The translations under genes and the position numbers were made by a program. The notes beneath the pieces are model-generated. The model ran no database searches. It was not told the origin of the DNA and saw nothing but the letters and a program-made list of their open reading frames with translations. Below are positions 1-58,962 of a DNA stretch of 58,962 bases, in pieces. The stretch is from an uncultured Pseudomonadota bacterium (GTDB taxonomy: Bacteria > Pseudomonadota > Alphaproteobacteria > Rs-D84): positions 1 to 58,962 of the forward strand of contig CADBLE010000002.1 of NCBI GenBank assembly GCA_902795435.1, written 5' to 3'. How positions within the stretch are numbered: the first letter of the stretch is position 1; every line of letters starts with the position of its first letter.

Positions 1-300
1 ATGTTGGGTTCCGAAGAAGACCAGGCAAAGATAGACGCAGACAAAAAAACATCCAAGAATCGTGTTATTGCCGGTGGTGTATTGGTTGGTGCTGGTGTTA
101 TTGGTGGAATTGTTGGAAATGCACTTATAAATGGCAAGAAAAATAATAATAGAAATACTGCTGTGACAAAAGAATCAACAAAAGAATTATCTGATTTTTC
201 AAGAAATTCGCAAGAAATGTTAAGTGTGTCTGATACTGGTGCTAAAATTTCTGCAGAAGATAAACAGAATCTGTTAAATGAATTAAAAAGTAGGTTTTAA
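1..300 (+). CDS. small glycine-zipper protein, possibly 5'-truncated
   Basis: This is a 99-residue reading frame that begins at the first base of the window, so the Met seen may be internal and the true N terminus may lie upstream. A charged stretch (residues 1-20) is followed by one hydrophobic, glycine-rich segment (about 21-45, AGGVLVGAGVIGGIVGNAL) of the glycine-zipper type that inserts in membranes, and then a polar Asn/Lys/Ser-rich tail. The stop lies 2 nt before the next gene, so the two are probably co-transcribed. A similar glycine-zipper segment occurs in the secreted protein at 40893-41702. Function is unknown. Confidence 0.55.
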   Translation: MLGSEEDQAKIDADKKTSKNRVIAGGVLVGAGVIGGIVGNALINGKKNNNRNTAVTKESTKELSDFSRNSQEMLSVSDTGAKISAEDKQNLLNELKSRF

Positions 301-302
301 TA

Positions 303-1463
303 GTGAACAAATTGAAAAATTTATTTTTTATATTTTTGGTTTTTATTCCATCGGTTTGTTGTGGGTTTGATTTGAATACTAAATTCGCATGGGAAGCATG
401 GGCTGTAAATTCTGCTTTGATGAATTTTTGTATGCCACAACTACAAGAAGGAACATCGCAAGTTGCAATGTCTAGGTCAATTTTTGATAAATCAGAACTT
501 AGAAAGATAGGTAATATACCTGTGGCATTATCTAATTATAACAAGGGCGGACAATTGGAATTTACAGCGGCACCTTTGATGCCAAAATGTAATTCTTTTG
601 TTGAAAAGTTTCTGGCACAACGTAAAAAAAATGTTCTGATGTCTTTGAATGATATAATATCAATATGCCTTGATACAATAGAAGACAAATTGGTGTGTGA
701 AAGTATGGTTTTGTCTTTGTTGTATCAATCAGAGCAAGCAATAGCAACACCAGATAAAAGAAAATTGGAACAAAAAATTAAAGATAGTGTGCAGGCAAAT
801 CATATTATTTGTTCCGAAGATGGTTTGTTTTGCACAACTTACAACCAATTTTCTGATGGTGATATCAGATCAGAAAAATTACAGGCCGACGGTGATGGTG
901 AAGTAATATATGACACACAATTTGGTAATTCTGTGGTTGGTTTTTGCACCGGTGTGAAACGTTCTGATGCTGAACGTTTGTATGATATGCATGAAAATTC
1001 AAGGTGTATTGTAACTGATTCTAAATATAATTTATACCAATTTGATATACAAGATGCTTCAGATGGTAAAATACTTTTGGTTTATGTAAATTATGCAGAT
1101 GTTATAAGTGGTACGAAAAAGTTCTTGAATAATACAAGTCAAACAGTTGCTCAAATTGAAAGTTGTTATAAGAAAAATGATATTGCGATTAACTCTGCTG
1201 GTGCAATGAAAGCAAACCATTCTATGGTTGCGCTTGAAACATGTGAAAAAGATAATTCAGATAAATCAGCGCGTATTGGGTGTAAATTATTTGTATTGAA
1301 ACATTGGATAGAAGAATATTATAAAGAGCTTTCTGCTTTTACTCTGGCATCGGTTGATAATAATCTTGAGAAATATAAAGCAAAATTCCAATCAAAATTT
1401 GTTTCTATATTAGCACTTGGACATCAGACAGATTTATTACTGCAAGATTCTTGTGAAAATTAA
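303..1463 (+). CDS. secreted cysteine-containing protein of unknown function
   Basis: The product has 386 residues. It starts with GTG two bases after the stop of the preceding gene, and a signal peptide follows (residues 1-21, ending near VCCGF), so export to the periplasm or beyond is likely. The mature part carries many cysteines (around a dozen), which suggests disulfides. There is no transmembrane segment after the signal and I recognise no domain or catalytic motif. The close spacing to the upstream glycine-zipper gene suggests one operon, and a strong hairpin terminator follows directly. The two genes may belong to an envelope locus that extends left of the window. Function is not assigned. 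Confidence 0.6.
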   Translation: MNKLKNLFFIFLVFIPSVCCGFDLNTKFAWEAWAVNSALMNFCMPQLQEGTSQVAMSRSIFDKSELRKIGNIPVALSNYNKGGQLEFTAAPLMPKCNSFVEKFLAQRKKNVLMSLNDIISICLDTIEDKLVCESMVLSLLYQSEQAIATPDKRKLEQKIKDSVQANHIICSEDGLFCTTYNQFSDGDIRSEKLQADGDGEVIYDTQFGNSVVGFCTGVKRSDAERLYDMHENSRCIVTDSKYNLYQFDIQDASDGKILLVYVNYADVISGTKKFLNNTSQTVAQIESCYKKNDIAINSAGAMKANHSMVALETCEKDNSDKSARIGCKLFVLKHWIEEYYKELSAFTLASVDNNLEKYKAKFQSKFVSILALGHQTDLLLQDSCEN

Positions 1464-1469
1464 AAAAAA

Positions 1470-1495
1470 ACCGCCATATTGGCGGTTCTTTTTTG
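1470..1495. terminator. bidirectional rho-independent terminator
   Basis: The stem ACCGCC/GGCGGT has a 5-nt loop (ATATT). It is flanked by an A tract on the left and a T tract on the right, so it can stop transcription from both sides. It separates the plus-strand gene ending at 1463 from the convergent minus-strand gene ending at 1507. Confidence 0.85.
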
Positions 1496-1506
1496 TTTAA
1501 TTGGTT

Positions 1507-2106
1507 TTACCATGTTGGTGCATGGTCGCCTTCTTTTACGATAGGTTGTTCGTCTTCCCATACTGATAAACCTGTTTTCAAATCTGTCAATGTCAATTGC
1601 AGATAATATTCTACACGAGTGTCAACAGATGAGAATAAACCAGATTGTAATTTAAGATTACGTTGTAACATTTTTCCAGACAAAGACATGTTTGGTGCAA
1701 CCAAAGTTCCTTTCTTGGCAAATGTTTCTTGGTTATATTCATCATTGCTACGTTGGTCGCGCATTTTGTTGGTTGTTGTATCTTCGCCAGAAAAAGCAGT
1801 TGCAATTTGTGCTTTTCCAGATTTTAACAATGTTGTGCGAATTTTCTTTGTCAAAATATCTGTATCAAAACGTTGCATTGTGTCGTTTTTAATGTTTGCT
1901 ATGGCGATAACAGGCTTTTGTACCAAAGCACCGCTTTCAATCATAGATTTTGTCATTGATTCTGCTGTGTTTGTCCAATCACGATATTCCAATTCCATAA
2001 CATCTTGCATGGAAGAAACATCTTTCTGGTTTTGCAAATCTACAACACGTGTTTGACCACAACCACATAATGCAATTGCAATCGCACAAGGTATTATTTT
2101 TTTCAT
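1507..2106 (-). CDS. LpoB-like penicillin-binding-protein activator lipoprotein
   Basis: This 199-residue product has a short lipoprotein signal (LCGC, lipidated Cys 16). The body resembles the LpoB/COG3417 family: an exclusive set of segments such as KPVIAIANIKNDTMQRFDTDILTKKIRTTLLKSG, a Lys/Asp/Asn-rich middle, and LSGKMLQRNLKLQSG...YYLQLTLTDLKTGLSVWEDEQPIVKEG near the end. LpoB-type proteins are outer-membrane lipoproteins that stimulate class A penicillin-binding proteins. This one is last in a minus-strand unit with the COG3014-like lipoprotein (21 nt gap) and a VirD4-type ATPase. The COG3014/COG3417 pairing is known from gammaproteobacteria; coupling to virD4 is unusual. Family call is by eye. 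Confidence 0.75.
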   Translation of the reverse strand: MKKIIPCAIAIALCGCGQTRVVDLQNQKDVSSMQDVMELEYRDWTNTAESMTKSMIESGALVQKPVIAIANIKNDTMQRFDTDILTKKIRTTLLKSGKAQIATAFSGEDTTTNKMRDQRSNDEYNQETFAKKGTLVAPNMSLSGKMLQRNLKLQSGLFSSVDTRVEYYLQLTLTDLKTGLSVWEDEQPIVKEGDHAPTW

Positions 2107-2127
2107 ATTTTGCTCCCTTAGTTTTTT

Positions 2128-3363
2128 TTATTTTTTCATGTTTATAAGTTTTGTATCAACACTTCTGTCACCCAAAATACGTTTATAAACAAGATAGTTC
2201 GCGTTTTGTTTTATTTCTGATTTTATACTATCATCTAAATCTAAAGCATTCAAGTTGCTTTTGTCATTAGTGATTCTGTTGATATAAATATGTTTTGGTA
2301 ATGTTGCCCATGTGCGAATTTCAGCACTGCTGGACGACACGGTATATATTGTTGACATTGCACCCAATAATAATGATGATTTGTTATTGGAATTGTATGC
2401 TGTGGCTTGCAAGATTGTTTTGGAAACAGCACTGGCATAAGAACGCAATATTTCATTTATTCTGTATTGTGAATATTCTGTCATAAATAATTCATCAACA
2501 TTTGCAATCATTTGTGAATTAGCAGGTTTAACAGCATTACCATCAAAATAAGGTTCAGAAATAGAAAAATATACTATGCCAACATTTGGTAAATAAAAAC
2601 TGGCGCCTTGTTCACGTAATCTTGGGGCAAAACCAGATTCTGAAAATACCCATGTTATATTTTTAGGTTTTTGATGTTTTTTTGCCAATTCTAAATCTTG
2701 TTTTATAAATTTGTTTTCTGGCATCATACCACTGGCGCGGTTAAGATATAATTCTGCGTCTGCCCATTCGCCCATATTCAGAAAATATATTCCAGATAAA
2801 TACATCAGGGCAGGGTTCATTATATCACGGAATGCCAACCAATCGCCCGCATTTTCATTTATGATTTCTGCGTATTCTGATTTTTCTGTGATGGCCGATT
2901 TATTTTCTTCTATCAATTTTTTATATTCAACAGACATATTTTGTTGTCGTGCATAAGATTGATTTATAACAACGCGCGCATTATCAAAATCATGCATAGC
3001 CAACAAATTCCATAATTGGTAATATGAAACAAATAAAGAATCCATCATGTATGGTTTATATGAATTTACAGCATTACCAAATAATAGGGTAGATGCTTCG
3101 CGGGAAAAAGAAGATGATGTTTCTGATAAATGTCTTTTGTTAAATTCTTCAAAAGTTAAATCGCTTTCTTGGTATTTGTTTGCATGAAATAATCCCATAC
3201 CATTTATCAATAAATCAAGATTGTTTTCATCTTCAACAGATTGGTTTTCTGATTGTATAAAATCTTGGTTTGCAAAATTTGTTTGGACATCATCAAGATG
3301 TGATTGTATTGCAGCAGAACAACCAGACAAAAATAAAATACATACCAATAATATTTTTTTCAT
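2128..3363 (-). CDS. COG3014-like lipoprotein with TPR-like helices
   Basis: The 411-residue product starts with a lipoprotein signal peptide (LFLSGC, Cys 15). The N-terminal half (about residues 45-235) is helical and TPR-like, with segments such as INGMGLFHANKYQESDLTFEEFNKRH and LSGIYFLNMGEWADAELYLNRASGMMPEN. The C-terminal half contains a conserved-looking beta region (PNVGIVYFSISEPYFDG) and TWATLPKHIYINRI near the end. This architecture, together with an LpoB-type neighbour 21 nt downstream, matches the COG3014 family, whose role is not well defined. It lies 18 nt after the VirD4-type gene. A function in envelope or peptidoglycan assembly is an inference from neighbours. Confidence 0.65.
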   Translation of the reverse strand: MKKILLVCILFLSGCSAAIQSHLDDVQTNFANQDFIQSENQSVEDENNLDLLINGMGLFHANKYQESDLTFEEFNKRHLSETSSSFSREASTLLFGNAVNSYKPYMMDSLFVSYYQLWNLLAMHDFDNARVVINQSYARQQNMSVEYKKLIEENKSAITEKSEYAEIINENAGDWLAFRDIMNPALMYLSGIYFLNMGEWADAELYLNRASGMMPENKFIKQDLELAKKHQKPKNITWVFSESGFAPRLREQGASFYLPNVGIVYFSISEPYFDGNAVKPANSQMIANVDELFMTEYSQYRINEILRSYASAVSKTILQATAYNSNNKSSLLLGAMSTIYTVSSSSAEIRTWATLPKHIYINRITNDKSNLNALDLDDSIKSEIKQNANYLVYKRILGDRSVDTKLINMKK

Positions 3364-3381
3364 GTTCAGATTATGAAAGAA

Positions 3382-5643
3382 TTATTTCAGAGGTTCAAGA
3401 ATTTTTATTTCTTTCGTATTTGGATTATATACTTTCGGTGTGCCGTCATATCCCATAATTGCATGGTGTGAAGGTATCAAAAATTCAGGTAATGGGGACG
3501 CTTCGCCGAGAGCGATTTTTTCAACCAATCTTTTTTGGACCGGTGTTTTGTTTAGATAATATTGAATATTTGTTGCTTCAATTGGTCTGTGATACCAACC
3601 CTGGTAAATAACCAATTGTTTGTCCGCAGGCAATTTCATAATATCCATTTCAGAATAAATAGGTTCTTCTTTTGGAACTTCTACTTCTTTGCCGTCTTTG
3701 TCTTTTTCTGTTTTCTTGGTAATTTTTTTACCCATCATATCAGAAAATCTGCGTGCAGAATCAGGGTCGTTTTGACGCAAAACAATTTTTGCAGCGGTTG
3801 TAGAAATAATTGTAGCAGCTGCATCTGCGCCATATCTTTCTTGAATCTGGTGAATATCCTGGCCAATGATAAGATATGAAACCTTGCATCCGCGTCCCAG
3901 GTCTGGTCCCTGAATAACTGCATCCAATTTTTGCATTTTTGGCATTTCATCAAGCACGAATAATACAGGGCATGGCCCAACGCGTTCGCCATCAACCAAT
4001 GTTCCCGGGGTGTGTGCCAAAAGATAACTGGACATCAATTCAATGAAGATAGCGGTAATAGGGTTTACGGCCTGGGCATCAACCAGGTTTACAGATAGAT
4101 AGACACTGACTGGTTTTATTTTTCCGTCCCTTGGGTCTTTCAGACCACGCAAATCAGAAAAATGAAAATCAGAATGACTGGTTCTGTTGCGGACGGCGGC
4201 ATTACGGAATATTGCCAAACCTTCCATCATGGTTGATAAAATAGAACCACGTTCTTTATCAGGTGTGTTTGCAAGTTGGGTCAATTCAGATATTGCACGA
4301 TGTGCGTATGAATAACGGCGTGCTTCTTCAACCGCATTCAAGAATAAATCTTTCATTGGGTCGGCCATCATGACCATTTGGTCGCCTTGACGACGGCGTT
4401 CTTCCATTTCTTCGGCCATGGCAACCTGGGAAGAAGTAATCCAATCAAGAATCAAAGAAAGTGATGCTTCTTTGCCACGCCATGAATCTGGAATGTGTTC
4501 CCATGTCCCAACATGAACATAGTTAGATGCGTTTAATTCGCCACGCTGTAATAAAGAATAAGCAGCGTATGCATTTGGATCATTCATCATTGATAAATAA
4601 TAATCGCCCAACAAAGTTGCGTCATCACTGGTGAATGTTCCAGAATTTATACGAGAATAGAAATAATCGTCCGCTTTCGCACGTTCAACCTTTGATACAA
4701 TAAAATTGATAAGACCAGATAATCCCGAACGACCAGTGTTAGACCAGTGTGGGTCTTGGGCTGCGTCTGGAACTAATACTTTACATATAGCATCAATATA
4801 CAAATCGCGTTGTTCTGGATTGAACGGAACATGTTCAGGTGACAGCGGGTTCCATGATGGATAATATATACCGCGTTCCGGATCGTCTTGACCAGACCAA
4901 TTCATAATAAACACATGACTGACCGTTGAACGATAACCAGATGTAGATTGTTTCAATTCTGGTTTTGGGTCGTTGATAATCATAGATACATTGTCACAAT
5001 CAAGAATTGTTGGAACAACGACACCTGTTGTTTTACCAGTTCCTGGAGGCGCCACACACAGGGCAGACAAAGTTTCATCAAACATCAATGCGGTATCTTT
5101 GCCTTTGTATTTAAAATAGCCAAGAACCATCATAAAACCCTTGAATAATCCGTCTTTATTTTTCCAATCTTTACCCATTTTTTTGATATCGTCAGCGGTT
5201 GCCTTGCGTGAAGATTTTTCATCATATTTATCTTTGCCATGTGGATTGAATTCAGACTTAAATGTATCATCTGCCAAGAAATAATATACCATTATAGGAA
5301 TCAGTGGTGCCAAACATGCAAAATCTGGGTGATATAATATTCTGGATAACCAATATGGGACCTCTGCAATAGCGGAAAGACCGAATGAATGAAGCAAGTT
5401 AGAAAAGTAGATAGACAACCAATGTTGTGTTGCCATATTCCAACCGTATCTCCAAATATGTTCTGCACCGAAAGAGACCGCAAAAGCCGCGGCGCATACC
5501 AACCAGACACCAATATTCCAACGGATTTCCCAGAATTTTCGGGCCATTGGGGTTTGTTCGTGTTCTTTGTATGCACCAGATTCAAAGATTTTTAGACCTT
5601 TGCCGGAACCACTGTTAGAGAAAATGTTGAACTTTCCTGCCAT
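3382..5643 (-). CDS. virD4: VirD4/TraG-type type IV secretion coupling ATPase
   Basis: The product has 753 residues from the preferred ATG at 5643. A longer frame to 5742 adds 33 hydrophobic residues that overlap the divergent rsmE, so I reject it. N-terminal membrane segments (about 43-60 and 105-123) precede the ATPase. Walker A is PPGTGKT (199-205), followed by PTILDCDNVSMIINDPKPEL; Walker B is VLFVLDEMPK (about 557-566). The motif IGQDIHQIQERYG is also typical of TraG/VirD4 proteins. The family couples substrates to a type IV secretion or conjugation channel at the inner membrane. No other T4SS gene is visible nearby. A TGATATAAT element ends 7 nt before the start codon and no Shine-Dalgarno is seen, so the mRNA may be leaderless. 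Confidence 0.88.
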   Translation of the reverse strand: MAGKFNIFSNSGSGKGLKIFESGAYKEHEQTPMARKFWEIRWNIGVWLVCAAAFAVSFGAEHIWRYGWNMATQHWLSIYFSNLLHSFGLSAIAEVPYWLSRILYHPDFACLAPLIPIMVYYFLADDTFKSEFNPHGKDKYDEKSSRKATADDIKKMGKDWKNKDGLFKGFMMVLGYFKYKGKDTALMFDETLSALCVAPPGTGKTTGVVVPTILDCDNVSMIINDPKPELKQSTSGYRSTVSHVFIMNWSGQDDPERGIYYPSWNPLSPEHVPFNPEQRDLYIDAICKVLVPDAAQDPHWSNTGRSGLSGLINFIVSKVERAKADDYFYSRINSGTFTSDDATLLGDYYLSMMNDPNAYAAYSLLQRGELNASNYVHVGTWEHIPDSWRGKEASLSLILDWITSSQVAMAEEMEERRRQGDQMVMMADPMKDLFLNAVEEARRYSYAHRAISELTQLANTPDKERGSILSTMMEGLAIFRNAAVRNRTSHSDFHFSDLRGLKDPRDGKIKPVSVYLSVNLVDAQAVNPITAIFIELMSSYLLAHTPGTLVDGERVGPCPVLFVLDEMPKMQKLDAVIQGPDLGRGCKVSYLIIGQDIHQIQERYGADAAATIISTTAAKIVLRQNDPDSARRFSDMMGKKITKKTEKDKDGKEVEVPKEEPIYSEMDIMKLPADKQLVIYQGWYHRPIEATNIQYYLNKTPVQKRLVEKIALGEASPLPEFLIPSHHAIMGYDGTPKVYNPNTKEIKILEPLK

Positions 5644-5650
5644 GATTGGT

Positions 5651-5659
5651 ATTATATCA
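5651..5659 (-). promoter_or_regulatory. extended -10 element of the virD4 unit
   Basis: On the minus strand the sequence reads TGATATAAT, a perfect -10 hexamer with an upstream TG, then seven bases (ACCAATC), then the ATG of the VirD4-type gene. Transcription would start at or next to the A of the ATG. Confidence 0.6.
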
Positions 5660-5696
5660 TAAAAGAAACCCTTTTTACACATTAAAGATAAAAAAA

Positions 5697-6353
5697 ATGC
5701 AAAATATACCAAGAATATTTTTTGATGCCGATTTAGAACCAAATAAAAAATTGCCTGTGGATAAAGACATTGTTCATTATATGCGTCGTGTTATGCGCAG
5801 GGGTGATTGTTTGGTGTTTAATAACGGTGATGAATTTAATGCGTCATTATCTGATGATGATAAATCTATTGTTATTGGAAATAAAACAGAACACGTTGAC
5901 CCAAGTAATAATTTAACATTATTTTTTGCACCTATTAAAAAGATAGAAGATTTGTTGAATATGGCAACACAAATGGGGGTTGCTGTTTTACAGCCTGTTA
6001 TTACAAAACGCACAGTTGCGAATCATATAAATTGGGAACGTCAATTAAAGATAATAAAAGAAGCGTCTGAACAATCTGGACGAAATTCTGTTCCAAAATT
6101 ATTAGCGCCAATAAAATTTGATGATATTAAATTTGACAATACTTTTGTCGTGGCAGACGAAAGGGCGGGTCATGGTATGGATATAGAAAATAATACAGAC
6201 GGTGTTGAAAAAATCTTGATTGGTCCAGAAGGTGGCTTTGCCCCAGAAGAATTTGAAAAAATGAACAATGTAAAATCTATGTCTTTGGGAAAAACAATTT
6301 TAAGGGCAGAGGTTGCGGGTGTTGTTGCGATTGCAAAGGTTTTAGATAAATGA
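5697..6353 (+). CDS. rsmE: 16S rRNA (uracil-1498-N3)-methyltransferase RsmE
   Basis: The 218-residue protein is an SPOUT-class methyltransferase that uses SAM to methylate U1498 of 16S rRNA. I chose the ATG at 5697 because MQNIPRIFFD gives the usual family N terminus; an in-frame ATG at 5646 would add 17 residues overlapping the opposite-strand promoter. Visible family motifs are YMRRVMRRGDCLVFNNG (N-terminal PUA-like part), KKIEDLLNMATQMGV, ASEQSGR, LIGPEGGFAPEE and LGKTILRAEVAGVVAI (the knotted SAM-binding site). It overlaps the next gene by 4 nt (ATGA), indicating translational coupling with a second rRNA-modifying enzyme. Confidence 0.92.
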   Translation: MQNIPRIFFDADLEPNKKLPVDKDIVHYMRRVMRRGDCLVFNNGDEFNASLSDDDKSIVIGNKTEHVDPSNNLTLFFAPIKKIEDLLNMATQMGVAVLQPVITKRTVANHINWERQLKIIKEASEQSGRNSVPKLLAPIKFDDIKFDNTFVVADERAGHGMDIENNTDGVEKILIGPEGGFAPEEFEKMNNVKSMSLGKTILRAEVAGVVAIAKVLDK

Positions 6354-7060
6354 CAGAAAGATTGGCTAAATTTATTGCAAATTCAGGTGTAGCATCACGT
6401 CGTGGTGCCGAAGATTTAATTTTGTCTGGGGCGGTTTCTGTAAATGGTGTTGTTATAAATACGCCTGTGTTTTTTGTAAATGATGGGGACAAGGTTTGTG
6501 TAAATGGTACAGAAATCAAACAAAATGAAGAAATAAAACTTTATAAATTTCATAAACCATTGAACACAATGACAACGACAAACGACCCACAAAACAGAAA
6601 AACAATTTATGATGTATTGGGTGATGAATATAAAAATCTGAAATATATTGGACGTTTAGATTACAAAACAACTGGATTGTTGTTGATGACTAATAATGGT
6701 GAATTGGCGCGTCAATTATCTTTGCCAAAAAATCATATTAAAAGAATTTATATTGCAACGGTGAAAAGTTTTGATAACAAAAAATTGGATATAGCAAGAC
6801 ATGGTGTTGAAATAGATGGTATAAAATACAGACCCATGAAAATAGAAGTTATAGAAAAAAATAAATTGCGTGTCACGGTAGAGGAAGGAAAAAAGAACGA
6901 AGTTAGAAATGTTCTTAAATATGTAGGTTCACCAGTTGTGGAATTACACAGGGTTTCTTATGGTGAAATTCAGTTGGGAAATTTAGAAGTTGGAAAAATA
7001 TCTTTAATTGATAGAAAAACACTTGACCTGTTATTAAATAAATTGCTATTATCAAAATAA
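6350..7060 (+). CDS. RsuA/RluB-family rRNA pseudouridine synthase
   Basis: This 236-residue protein isomerises uridine to pseudouridine in rRNA. An S4 RNA-binding domain (1-60, RLAKFIANSGVASRRGAEDLI) is followed by the catalytic domain. The motif GRLDYKTTGLLLMTNNGELA holds the catalytic Asp, and YIATVKS and VEEGKKNEVRNVLKYVG follow. The GRLD..T.GLL form and the overall length place it in the RsuA/RluB/RluE/RluF group, most like RluB (23S rRNA U2605), but the target cannot be decided by eye. The start codon overlaps the rsmE stop. Confidence 0.88.
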   Translation: MTERLAKFIANSGVASRRGAEDLILSGAVSVNGVVINTPVFFVNDGDKVCVNGTEIKQNEEIKLYKFHKPLNTMTTTNDPQNRKTIYDVLGDEYKNLKYIGRLDYKTTGLLLMTNNGELARQLSLPKNHIKRIYIATVKSFDNKKLDIARHGVEIDGIKYRPMKIEVIEKNKLRVTVEEGKKNEVRNVLKYVGSPVVELHRVSYGEIQLGNLEVGKISLIDRKTLDLLLNKLLLSK

Positions 7061-7078
7061 CAGGGAAGGGAGTATTTC

Positions 7079-8044
7079 ATGAAAAAAACAAAAAATACAA
7101 GAAAAACCAAGCCAACAATGGTAAAAACTGCGGTTAAAACACCTGCGGTTGAAAACAATAATTCATGGTCATGGACCATTTATGTATATTGGTTCATAAT
7201 TTTATTCTTCATTGCTGCAACATTTTATATATTGGGACGCAGTCATGAATTTTTCCACCACACACAAAATAATGTGGTTGTAACAGAAGAAGCATTGAAA
7301 CAATCTGAAGATTACATGAACTCAGCAAAAGAAAAATTGGCTGCTGGTAATATTGAAGAAGCAATTCAAGATTTGAATTCTGCAATAGATGAAAGTGCTT
7401 CATCAGATATCTATACTTTGCGTGGCGAAGCATATATGCAAATTGGTGAATATCAAAAAGCATTGGCAGATTTCGATTCTGCTATTGAAAAAGATGGTAT
7501 GAACGCAGTTGCTTTCTATGACCGTTCTTTGGTGAACACACGTCTTGAAAATTACGAAGCTGCACTTGCCGATATCAATAATGCATTGGCTGCACAATCT
7601 ATGAAACCGTCAGATATTTTGTCAATGCGTAATTTGTATGCAAAACGCGGTCAATTGAATTTGTGGTTGAAAAATTGGCAGGGTGCAATTGCTGATTATA
7701 CAAATTCTTTGGCACGTGCAGAAGGCAGTGTTTCAGCAAGCGTATATGCAGAACGTGCAGAAGCATACACAGCAATGGGTGAATATCAAAGCGCTATAGA
7801 TGATTATACATCTGCTGTACGTGTTATCTCTGAACAGATTCAAGGTGTATCAAGCCAGGGTGAACGCGAATCTCAATCCAGCAATGCAATGGGATATTTT
7901 GAAAAATCTGCTGCATTGAATCTGAAATTGGGTAATGATGTTGCTGCAAGAAATGATTTGGAATCAGCGTTTGCGATTGCAGTTGCGCTGAATGACGAAG
8001 AAAGCTCAGCAAGAATCCAAAATCTTATAAACGGATTGAATTAA
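7079..8044 (+). CDS. membrane-anchored TPR protein
   Basis: The product has 321 residues. A basic, Lys/Thr-rich N terminus (1-25) is followed by one transmembrane helix (about 35-56, IYVYWFIILFFIAATFYIL), so the bulk should lie in the periplasm. At least four TPR units follow (about residues 80-270), with consensus-like stretches such as IYTLRGEAYMQIGEYQKALADFDSAIEKDG and VYAERAEAYTAMGEYQSAIDDYTSAV. TPRs usually mediate protein contacts; no partner is evident. It has a good ribosome site (AGGGAAGGGAG) and is followed by a strong terminator. The exact role is unknown. Confidence 0.75.
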   Translation: MKKTKNTRKTKPTMVKTAVKTPAVENNNSWSWTIYVYWFIILFFIAATFYILGRSHEFFHHTQNNVVVTEEALKQSEDYMNSAKEKLAAGNIEEAIQDLNSAIDESASSDIYTLRGEAYMQIGEYQKALADFDSAIEKDGMNAVAFYDRSLVNTRLENYEAALADINNALAAQSMKPSDILSMRNLYAKRGQLNLWLKNWQGAIADYTNSLARAEGSVSASVYAERAEAYTAMGEYQSAIDDYTSAVRVISEQIQGVSSQGERESQSSNAMGYFEKSAALNLKLGNDVAARNDLESAFAIAVALNDEESSARIQNLINGLN

Positions 8045-8063
8045 AAAAATAAAATAAAAAAAG

Positions 8064-8089
8064 TCCGCCAGATATGGCGGATTTTTTTT
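8064..8089 (+). terminator. rho-independent terminator of the rsmE-TPR unit
   Basis: The stem TCCGCCA/TGGCGGA with loop GATA is followed by eight T residues. The -35 element of the thrS leader promoter begins in the last bases of this T tract. Confidence 0.9.
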
Positions 8090-8116
8090 GACTTTTATAA
8101 AATATAGTTATAATAT
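8088..8116 (+). promoter_or_regulatory. promoter P1 of the thrS leader
   Basis: The sequence shows TTGACT (8088-8093), a 17-nt spacer and TAATAT (8111-8116). An overlapping TATAAT at 8109-8114 is an alternative -10 with a 15-nt spacer. The ATG of the Thr-rich leader peptide begins 7 nt after the TAATAT hexamer, so the transcript may start at that ATG. Confidence 0.6.
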
Positions 8117-8123
8117 AATAAAC

Positions 8124-8183
8124 ATGATTTATAGATTATTTATTTTGACTACTACAACTACAACAACCCCTTTGGGGGTGTAG
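8124..8183 (+). CDS. threonine-rich leader peptide of thrS (attenuator ORF)
   Basis: This 19-residue reading frame encodes MIYRLFILTTTTTTTPLGV and a TAG stop, with seven consecutive threonine codons (ACT ACT ACA ACT ACA ACA ACC). It lies 81 nt upstream of the threonyl-tRNA synthetase start. A run of codons for the amino acid handled by the downstream gene is the hallmark of ribosome-mediated attenuation: scarce charged tRNA-Thr would stall the ribosome on the run and change the folding of the leader RNA. No ribosome binding site is visible and the -10 hexamer ends 7 nt before the ATG, so it may be translated from a leaderless mRNA, as described for trpL of Sinorhizobium meliloti. The mechanism here is inferred. 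Confidence 0.75.
   Translation: MIYRLFILTTTTTTTPLGV
8158..8183 (+). promoter_or_regulatory. candidate attenuator hairpin over the Thr codons
   Basis: CTACA (8158-8162) can pair with TGTAG (8179-8183), and CCCC (8167-8170) with GGGG (8174-8177) around a TTT loop. The stem uses the last Thr codons on one arm and the leader stop codon on the other, so a ribosome stalled on Thr codons would prevent it. It is not followed by a clean T tract, so control could act on translation or through a different terminator. Confidence 0.45.
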
Positions 8184-8190
8184 ATTCTAT

Positions 8191-8219
8191 TTGTGCTGAT
8201 ATCTGGCACGTATTATAAT
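8191..8219 (+). promoter_or_regulatory. possible second thrS promoter P2
   Basis: TTGTGC (8191-8196), a 17-nt spacer and a perfect TATAAT (8214-8219) lie between the leader peptide and thrS. If active it would bypass the attenuator. The same stretch also forms a hairpin (GTGC/GCAC, 8193-8209), so it may instead be part of the leader RNA fold. Confidence 0.45.
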
Positions 8220-8264
8220 AAGTAAGCAATTCATAAAAATAATAAAAAAACAAGAAGGTAAAAT

Positions 8265-9992
8265 ATGTCTTATCCAATAGAAACAATCCGTCATTCATTG
8301 GCTCATGTTATGGCGGCAGCGGTACAAAAATTATATCCAGATGTAAAATTTGCTGGTGGTCCTGCAATTGAAAATGGTTTTTACTATGATTTTGATACAG
8401 AACACAGATTCAGCGAAGAAGATTTTGCATCTATTGAAAAAGAAATGAAGGCTTTGATTAAATCAGATGGTCGTTTTGACAGACGTGAAATCTCGCTGGA
8501 AGAAGCCAAAGAATTATTCAAAAACCAACCATACAAAATGGAATGGTTAAATGAATATGATGCCAAAGGCGAAGTTTTATCAATTTATTCTTTCCGTGAT
8601 TTTACAGATTTGTGTCGTGGTCCTCATGTTGAATCATCAAAAGATTTACCAAAAGACGGCTTTAAAATCAGAAATGTAGCAGGTGCATATTGGAAGGGTG
8701 ATTCCAAAAATAAAATGTTACAACGTATTTATGTTGATGCATTTGAAGATGCTGATAAATTAAACGCTTTCTTGAAAATGCAAGAAGAAGCGGCGGCACG
8801 TGATAACCGCAAATTGGGTAAAGATATGGATTTATTCCATTTTGAACCTGAATTTGCACCGGGTGCTGTGTTCTGGCATGACAAGGGGTATCGTATATAT
8901 CGTAAATTGATTGAATATATGCGTTCTCGTCAAGATCGTGCAGGTTATTATGAAATTTCAACACCATCTGTAATGGACAGAAGTTTATGGGAAACATCTG
9001 GACATTGGGAAAAATATGGCGCACATAATTATTCTGGTAAAACACAAGATGACCGTGTGTTCTGTATTAAACCTATGAATTGCCCGGGCAGTGTTTTGAC
9101 ATTTAAACAGGGAATTCGTTCATACCGTGATTTACCATTACGTTTGGCTGAATTTGGTAAAGTAAATAGATACGAAGCATCTGGTTCTTTGATGGGGTTG
9201 TTGCGTGTTCGTGAATTTACCCAAGATGATGCTCATATTTATTGCACACCAGAACAAATGGAATCAGAATGCATAGATGCATTGAAATTCATTTTGGATA
9301 TTTATAAAAAATTCGGTTTTGATGAAGTTAAAATCTATCTGTCAACAAGACCTGAAAAACGTATTGGTTCAGATGAAATTTGGGATTTGTGTGAAAACGC
9401 ATTGGCTCATTCTTTGCAGGAACATGGTTATGCGTATGAAATCAATCCTGGCGAAGGTGCTTTCTATGGTCCAAAATTAGAATTCGTTTTGCGTGATGCA
9501 TTGGGACGTGAATGGCAATGTGGAACAATCCAAGTTGATATGAATTTGCCAGAACGTTTTGATGTTTCTTACATTGGTGAAGATGGTGAAAAACATCGTC
9601 CAATTATGTTGCACCGTGCAATGTTGGGTTCTATTGAAAGATTCATTGGTGTATTACTTGAATCAACAGGTGGTGCATTGCCATTATGGTTATCACCAGA
9701 ACCAGTAGTAGTTGTTCCAGTATCTGAAAAATACAAAGATTATGCAGATGAAGTTGTAAAATCTTTGCAACAAAACGGAATCAACGCACGTTCAGATTTA
9801 AGAGACGAAAAAGTGAACTATAAGGTTCGTGAATTGTCTTTGGCAAAAACACCAATTATCGCTGTGGTTGGCGAAAAAGAAGTAGAAGCCAAATCTGTAA
9901 CATTACGTTATCTGGGCAAAGAAGGACAAGAAAACAAATCTTTGTCTGAATTTATTGCATACATGGTTGATGCAATTAAAATGCCTTTGTAA
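8265..9992 (+). CDS. thrS: threonyl-tRNA synthetase lacking the TGS domain
   Basis: The 575-residue enzyme charges tRNA-Thr with threonine. The ribosome site AAGAAGG precedes the ATG. The editing domain is present at the very N terminus (HSLAH at 10-14; LCRGPHV further on). It is followed by the class II catalytic core with MNCPGS (zinc-binding Cys), REFTQDDAHIYC and MLHRAMLGSIERFIGVL (motif 3), and then the anticodon-binding domain (PVVVVPVSEKYKDYADEVVKSL onward). The E. coli enzyme has about 640 residues and starts with a TGS domain of about 60, which is absent here. In the motif-2 region the usual CPGH reads CPGS. An upstream Thr-codon leader suggests attenuation control. Confidence 0.95.
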   Translation: MSYPIETIRHSLAHVMAAAVQKLYPDVKFAGGPAIENGFYYDFDTEHRFSEEDFASIEKEMKALIKSDGRFDRREISLEEAKELFKNQPYKMEWLNEYDAKGEVLSIYSFRDFTDLCRGPHVESSKDLPKDGFKIRNVAGAYWKGDSKNKMLQRIYVDAFEDADKLNAFLKMQEEAAARDNRKLGKDMDLFHFEPEFAPGAVFWHDKGYRIYRKLIEYMRSRQDRAGYYEISTPSVMDRSLWETSGHWEKYGAHNYSGKTQDDRVFCIKPMNCPGSVLTFKQGIRSYRDLPLRLAEFGKVNRYEASGSLMGLLRVREFTQDDAHIYCTPEQMESECIDALKFILDIYKKFGFDEVKIYLSTRPEKRIGSDEIWDLCENALAHSLQEHGYAYEINPGEGAFYGPKLEFVLRDALGREWQCGTIQVDMNLPERFDVSYIGEDGEKHRPIMLHRAMLGSIERFIGVLLESTGGALPLWLSPEPVVVVPVSEKYKDYADEVVKSLQQNGINARSDLRDEKVNYKVRELSLAKTPIIAVVGEKEVEAKSVTLRYLGKEGQENKSLSEFIAYMVDAIKMPL

Positions 9993-10006
9993 TAAAAACA
10001 AAAGTG

Positions 10007-10036
10007 CAGGGTGTGATTTTATTCACACCCTGTTAT
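10007..10036 (+). terminator. hairpin terminator after thrS
   Basis: A 10-bp stem, CAGGGTGTGA/TCACACCCTG with a 6-nt loop, lies 15 nt after the thrS stop. The following TTATTT is a weak T tract, so termination may be partial. Confidence 0.65.
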
Positions 10037-10054
10037 TTATGAAAGGAAATAAAT

Positions 10055-10198
10055 ATGAAAAAATTTGTATTATTGCTTGCTTTGGTTTGTGTTGGTTTAT
10101 CTGTTGCAGGTTGTGCATGTAAATGTGAAGTTGAACCAACAGTTGAATCTAATCATAAATTGATTGTTCCACCTAATTTTGGAAATATGCCAAAATAA
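10055..10198 (+). CDS. 47-residue lipoprotein
   Basis: This small gene starts with a good ribosome site (GAAAGGAAA) and encodes a lipoprotein signal peptide (VAGC, lipidated Cys 20), a Cys-rich ACKCEVE stretch and the C-terminal motif KLIVPPNFGNMPK. The tail resembles, by eye, the VPPDFGL-type motif at the end of alphaproteobacterial DUF3035/BamF lipoproteins, but it is far shorter and the resemblance may be chance. It lies between the thrS terminator and the promoter of the SPOR gene and is probably expressed by read-through. Export to the outer membrane is likely; function is unknown. Confidence 0.7.
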   Translation: MKKFVLLLALVCVGLSVAGCACKCEVEPTVESNHKLIVPPNFGNMPK

Positions 10199-10199
10199 T

Positions 10200-10228
10200 T
10201 TGGTTATTGCGTTTTTTTGTGATATAAT
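10200..10228 (+). promoter_or_regulatory. promoter of the SPOR-tatA unit
   Basis: TTGGTT (10200-10205), a 17-nt spacer and TATAAT (10223-10228) preceded by TGA form an extended -10 promoter. The same TGTGATATAAT block occurs upstream of the gene at 40893. Confidence 0.65.
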
Positions 10229-10257
10229 ATCAACATAATCAAATATGGGGGGATATT

Positions 10258-11019
10258 ATGGACCAAGAAAATATAGATTTATTAGATTTAGGCGAAGAAA
10301 ACGAAGAAGTTGATACTTTGCCAGAAGCAACGCCTTTTTCATCACCACGTCCAAAGAGACCGTGGTTGTTGATGGGATTAGGTTTTGCAGTTATCGTTTT
10401 ATCTACATGGATAATAGTTTCAAGAATCGGTTCTAATTCTGGTGCAACTGTCAGTGTTGATTTAGATACACCGGTTGCAACAGAAGAAGTTAAAACCGAA
10501 AAAGTTGCAGATTTGAAGGTTCCTGAAAAACCAGCGCCAGTAAAGGTTGCGCCTGCACCTGTTGAAAAACCAGCACCAGTTGAAAAACCTGTTGAAAATG
10601 ACGGGACACCAATTCGTGTTGTAGAAGACAGAAAAGAAGTAACATTTAATCCAGACAAGGCACCTGTTGAAAAGCCAGCACCAGTTGTACAAAAAACAAC
10701 TGCGAAACCTGTCGTAAAACCAGCAACAAAGCCAGCGACAGCAAAACCTGTACAAAAGGCCCCAGTTGCAACAGCAAATGGCAGTATTTATGTTCAATTT
10801 GGTTCTTACAGCACAAGGGCTTTGGCACAAGCAGCAGAACAAAAAATTCGTTCATCACATGCTAGTTTGTTCAATGGAAAACAATTTGTAATTTTGGCCG
10901 CCCAGGTAAAAGGTCAAACAATATACAGATTGCGTGTTCCTTTCCATTCATCAAATGATGCAAATGGTTTTTGCAGAAACGCAAAATCAGATGGTCTTGA
11001 TTGTTATGTAACAAAATAA
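10258..11019 (+). CDS. SPOR-domain membrane protein
   Basis: The product has 253 residues. An acidic cytoplasmic N terminus (1-38) is followed by one transmembrane helix (about 39-59, LLMGLGFAVIVLSTWIIV). A long Pro/Ala/Lys/Val linker with repeated EKPAPV units runs to about residue 175, and a C-terminal SPOR domain (about 176-253, IYVQFGSYSTRALAQAAEQKI ... YRLRVPFHSSNDANGFC) follows. SPOR domains bind denuded glycan strands at division sites, so the protein may act like FtsN or DamX in septation, but this cannot be specified. The ribosome site is GGGGGGA. The tatA gene follows 14 nt downstream, as in many alphaproteobacteria where a SPOR protein lies near tat genes. Confidence 0.85.
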   Translation: MDQENIDLLDLGEENEEVDTLPEATPFSSPRPKRPWLLMGLGFAVIVLSTWIIVSRIGSNSGATVSVDLDTPVATEEVKTEKVADLKVPEKPAPVKVAPAPVEKPAPVEKPVENDGTPIRVVEDRKEVTFNPDKAPVEKPAPVVQKTTAKPVVKPATKPATAKPVQKAPVATANGSIYVQFGSYSTRALAQAAEQKIRSSHASLFNGKQFVILAAQVKGQTIYRLRVPFHSSNDANGFCRNAKSDGLDCYVTK

Positions 11020-11033
11020 AAAAAGGGTAAAAA

Positions 11034-11204
11034 ATGAGATTCGGAATTTGGGAAATTCTTTTAATTGCTCTGTTGGTTGTGATTCTTTTTGGTGGTGCAA
11101 GAATTATTCCTCAAACTGCAAAAAGTATCGCAGAAGCAATAAAAGTTTTCAAAACAGAAGAAAAGAAACCTGTTAAGAAAACAGTAAAAAAGAAATCTAA
11201 ATAA
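11034..11204 (+). CDS. tatA: twin-arginine translocase subunit TatA
   Basis: This 56-residue protein has the TatA/E architecture: the short N-terminal MRFGIWEILLIALLVVILFG transmembrane helix, an FGG hinge-like turn (residues 19-21), an amphipathic helix (GARIIPQTAKSIAEAIKVFK) and a Lys-rich tail. TatA oligomers form the pathway by which folded Tat substrates cross the inner membrane, with TatB and TatC encoded separately at 19.2-20.2 kb. It is shorter than most TatA proteins (about 70-90 residues). It sits 14 nt after the SPOR gene and ends in a bidirectional terminator. Confidence 0.88.
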   Translation: MRFGIWEILLIALLVVILFGGARIIPQTAKSIAEAIKVFKTEEKKPVKKTVKKKSK

Positions 11205-11206
11205 AA

Positions 11207-11236
11207 AAATAACCACCAATTTTGGTGGTTATTTTT
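11207..11236. terminator. bidirectional terminator between tatA and the dksA-like gene
   Basis: AAATAACCACC pairs with GGTGGTTATTT around a short AT loop. The stem is flanked by an A tract and a T tract, so it serves both convergent genes. Confidence 0.85.
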
Positions 11237-11670
11237 TAGTTTTGTTTACGTTGTTCGTATTCTTCTTGTTCTTCAACGGTCATTGTTGCCAATGGACGTG
11301 CCAACATTCTTTGTAATCCGATTTCATCACCAGAAATAATGCTGAAACCATAGGTGCCATTTTCAAGGCGTTCAATCGCAGCATTTATTTTTTGTAATAA
11401 ATTATTATTACGTTCGGACATACGTAAATTCATTGTGATTTCTTGCTCAGCAGTTGCCTGGTCTTGTTCGTCACCAACACCTGCAGAATCATTTTTTTCT
11501 GCCAAACGAACATCATTTAATACTGTGTCACGGTCACTGAGTAATTCTTCACGTTGTGCAGATAATATTTTATAGAAATATGCCAATTGTTCAGGACACA
11601 TATAAGGTTCTGATTTTTTTGGAACATATTTATCGTCCAAGACGATATTTTTGAAATTCTTTTTTGCCAT
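11236..11670 (-). CDS. DksA-family protein without zinc-finger cysteines
   Basis: The 144-residue protein keeps the DksA outline: YMCPEQLAYFYKIL at the N terminus, a coiled coil, the tip motif DEQDQA (D67, D70 and A72, the residues used to act on RNA polymerase), GTYGFSIISGDEIG and the ARPLAT signature. The four cysteines that normally hold zinc read S110, S113, T131 and E134, so the globular domain has no zinc site; the single Cys is at 25. DksA with ppGpp tunes rRNA and amino-acid promoters by entering the secondary channel of RNA polymerase. A zinc-independent variant is inferred, analogous to but more extreme than DksA2 of Pseudomonas. It is 1 nt from trxA. Confidence 0.85.
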   Translation of the reverse strand: MAKKNFKNIVLDDKYVPKKSEPYMCPEQLAYFYKILSAQREELLSDRDTVLNDVRLAEKNDSAGVGDEQDQATAEQEITMNLRMSERNNNLLQKINAAIERLENGTYGFSIISGDEIGLQRMLARPLATMTVEEQEEYEQRKQN

Positions 11671-11671
11671 T

Positions 11672-11992
11672 TTATGCAGCCTTTAATTCATTTATCCATT
11701 GGATAACTGTTTCTTCGTCCATTAAACCAGTGCGTGCTTCTTTCAATTCGCCATTTACAAAAGCAAGTATGCTTGGGATACTGCGAATACCAAATTTAGC
11801 AGGTGTTTTTCGGTTTACATCATCTATTTCAAATTTTACGAAATTCACATCTTTAACAGTTTCTGATACAGATTCAAATATTGGACCAAACATCTGGCAA
11901 GGACCACACCATGCTGCCCAGAAATCTACCAGTGTTATACCGTCAGAAATCATGGATTCAAATGTTTCATCATTTGCGTGTTGTAAAGCCAT
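11672..11992 (-). CDS. trxA: thioredoxin
   Basis: The 106-residue protein is a classical thioredoxin, a cytoplasmic disulfide reductase. The active site is WCGPC (Cys 29 and Cys 32), preceded by VDFWAA and followed by the cis-proline loop RSIPSILAF. I chose the ATG at 11992 because it has an AAGGAG site 7-8 nt upstream and gives normal thioredoxin length; a longer frame to 12100 would overlap the divergent sufS. The gene is followed after 1 nt by the dksA-like gene on the same strand, so the two form an operon. Confidence 0.93.
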   Translation of the reverse strand: MALQHANDETFESMISDGITLVDFWAAWCGPCQMFGPIFESVSETVKDVNFVKFEIDDVNRKTPAKFGIRSIPSILAFVNGELKEARTGLMDEETVIQWINELKAA

Positions 11993-12066
11993 CTTTTTTC
12001 TCCTTCTGTTGTTGATATTTTGTAAGAGTTTATTATAATCATAGCAAAAATCAAGAGAAAAACGAC

Positions 12067-13191
12067 ATGAAAAAATTCGTTTATATGGACGCAAGTGCAA
12101 GTTGGCTGAAAAATCAATCAGTAATAGATGCTGAGGTTGATTTTCTGGCTAATTCTTATGCTAATGCCGGACGTGGTATATGTGCCAGGGCGGGGTTGGT
12201 TGATAAAAAAATCATGGACGCCAGAAAAACTGTTGCTGAATTTATAAATGCAGAACCGAATCAGATTATTTTTACATCTGGTGCAACAGACGGATTGAAT
12301 CGAGTTGTCAATATTTTGACAAGCCAACCATGGTACAGAGAAATGTCAACATTTGCGGTGTCTGATTTAGATCATCACAGTGCCAGATTGCCATGGGAAA
12401 ATTTATTACATGAAGGTAAAATCAGACAAGAATTTGTTTGTGAATTAGATGAAGATTTTAATATAAAAACAGATTCAATTCCAAATGTTGATTTTTTAAT
12501 TATAACCGCTATGTCAAATGTGTTGGGTAATAAACAAAATGTAAAAGAAATTGTACGTGTTGCCCGTGAAAAAAATCCAAATGTGATAACCATTGTTGAT
12601 GCGGCACAATATGTGGCACATGAAAAAATAGATGTGAAAGATTGGAATTGTGATTTCTTGTGTTTTTCGGGACATAAAATTGGTGCGGATACTGGTGTTG
12701 GTGTTCTGTATATCAGGGACGCTGATAAATATTATCCTGAAAAATTTGGTGGCGGTATGGTAAGCAAGGTTATCAGCGGTGAAGAATCCCGTTGGATATT
12801 GTATTCATCACCTGAAAAATTTGAGGCAGGAACATTGCCTTTGACCCAGATAATTGGTTTGGAGACCGCTATCAAAGAATTGAAAAATTGGAACGGTGGC
12901 AAAGATTTAACAAATTATATATATCAAGAATTATCAAAAATAAATTCTGTAAAACTGCTTACAAAACCGGATTCACCGATTATCAGTTTTGTTATAGATG
13001 GTATGCATGTTCTGGATTTTGGTGTATTGGTTGGCGCACATGATATTTGTGTTCGTGTTGGTAACATGTGTGCAAGTTGGATACATAAAAAATTAAATAT
13101 AGATGGTTCAATTCGTATATCTGTGGGGCCATGGAATACAATGGATGATGCGGAATATGTAATTGAAACGATAAAAGGTATTGTAAAATAA
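12067..13191 (+). CDS. sufS: cysteine desulfurase (SufS-like)
   Basis: The 374-residue PLP enzyme removes sulfur from cysteine for Fe-S cluster assembly. Visible class V aminotransferase features are FTSGATDGLNRVV, the PLP-contact region VDAAQYVAHEKID, and FSGHKIGADTGVGVLY with the Schiff-base Lys 204 (after His 203). The catalytic Cys 335 is in RVGNMCASW, matching the short active-site loop of SufS-type (group II) enzymes that need SufE. It is somewhat shorter than E. coli SufS (406). It is followed after 1 nt by sufT and then sufE, a sulfur-mobilising operon. sufBC lie separately at 34.5-36.5 kb. Confidence 0.9.
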   Translation: MKKFVYMDASASWLKNQSVIDAEVDFLANSYANAGRGICARAGLVDKKIMDARKTVAEFINAEPNQIIFTSGATDGLNRVVNILTSQPWYREMSTFAVSDLDHHSARLPWENLLHEGKIRQEFVCELDEDFNIKTDSIPNVDFLIITAMSNVLGNKQNVKEIVRVAREKNPNVITIVDAAQYVAHEKIDVKDWNCDFLCFSGHKIGADTGVGVLYIRDADKYYPEKFGGGMVSKVISGEESRWILYSSPEKFEAGTLPLTQIIGLETAIKELKNWNGGKDLTNYIYQELSKINSVKLLTKPDSPIISFVIDGMHVLDFGVLVGAHDICVRVGNMCASWIHKKLNIDGSIRISVGPWNTMDDAEYVIETIKGIVK

Positions 13192-13192
13192 C

Positions 13193-13507
13193 ATGTCAGA
13201 TATTCGTGAAAATATTATTGCTGAAATCAAGAAAGTTTATGACCCTGAAATACCTGTGAATGTTTGGGATTTGGGCTTGATTTACAATATTGATATCCAA
13301 CAAGACAAAGTTGTAATAGAGATGACCTTTACCAGTCCGACATGTCCAATGATGGAAGATATCTTGAACCAGGTTAAAACAAATGTGGAATCTGTCGTAA
13401 ATGGAAAAAGTGTTGAAATGAAGTTGGTTTGGGAACCGATTTGGGATTTGTCACGTATGTCAGACGAAGCACGTGCACAACTTGATTTAACAGAGCAGGG
13501 GTGGTAG
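13193..13507 (+). CDS. sufT: SufT-type DUF59/MIP18 protein
   Basis: The 104-residue protein belongs to the MIP18/DUF59 family used in Fe-S cluster maturation. Family motifs are VYDPEIPVNVWDLGLIY, VIEMTFTSPTCPMMEDI with the conserved Cys, and VWEPIWDLSRMSDEARAQL at the end. The family assists transfer or assembly of Fe-S clusters, although its chemistry is not settled. It sits 1 nt after sufS and its stop overlaps a GTG just upstream of the sufE start, so the three are translated together. Confidence 0.9.
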   Translation: MSDIRENIIAEIKKVYDPEIPVNVWDLGLIYNIDIQQDKVVIEMTFTSPTCPMMEDILNQVKTNVESVVNGKSVEMKLVWEPIWDLSRMSDEARAQLDLTEQGW

Positions 13508-13509
13508 AG

Positions 13510-13872
13510 ATGAATTTCCAAGAAATACAAAATGCTTTCAGTTTATGTGAAGATGATGTTTCCAAACTTGAAATGGTTATGGATATTGGAAAAACTTTGC
13601 AGGAAATACCTGAAAATGCAGAATGTAGTGAAATATTGGGGTGTACATCTTTTGTAAAAATTTGCAGACATGAAAATAAATTTTATGGTTATGCTGATTC
13701 TGGTATGGTGCGCGGAATTGTTGCAATAATGTTGGCCATGGTTGATGGAAAAACAGTGGAAGAAATAAAAAAATTTGATTTATCTGGTGAATTTGCAAAA
13801 TTGCATCTCAATTTTGGTGCGTCCAGATTAAATGGTATTCAATCTATGATTAATTTTTTCAAGAATTTATGA
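13510..13872 (+). CDS. sufE: SufE-like sulfur acceptor
   Basis: The 120-residue protein accepts persulfide sulfur from SufS. The acceptor Cys 45 lies in EILGCTSFVKI, equivalent to the GCxS loop of SufE, and the C-terminal part includes VRGIVAIMLAMVDGKTVEEI and FGASRLNGIQSM, both family features. I prefer the ATG at 13510, since the AGGGG site is at proper distance; a GTG at 13501 would have no spacing to that site. It is the last gene of sufS-sufT-sufE. Confidence 0.88.
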   Translation: MNFQEIQNAFSLCEDDVSKLEMVMDIGKTLQEIPENAECSEILGCTSFVKICRHENKFYGYADSGMVRGIVAIMLAMVDGKTVEEIKKFDLSGEFAKLHLNFGASRLNGIQSMINFFKNL

Positions 13873-13901
13873 TATTATTATGGGTATAGAGGGAATGTGT
13901 T

Positions 13902-14192
13902 ATGCAAGATGATGAAAAAATGTTTAATATCGGTTGGATTTCACTGGTTGTTGTGGTTGGTTTGGTCGCTTTTTTACAGGTGTGCTATCGCGAACAAAAC
14001 AGAAATGTCAGAAATGTTCGTAATGAAATTGAAAATACCAAACATGAACTTGAAATTGCAGAAACAAAATTTTCTACATTGTCTTCATCCGATTCGTTAA
14101 GAAATTCTGTGACTGGAATCAACCCAAAGGCAACGGTTGTTTCTTTCAGTAAAACTGTTCATATAGATGAAATACCAATGGTGCAAGAATAA
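13902..14192 (+). CDS. ftsL: FtsL-like division protein
   Basis: The 96-residue protein has a short cytoplasmic N terminus, one transmembrane helix (about 11-29, GWISLVVVVGLVAFLQVCY) and a predicted coiled coil (about 33-62, RNVRNVRNEIENTKHELEIAETK). This topology, plus the location directly before ftsI with overlapping stop and start (TAATG), fits FtsL, the bitopic partner of FtsB and FtsQ in the divisome. FtsL proteins are poorly conserved in sequence, so the call rests on topology and position. The AGAGGGA ribosome site is good. mraZ and rsmH, the usual upstream genes, are absent. Confidence 0.65.
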   Translation: MQDDEKMFNIGWISLVVVVGLVAFLQVCYREQNRNVRNVRNEIENTKHELEIAETKFSTLSSSDSLRNSVTGINPKATVVSFSKTVHIDEIPMVQE

Positions 14193-15853
14193 TGAGCTTT
14201 ATTGTCGGCAAAGATGTTTTACCACACGAATATAATACAGCACGTGTTTATAATAATAATACGGCCGTTCGGTTGAAGTGGTTGATGTGGTTTGTTATGG
14301 TTCTTTTTGCTTTGTTTACGGTGCGCACTTTACAATTGGCATTGGAACCAAGTGAATATGTTCATTATGGACTAAACACAAATGATGTTGAAAGACGTGC
14401 AGATATCGTTGATAGAAATGGTGTTGTTTTGGCCAAGAGTGTTAAATCTGGAAACATAAAACTGTATCCACCAAAGGTAAAAGACAAAGATAAAAATGCA
14501 GTTGCAAAAGTAATCAGTGATATTGTTCCAATGGAATACAGTTTTTCAGATGCACTGGCAATTGTAAATTCTGGTAAAAGTGGTGTTTATATAAAAAAGC
14601 GCGCCAGCGAAGACCAGATAAACAAATTCCGTCTTGCACATAAAAAATATGACTGCTTTGAAATAGAACAATATACAATTCGCAGATATCCACAAAAGAA
14701 TATTTTTGCACATGTTATTGGTTTTTCTGGTAAAGACGAAGGATTGGAAGGTGTTGAAAAAACATTTAACAAATATTTAACTGAAAATAATGATGCGTTG
14801 AAATTATCTATAGACGCCAGGGTGCAAAATATATTCCATGAAAAATTATCTATAGCAATGAATAAATTTAGTGCAAAAGGTGCGCTGGGTATGATGATGA
14901 AGGCCAGCACCGGTGAAATGATAGCAATGGTTCAATTGCCTGATTATGATCCGAATAATATAAAATCATCATCTGCAGAAACTCGTCGTTCAAAATTATT
15001 GCGTGATAATTTTGAAATGGGTTCTGTATTCAAAATATTTAATACAGCGATGGCGTATGAAAATGGTTTGGAAAACAATGTGTATGATGTTTCCAAGCCG
15101 TATCCAATCAGGGATAAATATAATCGTGTTGTTCATAATATCAAAGATATAGACAGTTTTTATCGTGATATAAAAAAGGGTAAGAAAAAACCAAGAATGA
15201 GTACGCCTGAAATTATGTTGCATTCTTGTAATACGGGCAGTGCGCAATTGGCACTTGAGTTTCCAGCAAATACCCAGAAAGAATTTTTCCATAGAATTCA
15301 TTTTGATAAACCTATAAGTTTTGATTTTGGTAAAACAGAAACCGCAATAATGCAACAACATTGGGGACCAGTGGAAAAAGCAACTGCATCTTTTGGACAC
15401 GGGGTTTCTGTAACGCCTATGCATTTATTATTGGGTGTAAACGCAATGACAAACGGTGGTTATTTTATATATCCAACATTATTAAAACGTGGTATTGGTG
15501 CAATAAAAGGTGAAAAGGTTTTAGATTCTGAAATATCTGCTCATTTACGAAATATTATGTATCGTGTTGCAGAAGAAACAACCGCACAAAAGGCACGCGT
15601 TCCAGGAATTAAAGTAGGCGGAAAGACAGGGACTGCTGAAAAAAGACACAAAGACGGAACAACTGATAAAACCAGAAACGCAACAGTTTTTGTAGGAATA
15701 TTCCCAGTTGAAGCACCACAATATGTCATTATGATTATGTTGGACGAACCGCACGGAACAACAGAGACCGGTGGTTGGAAAACAGCATCTTGGAATGCGG
15801 TGCCAACAGCGGGCGCTATATTAAATGAAATCATGCCATTGCTATTTGAGTAA
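14192..15853 (+). CDS. ftsI: peptidoglycan D,D-transpeptidase FtsI (PBP3)
   Basis: The 553-residue protein cross-links septal peptidoglycan. A cytoplasmic N terminus and one membrane anchor (about 30-50) precede the dimerisation part (ADIVDRNGVVLAKS) and the transpeptidase domain. The catalytic motifs are SVFK (Ser 278 and Lys 281), SCN (345-347) and KTG (478-480). SVFK, the SxN motif and KTGTAEK are all intact, so it should be active and bind beta-lactams. It overlaps the ftsL-like gene and no murE follows, so the division and cell-wall cluster is broken up here. Confidence 0.93.
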   Translation: MSFIVGKDVLPHEYNTARVYNNNTAVRLKWLMWFVMVLFALFTVRTLQLALEPSEYVHYGLNTNDVERRADIVDRNGVVLAKSVKSGNIKLYPPKVKDKDKNAVAKVISDIVPMEYSFSDALAIVNSGKSGVYIKKRASEDQINKFRLAHKKYDCFEIEQYTIRRYPQKNIFAHVIGFSGKDEGLEGVEKTFNKYLTENNDALKLSIDARVQNIFHEKLSIAMNKFSAKGALGMMMKASTGEMIAMVQLPDYDPNNIKSSSAETRRSKLLRDNFEMGSVFKIFNTAMAYENGLENNVYDVSKPYPIRDKYNRVVHNIKDIDSFYRDIKKGKKKPRMSTPEIMLHSCNTGSAQLALEFPANTQKEFFHRIHFDKPISFDFGKTETAIMQQHWGPVEKATASFGHGVSVTPMHLLLGVNAMTNGGYFIYPTLLKRGIGAIKGEKVLDSEISAHLRNIMYRVAEETTAQKARVPGIKVGGKTGTAEKRHKDGTTDKTRNATVFVGIFPVEAPQYVIMIMLDEPHGTTETGGWKTASWNAVPTAGAILNEIMPLLFE

Positions 15854-15861
15854 TTTTAGAT

Positions 15862-15867
15862 TATAAT
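15862..15867 (+). promoter_or_regulatory. -10 element upstream of recJ
   Basis: A perfect TATAAT lies 9 nt after the ftsI stop and 31 nt before the GTG start of recJ. No clear -35 is visible. It could start the recJ-nrnA-lolA-tatBC unit. Confidence 0.45.
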
Positions 15868-15898
15868 CACTAGTGACAATAAAAAAAAGAGTGATAGC

Positions 15899-17650
15899 GT
15901 GCGTAAGATAGTTGAAAAATCCATGCTGGGGAATGCATGGACTGTGTTGAATGAACTAGAAGATGGAAAAATATCTACAGACACACAGACATTAATAAAA
16001 AATATTTTGAAAGGTCGTGGCATAGAAGGGGATGAAAAGATTGAAAAATTTTTACATCCATATATTAAAGATTATATGCCAGACCCATTTGTATTGAAAG
16101 ATATGGAAAAGGCAGTAACCATAATTGCAGATTCAATCTGTAATGGTGAAAAAATTGCCATCTATGGTGATTATGATGTTGATGGAATTACATCTACCGC
16201 GGTTCTTGTAAAATATTTAAAAGCAATAAATGTTGATGTTTCTTCGCATTTACCAACCCGTGAAGGCGAAGGTTATGGTTTAAATATTTCTGCTATTGAC
16301 CAGATTATAGAAAATGGTGTGAATTTAATGATAACTGTTGATTGTGGAATCAGCGGGGTCAAAGAAGTTGAATATGCAAAAGAACACGGATTGAAAGTTG
16401 TTATAACAGACCATCATTTACCAGATTCTGTTTTGCCAAATGCGGACGCGGTTGTAAATCCAAAAAGACAAGATGATACATCTGGTCTGACATATCTTGC
16501 CGGGGTTGGCGTTGCATTTTTTACATTGGTTGCATTAAATCGTGAATTAAGAAACAGACATTTTCTGAAAACAGAAATCAATTTGATGGATTATGTTGAT
16601 TTTGTTGCGCTGGGGACTGTTTGCGATACGATGCCTTTGATTGAATTAAACAGGGCGTTTGTTTCATCTGGGTTAAAGGTGTTGGATAAACAACAAAATA
16701 TCGGTCTTAAAATATTGATGGGAATAATAAAGCCAGGTGATAAACAAAAACATGTAACTGCAAGTGATATCGGTTTCGGTATTGGCCCAAGGTTGAATGC
16801 GGCGGGTCGTTTAGATTCTGCAGAACCAGCACTCAGATTATTATTGACTGATAATTGTTTGGTTGCGGTTGATTTGGCACAAAAATTAAACAATATGAAC
16901 CAAGAAAGAATAGATATACAAAGCAATGTGAAAAAACTTGCTGAACAAATTGCTAATGAATCTATTGCAAGTGGTAAAAAAAGTTTGTTTATTTGTGGTG
17001 ATAATTGGCATGGTGGGGTAATGGGTATTATTGCCGGCAGATTGAAAGAAAAATTTCATCTGCCAACATGTGTTGCAACAAAAAAAGATGGTATTATAAA
17101 TGGTTCTGGTCGTTCTGTGAACAATGTTGATTTGGGTAAAATAGTTCACGAAGCATTGGCATTGGGTATTTTATCAGAAGGTGGCGGACATGCAGCGGCT
17201 GCTGGATTTACTTTGAATGCAGACAAAGAACAAGAATTCAGAGATTTCTTTGAAAAATCTGTAAACGACCAATTAAATGGTGAAATGCCTCAATATGAAA
17301 TATTGGTTGATATGGAAATGGACGCGGGTGGTGCAAACAGGGATTTAATTAAACAGTTATCTCAATTATCTCCGTTTGGCCAGGGAAACCAAGAACCTGT
17401 GTTTGTTTTATATGGTGCAAAACTTAAATATGCAAAACAAATGGGAAAAGACCATATTCGTGGAACGGTAATAACATCTTCTGGTAGTCTGGATTTTGTT
17501 GGGTTTTATTTAATGGGGACCCCGATTGGTGATTTTTTACTGGACGATACGCACATAAATACTACAATAAAAATGTTAGGCAAATTGAAAGAAAACGAAT
17601 ATAATAATTGCAAAGAACCGCAATTAGTATTAGAAGATATTGCAATATGA
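15899..17650 (+). CDS. recJ: single-strand DNA-specific exonuclease RecJ
   Basis: The 583-residue enzyme degrades single-stranded DNA 5' to 3' in recombination and mismatch repair. The DHH phosphoesterase domain shows IYGDYDVDGITSTAVL, TVDCGIS, ITDHHLPDSVLPNADAVVNPK, and FGIGPRLNAAGRLDS. The DHHA1 domain has GGGHAAAAGF. The C terminus (LSPFGQGNQEPVF) is an OB-fold as in RecJ. The start is GTG with AAGAGTG upstream. The stop (TGA at 17648-17650) overlaps the next start, another DHH-family gene. Confidence 0.93.
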   Translation: MRKIVEKSMLGNAWTVLNELEDGKISTDTQTLIKNILKGRGIEGDEKIEKFLHPYIKDYMPDPFVLKDMEKAVTIIADSICNGEKIAIYGDYDVDGITSTAVLVKYLKAINVDVSSHLPTREGEGYGLNISAIDQIIENGVNLMITVDCGISGVKEVEYAKEHGLKVVITDHHLPDSVLPNADAVVNPKRQDDTSGLTYLAGVGVAFFTLVALNRELRNRHFLKTEINLMDYVDFVALGTVCDTMPLIELNRAFVSSGLKVLDKQQNIGLKILMGIIKPGDKQKHVTASDIGFGIGPRLNAAGRLDSAEPALRLLLTDNCLVAVDLAQKLNNMNQERIDIQSNVKKLAEQIANESIASGKKSLFICGDNWHGGVMGIIAGRLKEKFHLPTCVATKKDGIINGSGRSVNNVDLGKIVHEALALGILSEGGGHAAAAGFTLNADKEQEFRDFFEKSVNDQLNGEMPQYEILVDMEMDAGGANRDLIKQLSQLSPFGQGNQEPVFVLYGAKLKYAKQMGKDHIRGTVITSSGSLDFVGFYLMGTPIGDFLLDDTHINTTIKMLGKLKENEYNNCKEPQLVLEDIAI

Positions 17651-18600
17651 TGAAGAAAAATATTGAAATTTTAATAGAAAAAATCAAGAACGCAAAAAAT
17701 ATTGCGATTTCTGGTCATAAGAATCTTGATGGGGATGCGCTGGGGTCTGCGTTGGCGTTGTTGAAAATCATAGAATTAAATTTTAATAAAACACCAACTT
17801 TTATTTATGATGGAAATATACCAATGGATTTGGATAATTTTCCATTAAGAAACAAGGCTTGTTATTGTGTAAATGTTTTGGAAAAAACAAAATTTGATTT
17901 ATATATTTTGGTTGATTACGGAACCAGAAAGCATTTGGGTGGTGTTGAAAAATTCGTAGATAACGCAGATTATGTTGTTGAATTTGACCACCACTATAAT
18001 GATGATATTGTCGGCGATTTATGTTTTGATGATGTTGAAAAAGCGGCCACTTCCCAGATAATATTTGATGTTGCAAAACATGCAAATTGGACAATAGACG
18101 GTGATGTTATAGATTTATTGACATTGGCTTTGATTACAGATACTGGTAATTTCAAATTTGTTCGTCACAGTGATGTTTTTACAGATGCTGCACAATTGGT
18201 TGAACGCGGTGCAGATATGTCTAAATTGGTGAATCTGTTACAGAATAAAAGCAAAAAAACAGTATTGGTTGAAACTGCAACTGCGACAAATGCTGAATTT
18301 TTTATGAAAGGGCGTTTGGCGGTTGGAACAATAAACAACAAAGAATATAAAAAATTAGATGGTCGCGGTGAATTAGTATTGAATTTATTGGCACAAATTC
18401 ATGGCGTGGAATTTGTTGTTTTATTCAAAGAACACAAAGAAAATCTGATTGGTGTTTCTTTTAGAAGTAAAACAGTGCCAATAAATACTTTGGCTGAATC
18501 TTTCGGCGGTGGCGGACATTTGTTTGCTGCGGGTGCGGTATTAGAGGGTTCTTTGGAAGAAGTTCGTGATAAAGTTATAAAAGCAATTGAAGGGATGTAG
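17647..18600 (+). CDS. nrnA: DHH/DHHA1 phosphoesterase (NrnA-like nanoRNase / pAp or pApA phosphatase)
   Basis: The product has 317 residues from the ATG at 17647 (or 316 from the adjacent ATG at 17650). The motifs are ISGHKNLDGDALGSALAL, ILVDYG, VEFDHHYND (the DHH), LITDTGNFKF and GGGGHLFAAGAV (DHHA1). This set is typical of NrnA and DhhP proteins, which degrade short oligoribonucleotides, 3'-phosphoadenosine phosphate and, in some bacteria, pApA from c-di-AMP. A diadenylate cyclase gene occurs in the same window at 54 kb, so a role in c-di-AMP turnover is a reasonable inference. Its start overlaps the recJ stop. The exact substrate is unknown. Confidence 0.85.
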   Translation: MMKKNIEILIEKIKNAKNIAISGHKNLDGDALGSALALLKIIELNFNKTPTFIYDGNIPMDLDNFPLRNKACYCVNVLEKTKFDLYILVDYGTRKHLGGVEKFVDNADYVVEFDHHYNDDIVGDLCFDDVEKAATSQIIFDVAKHANWTIDGDVIDLLTLALITDTGNFKFVRHSDVFTDAAQLVERGADMSKLVNLLQNKSKKTVLVETATATNAEFFMKGRLAVGTINNKEYKKLDGRGELVLNLLAQIHGVEFVVLFKEHKENLIGVSFRSKTVPINTLAESFGGGGHLFAAGAVLEGSLEEVRDKVIKAIEGM

Positions 18601-18603
18601 GTT

Positions 18604-19218
18604 ATGAAAAAAATATTTGCTTTGTTTATAGGTGTGTTTTTTGTTGGTTCTGCGTTTGCAGATGTTGATGTAAATGCTGTGAAAAACGCTGAAAAATATC
18701 TGAATTCTATCACGGGGTTACAGGGGGATTTTACACAAACCGCAAATGGAAAAACTGAAAACGGTGTTTTTTCTATGTTGCGTCCGGGACGTGTCAGATT
18801 AGATTATGCGAATGCGCCAATTCAATTGGTTTCAGACGGTAAAGATTTATATTTTTACGACAAATCTTTGGACCAAATCACAACCGTTCCTTTGACCAGT
18901 ACACCTGCGGGAATATTAGTTAGAAAAAAGATAGATTTACAAAATGCAGATATAAATGTCATTGAAACATCAAACAATAAAAATGATTTTTCATTAAAGA
19001 TGAATATCAAGGGTCAAGAAGGTTTGGGCCACATGGATGTTGTCTTTGATAAAAAACCAATGAAATTGAAATCATGGACCGTTGTTGATGCAACTGGGAA
19101 TAAAACAGATGTTGCGTTCAATAATCTTAAAACAAAAACAGATTTCAAGAAAAACTATTTTCAATTATCTCGTCATAAAACAACCAGCACAAATGACGGG
19201 GACGATTTTTACGACTAG
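18604..19218 (+). CDS. lolA: outer-membrane lipoprotein carrier LolA
   Basis: The 204-residue periplasmic protein ferries lipoproteins from the LolCDE transporter to the outer membrane. A signal peptide (1-19, FVGSAFA) precedes the family pattern: LNSITGLQGDFTQTANGKTENGVFSMLRPGRVRLDY, and LVSDGKDLYFYDKSLDQITTVPL, then TPAGILV. In alphaproteobacteria lolA is often single, without LolB. It is 3 nt after the DHH phosphoesterase gene and is followed by tatB 9 nt downstream, so all are likely one operon. Confidence 0.87.
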   Translation: MKKIFALFIGVFFVGSAFADVDVNAVKNAEKYLNSITGLQGDFTQTANGKTENGVFSMLRPGRVRLDYANAPIQLVSDGKDLYFYDKSLDQITTVPLTSTPAGILVRKKIDLQNADINVIETSNNKNDFSLKMNIKGQEGLGHMDVVFDKKPMKLKSWTVVDATGNKTDVAFNNLKTKTDFKKNYFQLSRHKTTSTNDGDDFYD

Positions 19219-19227
19219 GGTAATTTT

Positions 19228-19521
19228 ATGTTAGGAATCAGTTGGACCGAATTTTTAGTAATTTTATTGGTGGCTGTTTGTATTGTGCCTGCTAAAAATT
19301 GGCCTGATGTTGCCAGATTTATGGCACGTATTTTCAGATATATTCGTAATCTTGTTTGGAAAATTTCTGATGTTGGTGAACAAATACAACAACGTATAGA
19401 ACTTGAAAAACCAATTGATGATTTGATTACTAATGCTGGTCAAAATATTTTTTATGAAACACCGAAGAAAAAAACACAGAAGAAAAAAATAACCAAGAAA
19501 AAGACAAAAAAATCAAAATGA
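19228..19521 (+). CDS. tatB: Sec-independent translocase subunit TatB
   Basis: The 97-residue protein has the N-terminal MLGISWTEFLVILLVAVCIV helix with the conserved Glu 8, the PAKNWPDVARFMARIFRYIR amphipathic helix, and a long helical tail with a Lys-rich end. TatB joins TatC in recognising twin-arginine signals at the inner membrane. It overlaps tatC by 4 nt (ATGA). TatA is encoded apart, at 11034-11204. The canonical FGP hinge after the membrane helix reads VPA here. Confidence 0.85.
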   Translation: MLGISWTEFLVILLVAVCIVPAKNWPDVARFMARIFRYIRNLVWKISDVGEQIQQRIELEKPIDDLITNAGQNIFYETPKKKTQKKKITKKKTKKSK

Positions 19522-20225
19522 AAATGACATTAATGCAACATTTTTCAGAATTGAGACGCAGAATTTTATGGTGTGCGTTGGTGTTTATTTTGGCGTTTGT
19601 TTTTGGTTGGTGTGTTTCTGATTATATTGAATTGTTTTTAACTGCACCTTTGATGCGTGTGTGGGATGATACAACATTGCTCTATACTGAATTGACAGAC
19701 GGTTTAATGATACAGTTTTCTTTGGCAACTTTGGTTGCTTTGATTATAACAATACCGGTTTGTTTGTGGCATATATGGGCATTTATAGCACCGGGATTGC
19801 ATAAAAATGAAAAGCAATTTTTATTGCCTATATTTATAATATCGCCTTTGTTATTTATTATGGGGGCTGGGTTTGCTTTTTATGTTTTGTTGCCGTTCGT
19901 ATTCAATTTCTTTATAGAATTAAACGAAGCATCAAATGTGCCAACTGTATTGATGCCGGCAATTACGGGATATCTTGCATTTTCAATTGGATTATTGAAA
20001 ATTTTTGGTTTGGCATTTCAATTACCATTGGTGATGGTGTTATTAAACAGAATAGGGTTATTGTCCAAACAAACCGCAATAAAATCACGCAGATATGTTG
20101 TTGTTATAATATTTATTGCATCTGCAGTTTTGACACCACCAGATATCGTTTCTCAAATTTTGTTGGCTTTGCCAATGTTATTTCTATATGAAATCAGTTT
20201 GTTATTTATGAATAATAACCGATAA
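19518..20225 (+). CDS. tatC: Sec-independent translocase subunit TatC
   Basis: The 235-residue inner-membrane protein is the receptor for twin-arginine signals. The N terminus MQHFSELRRRILWCALVF carries the conserved HxxELRxR motif. Six hydrophobic segments follow, with family motifs FSLATLVALIITIPVCLWHIWAFIAPGLHKNEKQ and GLAFQLPLVMVLLNRIGLL, and the end includes SAVLTPPDIVSQILLALPMLFLYEISLL. It overlaps tatB by 4 nt and probably ends the recJ-tatC unit. Confidence 0.95.
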   Translation: MKMTLMQHFSELRRRILWCALVFILAFVFGWCVSDYIELFLTAPLMRVWDDTTLLYTELTDGLMIQFSLATLVALIITIPVCLWHIWAFIAPGLHKNEKQFLLPIFIISPLLFIMGAGFAFYVLLPFVFNFFIELNEASNVPTVLMPAITGYLAFSIGLLKIFGLAFQLPLVMVLLNRIGLLSKQTAIKSRRYVVVIIFIASAVLTPPDIVSQILLALPMLFLYEISLLFMNNNR

Positions 20226-20248
20226 TGTTTTTATTTACCCCGTTTTTG

Positions 20249-20257
20249 TGGTATAAT
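20249..20257 (+). promoter_or_regulatory. extended -10 of the LysM/M23 gene
   Basis: TGGTATAAT is followed by seven bases (TACATTT) and then the GTG start of the next gene. The spacing suggests transcription starts at or next to the start codon. Confidence 0.6.
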
Positions 20258-20264
20258 TACATTT

Positions 20265-21644
20265 GTGAGAAAGTTCTTTAATTTTGTTTCATTGATTTGT
20301 TTGGTTTCGTTCGGATTGAACGCATGTGATTTGCAACCAAAAATTGCATCTATTCCTGATAATATCGGTATGTTCATAGAAGACAGATATCCGGCATTGT
20401 TGGCGGACCCTGAAACACAACCTGAAATTTATAATTCAGCAGCCAGCGATTATGGTGTCTATGCGTCGCCTGAATTGTATGGTTCTGCAAATGTAAATGA
20501 TTATGTTTTATATGCCAGCGTTGATGATTATGTCTTGAAACCAACAGATGAAGTAAAAGAAAAATCTGAAACGGTCGAAAAATCTGAACCAGTTGTTGAA
20601 GAACCAAAACCTGATTATATTGTTGTGCCTGTTTATGGTGGTGATTTTATAAAAGAAGCGACTGTTGTAAAAGAAGAACCAAATAAAGATTTTGTTATTG
20701 TGGCAAAGGGTGACACTCTGTATTCAATTGCGCGTAAAAATAACAAGACCGTATCAGAAATTGCAAAAATCAATAATATGAAAGAACCTTATAATCTATC
20801 CATTGGACAAAAGGTTTTATTGCGTTCTGCAAATGTGCAAAAAGAAATTCCAAATGTGATATCTACTGAAAAGGTTGCGGAAATAAAACAGCAAACGCCT
20901 GTTGTACACACAACAACCAAACGTGTAAATTTGACAGAAATCACAGTAGAAAAAGGTGACACTTTGTATTCTTTGTCGCGTAAATATGAAATACCTGTGA
21001 ATGATTTAGCGGTGTTAAATAAATTAAATGCGCCGTTTACATTATCGGTCGGACAAAAATTAAAGGTTCCGCAATTAAACAAAACCGTTAAATCAGATAA
21101 AGTGATAACGGGCCCAACCAAAATCGCAAAAACTGAAAACCCGGTTGTAAAATCAACACCTGTGAAAAAAGAAGTGAAAACGAAAGAAAGCGTTGTTGTG
21201 AAAAACGAGCCAAAGAAAATTTCGTCAGACCCACAAAAACAATTACCAAAAATTACAGCACGTTCATCTGCTAAATTTTCATGGCCGGTTCGTGGAAAAA
21301 TATTATCTCAATATGGTGCAAAAAATGGTGGTCTGTTTAATGATGGTATAAATATTTCTGCGCCAATGGGAACATCAGTCAAAGCAGCCGAAAACGGTGT
21401 TGTTGCATACGCTGGAAATGAAGTAAAGGGTATGGGAAATTTAATAATTGTTCAACATAGTGACGGTTGGATGACGGTTTATGCGCATCTTGATTCTATG
21501 AATGTTAAACGTGGAACAAAATTGTCGGTTGGACAAATAATCGGTAAAATTGGAAAAACAGGCAAGGTTTCACAACCGCAACTCCATTTTGAAATACGCA
21601 AGGGGACAAAGGCATATAATCCTGTGGATTATCTGAAAAAATAA
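20265..21644 (+). CDS. LysM/M23 murein-hydrolase-activator-like lipoprotein (NlpD type)
   Basis: The 459-residue protein begins with GTG and a lipoprotein signal (LNAC, Cys 21). Two LysM peptidoglycan-binding modules follow (about 142-187, IVAKGDTLYSIARKNNKTVSEIAKIN; about 225-270, VEKGDTLYSLSRKYEIPVNDLAVLN). A basic linker leads to a C-terminal M23 (LytM) domain (about 340-459, WPVRGKILSQYG ... VVAYAGNEVKGMGNLIIVQHSDGWMTVYAHLDSM). In the M23 core the first zinc-ligand His appears as FNDGINIS (Asn-Asp rather than His-x-x-x-Asp), so it is probably a non-catalytic activator of amidases like NlpD or EnvC. No ribosome site is seen. Confidence 0.88.
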   Translation: MRKFFNFVSLICLVSFGLNACDLQPKIASIPDNIGMFIEDRYPALLADPETQPEIYNSAASDYGVYASPELYGSANVNDYVLYASVDDYVLKPTDEVKEKSETVEKSEPVVEEPKPDYIVVPVYGGDFIKEATVVKEEPNKDFVIVAKGDTLYSIARKNNKTVSEIAKINNMKEPYNLSIGQKVLLRSANVQKEIPNVISTEKVAEIKQQTPVVHTTTKRVNLTEITVEKGDTLYSLSRKYEIPVNDLAVLNKLNAPFTLSVGQKLKVPQLNKTVKSDKVITGPTKIAKTENPVVKSTPVKKEVKTKESVVVKNEPKKISSDPQKQLPKITARSSAKFSWPVRGKILSQYGAKNGGLFNDGINISAPMGTSVKAAENGVVAYAGNEVKGMGNLIIVQHSDGWMTVYAHLDSMNVKRGTKLSVGQIIGKIGKTGKVSQPQLHFEIRKGTKAYNPVDYLKK

Positions 21645-21672
21645 AACAGGGTGTTTTACACCCCGTTTTTTT
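21645..21672. terminator. bidirectional terminator
   Basis: GGGTGT pairs with ACACCC around a TTT loop, with an A tract upstream and a seven-T tract downstream. It separates the convergent genes ending at 21644 and 21671. Confidence 0.8.
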
Positions 21673-22213
21673 ACTGGTTTAATGTGCCCCATGCAGCTTT
21701 GTATCCGCCGTCCCGAGTTAAAATCAATTTTGCATTGTTTAATTGTGTAGCCGTTAAACCACGAACAATATAAGATTGTTGTAATTTACCGTTAGAATCA
21801 GATTTAATTGTTGGTAAATCTATATTCATTGTTTCTGTGGCACAGCATATACCGTTATCGCATGTGCTGCATTGGTAAATTTGTGCAGTATAAATTTTAC
21901 CAGGTCTTAAATCAACCAAATCAATTTTCATTTTTAATCCGTTATCTGTTTCTTTGAATTTGATTGTACCCATTACAGATTCACCACCGTTTACAGAACG
22001 GGTATATATGTTTGCAATAACATTATCTATGTCATCATCTGTATAGTTTTGTTGGAATACCTTTGTTTCGTGTTTTTTATGATGCTTTTTATGGTGTTGT
22101 GCTTTTTCTGTATATTGTTCTTTGTGATGCATACTTGATGGGCATGTTGTTGTACATGCAGATGTCAACAAAGTGACGGCACACAAAGATGTTAGTAAAG
22201 TTTTCGGTTTCAT
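21671..22213 (-). CDS. SodC-fold-like lipoprotein without metal ligands, with a His-rich linker
   Basis: The 180-residue product (start ATG 22213, with an AAGGAG site) has a lipoprotein-like signal (LLTSAC, Cys 20). A His-rich segment (29-48, seven His) is followed by a region that matches the Cu/Zn superoxide dismutase order of elements: MGTIKFKETDNGLKMKIDLVDLRPG, DLPTIKSDSNGKL, and AKLILTRDGG. Where SodC carries HxHxH copper ligands this protein reads YTAQIYQC, and the usual ligand near the end is Thr, so enzyme activity is unlikely. Four extra cysteines lie in CSTCDNGICC (115-124). A binding or metal-handling role is a guess. The family call is by pattern only. Confidence 0.55.
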   Translation of the reverse strand: MKPKTLLTSLCAVTLLTSACTTTCPSSMHHKEQYTEKAQHHKKHHKKHETKVFQQNYTDDDIDNVIANIYTRSVNGGESVMGTIKFKETDNGLKMKIDLVDLRPGKIYTAQIYQCSTCDNGICCATETMNIDLPTIKSDSNGKLQQSYIVRGLTATQLNNAKLILTRDGGYKAAWGTLNQ

Positions 22214-22247
22214 AAAATTCTCCTTTTTTGTTGGTTGCATGATAATC

Positions 22248-22270
22248 ATATATTAAAACATTTAATATAT
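22248..22270 (-). promoter_or_regulatory. 10-bp perfect inverted repeat upstream of the SodC-like gene
   Basis: ATATATTAAA (22248-22257) and its exact complement TTTAATATAT (22261-22270) are separated by ACA. The site lies 35-57 nt upstream of the lipoprotein start, overlapping where its promoter should be, so it could be an operator. AT-rich inverted repeats also arise by chance in such DNA. Confidence 0.45.
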
Positions 22271-22335
22271 CGTCAGGTTTGATTCCCTAGGAAGGAACTG
22301 AAAAACATAGAAATAGGCGATTTTGTGATAAAAAC

Positions 22336-22364
22336 TTGCATTTAGGGAAAAAAGCGTATAAAAT
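22336..22364 (+). promoter_or_regulatory. promoter of tRNA-Lys
   Basis: TTGCAT (22336-22341), a 17-nt spacer and TAAAAT (22359-22364) end 10 nt before the tRNA. Confidence 0.6.
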
Positions 22365-22374
22365 GGGTTTCGCT

Positions 22375-22450
22375 GGATGCATAGCTCAGTTGGTAGAGCA
22401 ACTGACTCTTAATCAGTGGGTCCAGGGTTCGAGTCCCTGTGCGTCCACCA
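22375..22450 (+). tRNA. tRNA-Lys (anticodon CTT)
   Basis: A complete cloverleaf of 76 nt including the encoded CCA. The acceptor GGATGCA pairs with TGCGTCC, the D-loop AGCTCAGTTGGTAGAGC and T-loop GGTTCGAGTCC are canonical, and the anticodon arm ACTGA/TCAGT encloses CTCTTAA with anticodon CTT at 22408-22410. The last 20 nt of the tRNA are repeated 174 nt downstream. Confidence 0.97.
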
Positions 22451-22480
22451 AGATAACAACCACCCGAAAGGGTGGTTTTT
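22431..22480 (+). repeat. 50-bp direct repeat, copy 1 (tRNA-Lys 3' end plus terminator)
   Basis: This copy covers the last 20 nt of tRNA-Lys (from GAGTCC through CCA), a 7-nt joint and a terminator hairpin. It is identical over 50 bp to 22605-22654. Confidence 0.95.
22458..22480 (+). terminator. tRNA-Lys terminator
   Basis: AACCACCC pairs with GGGTGGTT around a GAAA tetraloop, followed by a T tract. An identical copy is at 22632-22654. Confidence 0.85.
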
Positions 22481-22604
22481 ATATTGCAGCACAGATTAGA
22501 CGAGAACCCTTTGTAACAAAGTTACAGGTTCGACAACAAGTAGATTTTGTGAGCGTTAGTGAAACGAAATCGTCACGGTTGCCCCGCAGGGTTTTTACCC
22601 GAGG
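22481..22604 (+). other. hairpin-rich non-coding interval between the two tRNA-end repeats
   Basis: No credible gene is present. Several short stems can form: GAACC (22504-22508) with GGTTC (22527-22531) enclosing TGTAAC/GTTACA, GTGA (22549-22552) with TCAC (22573-22576) around CGTT/AACG, and GGGT/ACCC near 22590-22600. It could be a small structured RNA, the body of a minimal element, or remains of one. Confidence 0.45.
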
Positions 22605-22654
22605 GAGTCCCTGTGCGTCCACCAAGATAACAACCACCCGAAAGGGTGGTTTTT
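22605..22654 (+). repeat. 50-bp direct repeat, copy 2 (partial tRNA-Lys 3' end plus terminator)
   Basis: It repeats 22431-22480 exactly. Upstream of it there is no tRNA body, so this is a fragment and not a second tRNA gene. Duplicated tRNA 3' ends often mark attachment sites of integrated elements, but slippage duplication is also possible. Confidence 0.95.
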
Positions 22655-22670
22655 GTTGTTTATAAATTTT

Positions 22671-22699
22671 TTGATTTTAGGTTTTTATTCATGTACAAT
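22671..22699 (+). promoter_or_regulatory. promoter of the Slam-like gene
   Basis: TTGATT (22671-22676), a 17-nt spacer and TACAAT (22694-22699) are followed after seven bases by the ATG at 22707. Confidence 0.6.
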
Positions 22700-22706
22700 A
22701 ATGAAC

Positions 22707-24017
22707 ATGTTAAAAAAATTATTGTTATTTTTCGTTGTGTTGGTGGCACCGATGGTTTCGGTTGCAGGGGTATATGGTGATACAAACAAAAATATTGATG
22801 CGTCGTTGTATGATGATTCGATTACCCAGAATGCTTTAATAAAAATACCGTTGACAAACAATTTGTCGGCTAAGGTAAAGATGTTGTATTCGTCTGCCCA
22901 GACAGAACGAAAACAGGGTAATATCAAAGAAGCCATAAAACTTTATAGAAAAGTTCTTGATGAACAACCTGATTTTGTAAGGGCACGTTTTGAATTGGCG
23001 TTGTGTTATATTGATGATGAACAATGGTATCGTGCAGATTATTATTTGCGATTGGCTTTGGGTGCGGAACATTTGCCAGATGACGTAAGGCAAATTATGG
23101 AACAATATCGGTATTTGGTGCGTCAAAACAAAAACAGTGATTTTTGGTTTGAATTTGGTGATGTACCTGATATGCGTGCAAGTTTGGCAGACAGCAATAG
23201 TGGTTGTTTTGGAAATGGTAAAAGTGGTATCTGTGAACAATTGACAGAATCAAAAGATGAATCAGGGGTGAATCTTGCAGCGGGTGCGGATTACGAATTT
23301 AAATTGTCTGAAAATTGGCGTTGGAAGAATGATGGTGCATTTTATACAAATCTTTATAAGAAAAAAAGTTATGATGATTTATATTTGACGGGGTCTACTG
23401 GACCGCGTTATGTTTGGGACAGGGGGGACGTTTGGCTTGCTGGAATGGTGGGACGTGCGTGGTATGGGACAGAACGATTTGGTTGGTCTTATGGTGCCAA
23501 GATTGATGCAAATTATGATTGGACACGCAAATTTTCATCTGGTTTGATTTTGATTTTTGCAAATAATGTATATGATAAATATGATGATTTGTTGAACGGA
23601 AAATCATATACCGCGATACCGAATTTTACATACGCAATTGATTCGACAAAATATATTTTGTTGCGTGGTGAATTAGAACGCGAAACTGCTAAATATGACC
23701 CGTATTCTAATTATAAATATGGTTTTGCATTTGGTTTTGGTGTTGAAATGCCACATGGAATTTTGGTATATCTGGAACCTTATTTTTCTTGGATAAATTA
23801 TGATGGTGCGGTTGATTTTATAAAAAATAGTGTGCCAATGCATATAAAAGAAAGATATTTTTTACAGAAATATACATTGTCTGTATCTGATGTAAAGGTT
23901 GAATATATGGGTTTTATACCAGTTATAAATATTACTTATACCAAGAAAGATTCAAATATTCCAATTCCATCGTATGACAGGTGGTCTTTCGGTTTAAATA
24001 TAAAAAGAAAGTTTTAA
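22707..24017 (+). CDS. Slam-like outer-membrane protein (TPR plus DUF560 beta barrel)
   Basis: The 436-residue protein (ATG 22707 chosen because it begins a clean signal peptide and lies 7 nt after a -10) has a signal peptide (1-20, MVSVAG). An N-terminal TPR region (about 50-135, YSSAQTERKQGNIKEAIKLYRKVLDEQPDFVRARFELALCYID) is followed by about 300 residues of alternating strands rich in aromatic and Gly residues, ending in IKRKF. This matches Slam (surface lipoprotein assembly modulator), which moves lipoproteins to the cell surface in Neisseria. No classical Slam substrate is obvious next to it. The family call is by architecture. Confidence 0.7.
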   Translation: MLKKLLLFFVVLVAPMVSVAGVYGDTNKNIDASLYDDSITQNALIKIPLTNNLSAKVKMLYSSAQTERKQGNIKEAIKLYRKVLDEQPDFVRARFELALCYIDDEQWYRADYYLRLALGAEHLPDDVRQIMEQYRYLVRQNKNSDFWFEFGDVPDMRASLADSNSGCFGNGKSGICEQLTESKDESGVNLAAGADYEFKLSENWRWKNDGAFYTNLYKKKSYDDLYLTGSTGPRYVWDRGDVWLAGMVGRAWYGTERFGWSYGAKIDANYDWTRKFSSGLILIFANNVYDKYDDLLNGKSYTAIPNFTYAIDSTKYILLRGELERETAKYDPYSNYKYGFAFGFGVEMPHGILVYLEPYFSWINYDGAVDFIKNSVPMHIKERYFLQKYTLSVSDVKVEYMGFIPVINITYTKKDSNIPIPSYDRWSFGLNIKRKF

Positions 24018-24036
24018 TTGTAAATTTTGCCTATAT

Positions 24037-24064
24037 TTGCAAAAACACTTTTTTATGGTTAAAT
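24037..24064 (+). promoter_or_regulatory. promoter of the tatD-like gene
   Basis: TTGCAA (24037-24042), a 16-nt spacer and TGGTTAAAT (24056-24064; TTAAAT as -10) end seven bases (ATCAAAT) before the ATG at 24072. No Shine-Dalgarno sequence is present. Confidence 0.5.
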
Positions 24065-24071
24065 ATCAAAT

Positions 24072-24737
24072 ATGAAGATTATAGACGCACATTCTCATCT
24101 TGAATATATATCGTATAAAGCACAACCAGATATTGTTGGAACGATTTGTTGTGCGACCAATGAAAACGATTGGAATGTTTTATTAAATATGAACGATAAA
24201 AATGTTTTTCCTGCTTTCGGTATTCATCCATGGTTTCTGGAAAATATAAATGACGGATTTGATGTACGGTTATCAAAGATATTAGAACAAAATAAATCTG
24301 CCATGGTTGGCGAAATCGGTTTGGATAAATATAAACCAAATATGGATAAACAAATAGAAGTGTTTATAAAACAACTTGAAATAGCGATAAAACACAAACG
24401 TCCCGTATTTATTCATTGTGTTGGCGCTTGGGATAAAATATTCCAAATTCTGAAAAAATATAAAAAATCTGAATTGCCGATTATGGTTGCGCATGCGTTT
24501 AATGGCAGTATAGAAATTGTTGAAAATTTGATTGCTGGTTATAATATAATGTTTTCGTTTAACAGGGCAGATAACATTATAAAAAATATTCCAGATGACA
24601 GAATTTTGGTTGAAACGGACGCAAAATCAAATGTTGTTTTATCAGATATTGTTGATAAAATTGCAGATATCAAAAATAACGAAAATATGGCTGATATAAT
24701 ATATCAAAACACAATGCGGGTATTAAATAATGACTAG
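24072..24737 (+). CDS. TatD-family metal-dependent hydrolase
   Basis: The 221-residue protein has the metallo-hydrolase signatures DAHSHLE (5-11), FGIHPWFL, VGEIGLDKY, VFIHCVGAW, MVAHAFNG and ILVETDAKS. TatD enzymes are TIM-barrel nucleases or amidohydrolases; some act as 3'-5' exonucleases. This one is shorter than the usual ~260 residues, with trimmed loops. Its last 8 bases overlap the start of the TcdA-like gene, indicating coupled translation. The precise substrate is unknown. Confidence 0.85.
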   Translation: MKIIDAHSHLEYISYKAQPDIVGTICCATNENDWNVLLNMNDKNVFPAFGIHPWFLENINDGFDVRLSKILEQNKSAMVGEIGLDKYKPNMDKQIEVFIKQLEIAIKHKRPVFIHCVGAWDKIFQILKKYKKSELPIMVAHAFNGSIEIVENLIAGYNIMFSFNRADNIIKNIPDDRILVETDAKSNVVLSDIVDKIADIKNNENMADIIYQNTMRVLNND

Positions 24738-25404
24738 ATTACACAGAATAACTTTATTATTTGGAAACAGTGCCATAGAAAAATTGAAACACTCTACGGT
24801 TATGGTTGTTGGTTGTGGTGCGGTTGGTTCGTTTGCTATCGAATCGTTGGCACGCAGTGGGGTTGGTCATATAATTTTGATAGATTTTGATAACGCAGAA
24901 GAATCAAATATAAATCGTCAATTATTTGCATTGGATTCAACAATTGGACAACCAAAGGTTGAAATTGCAAAACAAAGAATTCACGATATAAACCCAGATA
25001 TAATCGTTGATGCTTTCAATATGTTTTTTGATGAAAACACAAACATAGATATGAAACCTGATTTTGTAATAGATGCCATAGATACGGTAAAATCTAAAAT
25101 CGCACTTTATAAATGGTGTTTTGCGAATAATGTTCCGTTTATTTCAAGTATGGGGGCCGCACGCAAAACAGATATATCAAAAATTAAAGTTGCTAAAATT
25201 TCCAAGACAACTGTTTGTCCGTTGGCTTCTAAAATCAGACATATTGTCAAAGATGAAAAATTGAAAGATTTCCCAGTTGTATATTCAACTGAAAATGCAA
25301 CACCGCAAATAAATGGTGGTCGTGAATTTGGTTCTGTTATAACTGTGACTGGAACATTTGGTTTAATGTTGGCAGAATATGTTATTAAAAATTTAATCAA
25401 ATAA
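24730..25404 (+). CDS. tcdA: ThiF/E1-like protein, probably tRNA t6A37 cyclase TcdA
   Basis: The 224-residue protein has an N-terminal ThiF-type nucleotide-binding fold: VMVVGCGAVGSFAIESLARSGVG, ILIDFDNAEESNINRQLFAL, and IDAIDTVKSKIALYKWCF. The region FISSMGAARKTDISKIKVAKISKTTVCPLASKIR matches TcdA (CsdL), which dehydrates t6A37 to ct6A in ANN-reading tRNAs with ATP. ThiF itself would have a longer C terminus with zinc Cys pairs, absent here. It overlaps the tatD-like gene by 8 nt. Confidence 0.85.
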   Translation: MTRLHRITLLFGNSAIEKLKHSTVMVVGCGAVGSFAIESLARSGVGHIILIDFDNAEESNINRQLFALDSTIGQPKVEIAKQRIHDINPDIIVDAFNMFFDENTNIDMKPDFVIDAIDTVKSKIALYKWCFANNVPFISSMGAARKTDISKIKVAKISKTTVCPLASKIRHIVKDEKLKDFPVVYSTENATPQINGGREFGSVITVTGTFGLMLAEYVIKNLIK

Positions 25405-25533
25405 AATCTTTTCTATACGGCAGAAATATTGGCTTATGACAAATTTCCTAAGGATACATGCCTATGTAAATATCATACATTGTTTGATAAACTATTAAGT
25501 GTTGAGATTAATCAGCAACAAAAGGAGAAACAC

Positions 25534-26148
25534 ATGAAAAAACTTATTGCCACATCAATGGCAGTATTCTTAGTCGCACCAGCATTCGCCGGTGGCCAGG
25601 CATATCAACAACAAACAACCGACTTTTTTGGTTGGAACATTTTGCCATACGTTGCATTACGTGGTGGTGCTACATACGGTAATTTGAATTATTCTTTGAA
25701 TGACCATAAAGAAAGCGTAGGTCAAAACTTGTATCAGGCACGTGTTGCACTTGGTTTGTCTGCATACGAAACTGCACGTTTTGAAATCGAAGGTTCTTTC
25801 TTTACAAAGGGTAACAAAACAAAAAGTTTTGGTGATGTTGCAAATGTAGATGTTTCATCAAAAAATATAGAATTGATGGCTAATGCATATATGAATATCG
25901 GTAAATTCCATTATATACAACCATTTGCAGGTATCGGTGCCGGTATGGCATTTGTTGATACAACCGCAGAAAATGTTGATGGACGTCAAAGCAGAGATTC
26001 TACCAGATTTTCAGGTATGGGCACATTGGGCTTAGAAATGCCATTTGGTTGCTTTACGGTAGATATCGCAGCACGTTATAACTATATTGATGTTGAATCT
26101 GGAATGCACAATTTCAGTGGTGATATTGGTATTCGTTATATGTTCTAA
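25534..26148 (+). CDS. outer-membrane beta-barrel protein
   Basis: The 204-residue protein has a signal peptide (1-19, LVAPAFAGG) and alternating hydrophobic and polar strands (VALRGGATYGNLNYSLN, ARVALGLSAYETARFEIEGSF, IQPFAGIGAGMAFVD, VDIAARYNYIDV) ending with IGIRYMF, a typical OMP C terminus. It resembles eight-stranded OmpA/OmpX-like porin-family barrels. I chose ATG 25534 because of the AAAAGGAG site 6-7 nt upstream; the longer frame to 25429 is not a signal peptide. It has a strong terminator, consistent with an abundant protein. Confidence 0.85.
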   Translation: MKKLIATSMAVFLVAPAFAGGQAYQQQTTDFFGWNILPYVALRGGATYGNLNYSLNDHKESVGQNLYQARVALGLSAYETARFEIEGSFFTKGNKTKSFGDVANVDVSSKNIELMANAYMNIGKFHYIQPFAGIGAGMAFVDTTAENVDGRQSRDSTRFSGMGTLGLEMPFGCFTVDIAARYNYIDVESGMHNFSGDIGIRYMF

Positions 26149-26170
26149 AAATTGTATTAAAACAACAAAA

Positions 26171-26197
26171 AATCCCGTTTTGTACGGGATTTTTTTT
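26171..26197 (+). terminator. rho-independent terminator
   Basis: AATCCCGT pairs with ACGGGATT around TTTGT, followed by an eight-T tract. Confidence 0.9.
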
Positions 26198-26257
26198 ATG
26201 AAACCACAGATTTTTTCTTTACGGAAATAATTCCTATGTGCTAGCATAATCAGTGTT

Positions 26258-27820
26258 ATGAAAGGAATTTTATTTTCGTTTTTTATTATTGTTGGTTTGT
26301 GCAATTCTGGTTTTGCACTTAGTTATAATACAGACACAACAACAGATGTTTTTAATGAAAACGAAATAATTGTTCGTGAAAATGTTGTTGTTAATTCGGG
26401 TTCTGGTTATATCAATATAGATAAACAAGGAACTTTCATTGAAAATAATGGGACAATAAATGCAATTTTGGATACAAATGGTAATAATCTAAGAATTAAA
26501 AATTCTGGTAATATTTGTGGCATTGATATAAACGGTTTTTCATCTGTAACACAAATAATCAGTAATAATTCTGAGATTACAGATATAAATATTTCTGGAA
26601 ATACAAACAGATTTTACATCAGTGTGGAAGATTTTGATAATGTAAAATTTTCAGATATAAAAGATTTAGATTCAAATAATTTTTCTTTTACAAAATCATC
26701 TGTTGTGATAGATAATTTTGCAGATTGGAATAATTATGAAAAATCTGTTTCTTTTATTGGTAATGATAACAGATTGATTATAACAAATTCCTATACGGTA
26801 GAATCTGGGGCTTATATTAAAAATACGGGTGGGGTGACAAATATAGAAGTTATCATATCTGACCAAGATAATTTACACAAAGCACAAATAACCAAGACAC
26901 CACAGGGAACAATTTTATATGTTGTTCGTGAAACAGATTATCAAAAAATATTTAATTCTGATAATCGCGGTATTTTGTTGGCGGGTTTGCAAAACAGTGA
27001 CCCAAACAATAAATTATTGTTAAATATGAATCGGGCCAACAATATGTCTGAATTAAACAGTGTTATGAATTCTTCATATCGGTTTAACAACAAAATTTTA
27101 TTAAAGCCGTTGAATATTATGAATAAATTTAATTTCATAAATATTTATGAAAATGATAAAACTGATAAAATAGGTTTTGTTCCGTTTTATGTTGGTGGGG
27201 ATAAAATTTCTGGGGTTGGTGGAAATATCTATTTCAGTGGCAGTTATGATGATATTTATTTTTCATTGAATTTGTATGCTAATAAATTTACATATCAAGA
27301 TTCTTATGAAGATTTCAATGGTTTGACATTGGGCGGTGATGTAAAGGTTCAATCTGGTATAAATGATGATTTTTGGGTTCGGGCAATTTCAGGGTTTTCA
27401 TTTACAAAATATAAAACAGGCAATATTTATCATAATGATAAAATAACCAAAGACCCAATTGGGAAATCTGTTTATTTGTTGGCTGATATTGGACAAGATT
27501 TTAATATCATTGATAATCTAACACTATCACCGTTTGTTGGTGCAAATTTGAATCGTGTATCTGTGTTAAATAAAACAGATGTGAATCTGGATTTACGGGG
27601 TGGGGCAGATATAAAATATTTCTTTGTTATGGACGATATTAAATATAAATATGGCGCAATGGTTGGTTTAGATTCTGCCAGTAATTTATTTGGTAGAATA
27701 AATATTGGGTTTGATGCGGTTCAAGACAAAGCAGGCGCAACATTATCTGTTGACATAATAGACAGTTCAGATTTAGGTCTGAATTATAAATTTGGCATAA
27801 ACGCAAATATTGAATTCTAG
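26258..27820 (+). CDS. autotransporter-like outer-membrane protein
   Basis: The 520-residue protein has a signal peptide (about 1-20, GFALS). A passenger-like region (about 25-230) with repeated short beta units rich in Asn, Ile and Ser (GYINIDKQGTFIENNG, NLRIKNSGNICGI, RLIITNSYTVESGAYI) suggests a beta helix. A C-terminal barrel (about 290-520) ends in INANIEF with a terminal Phe. The layout fits a small type V autotransporter, but the passenger is short and no family motif is certain. A CATAAT hexamer 7 nt before the ATG and no ribosome site suggest a leaderless start. The stop abuts the convergent miaB with no terminator. Confidence 0.65.
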   Translation: MKGILFSFFIIVGLCNSGFALSYNTDTTTDVFNENEIIVRENVVVNSGSGYINIDKQGTFIENNGTINAILDTNGNNLRIKNSGNICGIDINGFSSVTQIISNNSEITDINISGNTNRFYISVEDFDNVKFSDIKDLDSNNFSFTKSSVVIDNFADWNNYEKSVSFIGNDNRLIITNSYTVESGAYIKNTGGVTNIEVIISDQDNLHKAQITKTPQGTILYVVRETDYQKIFNSDNRGILLAGLQNSDPNNKLLLNMNRANNMSELNSVMNSSYRFNNKILLKPLNIMNKFNFINIYENDKTDKIGFVPFYVGGDKISGVGGNIYFSGSYDDIYFSLNLYANKFTYQDSYEDFNGLTLGGDVKVQSGINDDFWVRAISGFSFTKYKTGNIYHNDKITKDPIGKSVYLLADIGQDFNIIDNLTLSPFVGANLNRVSVLNKTDVNLDLRGGADIKYFFVMDDIKYKYGAMVGLDSASNLFGRINIGFDAVQDKAGATLSVDIIDSSDLGLNYKFGINANIEF

Positions 27821-29131
27821 TTATTTGATAATTTCACCACGCAGGGACGCTTTGTTTGCATCCGTGATTTTTATTTTCTGTAATGGTTCAATTTCGTAAT
27901 CTGGTTTTTCAACAATACATTGTTGCATATATTGGGTTCTGAATACCAGATGACGTTTTGTTTTGTCAATTCCTTCTAATAAACAAACCATTTCTTGACC
28001 AATACAAGACATATTAAATTCGCGTTGATTTTCATTTAATTGCGCGTCCAATTTTTGTAATCTGACAGATTTTATTTGTTCGCTGATTTGATTTGGCATG
28101 ATTGCAGCAGCGGTATGTGGACGTGGCGAATATTTAAATGAATAAGAATTTATATATTTGATTTCTTTTGCAATGTTTAATGTTTCTGTGAAATCTTCTT
28201 CGGTTTCATCTGGGAACCCTACAATAAAATCAGATGAAATTTGTATGTCTGGACGAACAGATTTCAATTTAGAAACAATGTTTCTGTAAATGCTTAAATC
28301 GTCTGGGCGATTCATTCTTTTCAATGTTCTTGGGGAACCACTCTGGATTGGCATATTCAAGAAAGGTAATAATTTTTCTTCGTTTCCAAATATTTCAATT
28401 AAATCATCACTCATTTCTGTTGGATAACTGGAAGTGAATCGTATACGGTGTATTTCTGGTAATTTTGCCGCTTCTTTGATTAGGTCAGATAAACGATATA
28501 ATTTACCATTTTCATCTGTGTATTTATATCCATTTACATTTTGTCCCAAAAAACAAATTTCAATCGCACCTGTTTTTGCAGCGTTTATTGTATCTGCAAC
28601 AATATCGTTAAATGGGCGTGATATTTCGCGACCACGGGTATAAGGCACAATACAATATGTGCAACAATGGTTGCATCCTTCTTGAACCGGGATATATGCA
28701 ACAAGTGGACTTTTGTTCATTTGTGGTAATTCATCAAATTTTTCAAGCCCAGTTAAATCTATGTTTAACAATCTTGATTCTGGGTTTGTAATTATTTCTG
28801 GCAATTTATGATAACTCTGTGGTCCCAAAACAAAATTCAATTCAGGAATTCTTTTGAACGCGTCCGCCCCCGATTCGCGCGCGACGCATCCAACAATTCC
28901 AAACAACGCAGATTCTTTTTTTGCACATCTGATACGACCCAATGCAGAATAAACTTTGTTAGTAGCCTTTTCACGAACAGAGCAGGTGTTTAATATAATT
29001 AAATCAGCGTCACTGATTTCGTCTGTTTGTGTAAGTCCGTGTTTTTCAAGCATGGCGGCAATTCTTTGTCCGTCATACACATTCATTTGACAACCAAAAG
29101 TTTGTATAAAGAATTTCTGCATTTTTGACAT
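27821..29131 (-). CDS. miaB: tRNA-2-methylthio-N6-dimethylallyladenosine synthase MiaB
   Basis: The 436-residue radical-SAM methylthiotransferase adds a methylthio group to i6A37 of tRNAs reading UNN codons. The N-terminal UPF0004 domain has the three cluster cysteines (FGCQMNVYD, NTCSVREKA, VGCVARESG). The radical-SAM motif is CNHCCTYCIVPYTRGRE (CxxxCxxC spacing). SSDFIVGFPDETEEDF and a C-terminal TRAM domain follow. The start could also be the Met four codons in. It is last in the gatB-ORF110-miaB unit. Confidence 0.95.
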   Translation of the reverse strand: MSKMQKFFIQTFGCQMNVYDGQRIAAMLEKHGLTQTDEISDADLIILNTCSVREKATNKVYSALGRIRCAKKESALFGIVGCVARESGADAFKRIPELNFVLGPQSYHKLPEIITNPESRLLNIDLTGLEKFDELPQMNKSPLVAYIPVQEGCNHCCTYCIVPYTRGREISRPFNDIVADTINAAKTGAIEICFLGQNVNGYKYTDENGKLYRLSDLIKEAAKLPEIHRIRFTSSYPTEMSDDLIEIFGNEEKLLPFLNMPIQSGSPRTLKRMNRPDDLSIYRNIVSKLKSVRPDIQISSDFIVGFPDETEEDFTETLNIAKEIKYINSYSFKYSPRPHTAAAIMPNQISEQIKSVRLQKLDAQLNENQREFNMSCIGQEMVCLLEGIDKTKRHLVFRTQYMQQCIVEKPDYEIEPLQKIKITDANKASLRGEIIK

Positions 29132-29134
29132 TTT

Positions 29135-29467
29135 TTATCTTCGTCTTGTTGTACTAAACATCATTTTATGATTTTGTTTTATTTTATTAAAACGTTTGAT
29201 GTCGATGTTTTTTGGAACATAGTGTTTAATTTTTTGTTTCGGTATAATTGGCATTTCTATTGGATATGCGACAAGTTCATAAGGTTTTGAATTTAATTTT
29301 TCAAAAATTTTCTGAATACTTTCTTCAATATCTTCTTTTTGTATTACAAGATTTGCGCAATTTATATCGTATGTTATTTCAATATGATTCAGGGATAAAA
29401 CATGTGCTATTTTATCCCGCATCATATAATCTATGTCTGGTGAAATAAAGACAATAACATCTCGCAT
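29135..29467 (-). CDS. small protein of unknown function between gatB and miaB
   Basis: The 110-residue product has no signal peptide. Its N-terminal part (MRDVIVFISPDIDYMMRDKIAHVLSLN) looks like an alpha/beta fold, and its tail is basic (RFNKIKQNHKMMFSTTRRR), which suggests nucleic acid contact. It lies 6 nt after gatB and 3 nt before miaB, with no own ribosome site, so it depends on translation of gatB. Co-transcription with tRNA-linked genes may hint at a tRNA role. I do not recognise the family. Confidence 0.6.
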   Translation of the reverse strand: MRDVIVFISPDIDYMMRDKIAHVLSLNHIEITYDINCANLVIQKEDIEESIQKIFEKLNSKPYELVAYPIEMPIIPKQKIKHYVPKNIDIKRFNKIKQNHKMMFSTTRRR

Positions 29468-29473
29468 ATTTTT

Positions 29474-31000
29474 TTAAGCCAATTTTTGTTTTAATAAATC
29501 GCTTACCATTGCAGGATTTGCCTGGCCATGGGTTGCTTTCATAACATTACCAACAAAGAAGCCAAGTAATCCAACCTTGCCAGATTTATATTGTTCAACC
29601 TGGGCTGGATTATTTTTGATAACTTCATCAACAGCACTTTCAATTGCGCCAGTATCTGTGATTTGTTTCATACCATATTTATCTGCGATTTCGTGAATTG
29701 TGCCACGTTCACCATCAAGCATTTTGATAAATATTTCTTTTGCTTGTTTTCCGTTGATTTCGTTTCCTGCAATCATATCAACCAATTCAGCAATGTTTTC
29801 AGGTGTGATAATACGTGGTGCTTCTGGGTCTGAATTTTCTTTGATTTTGTTTTCAATATCAAAGTTTTCAGGGTGTGCAAATAATTCACTTATCATCCAG
29901 TTTGCAACTGGTTTTGCACGTTCTTTTTTACCCTGGACCGCAGAATCGTACCAATGTGAAATATCAGTTGTTTCCGTTAAACGATTCGCATCATATTCAG
30001 TTAAACCATATTCGTTGATGTATCTTGCACGTGTTGCAGCCGGTAATTCAGGCATTGTTTTACGAATACGTTCAATTTCTTCGTCACTAATAACCAATTC
30101 CAATAAATCTGGGTCTGGGAAATAACGGTAATCAAGTGCATCTTCTTTGCTGCGTAAAACAGATGTTGTTCCTTCGTCTTGATTATAACGCATAGTATCT
30201 TGTGTTACAGTGCCACCGTTTTCATAGGCTTCTATTTGACGGCGTGCTTCGTATTCAATAGCGCTTTTAATAAATTTAAATGAAACCATATTTTTTGTTT
30301 CTGTTCTGGTTCTGAAAGTTTTTTCACCAACCGGACGAACAGATACATTTACGTCGGCACGCATAGAGCCTTCTTCCATGTTTGCTTTTGAAACGCCAAG
30401 TGCACGTGCAATTTCACGAATTTCGCGTAAATATCTTTCCGCTTCATCAGGGGATGTTATATAAGAATTATTTTCAGGATTTTTTACGTCCAAGAATGTT
30501 ACGATTTCAAGCAACATAACGCCACTGCGGTTATAATCTACGAAAGATTTAGCAGGGTGCATATCGTGTTTGTTTTTCGCAGCGTCTTGTTCCATGTGTG
30601 CACGTTCAATGAAAATCTTTTTTGGATTTCCGTCGTCGCCTAAAATTTCAACCCAACCACGACCAACCACAGGTGGTTCTTCTGCCGGTTGAGAAATCTG
30701 ATACCCCTGGGGCAGGTCAGGGTAAAAATATTGTTTACGGGCAAATTTAGAACGATGGGAAATTTCTGCGTTTATTCCCAAACCAAATTTAATCGCCTGT
30801 TCAACACAGTATTTATTTAATACTGGCAACATGCCCGGCATTGCGACGTCAACCATACATGCCTGGGTATTAGGGGCGATTGTTGGATTATAGTTTGCAG
30901 ATGCACCGCTGAATAATTTACTGTTAGATAAAACCTCAATATGAGTTTCCAATCCAATAACTACTTCCCAATCTGTTGTTTTGCCTTTTATCGTAAACAT
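29474..31000 (-). CDS. gatB: Asp/Glu-tRNA(Asn/Gln) amidotransferase subunit B
   Basis: The 508-residue protein is the kinase and tRNA-binding subunit of GatCAB, which converts Glu-tRNA-Gln and Asp-tRNA-Asn to the amide forms. Motifs are EVVIGLETHIEVL, YFYPDLPQGYQISQ, HMEQDAAKNKHD, VDYNRSGVMLLEIVTF, EEGSMRADVNVSVRP and RYFPDPDLLELVIS. The C-terminal YqeY-like helical domain ends with GNVMKATHGQANPAMVSDLL. A tRNA-Phe gene lies between it and gatA in the opposite direction. The ribosome site is AAGGA. Confidence 0.97.
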   Translation of the reverse strand: MFTIKGKTTDWEVVIGLETHIEVLSNSKLFSGASANYNPTIAPNTQACMVDVAMPGMLPVLNKYCVEQAIKFGLGINAEISHRSKFARKQYFYPDLPQGYQISQPAEEPPVVGRGWVEILGDDGNPKKIFIERAHMEQDAAKNKHDMHPAKSFVDYNRSGVMLLEIVTFLDVKNPENNSYITSPDEAERYLREIREIARALGVSKANMEEGSMRADVNVSVRPVGEKTFRTRTETKNMVSFKFIKSAIEYEARRQIEAYENGGTVTQDTMRYNQDEGTTSVLRSKEDALDYRYFPDPDLLELVISDEEIERIRKTMPELPAATRARYINEYGLTEYDANRLTETTDISHWYDSAVQGKKERAKPVANWMISELFAHPENFDIENKIKENSDPEAPRIITPENIAELVDMIAGNEINGKQAKEIFIKMLDGERGTIHEIADKYGMKQITDTGAIESAVDEVIKNNPAQVEQYKSGKVGLLGFFVGNVMKATHGQANPAMVSDLLKQKLA

Positions 31001-31051
31001 TTTTATTTTTCCTTGCTTTTTTGTTTTTTATAATATAACATGACTGTCGTT

Positions 31052-31127
31052 GGCCAGATAGCTCAGTTGGTAGAGCAAGGGACTGAAAATCCCTGTGTCA
31101 GTGGTTCGATTCCACTTCTGGCCACCA
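31052..31127 (+). tRNA. tRNA-Phe (anticodon GAA)
   Basis: A complete 76-nt cloverleaf with encoded CCA. GGCCAGA pairs with TCTGGCC, the D arm AGCTCAGTTGGTAGAGC and T loop GGTTCGATTCC are canonical, and the loop CTGAAAA carries GAA. A TATAAT (31029-31034) lies 18 nt upstream. The gene is inside the gatCAB operon on the opposite strand. Confidence 0.97.
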
Positions 31128-31172
31128 TTTTTTTTACCATTTTTTTCCCAGTCATTTTTATTTCTTTTGTCT

Positions 31173-32642
31173 TTATTCGCCCATAATTGTTGTTGGACGG
31201 TTGTCAATATTTGCTGATGTTTCAATATGTTTAGCGAGTTGTAATACACGCATATCTGCAAATCTTGGACCAACAACCTGCATACCGAGTGGTAATCCGT
31301 TTTGTGCCAAACCGCATGGAACAGATACCGCAGGAACACCAGCCAAATTCATAGCAACTGTGAATAAATCAAGTGCATAATATTCAAGTGGTGTTAAATC
31401 TGAATCAAGTGGCATCGCAGTTCCTGCACTGGCAGGGCAAACAATTAAATCACATTGTTCGAATGCTGTTCTGAAACTGTCTGCTATCATGCGACGAACG
31501 CGTGCAGCCTGCATGAAATATACTTCGTAAGATTCACTTGATAAAACCGCTGTTCCAATCAACATACGACGTTGAACTTCTTCGCCGAAGCCCGCAGCAC
31601 GTGTCTTTTTATATGTATCGTATGGGCCGTCACCTTCAACACGCAAACCATATCTCATACCGTCATAACGTGCCAGGTTAGAAGATGCTTCCGCTGGGGC
31701 GATAATGTAATATGCCGCCAAGGCGTCCAAAATATTTGGAATTGAAACTTCTACAATTTCTGCACCCATAGATTTCAAATCTGCAATACGTTTTTCAAAC
31801 AGATTTTTCATATCGTCTGAAATTTTTACAGAATTAAATTCTTTGATGATTCCGACTTTCAATTTTTTACCATCACCCAAAATTGGTTGAACTTTTCCGT
31901 CAGAATCAAAATGTGCGTCTGGGGAACTGGTTGAATCTTTATCGTCATGACCCGCCATTGCAGATAACATCAATGCGGCATCATCAACCGTTCTTGCAAT
32001 TGGACCTGGGGTATCTAAACTTGAAGCAAATGCAATACAGCCCCAACGTGAACATAAACCGTATGTTGGTTTCATACCAACAAGGCCGGTCATTGCAGAT
32101 GGAAAACGAATAGAACCACCAGTATCTGTTCCAGTTGCAGCGATAGCAAGACCACCGGCAACAGAACTTGTAGAACCACCAGATGAACCACCAGCGGTTA
32201 AATGTTTTTCAATTTGCCATGGATTGACCGGTGCGCCAAAGAAAGATGTTTTTGAGAAGGTTCCCATTGCGAATTCGTCCAGGTTTGCTTTACCCAATAA
32301 AACAGTTCCGGCATTTATTAAATTTTGTGAAACGGTAGATTCATAATGTGGAACGAAATTTTCCAACATACGTGATGCGGCAGTTGTGCGAATACCACGT
32401 GTCGCAAACAAATCTTTCATTGCGATTGGCATACCGTCCAATGGCAGGGTGTTTCCATTTTTATAACGTTCATCAGATTCCGCAGCATCTTTCAATGCGC
32501 GTTCTGGTGTTGTTGTGATATAGCAATTTAAAGCAGAGCCATATTTTTCAATGCGTTCCAAATATGCATGTGTCAATTCAGTAGCAGAAATAGAACGATT
32601 TTTTAATTTTTCTAATGCTTCTTTGATTGTTAAATTTATCAT
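31173..32642 (-). CDS. gatA: Asp/Glu-tRNA(Asn/Gln) amidotransferase subunit A
   Basis: The 489-residue amidase subunit releases ammonia from glutamine for the transamidation by GatB. The amidase signature is present: PIAMKDLF with the catalytic Lys, and GGSSGGSTSSVAGGLAIAATGTDTGGSIRFPSA, which holds the Ser-cisSer-Lys triad serines. I start it at ATG 32642 (AAGGA 8-9 nt upstream) rather than the TTG two codons earlier. It follows gatC by 17 nt. Confidence 0.96.
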   Translation of the reverse strand: MINLTIKEALEKLKNRSISATELTHAYLERIEKYGSALNCYITTTPERALKDAAESDERYKNGNTLPLDGMPIAMKDLFATRGIRTTAASRMLENFVPHYESTVSQNLINAGTVLLGKANLDEFAMGTFSKTSFFGAPVNPWQIEKHLTAGGSSGGSTSSVAGGLAIAATGTDTGGSIRFPSAMTGLVGMKPTYGLCSRWGCIAFASSLDTPGPIARTVDDAALMLSAMAGHDDKDSTSSPDAHFDSDGKVQPILGDGKKLKVGIIKEFNSVKISDDMKNLFEKRIADLKSMGAEIVEVSIPNILDALAAYYIIAPAEASSNLARYDGMRYGLRVEGDGPYDTYKKTRAAGFGEEVQRRMLIGTAVLSSESYEVYFMQAARVRRMIADSFRTAFEQCDLIVCPASAGTAMPLDSDLTPLEYYALDLFTVAMNLAGVPAVSVPCGLAQNGLPLGMQVVGPRFADMRVLQLAKHIETSANIDNRPTTIMGE

Positions 32643-32659
32643 TTTCAATTCCTTAAATT

Positions 32660-32953
32660 TTATTCGTCCATGATTTTTGGTACTGCGAAATAGCCACGTG
32701 ATACACCCGCATTATCAGGTGTATTTGCCAAAATATCTTCGCGCATATTTGGTTCTGTGACAATGTCTTCACGGCATGGTAAATTATGTTCAGCAGGATT
32801 CAACATAGGTTTTACACCCGTTGTATCTATCTGTTGTAATTTGTCCAACCATTCAACGACAGAATCAATGTTCATTTTTTCCATTTTTTCATCAGATATT
32901 TCAATTTTGATTAAATCTGCGAATTTTTTTAATTGTTGCTTGCTAAATGCCAT
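32660..32953 (-). CDS. gatC: Asp/Glu-tRNA(Asn/Gln) amidotransferase subunit C
   Basis: The 97-residue protein holds GatA and GatB together. Family features are a helical N terminus (KFADLIKIEISDEKM), the LDKLQQIDTTGVKPMLNP segment and the C-terminal RGYFAVPKIMDE. The chosen ATG at 32953 has an AGGA site and gives normal length; a frame to 32977 adds 8 residues. It is the first gene of the gatCAB unit and is divergent from ruvX. Confidence 0.93.
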   Translation of the reverse strand: MAFSKQQLKKFADLIKIEISDEKMEKMNIDSVVEWLDKLQQIDTTGVKPMLNPAEHNLPCREDIVTEPNMREDILANTPDNAGVSRGYFAVPKIMDE

Positions 32954-32990
32954 TTTCAATCCTATATTTATAAACATAAGGAATTATACA

Positions 32991-33437
32991 ATGATTTTAT
33001 CTGATTACAAGGATTTTCCGCATACTGGACGAATTTTAGGACTGGATTGGGGACTGCGTCGTTGCGGGGTTGCGGTGTCAGACGAAAAACGTGATTTCGT
33101 TTTCGTCAGGGACCAAATAAATATCAAAGAACAAGCAGAATTGATATCTGGGGTATTGGATTTGGTGCAAGACGATAAAATCGTTGGAATTGTTATTGGT
33201 TTGCCACTGCATGCAGACGGGACAGATTCAGATACAACGAAAATGGTGCGTCAATTTGCAGACGATTTAAGCAAAAAAACAGATTTACCAATTATCTTTA
33301 TAGAAGAAAATTTAACCAGCGCTATGGCAGAACAAGAAATGACAAAAAAGAGCAGGGTAAAGATAAAAACCGAACTTGATTCTTTATCTGCCAAGATAAT
33401 CTTGGAAAATGCAATTTCTGTGTTGAAAAGAATTTAA
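32991..33437 (+). CDS. ruvX: Holliday-junction resolvase-like protein RuvX/YqgF
   Basis: The 148-residue protein has the RNase-H-like YqgF fold: ILGLDWGLRRCGVAVSD with the first acidic residue, GIVIGLPLHADGTDSD, FIEENLTSAMAE with the second acidic position, and LDSLSAKIILENAI with the third. The usual DERLTS reads EENLTS. YqgF proteins take part in 16S pre-rRNA processing and may resolve junctions. I start it at ATG 32991 with AAGGA upstream; the longer frame covers gatC antisense. Its 3' end overlaps the convergent exporter gene by 4 nt. Confidence 0.88.
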   Translation: MILSDYKDFPHTGRILGLDWGLRRCGVAVSDEKRDFVFVRDQINIKEQAELISGVLDLVQDDKIVGIVIGLPLHADGTDSDTTKMVRQFADDLSKKTDLPIIFIEENLTSAMAEQEMTKKSRVKIKTELDSLSAKIILENAISVLKRI

Positions 33438-34471
33438 TTGCTTTCTTCTGGAATTTTACCGTCGCTGGATAACAATACTGCAATCCATCTGGTTGAAGAA
33501 AATTGTGCGGTTGTGATATAAATTGCAACCAAGATAGGCACGCTGAAAAACATTCCAGCCAATCCCCAAATCATACCCCAGAATACCAAATTGATAAGTA
33601 TTGCCAATGTTGAAATATTCAATGTTTTGCCGGTCAATTTTGGATCAAGAATATTTCCAAATATTGTTTCAACTATAATCAAAGCAATCGCTGTGAACAG
33701 GGCAAGGTGCCATGTGTCGCCACTGATTAAAGCGTACAGAATTGGTAATGCACATGCCAATATAGAACCCAATGTTGGTATGTAATTTAATATGAATATA
33801 ATAAACGCCCAAACAGATGCATATTCCAAACCAATCATTTTCAACAATATATATGCGCTGATTCCAGTAGCGGCAGATATAAATGTTTTTGTGAATAAAT
33901 ATTTTTTCATATTTTCGTCAATACTGTTCAAAATAAAATGTAATTTTTTTGCTTTTGGTGCAGATAATTTAAGAGAATTTATTTTGTTACCAAATGAACT
34001 CTGTTCTATGAACATAAATATTAAATATATGATAACCATACCGGTTGATGTTGCGATTCCGGCCAATGAAGAACCAACGTATGCGGCGGTTTGTGTCAAA
34101 TCTGGCAACATAGACATATCAAATGTGATGCCTGTTTGTTGTGAGATGTATTGTGTAAAAATCAACAATTTTTGCTGTAAGATTGGTGTCGCATTATACA
34201 GTTGTGCCAACATAGGACGTATTTGTGTTGCAAATAAATAAATTACACCAAACACAGATGCAAAAGATAAAACATAAGATAATATGTTAAATGTTTTTGA
34301 TATACCAATATTGCAAGTGGCTTTTTTTGTGCATGGCATTATTCTTCTGTAATATGTGGAAATAGCGTTTAATAAATACCATAAAAATGCGGCGAATAAA
34401 ATTGGTATAAAGATAGAACGGCCAATCCATAAAATAAATATCAAAGATATAAATAATACCAAACTGTGCAT
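33434..34471 (-). CDS. AI-2E family transporter (PerM/YdiK-like)
   Basis: The 345-residue inner-membrane protein has about eight hydrophobic segments and the family pattern: LFAAFLWYLLNAI near the N terminus, a soluble-like middle, and the C-terminal region WAFIIFILNYIPTLGSILACALPI ... VETIFGNILDPKLTGKTLNISTLAILINLVFWGMIWGLAGMFFSVPI. Members export small molecules or act as ion antiporters; the substrate here cannot be told. It sits upstream-to-downstream after sufBC on the same strand (25 nt gap to sufC). Confidence 0.88.
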   Translation of the reverse strand: MHSLVLFISLIFILWIGRSIFIPILFAAFLWYLLNAISTYYRRIMPCTKKATCNIGISKTFNILSYVLSFASVFGVIYLFATQIRPMLAQLYNATPILQQKLLIFTQYISQQTGITFDMSMLPDLTQTAAYVGSSLAGIATSTGMVIIYLIFMFIEQSSFGNKINSLKLSAPKAKKLHFILNSIDENMKKYLFTKTFISAATGISAYILLKMIGLEYASVWAFIIFILNYIPTLGSILACALPILYALISGDTWHLALFTAIALIIVETIFGNILDPKLTGKTLNISTLAILINLVFWGMIWGLAGMFFSVPILVAIYITTAQFSSTRWIAVLLSSDGKIPEESN

Positions 34472-34496
34472 AATGTAACCTCTTGTTTGTATAAGT

Positions 34497-35174
34497 TTAT
34501 TTTATCACAATTTTACCTTTCTCTAAAGTAATTGTTTTTGTTACCCCAATTTTAGATGTAAAATTATCTTGGTGTGAAATGAATATAAATGTTGTGTCTT
34601 TCATTTCATTTATGATGTCTGCGATTTGTTCTTGGACATCTTTATCAGCACCAGAATCAGGTTCGTCCAAAATAGCAATTTTTGGATTTGTTAAAACCAA
34701 TCTCAATAACATTATACGTTTTCTTTCTCCGCCAGAAAAACCAACGTTTACAGAACGATTTAACCATTCTTTTGGTATGTTTAATTTTTCGCGTGCCAAT
34801 TCCAATTTTTCAAGAAATTCACCCATAGATAAATCGTGACCAGTTTCAAAATGTTTGTGTGCAACCATTGAATGTTTCAAGAAAGATAACACTGTCAATC
34901 CAGGAATTTCAGGAACATTTTGCGCGCCTAAAAATATACCTAATAATGCGCGTGTCGTTGCGTTTTCGTTTGTAATATCTTTGCCATCAAAAATGATTTG
35001 ACCGTTATCTATTGTGTATTCAGGATTCCCAGCAATAACATTCACCAATGTAGATTTACCAGAACCGTTATGTCCGGCAATTCTGAACCTGTCGCCATGT
35101 TGGACGGTGATGTTTATGTCTTCTAATAATTTTTTAGAGTCCATTGAAACGGACAAATTTTTAATCTCTAACAT
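34497..35174 (-). CDS. sufC: Fe-S cluster assembly ATPase SufC
   Basis: The 225-residue ABC-type ATPase powers the SufBCD scaffold. Walker A is GHNGSGKST (about 34-42), the Q-loop region is LGAQNVPEIPGLT, the signature is GFSGGERKRIMLL, and Walker B is PKIAILDEPDSGAD, with IFISHQDNF as H-loop. FSGGE and EPDSGAD are typical of SufC rather than transport ABC proteins. It lies 3 nt after sufB. Confidence 0.95.
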   Translation of the reverse strand: MLEIKNLSVSMDSKKLLEDINITVQHGDRFRIAGHNGSGKSTLVNVIAGNPEYTIDNGQIIFDGKDITNENATTRALLGIFLGAQNVPEIPGLTVLSFLKHSMVAHKHFETGHDLSMGEFLEKLELAREKLNIPKEWLNRSVNVGFSGGERKRIMLLRLVLTNPKIAILDEPDSGADKDVQEQIADIINEMKDTTFIFISHQDNFTSKIGVTKTITLEKGKIVIK

Positions 35175-35177
35175 TTT

Positions 35178-36518
35178 TTAATCTTTCTTTAATGCCATTT
35201 GAATAAGTTGTTTTGATTCTACCAAGAATTCCATTGGTAATCTAGTTATTATTGGATTTGCCATTGAACCAATAATCAATGCGATTGCGTCATCTGTTTC
35301 TATGCCACTTTGTTCCAAAAACAGCAGGGCGTCTTTATCTATTGCACCGGTTGTTGCTTCGTGTGATTGTTCGTTTGTTGCGTTATTATGAACGACGGTT
35401 GGGATAGTGTTTGCGATTGCGTTGTTTCCAATAATTCTGCTGTCGCATTTGCAGGCGTTTTTACCGTGTTTGCCATTGAATGCAACCAAACTTCTGAAAG
35501 TTTGTTTGGAATAATCAGTTGCGACCCCATACGAAACAATATTAGATTTTGTATTATCACCAATATGTAACATTTTTGTTCCGGTATCTGCCTGTTGTGT
35601 GCCACGTGTAATAGACAGAGAATAAAAATCACTGTGTGAATTATCGCCGAATAAAATTGTTGATGGATATTTCCATGTCATTGCAGAACCAATTTCAATT
35701 TGTGTCCAATCTAGGCCCGCATTTTTATAACATTTTCCACGTTTTGTTACGAAATTTAATATACCATTTTGTGTATGTTCAGAATCGCTCTTTACGGCGG
35801 AATCGCCCGCATACCAATTTTGTACGGTTGAATATTTTACATACGCGTTGTCTTTGACAACTATCTCTACAACACCGCTGTGTAATTGGTGGTTTGGACG
35901 ACGTGGGGCGCTGCATCCTTCCATATAAGAAAGGGTGGAACCGTCTTCTGCGATAATCAGTGTTCTTTCAAATTGACCAATTTTTGCGGTTTCAATTCTG
36001 AAATAACTGGCCAAATCAATAGGGCATTTTGTGTCTTTTGGAATATAGACAAATGTGCCGTCTGAAAATACCGCCGCGTTTAATGCTGCAAAATAATTGT
36101 CTGTATTTGGAACGACAGACCCCAGATATTGTTTTACTAAATCAGGGTGTTTAATAACGGCTTCGGACAAAGGTAAAAATATTATCCCAAGTTTTTCAAG
36201 TTCAGCGGTATATGATGTATGAACAGATTTACTGTCAATAACTGTATCTGTTGCCATACCAAGCAGGGCGCGTTGTTCTGATTCTGGCAGGCCCATTTTT
36301 TCATAGGTTGATTTTAATTCGCTGTTATCTAATTGTTTTGTTTCGTTGTAATAATTTAATTCATCATAATTTATTGGTTCATAATCTATCTCTGCCCAAT
36401 GTGGTTCTTTCATTTTTAGCCATGCATTGAAAGCGTCCAATCGCCATTGTAATAACCAATCTGGTTCATTACGTTTTGTGGATATTTCACGAATAAGATT
36501 TTCTGATAATTTTGTCAT
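35178..36518 (-). CDS. sufB: Fe-S cluster scaffold SufB
   Basis: The 446-residue scaffold protein builds Fe-S clusters with SufC. Motifs are AAVFSDGTFVYIPKDTKCPIDLASYFRI, EGCSAPRRPNHQLHSGVVEIVV, YSTVQNWY, NFVTKRGKCYKNAGLDWTQIE and TIPTVVHNNATNEQSHEATTGAIDKDAL. It is shorter than E. coli SufB (495) but complete. No sufD is found beside it, so the complex may be SufB2C2, or sufD lies elsewhere. The start overlaps the upstream gene by 4 nt. Confidence 0.95.
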   Translation of the reverse strand: MTKLSENLIREISTKRNEPDWLLQWRLDAFNAWLKMKEPHWAEIDYEPINYDELNYYNETKQLDNSELKSTYEKMGLPESEQRALLGMATDTVIDSKSVHTSYTAELEKLGIIFLPLSEAVIKHPDLVKQYLGSVVPNTDNYFAALNAAVFSDGTFVYIPKDTKCPIDLASYFRIETAKIGQFERTLIIAEDGSTLSYMEGCSAPRRPNHQLHSGVVEIVVKDNAYVKYSTVQNWYAGDSAVKSDSEHTQNGILNFVTKRGKCYKNAGLDWTQIEIGSAMTWKYPSTILFGDNSHSDFYSLSITRGTQQADTGTKMLHIGDNTKSNIVSYGVATDYSKQTFRSLVAFNGKHGKNACKCDSRIIGNNAIANTIPTVVHNNATNEQSHEATTGAIDKDALLFLEQSGIETDDAIALIIGSMANPIITRLPMEFLVESKQLIQMALKKD

Positions 36519-37057
36519 TTATCTGAATTTGCTAATGCTTGTGCCTGAGCAAAAAATGTCAAAGATTGCCCCAGCAAACCATCTGTGAAAGTTGTTGATA
36601 ATATTCCGTCTTTATCGGTGTTTGCCATGTGCTGTAAAAATTGATTAGCACGATTTAAATAATGGCTGATAGAACGCGAAATATTTGTGTCTAATTTTAT
36701 TGAACGACGCAATTTTTCCAAAACAAATGGGTTTTTGTCGTATTCGTCCATAATTCCACCCAAAGCGCGCCATAATGGGTGTTCGGATGTAGAGCGGGGC
36801 ATAACATCTATTGCCGCCATAACAGGGATTAAATCTTGTAATAAATCTTGATATATGATTTCCGCTTTGTCGGTGGTTTCGTTTACAGCAATTTTGTTTT
36901 TCAATACATTTTTGATTGCAACCAATAATTCAGCGTGTTGTTTTGTTGCGCGTGCTAACAAATTTATTTTTTTGTTTAACACAAAAATCATAACAAAAGT
37001 CATGATTACAAACAATGAAGATGCTGATACAGTTATAAAAATCCAAATGTTTTCCAT
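36515..37057 (-). CDS. membrane-anchored protein of unknown function coupled to sufB
   Basis: The 180-residue product has an N-terminal transmembrane helix (about 5-28, WIFITVSASSLFVIMTFVMIFVL) and a soluble, mostly helical part (Leu/Ala/Asn-rich, about 33-180). Its stop overlaps the sufB start (ATGA), so it is translated together with the Fe-S scaffold genes. The ribosome site GAGGT precedes the ATG. I recognise no family; a link to Fe-S assembly is only positional. Confidence 0.6.
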   Translation of the reverse strand: MENIWIFITVSASSLFVIMTFVMIFVLNKKINLLARATKQHAELLVAIKNVLKNKIAVNETTDKAEIIYQDLLQDLIPVMAAIDVMPRSTSEHPLWRALGGIMDEYDKNPFVLEKLRRSIKLDTNISRSISHYLNRANQFLQHMANTDKDGILSTTFTDGLLGQSLTFFAQAQALANSDK

Positions 37058-37166
37058 GTGTTATACCTCAAAATTAGTGTTCTTGTCAGATATACTATAA
37101 CATGTTTTATCGATTCGTGCGATTTCAAGATAAAGATTTTTTTTGTTTTATTTTTGTTTTTTAACC

Positions 37167-37195
37167 TTGCACAGATTCGGTCAAATTGTTATAAT
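37167..37195 (+). promoter_or_regulatory. promoter of the TcpQ-secretin unit
   Basis: TTGCAC (37167-37172), a 17-nt spacer and TATAAT (37190-37195) form a near-consensus promoter. The spacer holds GATTC (37174-37178), a GANTC site, which in alphaproteobacteria is the CcrM methylation target. Confidence 0.7.
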
Positions 37196-37227
37196 TGAGT
37201 ATAATAATTAAAAGGAAAGGAATAAAA

Positions 37228-38151
37228 ATGTTTCGTAAAATTTTGGCTTTTGTGGTTATGGCCGGTGTTTCTGGGGGGGTAATGGCTGAAAATATACCTC
37301 AATCCGTAACGTCAGAAGTGTTTTATTCACAGGATATGGAAACAGAAACTGTTCAGGAACCACAATATGTTGAATTTGCAGAACCTGAATATGTAGAACC
37401 AGAAATGGTTCAAGAAATTGAACCTGTGTGGCCAATGGCTGGTTCTGATGCGGATGTTGAAATTGCATGCGAAGATGGTGATTGTGATAAACACAGCAAT
37501 TCCAAAATTGTTACAAAATTAGGTTCTGGTTTGATAATCGAAAATAATATCAATACCAAGGGAACAGGTTGGTCTGGTGGCCCAAATATCATTAATGACG
37601 CACCAATTCCTGCGGGATTTGATTATGAATGTTCTAACGAAGCAGAAATGCCTTTGATGCGTCGTGAAATGATGGAAGATGATGGTGGAACAGTGTTGGC
37701 TGTATCACGTAGCCCACGTAAAATGTGTAATAAATCTGGTGATTCTTATGCTGTATTTGCAGAAAAAGCAGGTTTTTCAAATGAAGTAAAAACTTGTGAT
37801 TCTAAAACAGTTTCTGAAACAACAATTCAAGATTCAAGACAAGAAATAGTTGTCCAAGAATATGTTGATGCAGAAGAAAAAGCCGAAGCACAAAATCAAG
37901 TTCGTTCGTGGGTTGTTGCAAACGGACAAACATTGCGCCAGGTTTTGCAATCTTGGTGTGATAAAGAAGGTTGGGATTTGGTTTGGACATCTTCTCGTGA
38001 ATATCCAATAGAAGCCAGTGCAGTATTCAAAGGACGTTTCATAGATGTTGCATCTGCTTTGATACGTAATTTTGAACGTGCTACACCAATTCCTTATGCA
38101 AAATTTTACAAAGGTAACCGTGTAGTTGTTGTTTCTACAAACGAAGAATAA
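37228..38151 (+). CDS. secreted TcpQ-domain protein
   Basis: The 307-residue protein has a signal peptide (1-19, GGVMAEN). An acidic, repeat-like segment (about 20-65, QYVEFAEPEYVEPEMVQEI) leads to a variable middle. The C terminus (about 225-307) matches the TcpQ/toxin-coregulated-pilus domain: VVANGQTLRQVLQSWCDKEGWDLVWTS, FKGRFIDVASALIRNF, IPYAKFYKGNRVVVV. TcpQ-like proteins are periplasmic and stabilise or target the secretin of type IVb pili; this one precedes a secretin gene by 35 nt. I chose ATG 37228 for its AAAGGAAAGGAA site. Confidence 0.82.
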   Translation: MFRKILAFVVMAGVSGGVMAENIPQSVTSEVFYSQDMETETVQEPQYVEFAEPEYVEPEMVQEIEPVWPMAGSDADVEIACEDGDCDKHSNSKIVTKLGSGLIIENNINTKGTGWSGGPNIINDAPIPAGFDYECSNEAEMPLMRREMMEDDGGTVLAVSRSPRKMCNKSGDSYAVFAEKAGFSNEVKTCDSKTVSETTIQDSRQEIVVQEYVDAEEKAEAQNQVRSWVVANGQTLRQVLQSWCDKEGWDLVWTSSREYPIEASAVFKGRFIDVASALIRNFERATPIPYAKFYKGNRVVVVSTNEE

Positions 38152-38186
38152 AGATAGGCTGTGTTTTCGTACAGGAGAGAAAAAGT

Positions 38187-39791
38187 ATGAAAAAATATTT
38201 TAATTTGTATTTTGTTATTGCTTTGATGGGTGGGGTGCTTGCTGGGTGCACATTGCGTGAATCTGCCAAGGTATCTGCAAGTGTTGACCAGAATTTCGTC
38301 AATGCGTATGAGGCATTTGAAATGGCAAAGAACCCACGTGCCAAGGTCGCAAGTGGTGATACGGTTTCAACATCAGAAGGTGTTTGGTTGGGTAATAAAT
38401 CAACATTGTTGGAACATAAAAACAATTTGCCTGCAAAATATGAATCGGACACAGGTATAACAATATTATTAAATGAACCTGTGACATTACAGGTTTTGGC
38501 AAATGATATCAATTCTATAACTGGTATCCCTGTAAAAATAGACAGCCAGGTTGATTCTGAAAAATTGAAAAAGACAGTTGATGTTGCTTATACTGGTAAA
38601 TTGTCTGGTTTGTTGTCACAAATTGCAACTGATTTAGATTTGTTGTGGTATTATGACAAAGATTCAATTGTTTTCTATGAAACAGAAACCAGAACATATA
38701 CATTATATGCACTGGGAACGGATGTTTCATATCAATCTTCTGTCCAAACAGATGATGGAAATCATGTTTCTTTGGAATCTACATTGAAAGAATGGGACGA
38801 AGTAGAAGCAACGATAAATTCTATTATAAATGGTTCTAAAAATGCACAATTCACAGTATCACGCAGTTTGGGTACAATTACAGTAACTGCGGCGCCATCT
38901 GTGTTGGCACGTGTTTCTGAATATATTTCAAAACAAAATAAACGTTTGTCTCAATTGGTTACAATTGATGTCAAGGTTTTACAGGTTTCATTATCTAATG
39001 AATCTGCATTTGGGTTAAATTTGGCTGCAGCTATCAATTCTGCATCTGGATTGAATATTGTTGCAAATCCAAAAAACAATCTTGCTACAACAGAAGCTTC
39101 TTCTATGAATATAGCGGTGTTATCTAATAAAGTAGCGGAAGCGGCAACTGGTATTGCAAATACATATCCAGACCAAAAAATTATGAATGGTTCTTTATCT
39201 CGTGTTGCGGGGTCAAATGCATTGGTAGAAGCATTGGCAAAGCAGGGCAAGGTATCATTGGTCACAAATGTTGGTGTTACAACACGTAATAATCGTGTTG
39301 CACCTGTGACAAACACCAGAACAACGGGTTATATCAAACGTTTTGAATCACGTAATTTCACAACTGTTGAATCAAGTACCGTTGATCAAGATGATTTGGA
39401 AACTGGTTTTTCAATGCAATTATTACCAAACATTTTGGAAAATGGAAAAATCTTGCTGTTGTTCAAAATGTCTGTTCGTGAATTGTTAAAGATGTCAACC
39501 CAAACAATTGGTGAAGTTACATTGCAATTACCAGAGGTTGAAGAACGTTCATTCATGCAAGAAGTTATCATGGAATCTGGACAAATGTTGGTTGTGTCTG
39601 GATTTGAAAAACAAAAGAACGATGATACAAGATATGGCCTTGGTGATGCTGACTTTATGGCATTGTCTGGTTCTCGTGAGGCCCAGGCGTCTCGTGAAGT
39701 ATTGGTTGTTATCTTGACGCCTCAGGTTCTGGTCAGCCCGATGGATGCGGAACGCAGTATCCAACAGCATTGGGGTGCCCCATTAAATTAA
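38187..39791 (+). CDS. lipoprotein secretin of the type IVb pilus family (PilN/BfpB-like)
   Basis: The 534-residue protein forms an outer-membrane channel. A lipoprotein signal (GVLAGC, Cys 20) is followed by N-domains (about 90-225, ITILLNEPVTLQVLANDINSITGIPVKI; FTVSRSLGTITVTAAPSVLARVSEYI) and a secretin core (about 250-515) with TIDVKVLQVSLSNESAFGLNL, KQGKVSLVTNVGVTTRNN and LVVSGFEKQK. The lipidated N terminus and the TcpQ neighbour point to the type IVb pilus/PilN group rather than PilQ or GspD. Partners such as pilus ATPases are not in this window. A terminator follows. Confidence 0.87.
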   Translation: MKKYFNLYFVIALMGGVLAGCTLRESAKVSASVDQNFVNAYEAFEMAKNPRAKVASGDTVSTSEGVWLGNKSTLLEHKNNLPAKYESDTGITILLNEPVTLQVLANDINSITGIPVKIDSQVDSEKLKKTVDVAYTGKLSGLLSQIATDLDLLWYYDKDSIVFYETETRTYTLYALGTDVSYQSSVQTDDGNHVSLESTLKEWDEVEATINSIINGSKNAQFTVSRSLGTITVTAAPSVLARVSEYISKQNKRLSQLVTIDVKVLQVSLSNESAFGLNLAAAINSASGLNIVANPKNNLATTEASSMNIAVLSNKVAEAATGIANTYPDQKIMNGSLSRVAGSNALVEALAKQGKVSLVTNVGVTTRNNRVAPVTNTRTTGYIKRFESRNFTTVESSTVDQDDLETGFSMQLLPNILENGKILLLFKMSVRELLKMSTQTIGEVTLQLPEVEERSFMQEVIMESGQMLVVSGFEKQKNDDTRYGLGDADFMALSGSREAQASREVLVVILTPQVLVSPMDAERSIQQHWGAPLN

Positions 39792-39800
39792 AGAAATCAA

Positions 39801-39824
39801 AACCCCGATTTTTATCGGGGTTTC
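39801..39824 (+). terminator. rho-independent terminator of the secretin gene
   Basis: AACCCCGAT pairs with ATCGGGGTT around a short T loop, followed by TTTCTTG. Confidence 0.85.
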
Positions 39825-39852
39825 TTGTATAATATAATAAGTATTTATAAAA

Positions 39853-39878
39853 AAAACCGTCCGATTGGACGGTTTTTT
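39853..39878 (-). terminator. terminator of rpsT
   Basis: AAACCGTCC pairs with GGACGGTTT around GATT. On the minus strand a long T tract follows the stem, so it terminates rpsT; on the plus strand it backs up the secretin terminator. Confidence 0.85.
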
Positions 39879-39896
39879 AATTAGATAAAAGTTTCA

Positions 39897-40157
39897 TTAA
39901 GCAATTTTTGCAACTTTCTTTGCAAGACGAGCAACTTTTCTTGAAGCAGTTTTCTTTGGCATTGTTTTGCCTGCTGCTTTCATGATTTTGCTTTCTGCAC
40001 TGCGAACAGCTGCAACTGCGGCTGCTTTATCGCCAGATTCGATTGCTTTCAATGCTTTCTTTGTTTCTGTTTTAACAGCGCTACGACGTGCAGTATTGAT
40101 TGCATTCTTTTTTGCTGTTACCAAAATTCTTTTATCGCATGATTTATGATTAGCCAC
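39897..40157 (-). CDS. rpsT: 30S ribosomal protein S20
   Basis: The 86-residue basic protein binds 16S rRNA. The sequence starts with GTG (MANHKSCDKRILVTAKKNAINTARRSAVKTETKKAL) and shows the S20 pattern of alternating Lys/Arg and Ala helices, ending RKVARLAKKVAKIA. AAGGAAA is the ribosome site, spaced 5-6 nt from the GTG. It is transcribed alone. Confidence 0.95.
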   Translation of the reverse strand: MANHKSCDKRILVTAKKNAINTARRSAVKTETKKALKAIESGDKAAAVAAVRSAESKIMKAAGKTMPKKTASRKVARLAKKVAKIA

Positions 40158-40230
40158 TTTATTTTCCTTTTATTTTGTTCAGCTTTATGATATTTTATAA
40201 AAAAGAAACAGAAAATCAAGGAAAAATAAC

Positions 40231-40818
40231 ATGATGTATGCAATTTTGATAATAATCTCTTATTTTTTAGGTTCTATACCATTTGGAATTTTAGTAACAA
40301 AATTCTTTAACAAAGGTGATTTAAGAAAGGTTGGTTCCGGTAATATCGGTGCGACAAATGTAATGCGCGTCGGTGGTTTAAGATTGGCGGGGCTGACATG
40401 GTTGCTGGATATGGCCAAGGCCATAATTGCGGTTTTATTAGGACGTTATTTTGTCGGTGCGTCTTTTGGTGTTTGGTGTGGATTTATTGCAATTGTTGGA
40501 CATTGCTTCCCAATTTGGCTTAAATTCCACGGGGGCAAGGGTATATCTGCTTTATTTGGGGTTTTGTTAGCCGTGAATCCATTACTTTTTATAATATGCG
40601 GAATTGAATGGTTGATTGTTGCATTAGGGACTGGTTTTTCATCTGCAGGTGCGACAGTTGTATTTTGTTTGATGCCAATTTTGGGTTTCGCGATGGATAT
40701 AAACATTGGTTTTGGTTTCTTGGCTATATCTTTGTTGTGTTTAATAAGACACAGGGAAAATATCGTTCGTTTAATTACAGGCAAAGAATCAATAATTGAA
40801 TGGAAATGGAAAAAATAA
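40231..40818 (+). CDS. plsY: glycerol-3-phosphate acyltransferase PlsY
   Basis: The 195-residue inner-membrane enzyme acylates glycerol-3-phosphate with acyl-phosphate, the first step of phospholipid synthesis. Motif 1 is YFLGSIPFGILVTK, motif 2 is GSGNIGATNVMR with the conserved GATN, and motif 3 is IVGHCFPIWLKFHGGKGISALFG with the HxFPxxxxFxGGKG signature. Five membrane segments are evident. The second Met (40234) could also be the start; AAGGA is upstream. Confidence 0.95.
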   Translation: MMYAILIIISYFLGSIPFGILVTKFFNKGDLRKVGSGNIGATNVMRVGGLRLAGLTWLLDMAKAIIAVLLGRYFVGASFGVWCGFIAIVGHCFPIWLKFHGGKGISALFGVLLAVNPLLFIICGIEWLIVALGTGFSSAGATVVFCLMPILGFAMDINIGFGFLAISLLCLIRHRENIVRLITGKESIIEWKWKK

Positions 40819-40838
40819 AAAATACTTTTTATTATCAT

Positions 40839-40867
40839 TTGTATTCAATATGATTTTGTGATATAAT
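40839..40867 (+). promoter_or_regulatory. promoter of the secreted-protein pair at 40.9 kb
   Basis: TTGTAT (40839-40844), a 17-nt spacer and TATAAT (40862-40867) preceded by TGTGA, the same extended -10 block as at 10218-10228. Confidence 0.65.
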
Positions 40868-40892
40868 ACCAGGTATAAAGAGGGATTGAAAT

Positions 40893-41702
40893 ATGAAAAA
40901 ATTAGTTTCTATGTTTGTTTTATCTATGGTTGTGTTCGGTGTGAATGCCGCAGAAAATGGACGTCCTGCAATGACGAACAAAATTATGAATGCGCCATCT
41001 TCACAACGTTATACTGCATCTGTAAACCAGTTGAATACTGTTTCGTTGGGCACACCAAATAATACAGTGACCCCAACACCAACTGTTACAGCACCAACTC
41101 AACCAGTGGAACCTGAAAAGGATATGCGTGAAGCAGAAAGAAACGCTTGTATAAACAATAATATTGGTATTGGGAATACTTTTGTTTGGGCTTCCCGTTA
41201 TAGTGATACTTCTAATTATATGAATATGGTTGAAGATACAGTCAATCCACAAAACAACGTTTGTTTCGTTCGTGTTGAATTGAAATCAGACAACGAATCA
41301 AGGGTTGATGTAAGTGATATCCCTGCAAAATATTTCACATGGGGTGAAAATATTGAATGTGGTAGTTGGGTAAGTGCAAAAGATATGGAAAAACGTATCT
41401 TGGATGCCAGAAAAGGTGCCAGAATCGGTGGTATCGTTGCGAGTACCGTTGGTGGTGCTGGTCTTGGTGTAGGTGCGATGGAATTGTTTGGTAATAAATT
41501 GATTGGCGGAAAAGTACAAGGTCAGAAAAGTATGTCTGAATCTGAATTGTATCGTTCACAATTATTGGTTTTGAAAGAAAAACAACCTGCACAGTTTGCA
41601 AAATATGTTAGCGATTTGAAAACATTGAAGGCAGAATGTGCAAAAGATTCATCAAAAGATTGTTCCGCATATCAAGATTTGATAAGTGAATTTGCTTACT
41701 AA
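40893..41702 (+). CDS. secreted protein with glycine-zipper segment, unknown function
   Basis: The 269-residue product has a signal peptide (1-19, VVFGVNA). A Thr/Pro-rich linker (about 50-75, TVTPTPTVTAPTQPVEP) is followed by a domain with four cysteines (about 85-160) and a glycine-zipper segment (about 175-200, GARIGGIVASTVGGAGLGVGAMELFG). The last part is helical with two further Cys. It resembles in layout the glycine-zipper protein at 1-300. It is followed after 17 nt by another secreted protein gene, and the two likely form an operon. Function is unknown. Confidence 0.65.
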   Translation: MKKLVSMFVLSMVVFGVNAAENGRPAMTNKIMNAPSSQRYTASVNQLNTVSLGTPNNTVTPTPTVTAPTQPVEPEKDMREAERNACINNNIGIGNTFVWASRYSDTSNYMNMVEDTVNPQNNVCFVRVELKSDNESRVDVSDIPAKYFTWGENIECGSWVSAKDMEKRILDARKGARIGGIVASTVGGAGLGVGAMELFGNKLIGGKVQGQKSMSESELYRSQLLVLKEKQPAQFAKYVSDLKTLKAECAKDSSKDCSAYQDLISEFAY

Positions 41703-41719
41703 TGGTTAGGGGATAAAAG

Positions 41720-42355
41720 ATGAAAAAAATTTTGTTCTTATTGTTGATTTTAGCACCTATGGTATCAATGGCTGCACCGTCTGTACGTGTGTTGGGTAAT
41801 AAACCTGCAAATACAGATGTTGTCGGCGCAAAGATAACACCTGCAAAACCAATGGGAACAACAAACGCAAACACATCTGCAAGGTTGGGAACTTTGCGTG
41901 CCAAGACAGGTGCGGTTTCTGCAGCATCTTCAAGATTTCCTGTAATCACATCTGCCAAGGTTTATAGTAATGTTGCAATTCCAAATGCTGGTGGAAACAA
42001 TTCTTCTACAGGTGGTGGTTCTAATACAAATCCGCCAGTTGTTTCAGGTGATGTTGATGTAACTGCGATTATAAATGCGGTGAAGTCAGATTTGCGTAAT
42101 GAATACTATAACAGAAATGATACATATAACAGAAACGAAGTTTATAACAGAAACGAAACATATAATAGAAATGAAGTTGATGCAAGAATCACTGAAATCA
42201 ACAATTCTTTAACAGAAGTCAATAATGCGATTACAGATGTTACAAATAATCTTGACGATTCAAGATTTGATGCAATCAGAACAACTAACCCACGTACTGC
42301 CCGTAACGGTGCAGATGCGCCTGCGGGATATGTTTATATCTGGATTGAAGAATAA
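41720..42355 (+). CDS. secreted protein with YNRNE repeats and a coiled coil
   Basis: The 211-residue product has a signal peptide (1-18, MVSMA). A low-complexity Ser/Thr/Asn/Gly region (about 20-120) leads to four tandem six-residue repeats (about 129-152; TYNRNE, VYNRNE) and a predicted coiled coil (VDARITEINNSLTEVNNAITDVTNNLDD). The C terminus is DAPAGYVYIWIEE. The YNRNEVDARI run resembles the trimeric stalks of phage tail fibres and some surface fibres, so a fibre-like surface or secreted protein is possible. The family is not known to me. Confidence 0.6.
   Translation: MKKILFLLLILAPMVSMAAPSVRVLGNKPANTDVVGAKITPAKPMGTTNANTSARLGTLRAKTGAVSAASSRFPVITSAKVYSNVAIPNAGGNNSSTGGGSNTNPPVVSGDVDVTAIINAVKSDLRNEYYNRNDTYNRNEVYNRNETYNRNEVDARITEINNSLTEVNNAITDVTNNLDDSRFDAIRTTNPRTARNGADAPAGYVYIWIEE
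42104..42175 (+). repeat. 18-bp tandem repeat encoding YNRNE units
   Basis: Four in-frame units of 18 bp lie inside the secreted-protein gene at 42104, 42122, 42140 and 42158. The units differ by synonymous or conservative changes (AAC/AAT, ACA/GTT), so they are old or under protein-level selection. Confidence 0.8.
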
Positions 42356-42383
42356 TTTCAATTGTCACAATTTTTATGTTTAT

Positions 42384-42414
42384 AAGATTGTAGATTTGTT
42401 CTACAATCTTTTTT
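42384..42414 (+). terminator. rho-independent terminator abutting dprA
   Basis: AAGATTGTAG pairs with CTACAATCTT around ATTTGTT, followed by a T tract that ends 3 nt before the dprA start codon. Confidence 0.85.
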
Positions 42415-42417
42415 GTT

Positions 42418-43428
42418 ATGAAAGATTTATTACAAAAACTTTTGATTTTACGTTCACCGGGTATCGGGGCGGTGAAATATAAAAAATTACTGGAAGAATA
42501 TGGTGATTTGTATTCTGTGGTTGATTCATTGAATTTAACTGATGATTTTATAGATTCTGTAAAATCTGAAATTGAAACAGCAAATAATCTTGGAATTGAA
42601 TATATTTGTGATGATGATGCACGTTATCCGAAAAATTTATTACAGATAAAAAATCATCCTGTGGTTTTAAGTGTGCGTGGAAATACAGAAACTTTCAAGA
42701 AACCAAATGTCGCAATGGTTGGAACCAGACATGCTACTGCGGCGGGTATGAATTTTATGTCGGAAACAGCACAAAAATTTGCAGAACATAATTATGCAAT
42801 TACATCTGGTATGGCAATGGGAACAGATACTGCTGCACATATTGGTGCATTAAAGTCAGACGGAAACACACAAACAATAGCGGTTGTTGCGGGTGGGGTA
42901 GATTATATATGGCCACTTGAAAACGAATCGCTATATTATGAGATTATTGACCGTGGAATTATTGTCAGTGAAATGCCGGTTGGTACAAAACCTGTGGCAA
43001 ATAATTTTATACAGAGAAATCATTGGGTTGCAGGATTATCTGATTTTTTGATAATCGGGGAAGCAGATGAAAAATCTGGCAGTATGACAACCGCACGATT
43101 CGCATTAGATTACGGAAAACAAGTGTTTGCAATACCGGGACATCCATCTGATTTACGCAGTGTTGGACCAAATTCTTTGATAAAAAAATCACAAGCAACA
43201 TTATTTATGTCTGTGAATGATTTCTTTCAAGATGAAATGAAACAAAAAAATGAAAAAAAATACGAATATAAAAATGACATTTTAGATAAATTAGGAATGA
43301 TTCCAGTGTCAGAATCTGTATTGGCAAATCTTGTCAAAAAAAGTGTTGCGGAAATCAAAGCAGATTTAGTTGTCTTAGAAATGCAGGGTTTAATAAGAAA
43401 ACAAGACGGTGGTTATGTTTTAGTTTAG
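42418..43428 (+). CDS. dprA: DNA-processing protein DprA
   Basis: The 336-residue protein loads RecA on incoming single-stranded DNA during transformation. A short N-terminal helical part is followed by the Rossmann-like core: VAMVGTRHATAAG, ITSGMAMGTDTAAHIGAL, AVVAGGVDYIWPLEN, SEMPVG, FIQRNHWVAGLSDFLIIGEADEKSGSMTTARFALDYGKQVFAIPGHPSD. A C-terminal winged-helix (LVKKSVAEIKADLVVLEMQGLIRKQDGGYVLV) completes the family layout. There is no Shine-Dalgarno site because the preceding terminator T tract is directly upstream. Confidence 0.95.
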   Translation: MKDLLQKLLILRSPGIGAVKYKKLLEEYGDLYSVVDSLNLTDDFIDSVKSEIETANNLGIEYICDDDARYPKNLLQIKNHPVVLSVRGNTETFKKPNVAMVGTRHATAAGMNFMSETAQKFAEHNYAITSGMAMGTDTAAHIGALKSDGNTQTIAVVAGGVDYIWPLENESLYYEIIDRGIIVSEMPVGTKPVANNFIQRNHWVAGLSDFLIIGEADEKSGSMTTARFALDYGKQVFAIPGHPSDLRSVGPNSLIKKSQATLFMSVNDFFQDEMKQKNEKKYEYKNDILDKLGMIPVSESVLANLVKKSVAEIKADLVVLEMQGLIRKQDGGYVLV

Positions 43429-43712
43429 TTTTTTTTATGTATATACAGTGTCTATACAAAGTGCGAAAAATTTTGGAAAAAACGAATCGTTGTCAAAAAA
43501 TAAATCTTGAAAAATAAAACAACATTTAGTTGCAAACAGAAATAAATCTTATAAATTATCCACTGTATCCAAACGATTGATTTATCAATCACAAACGAGA
43601 GAAAAAAGAGTAGATAATATAAACAATTAAATTCTTACAGGAGATAGGATTTAATCGTTTTTATTAGGGTGATTTTTATACTCTACAAGGAAGGAAAAAA
43701 GGAGCAAATAAA
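43429..43712. other. AT-rich gap upstream of dnaA, candidate replication origin
   Basis: The 284-bp gap holds no gene. It has a near-consensus DnaA box TTATCCACT (43556-43564, one mismatch to TTATCCACA), an 11-bp direct repeat AAATAAATCTT (43498-43508 and 43540-43550), a GATTGA/TCAATC inverted repeat (43575-43590), the odd palindrome AACGAATCGTT (43481-43491) containing a GANTC site, and long AT runs that could unwind. Only one good DnaA box is visible, so an origin is plausible but unproven. Confidence 0.4.
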
Positions 43713-44999
43713 ATGCAGGCTATATTAAAACAAGAATGTGTAAATATAGAATCAGTAAAGCAGGCGTTGTCTCAGAAAATAGATTCTGCTGGATTTACTG
43801 CCTGGATTGCACCCCTGCAGTTTGAAATCGTAGATAATTGTTTGAATGTTATTGCACACAACCAATTTGCCGCCGACTATGTTAAAAGAGTTTATGAAAA
43901 CGCTCTCCAAAATGTAGCGGCGGATTTTTGTTTAGGGTTAAATATTTGTGTTCGTAAAAACACCCAGGTTGTTATGCCGGTAAATTCTGCAAATGATAAT
44001 GTTGTTTGCAAATATGAACCAGAACAATCTGTTAAACCAGCAAAAGAAAATACTTTCGATAATTTTATTGCAAGTGATGAAAATATGTTTGCTTTGGCTG
44101 CATGTAAAAAAATAGCCATGGGAAATTCTTCTTTTTCACAATTGTTTATCTATGGTCCTGCAGGTTGTGGTAAATCTATGTTGGCAAATGCAATTTGTTC
44201 CGAATCAGATAAAAACGTTTTGATGATGAGTGGCGGTCAATTTGTTGCTGATTTTGCACGTGCTTTGCGTGATCATACAATATTTTCTTTCAAAGATTAT
44301 TGTCGTGATTGTGATACATTTATTTTAGATGATATTTGTGCTTTGTCTGGTAAACGTGCAACAACAGAAGAATTTATGCAATTGGTTCTTGATTTACGTG
44401 AAGCGGGCAAAAACATTGTTTTAACATCCAGTGTTGCACCAAACGCATTGACAGGATTTGATCGTCGTATGCAATCTGTATTTGGTTCTGGATTGGTTGT
44501 TGATGTAACTGCACCAAACGCATTTGTTCGTCGTAATATGTTGTTGAAATCTGGTGTTGATAGAGATGTTGCAGAAGAATTATCAAAATCATTGTCTGGT
44601 GATGGTCATTTGGTAAATGGTGTTATCAGCAAAATCAAAACATACGAAGAATTGATGGGCAGTCATGTAGATATGGAAATTGCATCTCGTTTGTTGGGTG
44701 ATGTATTTTCCAAAAATAAAACACCATTATCCATGGTAAAATCTATGTGTGAAAAATTGGGTGTTTCTTATGATGAAGTGTGTGGAAATTCCCGTGCAAG
44801 AAGATTGACACGCGCACGTCAAATGATGATGTATGTTCTGAAAAATTCTACAAATTTATCTTTGACTGAAATTGGTAATGTTTGTGGTGGTCGTGATCAT
44901 GCTACAGTTGTTTATGCAATCAGTCAAATTGAAAACCAAAAATATTCAGATTTAATGTTGGATGCAGAAATTGCAGAAATGGAAAAAATTTGTAAATAA
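43713..44999 (+). CDS. dnaA: chromosomal replication initiator DnaA
   Basis: The 428-residue AAA+ protein opens the origin. Domain I (1-80) includes FTAWIAPLQFEIVDNCLNVIAHNQFAADYV. A short linker precedes the ATPase: Walker A GPAGCGKS (148-155, with Ser in place of the usual Thr), Walker B FILDDICAL, and DRRMQSVFGSGL. Domain IV (about 335-428) has YDEVCGNSRARRLTRARQMMMYVLK and GGRDHATVVYA (about 390-400), the DnaA-box binding motif. It has an AAGGAG site. dnaN is not adjacent; it lies 10 kb downstream. Confidence 0.95.
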   Translation: MQAILKQECVNIESVKQALSQKIDSAGFTAWIAPLQFEIVDNCLNVIAHNQFAADYVKRVYENALQNVAADFCLGLNICVRKNTQVVMPVNSANDNVVCKYEPEQSVKPAKENTFDNFIASDENMFALAACKKIAMGNSSFSQLFIYGPAGCGKSMLANAICSESDKNVLMMSGGQFVADFARALRDHTIFSFKDYCRDCDTFILDDICALSGKRATTEEFMQLVLDLREAGKNIVLTSSVAPNALTGFDRRMQSVFGSGLVVDVTAPNAFVRRNMLLKSGVDRDVAEELSKSLSGDGHLVNGVISKIKTYEELMGSHVDMEIASRLLGDVFSKNKTPLSMVKSMCEKLGVSYDEVCGNSRARRLTRARQMMMYVLKNSTNLSLTEIGNVCGGRDHATVVYAISQIENQKYSDLMLDAEIAEMEKICK

Positions 45000-45035
45000 C
45001 AGTTTTGTTCTCCGGAACAGAAGAGGAGAAAGAAA

Positions 45036-45064
45036 AACACCTGTTGAAAAACAGGTGTTTTTTT
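45036..45064 (+). terminator. rho-independent terminator of dnaA
   Basis: AACACCTGTT pairs with AACAGGTGTT around GAAA, followed by a T tract. A smaller palindrome (TGTTC/GAACA, 45006-45019) precedes it. Confidence 0.9.
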
Positions 45065-45069
45065 GTGAT

Positions 45070-46197
45070 TTAAAACCATCCTTTCTTGTCAGATTTTATT
45101 CCAGCAAATTCGGATAATGCTTTTTTCTGTTTTTCGGTCAATTTCTTTGGAATAACAATTCCTGTTTCAATGTACAAATCACCGAATCCACCGCGACCAT
45201 TTGGCATACCATGACCACGAACACGTAATTTTTCGCCAACCTGGGTTCCAGCGGATATTTTCACAGATAATTTTTTATCGTCTAATGTGTCTATTTCGAT
45301 TTCACCACCCAATGCGAGTGTTGTGAAATCAATATCTTTGTGCATCAATAAATCATTGCCGATTCGTTGGAATGTTTTATCTGGTCTGATTCTGATATCC
45401 AGATAGAAATCACCAGCGCGACCACCGTTGCGGGCGGCTTCGCCCATGCCGGCCATACGTAATCTGGCACCATCTTGGATACCAGCAGGTATTTTTACAT
45501 CCAATGTTCTTTGTTTATTTATGGTTCCTGTACCATCACATTGGGAACATTTTTTATCAATCTTTTTACCCAATCCATTACAATCAGGGCAAGGTGTTTC
45601 AACCGCAAAAAATCCCTGGCGTGTGTGAACATACCCAGAACCGCCACATGTAGAACAAGTTTTTGCAGGTTTTCCGTCTGCGGTTCCGTGACCATCACAT
45701 TTATCGCATTTTACTGCGCTGGTAAATTTAACGGTGTGTGTTTTTCCAAAATACGCATCTTTCAGGTCTATGACAACTTCATCTAATAAATCACGACCAG
45801 ATTGTTGTGTGTTTTCCCGACCGCCACCAAAACCAGCACCACCAAAACCAAAACCGCGCATGGCTTCGCGTAAGATATCTTCCATTCCGCCCATGTCGCC
45901 ACCGCCCATGTTGAAATGGAAAGAACCGTTACCAAATGGGTTGCCACCAAAACCAGCACCGGCACCATTACCACCGGCAAATGCAGCATCACCATAGCGG
46001 TCGTACGCAGCACGTTTCTGTGGGTCTTTCAATATATCAAAGGCATTATTGACTTCTTTGAATTTTTCTTCGGCAGATTTGTCACCTGGATTTTTATCAG
46101 GGTGATATTTCATAACCAATTTATGGTATGCTTTTTTTATGTCTGCATCAGATGCATCTTTTGCAACACCTAAAACTTCATAAGGATTTTTGTTCAT
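45070..46197 (-). CDS. dnaJ: chaperone DnaJ
   Basis: The 375-residue cochaperone stimulates DnaK. The J domain (1-70) has the HPD motif in [28 protein letters not shown] Gly/Phe-rich region follows (about 75-125). The zinc-finger part has four CxxCxGxG units ([32 protein letters not shown]). The C-terminal substrate-binding domains include [18 protein letters not shown] and [16 protein letters not shown]. dnaK is not in the neighbourhood. Confidence 0.96.
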
Positions 46198-46366
46198 TTT
46201 CTTTATCCATTATTTTCTATCATGTAAATGATATAGGTATATTCTAGGAAAATTCAAGAGATAAAATATAGTATTTTTTTGTGATTTTTCGGGATTTTAT
46301 GAATACTTTCACTTGCGAAAACCAAGAAAATGTAGTAATAATAACTTGATAAAAAAGTGAGAAATT

Positions 46367-48331
46367 ATGAATAAATATGATGCATCAGATATTCAAGTAC
46401 TTGAAGGATTAGAGCCAGTTCGTCTGCGTCCAGGTATGTATATTGGTGGTACAGATGAAAAGGCATGGCACCATTTACCAATTGAAATTATGGATAATTC
46501 TATTGACGAAGCGGTTGCTGGCTTTGCCAAGAAAATAGTTGTAAATCTGATAGATTCCAAGACAATTGAAATTACCGATGATGGTCGTGGTATTCCGGTT
46601 GATGAACATCCAAAATATCCTGGAAAATCTGCACTGGAAGTTATTTTGACAACATTACATTCTGGTGGAAAATTTAATAATAATGTTTATAAAACCAGTG
46701 GTGGTTTGCATGGTGTGGGCAGTGCGGTTGTAAATGCTCTGTCTTCCAATATGGATGTCGTTATTTCAAGGGATGGTTTTGAATGGCACCAAACATTTTC
46801 ACGTGGTAAAACAACATCTCCGATAACCAAGGGTAATGCAACCAAGGCACATGGAACAAAAATTAAATTTACATTAGATGATGAAATTTTTGGTGAAAAT
46901 GCTGTTTTCAAACCTGTAAAGATTTATCGTATGGCGCGTGCAAAATCTTTCTTGTCGCGTGGGGTGAAAATTGAATGGCATTGTAATCCAAATTTATTGA
47001 CAGAAGATATGAATATCCCGGCGGACAAGGTTTTCTTTTATCCGAATGGGGTTGCAGATTTTGTCGCTGAAAAAACAGATTCTAAACCACGTATCTTGCC
47101 AAAGATATTCAGTGGTTCTATAGATTTTCCAGATGATAGTGGTCGCGTTGAATGGGCATTGACTGTGCTGACCGATGAAAATGGCGCGGCATCTGATGAT
47201 GGTTTCTTTGCATCTTATTGTAATACAATTGCAACAATTGATGGTGGAACACACGAAAATGGGTTCAAGGCCGCAATTACCAAGGGATTAAAGGCTTATG
47301 GTGAAAAAATAAATAACAAAGCCGCGGCATCTATTATCAGTGAGGATGTTTTTGATTCTGTTGCAGCAATTGTTTCTGTGTTCTATAAAACACCACAATT
47401 TTTAGGTCAAACAAAAGAAAAATTATCAAATCCTGAAATTGCAAGATATACAGAAAACGCATTACGCGACCCATGGGAAATGTTTTTAGCATCTGACCCA
47501 AAGACTGCAAATGCTTTATTAGATTTTGTTATAAATTTAGCAAATGCACGTATCAAAACAAAACAGGTCAAAGATGTTGCACGTAAAACACCAACTAAAA
47601 GAATTCGTATGCCTGCAAAATTGGCAGATTGTTCTAAACATGGTATAGAAGGAACCGAATTATTTATAGTTGAAGGTGAATCTGCGGGTGGTACTGCAAA
47701 GCAGGCGAGGGATCGTGCAACCCAGGCCATTATGCCATTACGAGGCAAGGTGTTAAATGTGTTATCAAATTCAGACGAACGTTTCAGTGCGAATCGTGAA
47801 TTAAATGATTTGATAGATATTATTGGTGCCGGTACTGCAAAAGATTGGGACGATTCTAAATTAAGATATGAAAAAATTATCGTTATGACTGATGCGGACG
47901 TTGACGGCAGTCATATTGCATCTCTGTTGATGGCGTTCTTCTATCAATATATGCCACAATTGATTTATGGGGGACATTTATATTTATCTTGTCCGCCACT
48001 TTATAAATTGACATGTGGCACAGAATCAATTTATGTTGATACTGATGAAGAATTGGAAGAATTGAAAAATACAAAATATAAAAACAAGAAAATTGAAATA
48101 TCCCGATTCAAAGGTTTGGGTGAAATGATGCCGAATCAATTAAAGGAAACAACTATGTCTCCGAAATCACGCAGATTGATTCGTGTTGATTTACCACCAA
48201 AGACAGAAGAAGGACAAGAAGACACAGAAAAAACAAAAACATTGGTGTATGATTTGATGGGTAAAAAACCTGAATTCAGATTCAAGTTTATTACAGAACA
48301 TGCACAATTTGTAAAAGATTTATTTGTATAA
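46367..48331 (+). CDS. parE: DNA topoisomerase IV subunit B
   Basis: The 654-residue ATPase subunit decatenates daughter chromosomes with ParC. The GHKL ATP site shows RLRPGMYIGGTDEKAWHHLPIEIMDNSIDEAVAG, DDGRGIPVD and TSGGLHGVGSAVVNALS. The TOPRIM domain has LFIVEGESAGGTAKQARDRATQAIMPLRGKVLNV, and MTDADVDGSHIASLL. The GGTDxxAxHHL and GLGEMMPNQLKETTM forms indicate ParE rather than GyrB. The normal GDSAGG reads GESAGG. Confidence 0.9.
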   Translation: MNKYDASDIQVLEGLEPVRLRPGMYIGGTDEKAWHHLPIEIMDNSIDEAVAGFAKKIVVNLIDSKTIEITDDGRGIPVDEHPKYPGKSALEVILTTLHSGGKFNNNVYKTSGGLHGVGSAVVNALSSNMDVVISRDGFEWHQTFSRGKTTSPITKGNATKAHGTKIKFTLDDEIFGENAVFKPVKIYRMARAKSFLSRGVKIEWHCNPNLLTEDMNIPADKVFFYPNGVADFVAEKTDSKPRILPKIFSGSIDFPDDSGRVEWALTVLTDENGAASDDGFFASYCNTIATIDGGTHENGFKAAITKGLKAYGEKINNKAAASIISEDVFDSVAAIVSVFYKTPQFLGQTKEKLSNPEIARYTENALRDPWEMFLASDPKTANALLDFVINLANARIKTKQVKDVARKTPTKRIRMPAKLADCSKHGIEGTELFIVEGESAGGTAKQARDRATQAIMPLRGKVLNVLSNSDERFSANRELNDLIDIIGAGTAKDWDDSKLRYEKIIVMTDADVDGSHIASLLMAFFYQYMPQLIYGGHLYLSCPPLYKLTCGTESIYVDTDEELEELKNTKYKNKKIEISRFKGLGEMMPNQLKETTMSPKSRRLIRVDLPPKTEEGQEDTEKTKTLVYDLMGKKPEFRFKFITEHAQFVKDLFV

Positions 48332-48364
48332 ATTTTATATGTGTTGAAACCGATAAACAAAAGA

Positions 48365-48391
48365 AAATCCGCCGTATAGGCGGATTTTTTG
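48365..48391. terminator. bidirectional terminator between parE and pgsA
   Basis: AATCCGCC pairs with GGCGGATT around GTATA, with A and T tracts on the two sides. Confidence 0.9.
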
Positions 48392-48405
48392 ATTCATAAA
48401 AATTC

Positions 48406-49002
48406 TTATTTTATTTTCTTTAATTTTTCTGCAAATGTAAATGTGTATTGTGTTGCAGACCACAAAGAACAAACAAGTGCAAAATACAAAAAGAAGATAG
48501 CAATATCTGGCAAGTGATAGAATAAATAAAATACCAATCTGCTGTCTGTATAAGGCAACATAGATGTAATTGCTGAGAATAATAAAAACGCAGTTATTGA
48601 AATCATTTGAACAGTTGTTTTAATTTTACCCATTGAAAAACGTGCTTTTGGAACAGGCATTTCAATTTTTTGTGTACCCAAAAATTCACGCAAACCACTG
48701 ATATATAATTCGCGTGCAATCATAATGATAACAGGAATAACTATTATTGGGGTAGGCATCATAATTGCCAATAATATAAGTGTGTTACAAACCAATAATT
48801 TATCGCCAATGTGGTCTAATACACCACCAATTTTAGAGCAACAATTATATTTACGGGCCAAATATCCGTCAAACCAATCTGATATTGCACCCAATACAAA
48901 CAATATCAATGTTGTCCATGGTAATTTGAACATAATTGTTGGAATTATCGCAAAAGCAGCGGTAATACGAAATATAGATAAAAAGTTAACAAATGCTTTC
49001 AT
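48406..49002 (-). CDS. pgsA: CDP-diacylglycerol-glycerol-3-phosphate 3-phosphatidyltransferase
   Basis: The 198-residue membrane enzyme makes phosphatidylglycerol-phosphate, the precursor of phosphatidylglycerol and cardiolipin. The CDP-alcohol phosphotransferase motif is intact: SDWFDGYLARKYNCCSKIGGVLDHIGDK (D, DG, AR, G and two D residues at the family spacing). MIARELYISGLREFLG follows, and several hydrophobic segments fit the family. AAAGGAG precedes the start, and uvrC ends 30 nt upstream on the same strand. Confidence 0.93.
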   Translation of the reverse strand: MKAFVNFLSIFRITAAFAIIPTIMFKLPWTTLILFVLGAISDWFDGYLARKYNCCSKIGGVLDHIGDKLLVCNTLILLAIMMPTPIIVIPVIIMIARELYISGLREFLGTQKIEMPVPKARFSMGKIKTTVQMISITAFLLFSAITSMLPYTDSRLVFYLFYHLPDIAIFFLYFALVCSLWSATQYTFTFAEKLKKIK

Positions 49003-49032
49003 GATTATTTCTCCTTTCTAAGCATAGATATA

Positions 49033-50460
49033 TTATAGCACTTCTGAATGGAAATATGCATATATTTTTTCAGCAGCACTTTTTCCTAAATCTGGAACGC
49101 GCATCAAAGATTTTATATCGGCATCCATAATTGCATGTACAGAACCAAAGTGTTGTAATAATTGTTTTTTGCGTTTTGGGCCGATTCCTTCGATAGAATC
49201 AAGGACGGAAGCGGTCATCTGTTTTGCACGAACAGAACGGTGGTATGTTATTACGAATCGGTGTGCTTCATCTCTGACGGCGCGCAATAACAAAAACAGA
49301 GGACTATCTTTTGGTAATTCTGTATTCACAGAACCGTCCAACATTATGAAATGTTCGTCACCATTTCTAACTTCACCTTTGGTTACGCCCAAAATAGGTA
49401 TGCGACCATTAGAAACCTTTTGTGCAATGTTCCATTGTGCCGGGCCACCATCAACAATTATTAAATCAAGTTTTGGTCCGTCTTTTATTGCGCGGTCAAC
49501 AAATTCTTCCATCATGGCAATATCATTTCCGGCGCGTTTCATATCACGTAATTTGAAATGTCTGTATGCAGATTTTACAAAACCATCATGACCAAATGCA
49601 ATCATTGCGCCAACTGGATTTTTACCGAATAAATGAGAATTATCAAATACCCCAACACATTCAACTTTTATTCCCAACCAATTTTCTAAATCAGTAACAT
49701 TTTTATCCCAATCTATATTTGGTGTATACGACGGATTTTGCCGTATAGAACGATTTGTAGTTGTGTTTAATGCGGATATTTTATCACGCATAAGGGCGGC
49801 ATTTTCATAATCCATTTTTTCTGAAAATACTTTCATTTTTTCAGTTAAATCTTTTATCACAGGTTCGCTGTCACCGGTTAAAATTTTTCGTGCCAATTGA
49901 ACATTTTGTGCATAATTTTTTTGTGGCAAACAACATGGTGCAGAACATCTGCCAATTTGATACAATAAACATGGGCGACTTCTATTTTTCATATATGTAT
50001 CATTACATGTTCTTAATTGGCATACGCGTTGAATAGTTTTTATTGTATCGTTCAAAGCATAAACAGATGGATATGGGCCAAATACATCTTTGCGTTGTGA
50101 AATCTTTCCACGGAATTTTAACAGACGTGGAAATTCATGTTGGGTTAATGCCAACATTGGGTACATTTTTCCATCTGTCAACATAACGTTGTATTTCGGT
50201 TTTAATGTTTTGATGTATTTTTGTTCCAATATCAAAGCGTCCGCTTCGGTTCTGGTAATTTCCCATTCAACCCGTTTTACCAACGAACGCATAACTTGTT
50301 TATGGTTTTCAAGTTTTGAGATATCAATATATTGTCTTAAACGGTTTAACAGATTTTTGGCTTTTCCAACATAGAGCAGGTTGTCCGCATCATCATACAT
50401 CTTGTAGATTCCAGGGGACAAAGGCGCATTTTCTATTAAATCTCTAAATTGAATCTTCAT
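49033..50460 (-). CDS. uvrC: excinuclease ABC subunit C (short form)
   Basis: The 475-residue nuclease makes both incisions in nucleotide excision repair. The GIY-YIG domain (APLSPGIYKMYDDADNLLYVGKAKNLLNRLRQY), the Cys-rich CLLYQIGRCSAPCC segment, the UVR motif region (KMKVFSEKMDYENAALMRDKISAL), the RNase-H-like part (VECVGVFDNSHLFGKNPVGAMIAF, DLIIVDGGPAQWNIA, VRDEAHRFVITYHR) and the C-terminal helix-hairpin-helix (LDSIEGIGPKRKKQLLQHFGS) are all present. It is clearly shorter than E. coli UvrC (about 610); the loss is between UVR and RNase-H regions. There is no ribosome site before the ATG. Confidence 0.93.
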   Translation of the reverse strand: MKIQFRDLIENAPLSPGIYKMYDDADNLLYVGKAKNLLNRLRQYIDISKLENHKQVMRSLVKRVEWEITRTEADALILEQKYIKTLKPKYNVMLTDGKMYPMLALTQHEFPRLLKFRGKISQRKDVFGPYPSVYALNDTIKTIQRVCQLRTCNDTYMKNRSRPCLLYQIGRCSAPCCLPQKNYAQNVQLARKILTGDSEPVIKDLTEKMKVFSEKMDYENAALMRDKISALNTTTNRSIRQNPSYTPNIDWDKNVTDLENWLGIKVECVGVFDNSHLFGKNPVGAMIAFGHDGFVKSAYRHFKLRDMKRAGNDIAMMEEFVDRAIKDGPKLDLIIVDGGPAQWNIAQKVSNGRIPILGVTKGEVRNGDEHFIMLDGSVNTELPKDSPLFLLLRAVRDEAHRFVITYHRSVRAKQMTASVLDSIEGIGPKRKKQLLQHFGSVHAIMDADIKSLMRVPDLGKSAAEKIYAYFHSEVL

Positions 50461-50509
50461 AACAAATATGATATTATATTATTTAGAAAAATCAAATAGA
50501 GGTGTTATT

Positions 50510-50971
50510 ATGAGACAAGAATCTGGTCGTTCTATGATAGAAATGGTTGGCGTATTGGCTATTATGGGAATTATTACAGCGGGGGCATTTATGCTGATTT
50601 CCACCGCTATAAACACACAAAAACGCAGTCGTGTCACAGATGATGTGACGGCAATTGTGTCTGGTGTTCGTACTGTATTAGGCGAATATGACGATTTCTC
50701 TAATTTAGACAATTCAACAATATTTGGTGTTTTAGCGATGAGTAATAAAAACCCATACGGCGGAACATACGAATTGTCTGTTGATAATGCAAATCCACGG
50801 CAATTTGTGGTATCTATAAATGGATTATCAAAATCTGATTGTCAGGGTTTGATTACAAAAGCATGGACAGATTCTGTTGGGTATAACACAACAAATCACA
50901 AAGAAAGTGGTGCAACAGGTAATTGTTCAGATTCTGGCAATAATGTTGTGTCTATTACATACGGCGAATAA
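50510..50971 (+). CDS. type IV prepilin-like protein
   Basis: The 153-residue product has a short charged leader and the prepilin signature GRSMIEMVGVLAIMGIITAGAFMLIS (cleavage after Gly, Glu at position 5 of the mature form). The rest has the pattern of a small pilin: a variable domain with two Cys (about 110-140) that may form a disulfide. The ATG at 50510 follows AGAGGTG; the frame start at 50468 is not the likely start. It may be a pilin or pseudopilin for the TcpQ-secretin apparatus encoded at 37-40 kb. It precedes the rluC-type gene by 3 nt. Confidence 0.8.
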   Translation: MRQESGRSMIEMVGVLAIMGIITAGAFMLISTAINTQKRSRVTDDVTAIVSGVRTVLGEYDDFSNLDNSTIFGVLAMSNKNPYGGTYELSVDNANPRQFVVSINGLSKSDCQGLITKAWTDSVGYNTTNHKESGATGNCSDSGNNVVSITYGE

Positions 50972-50974
50972 TAT

Positions 50975-51937
50975 ATGGCGGAATTTATCAAAATTTCTTC
51001 TGTTGAATCTGGTACACGTTTGTTACGTTGGTTTATAAGACATTATCCAGGTATGTTACAACGTGATTTTTATAAACTGTGTCGTGGCGGTCAAATCAGA
51101 ATAAATTCTTCAAGATGCAAAGGTACAGAAATCTTGCGTGATGGTGATATGATTCGTGTGCCACCAACTTTGCAATCTTATCAAAAAGTGAATAAAACCG
51201 AAACAGGTGAAAAATATTCTTTGTCTGATTTGGAAGAATTGCGTAAATGTATTATTCATAATGATAATGATATTGTCGTGTTTAATAAGCCGGCTGGATT
51301 AGCAGTGCAGGGTGGAACGGGTATAAAAAAATCTGTGGATAAAATGGCGGCAGCTTTATTCCCATACGATAAAATTTCATTGGTTCACAGACTTGACCGT
51401 GAAACAAGCGGGTTGTTGGTTGTTGCAAAAAATCAAAAAGCCGCGCAAATTTTATCAAATCAATTCCAAAATAAAACTGCATACAAAGAATATTTGGCAT
51501 TGTTACACGGAACAGTTGCTGAAAAATCTGGAACAATTGATAATTATGTGGCAAAGGGTCGTGTTTTTGATGATGCGGACAAGGTGCCAACTGGGGTTCA
51601 AACACAACGCGCAGTTACAGAATATAAGGTGTTGGGCGAAGCATCTGGTTTGTTGACATGGATATTGTTTAAGCCAAAAACCGGACGAACACACCAATTA
51701 AGATTGCACAGTGCGTATTCATTAAATGCACCAATCGTAGGGGACGATTTATACGGTATAACACGTGATAAATTAGATGATGTTTTTGGGTCTGTTTTAA
51801 CGACAAAAAAATTATTCTTGTTCGCGTATAAAATAACCTTTGTCCATCCGTCAACGGGAAAAATCTTTACTTTGCGTGCAGATGTCCCTGAATTTATGCA
51901 GTCGGTTATAAAATTTTTAGAGTTCAGTTTACCATAA
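50975..51937 (+). CDS. RluC/RluD-family pseudouridine synthase
   Basis: The 320-residue enzyme makes pseudouridine in 23S rRNA. An S4 domain (about 1-70, SGTRLLRWFIRHYPGMLQRDFYKLCRGGQIRIN) is followed by IVVFNKPAGLAVQGG and the catalytic motif LVHRLDRETSGLLVVAKN. FKPKTGRTHQLRLHSAYSLNAPIVGDDLYG completes the RluA-family core. The RluC subtype is likely because of S4 and length, but the target site cannot be fixed. It lies between the prepilin and AsmA-like genes. Confidence 0.9.
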   Translation: MAEFIKISSVESGTRLLRWFIRHYPGMLQRDFYKLCRGGQIRINSSRCKGTEILRDGDMIRVPPTLQSYQKVNKTETGEKYSLSDLEELRKCIIHNDNDIVVFNKPAGLAVQGGTGIKKSVDKMAAALFPYDKISLVHRLDRETSGLLVVAKNQKAAQILSNQFQNKTAYKEYLALLHGTVAEKSGTIDNYVAKGRVFDDADKVPTGVQTQRAVTEYKVLGEASGLLTWILFKPKTGRTHQLRLHSAYSLNAPIVGDDLYGITRDKLDDVFGSVLTTKKLFLFAYKITFVHPSTGKIFTLRADVPEFMQSVIKFLEFSLP

Positions 51938-51946
51938 GGTTGAAAA

Positions 51947-54040
51947 ATGTTTTTTTATGCTTTTTATAGACGACATCTTTGGTTATTACGTGGTTTGTTT
52001 CTGACCTTTATGGGGTTGATAGTTGCGTTTATAATTACATTACAACAAATGAATCTTGAAAGTTTGCGTGGCAATATTTTACCAATGTTGCGTGATGCAA
52101 CGAATATGAATATTGAAATAGATGGAAATATTACGTGGAAATTTTCTTTGCGACCAGAAATAGAATTAAATTCTGTCAGAATTCCAAATGCGGAATGGGC
52201 AAAAGAGAAAAATTTATTCTATGCGAAAAAAATTGGCGTTCGTATGGATTTATTTTCATTGTTCAAGAAACGGCCTGTAATAAGAAATATCAAGGTATAT
52301 GATGCGAAAATAAATCTTGAAAAAAATGATAAAAATGAAGATTCAATAGTATTTAATGAAAAATCACAAACACCAACAAATACACCGGATACAGAAAAAA
52401 CAGAAAAAGAAAAATATCCAGTTAAACCATTGCCGTTTGGTGGGTTTGAAATACAGAATATTGTTGTAAATGCATATGATAAAAAATATGTGTTAAACAG
52501 TTTTGGTATTCATAATTATATGCGAAATGAAAATGTTGAGTATAGTGGTTGGGTAAAACCTTATGATAATAATTTCCCATTTGTTATAAAATTTTCAGAA
52601 TACAACAGTGAAAGAAAAATTTATCCAATGCAAATTGCTTTTGCCACAGGTGGTCAGGCATTGATTGCAGATATCGCATTAGAAGGAACCAGTCGTATTC
52701 CAATTGATTTTGTTGTTCGTGGTGAAATTCCAAATATCAAGGCATCTGGTGATTGGTTTAATATAAATATTATAGATTTACCGGTTATCAAGGTAAATAT
52801 TGCAGGTGGTATTGGTAATAAAAAAATTTCTTTCAGAAAATCTTCTGTATCTATTGCTAATTCAGATTTAAGTTTTTCTGGAGTTTATGATTGGTCAAAA
52901 AAACAACCAAAGATAGAAGCAAAAATAACATCTAATTATATTGATATATATAAATCATTTCCTGAATGGTATGGGGTGGGGCAAGAATGGATTCACCCGA
53001 ATCGTGAATTAAATGTATTTAAGGATATGCCTTTATTGGGTGAATTTTTGTATGATTTAGATATGGATTTAGATATTCATATGAAAAAATTTATTGTTTA
53101 TCACTCTCTTGATTTAGAGAATTTAGATGTAAAAGCGAAAGTGCAAAATCACAAAGTTCGTGCGTATGTTTTCACAAATATCGCATCAGGAAAAGTTGAT
53201 GCTGTTATAACTGCAGATATAAATCAAGATGGTGTCTATACGGCGGTTAGTGCGGCACATGGCGAAAATATTTATGTTGGGGATATATTGAAAGAGATAG
53301 ATGTTGATAATATTATTTCTGGGTTGCCAATGAATCTTGATTTCTATGTCAAGGCACATGGAAAAGATATGTCCCAGATAATGAAAACAATAACTGGACC
53401 TGTGATTGTTTATTCTGTGGACAGGGGATATGCACATGCAGATTTGGTTGAATATATGTATGGTGGCGATTTCTTGACTTCATTGCGTCATAATGTAGAA
53501 GATTTATTCACAGGTAATAAACGCGATATGATTGAAATCAAGGGTGCCGTTGCAAATGTTAAATTAAGAAATGGGTTGATAGAAACACAAAACGGTGTTG
53601 CGGTTGAAAGTCATGTTATGAATCTACGTTTGGTTGGAACGCTTGATTTAGGAAAAGAAACAATAAATTTATCGTTGGCAACCGTGCCGGTTCGTGGAAT
53701 AAAATTATCATTGTCTGGTAATTTGGTAAATGCATTACAGATTACTGGAAATCTTGCTGAACCAGATATAAAGATTTCTGGTGGTGCAATTGCAGGCAAG
53801 GTTGGTTCTGCGGTTGGTTTGGGATTGTTGTTGGCGCCGTTGACGGGTGGTTTAAGTATTGCTGCGGGTGCGGTGGCTGGGTTGATTGCGGGTGATTTGT
53901 TGGAAAGTTGGTTGGCAGATGAACATCCATATAAAACAGCAAAAAATAAAGGTGCGCATATAAAACATGGCGACCCAGATTGGTTCAAACAACCGATTCG
54001 TGTTTTGGCTGCGCCATTGTTGGAAAGTAAAAGGAATTAA
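51947..54040 (+). CDS. AsmA-family protein
   Basis: The 697-residue protein has an N-terminal transmembrane helix (about 11-33, LLRGLFLTFMGLIVAFIITL) followed by a large periplasmic part rich in beta structure. The N-terminal domain has the AsmA look (MLRDATNMNIEIDGNITWKFSLRPEIELNSVRIPNAEWAKEKNLFYAKKIGVRMDLFSL), and the C-terminal part (DLGKETINLSLATVPVRGIKLSLSGNLVNALQITGNLAEPDIKI) is also family-typical. AsmA-like proteins act in outer-membrane phospholipid or protein homeostasis. A C-terminal Gly-rich segment (GLLLAPLTGGLSIAAGAVAGLIAGDLL) is hydrophobic. It is 2 nt from the diadenylate cyclase gene. Confidence 0.82.
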   Translation: MFFYAFYRRHLWLLRGLFLTFMGLIVAFIITLQQMNLESLRGNILPMLRDATNMNIEIDGNITWKFSLRPEIELNSVRIPNAEWAKEKNLFYAKKIGVRMDLFSLFKKRPVIRNIKVYDAKINLEKNDKNEDSIVFNEKSQTPTNTPDTEKTEKEKYPVKPLPFGGFEIQNIVVNAYDKKYVLNSFGIHNYMRNENVEYSGWVKPYDNNFPFVIKFSEYNSERKIYPMQIAFATGGQALIADIALEGTSRIPIDFVVRGEIPNIKASGDWFNINIIDLPVIKVNIAGGIGNKKISFRKSSVSIANSDLSFSGVYDWSKKQPKIEAKITSNYIDIYKSFPEWYGVGQEWIHPNRELNVFKDMPLLGEFLYDLDMDLDIHMKKFIVYHSLDLENLDVKAKVQNHKVRAYVFTNIASGKVDAVITADINQDGVYTAVSAAHGENIYVGDILKEIDVDNIISGLPMNLDFYVKAHGKDMSQIMKTITGPVIVYSVDRGYAHADLVEYMYGGDFLTSLRHNVEDLFTGNKRDMIEIKGAVANVKLRNGLIETQNGVAVESHVMNLRLVGTLDLGKETINLSLATVPVRGIKLSLSGNLVNALQITGNLAEPDIKISGGAIAGKVGSAVGLGLLLAPLTGGLSIAAGAVAGLIAGDLLESWLADEHPYKTAKNKGAHIKHGDPDWFKQPIRVLAAPLLESKRN

Positions 54041-54042
54041 AA

Positions 54043-54813
54043 ATGTTAGATTGGTTAAATATTATTCAGATATTTATTATAGGTATTGCTGTATATGCTT
54101 TCTATATTGGGTTTATAAAAAACACTTCTTCTGAAAAATTAGTCAGGGGATTATTTGGTTTGGGTGTTTTATGGGGTATCAGTTTTATTTTACCGTGGAT
54201 ACATTTGAATTTGTTGGGACGTTTTTTACATTGGTTGGCGTTGTTTTTATCTGTGGCATTGATTGTTATTTTTCAACCTGAATTAAGAAAATTATTGGCA
54301 TTGATGGGAAATATAAAGGGATGGAAAAATATTATTTTTGCATTTAAGCAAGATGCAAAAAAATCATCTGATTCACAACAGGTGATAGAAGAAATTATCA
54401 AAGCAATAAGTTATATGTCTGAAAAACATACGGGTGCTCTGATTGTTTTTCCAGAAGATATAGATGACGGTGTAATTGAAAGATATGGTACCAAGATAGA
54501 TGCAAATATAACCAGTGAATTATTGCTGACTATATTCTTTAACAAGACCCCATTACATGATGGCGCTGTGATTATATCAAATAACCGAATCGCTTTTGCG
54601 GGGGCGATATTGCCGTTGTCTCAAAACCAATTACAATGGAAATATGGAACGCGTCACAGGGCGGCAATTGGTATGAGTGAAGTTTCTAAATCAATCGTCT
54701 TGGTTGTTTCAGAAGAAACAGGTGATATTTCTTTTGCTGAAAAAGGCACTATTAAAAAGTTTGATGATTTGAAGAAAATCCGCAATAAACTTGAAAAAAT
54801 ACTTGTAAAATAA
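54043..54813 (+). CDS. cdaA: membrane diadenylate cyclase (CdaA/DacA-type)
   Basis: The 256-residue protein makes cyclic di-AMP from two ATP. Three N-terminal transmembrane helices (about residues 5-85) precede the DAC domain (about 100-245). The catalytic motifs are PLHDGAVI (Asp 173, Gly 174, Ala 175) and GTRHRAAIG (Arg 204, His 205, Arg 206), both intact. Further family segments are TGALIVFPEDI and ILPLSQN. It lies 2 nt after the AsmA-like gene. In Gram-positive bacteria cdaA is paired with cdaR; no cdaR is seen here. c-di-AMP synthesis is rarely reported in alphaproteobacteria. The DHH phosphoesterase at 17.6 kb is a candidate degrading enzyme. Confidence 0.9.
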   Translation: MLDWLNIIQIFIIGIAVYAFYIGFIKNTSSEKLVRGLFGLGVLWGISFILPWIHLNLLGRFLHWLALFLSVALIVIFQPELRKLLALMGNIKGWKNIIFAFKQDAKKSSDSQQVIEEIIKAISYMSEKHTGALIVFPEDIDDGVIERYGTKIDANITSELLLTIFFNKTPLHDGAVIISNNRIAFAGAILPLSQNQLQWKYGTRHRAAIGMSEVSKSIVLVVSEETGDISFAEKGTIKKFDDLKKIRNKLEKILVK

Positions 54814-54876
54814 ATTTATAAAATAATCTTTTTTGTCAATTATTTGATGACGGAAAAATTGTGAGATTATTTCTTG

Positions 54877-54895
54877 CACCGAATCGGTGTTTTTT
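54877..54895 (+). terminator. palindrome with T tract before dnaN
   Basis: CACCG pairs with CGGTG around AAT and six T residues follow, a short terminator for the cdaA unit. The core CGAATCG holds a GANTC site, and the same heptamer occurs upstream of dnaA and the lipoprotein gene at 58439. Confidence 0.6.
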
Positions 54896-54947
54896 GATAA
54901 ACTGCAATTAAGTAATAAGAAAAAATAAAACACACAGGAGAAAGGTT

Positions 54948-56057
54948 ATGGAATTTTCAGTGTTTCGTCAGGATTTAATTCGCGCACTGGGGCATATGCA
55001 ATCTATCGTTGAAAAACGTGCATCTTTGCCTATCTTGGTAAACGTCAAAATAGAAGTGGCTGACGATTTAATTTTATCTGCTACAAACGTAGATTTGGAA
55101 TTGGTTGAACATGTTGCTGCCGACATTACGTTGGCTGGTAAAACAACTGTGCCGGTTCAGATGTTATATGATATCGTTCGTAAATTACCTGATGATGCAG
55201 AAATCAGTTTTAAACAATCTGGTGATAAATTGGTTGTTTCAAGTGGTCGTGCTGTATTTCAATTACCAACATTGCCTGCAGAAAATTTCCCTGCAATGGC
55301 TGGCGGTAATTTAAGCACAAAATTCCAAATGACAACTGGTGATTTGGCTCATTTGATAAATCAAACAAAATTTGCAATTCCAACAGACGATGTTCGTTAT
55401 CATTTGGGTGGTATTTATTTCCATATTGGTGATGATGAAAAATTGACTGCAGTTGCAACAGATGCACAACGTATGGCTTTGTGTGCAATCAACGCACCAG
55501 AAGGCAGTAAGACAATGCCGTCTGTTATTTTACCAAGACGTGTTATCGGTGAATTGTCTAAATTGTTGGAAGATGCAACAGTTGATGATGTTTTGATTGA
55601 ATTGTCTGATACCAAGGCACGCTTTACAATTGGTTCTGCCACATTGACAAGTAAATTGGTTGATGCACAATATCCAAATTATCGTGTCGTTATTCCAAAG
55701 GGTAACGATAAAATCGCAATTTTGGACAGAAAACAATTTATCAATGCGGTTGATTTGGTTTCTGTGGCCAGTGTTGATAAAACAAAATCTGTTCAATTGG
55801 CATTTTCTATGAACAAATTGGTTATCAGTGCTTCAAGTCAGGATGCTGGAACTGCAACCCAAGAATTAGATGTTGAATATAATGGTGATGCAACATTTAC
55901 TATCAATTTCAATGTTAAATTCTTGTTGGATGTTGCTGGTCAGGCAGAAGGTGAAAAATTCCAAATGGAAATGCAGGAATCTTTATCACCAACAATTATT
56001 AAATCTACTGACAAAGATACAGATGCATTGTTTGTTTTGATGCCAATGCGTATGTAA
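54948..56057 (+). CDS. dnaN: DNA polymerase III beta sliding clamp
   Basis: The 369-residue protein forms the ring clamp for DNA polymerase III. It has the three-domain beta-clamp layout: MEFSVFRQDLIRALGHMQSIVEKRASLPILVNVKIE at the start, FAIPTDDVRYHLGGIYFHI and ATDAQRMALCAINAPEG in the middle, and the C-terminal VLMPMRM (the peptide-binding end). AGGAGAAAGG precedes the ATG. dnaA lies 10 kb upstream, unlike the common dnaA-dnaN pair. Confidence 0.97.
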   Translation: MEFSVFRQDLIRALGHMQSIVEKRASLPILVNVKIEVADDLILSATNVDLELVEHVAADITLAGKTTVPVQMLYDIVRKLPDDAEISFKQSGDKLVVSSGRAVFQLPTLPAENFPAMAGGNLSTKFQMTTGDLAHLINQTKFAIPTDDVRYHLGGIYFHIGDDEKLTAVATDAQRMALCAINAPEGSKTMPSVILPRRVIGELSKLLEDATVDDVLIELSDTKARFTIGSATLTSKLVDAQYPNYRVVIPKGNDKIAILDRKQFINAVDLVSVASVDKTKSVQLAFSMNKLVISASSQDAGTATQELDVEYNGDATFTINFNVKFLLDVAGQAEGEKFQMEMQESLSPTIIKSTDKDTDALFVLMPMRM

Positions 56058-56077
56058 CAAGATTAAATAAAATAAAA

Positions 56078-56102
56078 AATCCGTCGGATGACGGATTTTT
56101 TA
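56078..56102 (+). terminator. rho-independent terminator of dnaN
   Basis: AATCCGTC pairs with GACGGATT around GGAT, followed by T residues. Confidence 0.9.
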
Positions 56103-56124
56103 ATCTGAAAAACAAGAGGAAACA

Positions 56125-56667
56125 ATGACTATAGAAGAAATTTCGGCTGGGAAAGAACCACCAAAGAAAATGAATGCCATTATAGAAATTCCTGAAAATG
56201 GTGTGGTTAAATATGAAATCAACAAAGAAACAGGTATGTTAAAGGTGGACAGAATTTTACATACACCAATGGCATATCCTGCGAACTATGGTTATTTTCC
56301 GGGGACTTTGGGTGATGATGGGGACCCACTTGATTGTGTGGTTGTTTGTAATGCACCATTGCGTCCGGGTGTTTTGATTGAAGTTCGTCCAATCGGTGTT
56401 TTAATTATGGAAGACCAGGCGGGTGGCGATGAAAAAGTTATCTGTGTCCCATTGGACAGAATTGACCCATATTATAAAGATACAAATTTTGTAGAGGAAT
56501 TGCCTGCAATCTTGCGTTCCAAAATAGAATATTTCTTTCAACACTATAAAGATTTACAACCACATTCTTGGTCCAAGGTTATAGGTTGGGGAAATCGTGA
56601 AGATGCGGACAAGTGTATTATGGATTCAATAGACAGATATTGGAAACATAAACGCGAAATGCAATAA
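56125..56667 (+). CDS. ppa: inorganic pyrophosphatase
   Basis: The 180-residue soluble enzyme hydrolyses pyrophosphate from biosynthetic reactions. Family I features are ENGVVKYEINKETG, the signature YPANYGYFPGTLGDDGDPLDCVVV with the catalytic Asp cluster, and DRIDPYYKDTNFVEELP. Length and motifs match the bacterial type. The ribosome site is AAGAGGA. Confidence 0.97.
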   Translation: MTIEEISAGKEPPKKMNAIIEIPENGVVKYEINKETGMLKVDRILHTPMAYPANYGYFPGTLGDDGDPLDCVVVCNAPLRPGVLIEVRPIGVLIMEDQAGGDEKVICVPLDRIDPYYKDTNFVEELPAILRSKIEYFFQHYKDLQPHSWSKVIGWGNREDADKCIMDSIDRYWKHKREMQ

Positions 56668-56731
56668 AATGTTGCGAATATAAAAAGTTTATTATATTCT
56701 TAGTAGGTAAAAAATAAAAAGAGGTATTAAA

Positions 56732-57301
56732 ATGGCATCATACATTGCTAATGATATGCGTGTTGGTTGGGTTATTTCCCACAATGGCAAACGTTATTCT
56801 GTCACATCTATTACCAAAGTAAAACCAGGTAAGGGTGGTGCTTTCGTTCAGGCAGATTTGCGTGATATTGATTCTGGTAACAAAGGTGGCGATCGCTGGC
56901 GTGCAGAAGATAAAGTTGAAAAATTGATGGTTGAAGATTTGGAATGTCAATATTTGTATTCTGACGGAACAGATGCTTTCTTCATGAATTTATCAGATTA
57001 TGAACAATTCACAATGCCAAACGACAGTTTGGGTGAACAAATGAAATTCTTGGCACCTGAAATGATTGTAAAGGCAAACTTTGTAGAAGGTCACCCAGTA
57101 TCTATTACATTACCAAAAACAGTTGTTGCAACTGTTGAAGAAACAGAACCTGCATTGAAAGGTCAAACAGCAACAAGCAGTGGTGGTAAACCTGCAATTT
57201 TAGATAATGGTGTTCGTGTCCAGGTTCCAACCTTTATTGAACAAGGTGAAAAAATTGTCGTAAACACAGAAACATTAGAATATGTTGAACGTGCAAAATA
57301 A
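56732..57301 (+). CDS. efp: elongation factor P
   Basis: The 189-residue factor relieves ribosome stalling at polyproline. The N-terminal KOW-like domain has the tip loop KPGKGGAF with Lys 34, the residue that is lysylated by EpmA in many bacteria; no epmA is visible here. The middle and last OB domains contain FMNLSDYEQFTMPNDSLGEQMKFL and the end VPTFIEQGEKIVVNTETLEYVERAK. AAAAGAGGT is the ribosome site. Confidence 0.97.
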   Translation: MASYIANDMRVGWVISHNGKRYSVTSITKVKPGKGGAFVQADLRDIDSGNKGGDRWRAEDKVEKLMVEDLECQYLYSDGTDAFFMNLSDYEQFTMPNDSLGEQMKFLAPEMIVKANFVEGHPVSITLPKTVVATVEETEPALKGQTATSSGGKPAILDNGVRVQVPTFIEQGEKIVVNTETLEYVERAK

Positions 57302-57319
57302 AAATGACATAAACCAATA

Positions 57320-57345
57320 AAACCGCCGTAAAGGCGGTTTTTTAT
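57320..57345. terminator. bidirectional terminator between efp and fba
   Basis: AACCGCC pairs with GGCGGTT around GTAAA, with a T tract after the stem and an A tract before it. Confidence 0.9.
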
Positions 57346-57349
57346 TTTT

Positions 57350-58291
57350 TTATATTTTATATCCAGAACCCATTATATTTTGTATTTCATCTACACAATT
57401 TTTTGTAACATATTCACGTGCCTTGGTTAAATATGTTCGTGGGTCAAATGCGTTTTTATCTTTTGCCAATGTTTCACGAACAGCAGATGTAAATGCAAGG
57501 CGCGAATCGGAATCTACATTTATTTTTGTTATATGTAAAGAAATTGCATGTCTTAATTGTGCAGGTGCGATACCAAAAGCATTTTTTATATTTCCACCAA
57601 ATTTATTTATGGTTTTGATAAATTTTTGTGGAATGTTTGATGCCCCATGTAAAACGAGTGGGGTTGTTGGAATTTCTGTTGCGATTTGTTCCAATATATC
57701 AAATCTTAATTTATCGGTTGGTTTTGTTCTTTTGTATAAACCGTGTGATGTTCCAATTGCGATAGCCAGAAAATCGGTTCCTGTTTCTTTTACGAAATTT
57801 TTAACAATTGTCGGGTCTGTATAAGAATTGTTTTTAGATTTTGTGTTTTTATCTTCTATGCCAGCCAGAACACCCAATTCGGTTTCAACAGAAACATTGT
57901 GTTTATGTGCATATTCGACAACTTTTTTAGAAATCTTGATGTTTTCTTTTAATGGCAGACCACTGCCGTCAAACATAACGGAAGAAAACCCAAGGTCAAT
58001 CGCGTGTTTGCAAATTTCTAAACTGTGTCCATGGTCAAGGTGCAATGCAATTTGACCACGCTTTTTTTCTATACCATCAACTATGGCCATCAAGATATCT
58101 TCACCCATATAGGCAAGTGCGCTTTCAGATACGGCTAAAATAATTGGACTCTGTGTAATATTTGATGCATCAACAATGGCTTGCAGTGTTTCCATATTAT
58201 AAAAATTAAAAGCCGGAACTGCGTATCCGCCACGCAAAGCATTTTTTAATAATTTTTTTGTATCGGCCAATCCAAAATCTGTAAAGTGCAT
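57350..58291 (-). CDS. fba: class II fructose-bisphosphate aldolase family protein
   Basis: The 313-residue enzyme cleaves fructose 1,6-bisphosphate in glycolysis or the reverse in gluconeogenesis. Zinc and substrate motifs are LHLDHGHSLEICKHAIDLGFSSVMFDGS, ETELGVLAGIED, GTDFLAIAIGTSHGLYK and LVLHGASNIP. The N terminus GYAVPAFNFYNMETLQAIVDAS is typical. Related class II enzymes (tagatose-bisphosphate aldolase) look similar, so the exact substrate is not certain. The ribosome site is AAGGAAAA. Confidence 0.9.
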   Translation of the reverse strand: MHFTDFGLADTKKLLKNALRGGYAVPAFNFYNMETLQAIVDASNITQSPIILAVSESALAYMGEDILMAIVDGIEKKRGQIALHLDHGHSLEICKHAIDLGFSSVMFDGSGLPLKENIKISKKVVEYAHKHNVSVETELGVLAGIEDKNTKSKNNSYTDPTIVKNFVKETGTDFLAIAIGTSHGLYKRTKPTDKLRFDILEQIATEIPTTPLVLHGASNIPQKFIKTINKFGGNIKNAFGIAPAQLRHAISLHITKINVDSDSRLAFTSAVRETLAKDKNAFDPRTYLTKAREYVTKNCVDEIQNIMGSGYKI

Positions 58292-58360
58292 ATTGTTTTT
58301 CCTTTTTTTATTATGTGTTTATTATATCACAAAAGGTGGCGGGGTGCATTTATAAAAATC

Positions 58361-58388
58361 TTGACAACAGGAATATTTGTGCAACAAT
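58361..58388 (+). promoter_or_regulatory. putative promoter of the lipoprotein gene at 58439
   Basis: A perfect TTGACA (58361-58366) is followed after 16 nt by AACAAT (58383-58388). An ATTCG/CGAAT inverted repeat (58387-58401) and a GANTC site (58398-58402) overlap the expected transcription start. Confidence 0.45.
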
Positions 58389-58438
58389 TCGAATAACGAA
58401 TCGGGACGCTAGAGAGATACAACAAAGGAAAAACAAAA

Positions 58439-58813
58439 ATGAAAAAAGCAGTATTGTCTATGTTGGGCTTGGCCGTTGTTGCTGGCTGTTCTGGTTATGA
58501 TTATTATGAATCCGATCTTCGTTATCGTCAAAAAGGTGAAGATTGTGTATATTATTTTTCAGAAGAAGGTGAAAAATTCAATTCTGAAATCCGTAATCTT
58601 GAAGATGCTAAAAAAATCGTATATCGCAATACAAGATGTTCTGATTTGTATATGAATGACACTTTCGGCGCACAACGTAACGACAGAAAGGCAATTGTTC
58701 CTGTATATGTAGACAGCGAAATGCCAAAAAAATCAAACTGCGGTTGTTCTAAATGTGCAAAAAAACAAGTTTTGCAAAGCAGATATATCATTGTTCCTTC
58801 TTATGCTGACTAA
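58439..58813 (+). CDS. lipoprotein of unknown function
   Basis: The 124-residue product has a lipoprotein signal (VVAGC, Cys 17). The mature part is rich in Tyr and charged residues (YDYYESDLRYRQKGEDC), carries a Cys cluster SNCGCSKC (98-105) that could bind metal or form disulfides, and ends with YIIVPSYAD. The ribosome site is AAAGGA. A terminator follows. No family is recognised. Confidence 0.7.
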   Translation: MKKAVLSMLGLAVVAGCSGYDYYESDLRYRQKGEDCVYYFSEEGEKFNSEIRNLEDAKKIVYRNTRCSDLYMNDTFGAQRNDRKAIVPVYVDSEMPKKSNCGCSKCAKKQVLQSRYIIVPSYAD

Positions 58814-58841
58814 TTCATAAGTTTTAAGGAAATATAAAAAG

Positions 58842-58867
58842 ACACCACAAATTTGTGGTGTTTTTTA
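58842..58867 (+). terminator. rho-independent terminator
   Basis: ACACCACAAA pairs with TTTGTGGTGT (effective loop of A/T bases) and is followed by a T tract. Confidence 0.85.
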
Positions 58868-58922
58868 TTTGTTTATGTGTTGTTTTTATGATAAAATACA
58901 ATAGAAAGAAAAGGAGTTTTAT

Positions 58923-58962
58923 ATGAAAAAAATTATGAATAAAGTAAGTTTTGCCGTTGTTG
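58923..58962 (+). CDS. start of a secreted-protein gene, cut by the window end
   Basis: Only 13 codons are visible (MKKIMNKVSFAVV), with AAAAGGAG 7 nt upstream and a -10-like TAAAAT before it. The sequence looks like the beginning of a signal peptide. The product cannot be identified. Confidence 0.5.
   Translation, partial: MKKIMNKVSFAVV

Follow-up and report, generated by a model that had tools for sequence, protein, structure and literature searches.

The threonyl-tRNA synthetase gene thrS of the order Rs-D84 is preceded by a short leader ORF whose run of threonine codons ends inside the 5′ arm of a conserved 5-bp hairpin. Judged from comparative sequence analysis, it is highly probable that this leader senses tRNA-Thr charging via a stalled ribosome. 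The whole statement, that it is a ribosome-mediated attenuator that tunes thrS to tRNA-Thr charging with termination as its output, is held with slightly better than even confidence. Comparison with relatives bears out the codon run, selection at the amino acid level, the hairpin, both promoters, the order of the parts, and the reuse of the module with serine codons at serS. From these parts we infer which way the response runs, that termination is the output, and any part played by a second hairpin.

The window, i.e., the whole stretch of DNA analyzed (58,962 nucleotides), is contig C2 of a 0.95 Mb genome (G000). The leader ORF (8124–8183, forward strand) encodes MIYRLFILTTTTTTTPLGV; its ATG is at 8124 and its stop codon TAG at 8181–8183. 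The sequence and its relatives indicate that it is probably leaderless or has a 5′ UTR of about 4 nt at most. Seven consecutive Thr codons (ACT ACT ACA ACT ACA ACA ACC, 8148–8168, forward strand) are the regulatory codons. The thrS gene (8265–9992, forward strand) starts with ATG at 8265, leaving 81 nt between the two frames, and has a Shine–Dalgarno sequence, AGAAGG, at 8253–8258 on the same strand. Its product matched the equivalog model TIGR00418 (E = 2.4e-204) and has no N-terminal TGS domain. A first-pass annotation had described this frame, its seven Thr codons in a row and the 81-nt distance to thrS, and direct reading of the sequence agrees. Across all six frames of the 59 kb window, no other run reached five Thr; within the window's genes, Thr runs were no longer than three, and no run of seven or more was found in 20 Markov-1 sequences of the window's length. 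Covariance models of Rfam leader families, including ThrLeader, gave no match above the gathering score; the window gave two tRNAs only. Elsewhere in the window, the minus strand of this reduced gut genome encodes a type IV secretion coupling protein (T4SS-DNA_transf/TraG, 3382–5742).

The DNA upstream of thrS was collected from public contigs and additional genomes of the genus and reduced to 92 distinct leader-bearing regions. They came mainly from one genus (Candidatus Enterousia-like, order Rs-D84), and the named relatives of the window's genome include Candidatus Enterousia scatequi and Ca. E. avistercoris. On the basis of these matches and PMC12306168, the genome is taken to be that of an Enterousia-like alphaproteobacterium of the order Rs-D84. 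One further thrS upstream region (L049) had no leader and is outside the 92. All 92 regions contained at least three Thr codons (3–7) and the hairpin, hereafter hairpin 1. The Thr run that the first-pass annotation had predicted before thrS in relatives was thus found, and the absence that would have spoken against it was not seen. The parts came in the order P1 promoter, leader with 3–7 Thr codons, hairpin 1 spanning the final Thr codon, stop codon, U-rich tract, and P2 promoter with hairpin 2. All 92 leaders ended with a Thr-rich stretch followed by Pro-x-Gly-Val and the stop codon, or close variants such as a terminal -VR.

A covariance model of the element matched 160 of 201 genomes and 12 of the 23 genera of the order Rs-D84, including families f2 and f6. 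Under strict filters, it had no match outside the genus among 385 genomes of the class (~380 other alphaproteobacteria). The element was lost in genus g10, and one genome (G181, locus L220) kept P2 and hairpin 2 while the leader was gone. In the window's own genome, no further copy besides that at thrS was found with the pattern used.

Thr positions were numbered backward from the hairpin's Thr codon, which was set as position 0. Thr was present at positions 0 and −1 in 92/92 regions, at −2 in 88, at −3 in 79, at −4 in 64, and at −5 in 70. For codons −2 to −5, the third base was free and the first two bases were far more conserved; at codons −2 and −3, the entropy of bases 1 and 2 was 0.24–0.65 (nearly fixed), whereas that of base 3 was about 1.5. 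This pattern indicates selection for threonine itself. The stem codons behaved differently: the synonymous third bases were fixed, with ACC in 92/92 and GGG in 92/92. As ACC accounts for 15% of the Thr codons and GGG for 9% of the Gly codons in the window's genes, the invariance of these uncommon codons indicates selection for hairpin 1. Apart from the Thr run and the stem codons, the leader peptide was poorly conserved.

In the window, hairpin 1 (8166–8179, forward strand) consists of ACCCC (8166–8170), the loop TTTG, and GGGGT (8175–8179). Its plan in relatives is ACCCC-N4-GGGGT, with a fixed stem and a variable loop. The closing pair is A–U in thrS leaders and U–A in serS leaders; its covariation score was 0.145, compared with 0.051 in shuffles (0/500), a value that kinship inflates and that perhaps reflects one switch. 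The minimum free energy fold of the window also contains a possible outer arm (8158–8183, forward strand; CTAC 8158–8161 with GTAG 8180–8183). As a conserved part, this outer stem was rejected: it showed no covariation, and its own pairing energy was −1.20 kcal/mol versus −1.38 kcal/mol with permuted partners. Of the arm pairing proposed in the first-pass annotation, the CCCC/GGGG part is therefore the conserved core of hairpin 1, whereas the CTACA/TGTAG part is not conserved.

The effect of a ribosome on hairpin 1 was computed by folding with masked positions, assuming a ribosome footprint of 31 nt. With the A site at codon −4 or earlier, the probability of hairpin 1 was 0.84–0.95; from codon −3 on, it was 0.00. 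Hence a ribosome would block the pairing, as had been proposed, with its A site on the last four Thr codons but not on the first ones. The Thr codons nearest hairpin 1 are the most conserved. Since these are the codons at which a stall blocks hairpin 1, we take hairpin 1 to be what the stalled ribosome prevents. Two broad features of leader-peptide control are thus present: a short upstream ORF with a cognate codon run (Thr in 92/92; Ser at serS), and, in the computed masking, a hairpin whose formation depends on the position of the ribosome on the Thr codons. Two points of the same calculation complicate the attenuator reading. If the stall falls on the first Thr codons, hairpin 1 can still form, which counts against it. 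Hairpin 1 is likewise covered by a ribosome that sits at the leader stop codon; under replete conditions, the ribosome would therefore have to leave quickly or lag behind.

We then considered how the hairpin could be coupled to thrS. The stop codon is followed by a conserved U-rich tract, ATTCTATTT (8184–8192, forward strand), which begins 4 nt past the 5-bp stem. The tail score right at the stem was 0.91 (background 1.00), and that from 4 nt after the stem was 2.38, compared with 2.39–3.70 for ileS terminators. In 17 of the 92 relatives (those with PxGVR leaders), the tract is a further 3 nt from the stem; these leaders may reflect one single insertion. Such distances are poor for an intrinsic terminator, and by tail score no intrinsic terminator with a U-tract at the stem was found at thrS. 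The absence of an obvious T-tract terminator in the first-pass annotation holds in that no canonical one lies directly after hairpin 1; the U-rich tract may, from its sequence, be a weak terminator. When the 5′ arm was masked, GGGG had no consistent partner in the relatives, i.e., no conserved antiterminator was found, which also counts against the attenuator reading.

These results bear on two other forms of transcriptional control. In a classical class I attenuator, as in the thrABC and trp leaders, a mutually exclusive antiterminator and a U-tract terminator would make the decision. The module shares with this design regulatory codons and a short leader whose end lies in a hairpin, and the same genome has a true classical example at ileS; however, thrS has no conserved alternative pairing, no U-tract directly at the stem, and in nearly all genomes no U's after hairpin 2. 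We regard this design as quite unlikely at thrS. Alternatively, the leader ribosome might control Rho-dependent or coupling-dependent termination between the leader and thrS, as in tnaC. The lack of a canonical terminator agrees with this, and rho was present in G000 and in 92 of 96 genomes of the genus. On the other hand, no C-rich, rut-like stretch was seen from the stop codon to P2, and no rho was found in G020 (94% complete) or G074 (100%), which kept the module, although an assembly gap is possible. This explanation is unlikely, if a shade less so than a class I attenuator.

Two promoters frame the leader region. P1 (8088–8119, forward strand) has the −35 box TTGACT (8088–8093) and overlapping −10 candidates, TATAAT (8109–8114), TAATAT (8111–8116) and TATAAT (8114–8119). 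In the promoter scan alone, a P1-like match, TTGACT(8088)-17-TAATAT(8116), was no more frequent than expected by chance in DNA this rich in AT. P1 is credible only because it is conserved in relatives: most of the 92 regions had TTGAC or TTGAT, 17 nt, and TANNAT, with the −10 box ending 6–10 nt before the leader ATG. At this distance, the transcript should start at the ATG or a few bases away, and the leaderless geometry suggested in the first-pass annotation gains support from the conserved spacing. P2 (8191–8219, forward strand) has the −35 box TTGTGC (8191–8196), a 17-nt spacer, and the −10 box TATAAT (8214–8219). A TTGCGN-16 to 18 nt-TATAAT/AATAAT pattern was found in 91 of the 92 regions but in 3.5% of shuffled sequence, and its spacer was exactly 17 nt in 72 of the 91. 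The second promoter-like element noticed earlier within the leader region is therefore a conserved promoter, and the sequence suggests that thrS probably has two transcription start sites. P2 would bypass control from P1, which counts against the attenuator reading.

A leaderless transcript with its own promoter, which could end before P2, might also act in trans through its RNA or its peptide, like Sinorhizobium rnTrpL/peTrpL, an alphaproteobacterial precedent (PMC7298713). The peptide beyond the Thr run and the stem codons is poorly conserved, which counts against this; action in trans seems very unlikely. The output could instead be post-transcriptional, the stalled ribosome or the hairpins altering the stability or translation of the thrS mRNA and not its transcription. 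This would fit the presence of two conserved hairpins and the lack of a clear terminator. Sequestration of the thrS Shine–Dalgarno sequence was tried and rejected: its predicted accessibility was independent of the state of the leader ribosome (0.51 free, 0.54 stalled, and 0.58 with the ribosome at the stop codon). In addition, P2 transcripts do not carry the leader. A post-transcriptional output is about as improbable as the class I design.

Hairpin 2 (8193–8209, forward strand) pairs GTGC (8193–8196) with GCAC (8206–8209) and overlaps the −35 box and spacer of P2. RNAalifold on a MAFFT alignment missed it because its loop length varies, so the pairing was assessed directly by permutation. 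The 4-bp stem was kept in 85 of 91 regions (permutation mean 57.6, maximum 67); when only Watson–Crick pairs were allowed, it was kept in 71, compared with a permutation mean of 26.3 and a maximum of 44. Its arms fall into the compensatory classes GCGG/CCGC, GCGA/TCGC, GCAC/GTGC and GCGT/ACGC, and in a distant family (L228) it becomes TCTTTTT/AAAAAGA. Such a dyad was present in 4 of 13 promoter-like sites of the window, P2 included. Hairpin 2 lay 12.4 nt (sd 1.0) past the stop codon, and this interval stayed at 11–12 nt in leaders ending in VR, in which hairpin 1 is set back by a further 3 nt. This fixed distance suggests that hairpin 2 touches the leading edge of the ribosome at the leader stop codon.

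The synthetase itself provided further evidence. E. coli ThrRS binds its own leader RNA and represses its own synthesis, and such autorepression would concern the same gene, which here also has hairpins upstream. The window's ThrRS lacks the TGS domain, which is present in a leaderless alphaproteobacterial relative (L052). Mosaic ThrRSs were found in L102 (3001–4737; G093) and L231 (G196), and also in G073 and G044, and the Thr leader was kept. In L102 and L231, the first ~160 residues match the lineage's own enzyme (65–95% identity per 40 residues), and after residue ~170 the identity is 15–60% per 40-residue window; the catalytic and anticodon-binding core comes from a divergent ThrRS. That the leader was kept although the core had been replaced agrees with control by tRNA charging, as opposed to binding of the enzyme, and together with the missing TGS domain it makes autorepression of the E. 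coli type unlikely. Moreover, what is conserved is a run of codons whose third bases are free, and hairpin 1 also stands before serS with Ser codons. On this indirect evidence, we consider autorepression extremely unlikely. Extra ThrRS-like ORFs of ~435 aa without an editing domain were observed in G008:C37, G025:C34 and G083:C26. They match residues ~172–572 only, with 43% identity, and are a possible source of the mosaic cores.

The same module was found with Ser runs before serS in other genera of the family (L195, L199, L204, L205, L206, L207, L208, L210, and L271). L199 and L204 were read at the leader only, short of the serS start; the serS identity for L206 was assigned with TIGR00414 (4.9e-123). 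The leader peptides include MKFKVIVFLSSSSPVGE and MNHLSSCSSSSPLGE. A weaker, degenerate Ser copy precedes serS in G079, of the window's genus, and serS of the window's own genome has no leader. These second matches, with Ser codons before serS, indicate that the module is reused with the codons of the gene that it precedes. In a few genomes inspected, no leaders were seen at valS, leuS, proS, glyS, hisS or metG.

The window's own genome has an ileS leader of another kind (G000:C4, L294; ileS identified with TIGR00392). It lies on the reverse strand ~100 nt before ileS and encodes the leaderless peptide MRKNTIIIIK. It has a 10-bp antiterminator, GCGCUUUGGC:GCUGGGGCGC, and a terminator, GGGCG..CGCCC-AUUUUU, and four relatives (L293, L295, L296, and L297) share this attenuator plan. 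Like thrS, ileS thus has a leaderless frame with cognate codons (four Ile) before a synthetase gene, but thrS has neither the antiterminator nor the U-tract terminator. The classical Ile attenuator indicates that the lineage uses leader peptides for synthetases and that the thrS/serS element is of a different design. The first-pass annotation included neither the conserved hairpin 2, nor the serS copies, nor the ileS attenuator.

Taken as a ribosome-mediated attenuator, the module would work as follows. P1 would give a leaderless transcript whose first codons encode a short peptide ending in the Thr run. When charged tRNA-Thr is plentiful, the ribosome would clear the run or lag, and hairpin 1 would form; RNA polymerase would then pause at the U-rich tract, shortly before P2, and may be released there. 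When tRNA-Thr charging is low, the last Thr codons, which overlap or adjoin the 5′ arm, would slow the ribosome, which would keep hairpin 1 open, and polymerase on P1 transcripts would read into thrS. P2 would maintain a basal thrS supply independent of charging. More tentatively, and with less than even confidence, the module may be an order-wide synthetase control element in which regulatory codons form part of the 5′ arm of a minimal 5-bp hairpin without any terminator/antiterminator switch, acting for example by polymerase pausing and interplay with P2, whose spacer encodes hairpin 2 ~12 nt past the stop codon.

Several known systems resemble the module. Among synthetase genes, pheST, trpS and leuS are known to have attenuators (PMC1262725). 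Classical attenuators (ThrLeader RF00506, trp/his/phe, and pheST) likewise have regulatory codons, a short ORF and a hairpin overlapping the ORF end; unlike them, the thrS module has no conserved antiterminator/terminator pair and no Rfam match, and it contains an internal promoter. The closest description concerns Streptomyces lividans thrL, a leaderless MKRVRPFLETTPGFVPAR with two Thr codons upstream of thrS, for which the authors called termination unclear (PMC8079986). Both are short leaderless Thr peptides before thrS, and thrL has one hairpin and no U-tract. However, thrL was described in one genome of an actinobacterium and has two Thr codons only, whereas the Rs-D84 leaders have 3–7 and are order-wide; their last Thr codon lies within a fixed hairpin, the internal promoter is conserved, and copies occur at serS. 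Because of this earlier report, calling the attenuator new, as the first-pass annotation did, was too strong. The LEU element upstream of actinobacterial leuA also has a codon run overlapping an RNA structure and no terminator, but its pseudoknot base pairs with the leuA Shine–Dalgarno sequence (PMC1262725), which was not seen at thrS. The E. coli thrS operator controls the same gene through tRNA-like hairpins bound by the enzyme (PMC11088916), whereas the proposed sensor in Rs-D84 is a codon run. In the literature searched, we found neither a serS leader nor any Rs-D84 leader described; the proteobacterial survey of Vitreschak et al. 2004 could hold related cases. Overall, the thrS module looks like a variant of already known leader-peptide control with an unusual step from stall to output.

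The module consists of one 5-bp hairpin and codons, and it asks how little ribosome-mediated control needs. The same hairpin serves with interchangeable codons, Thr at thrS and Ser at serS, and with an alignment that spans the order, the output step can be put to a direct test. Members of Rs-D84 are reported to lack amino acid biosynthesis pathways and standard amino acid transporters (PMC12306168), which makes control of a synthetase by charging plausible. This host-associated order probably controls synthetase genes by tRNA charging via leader peptides.
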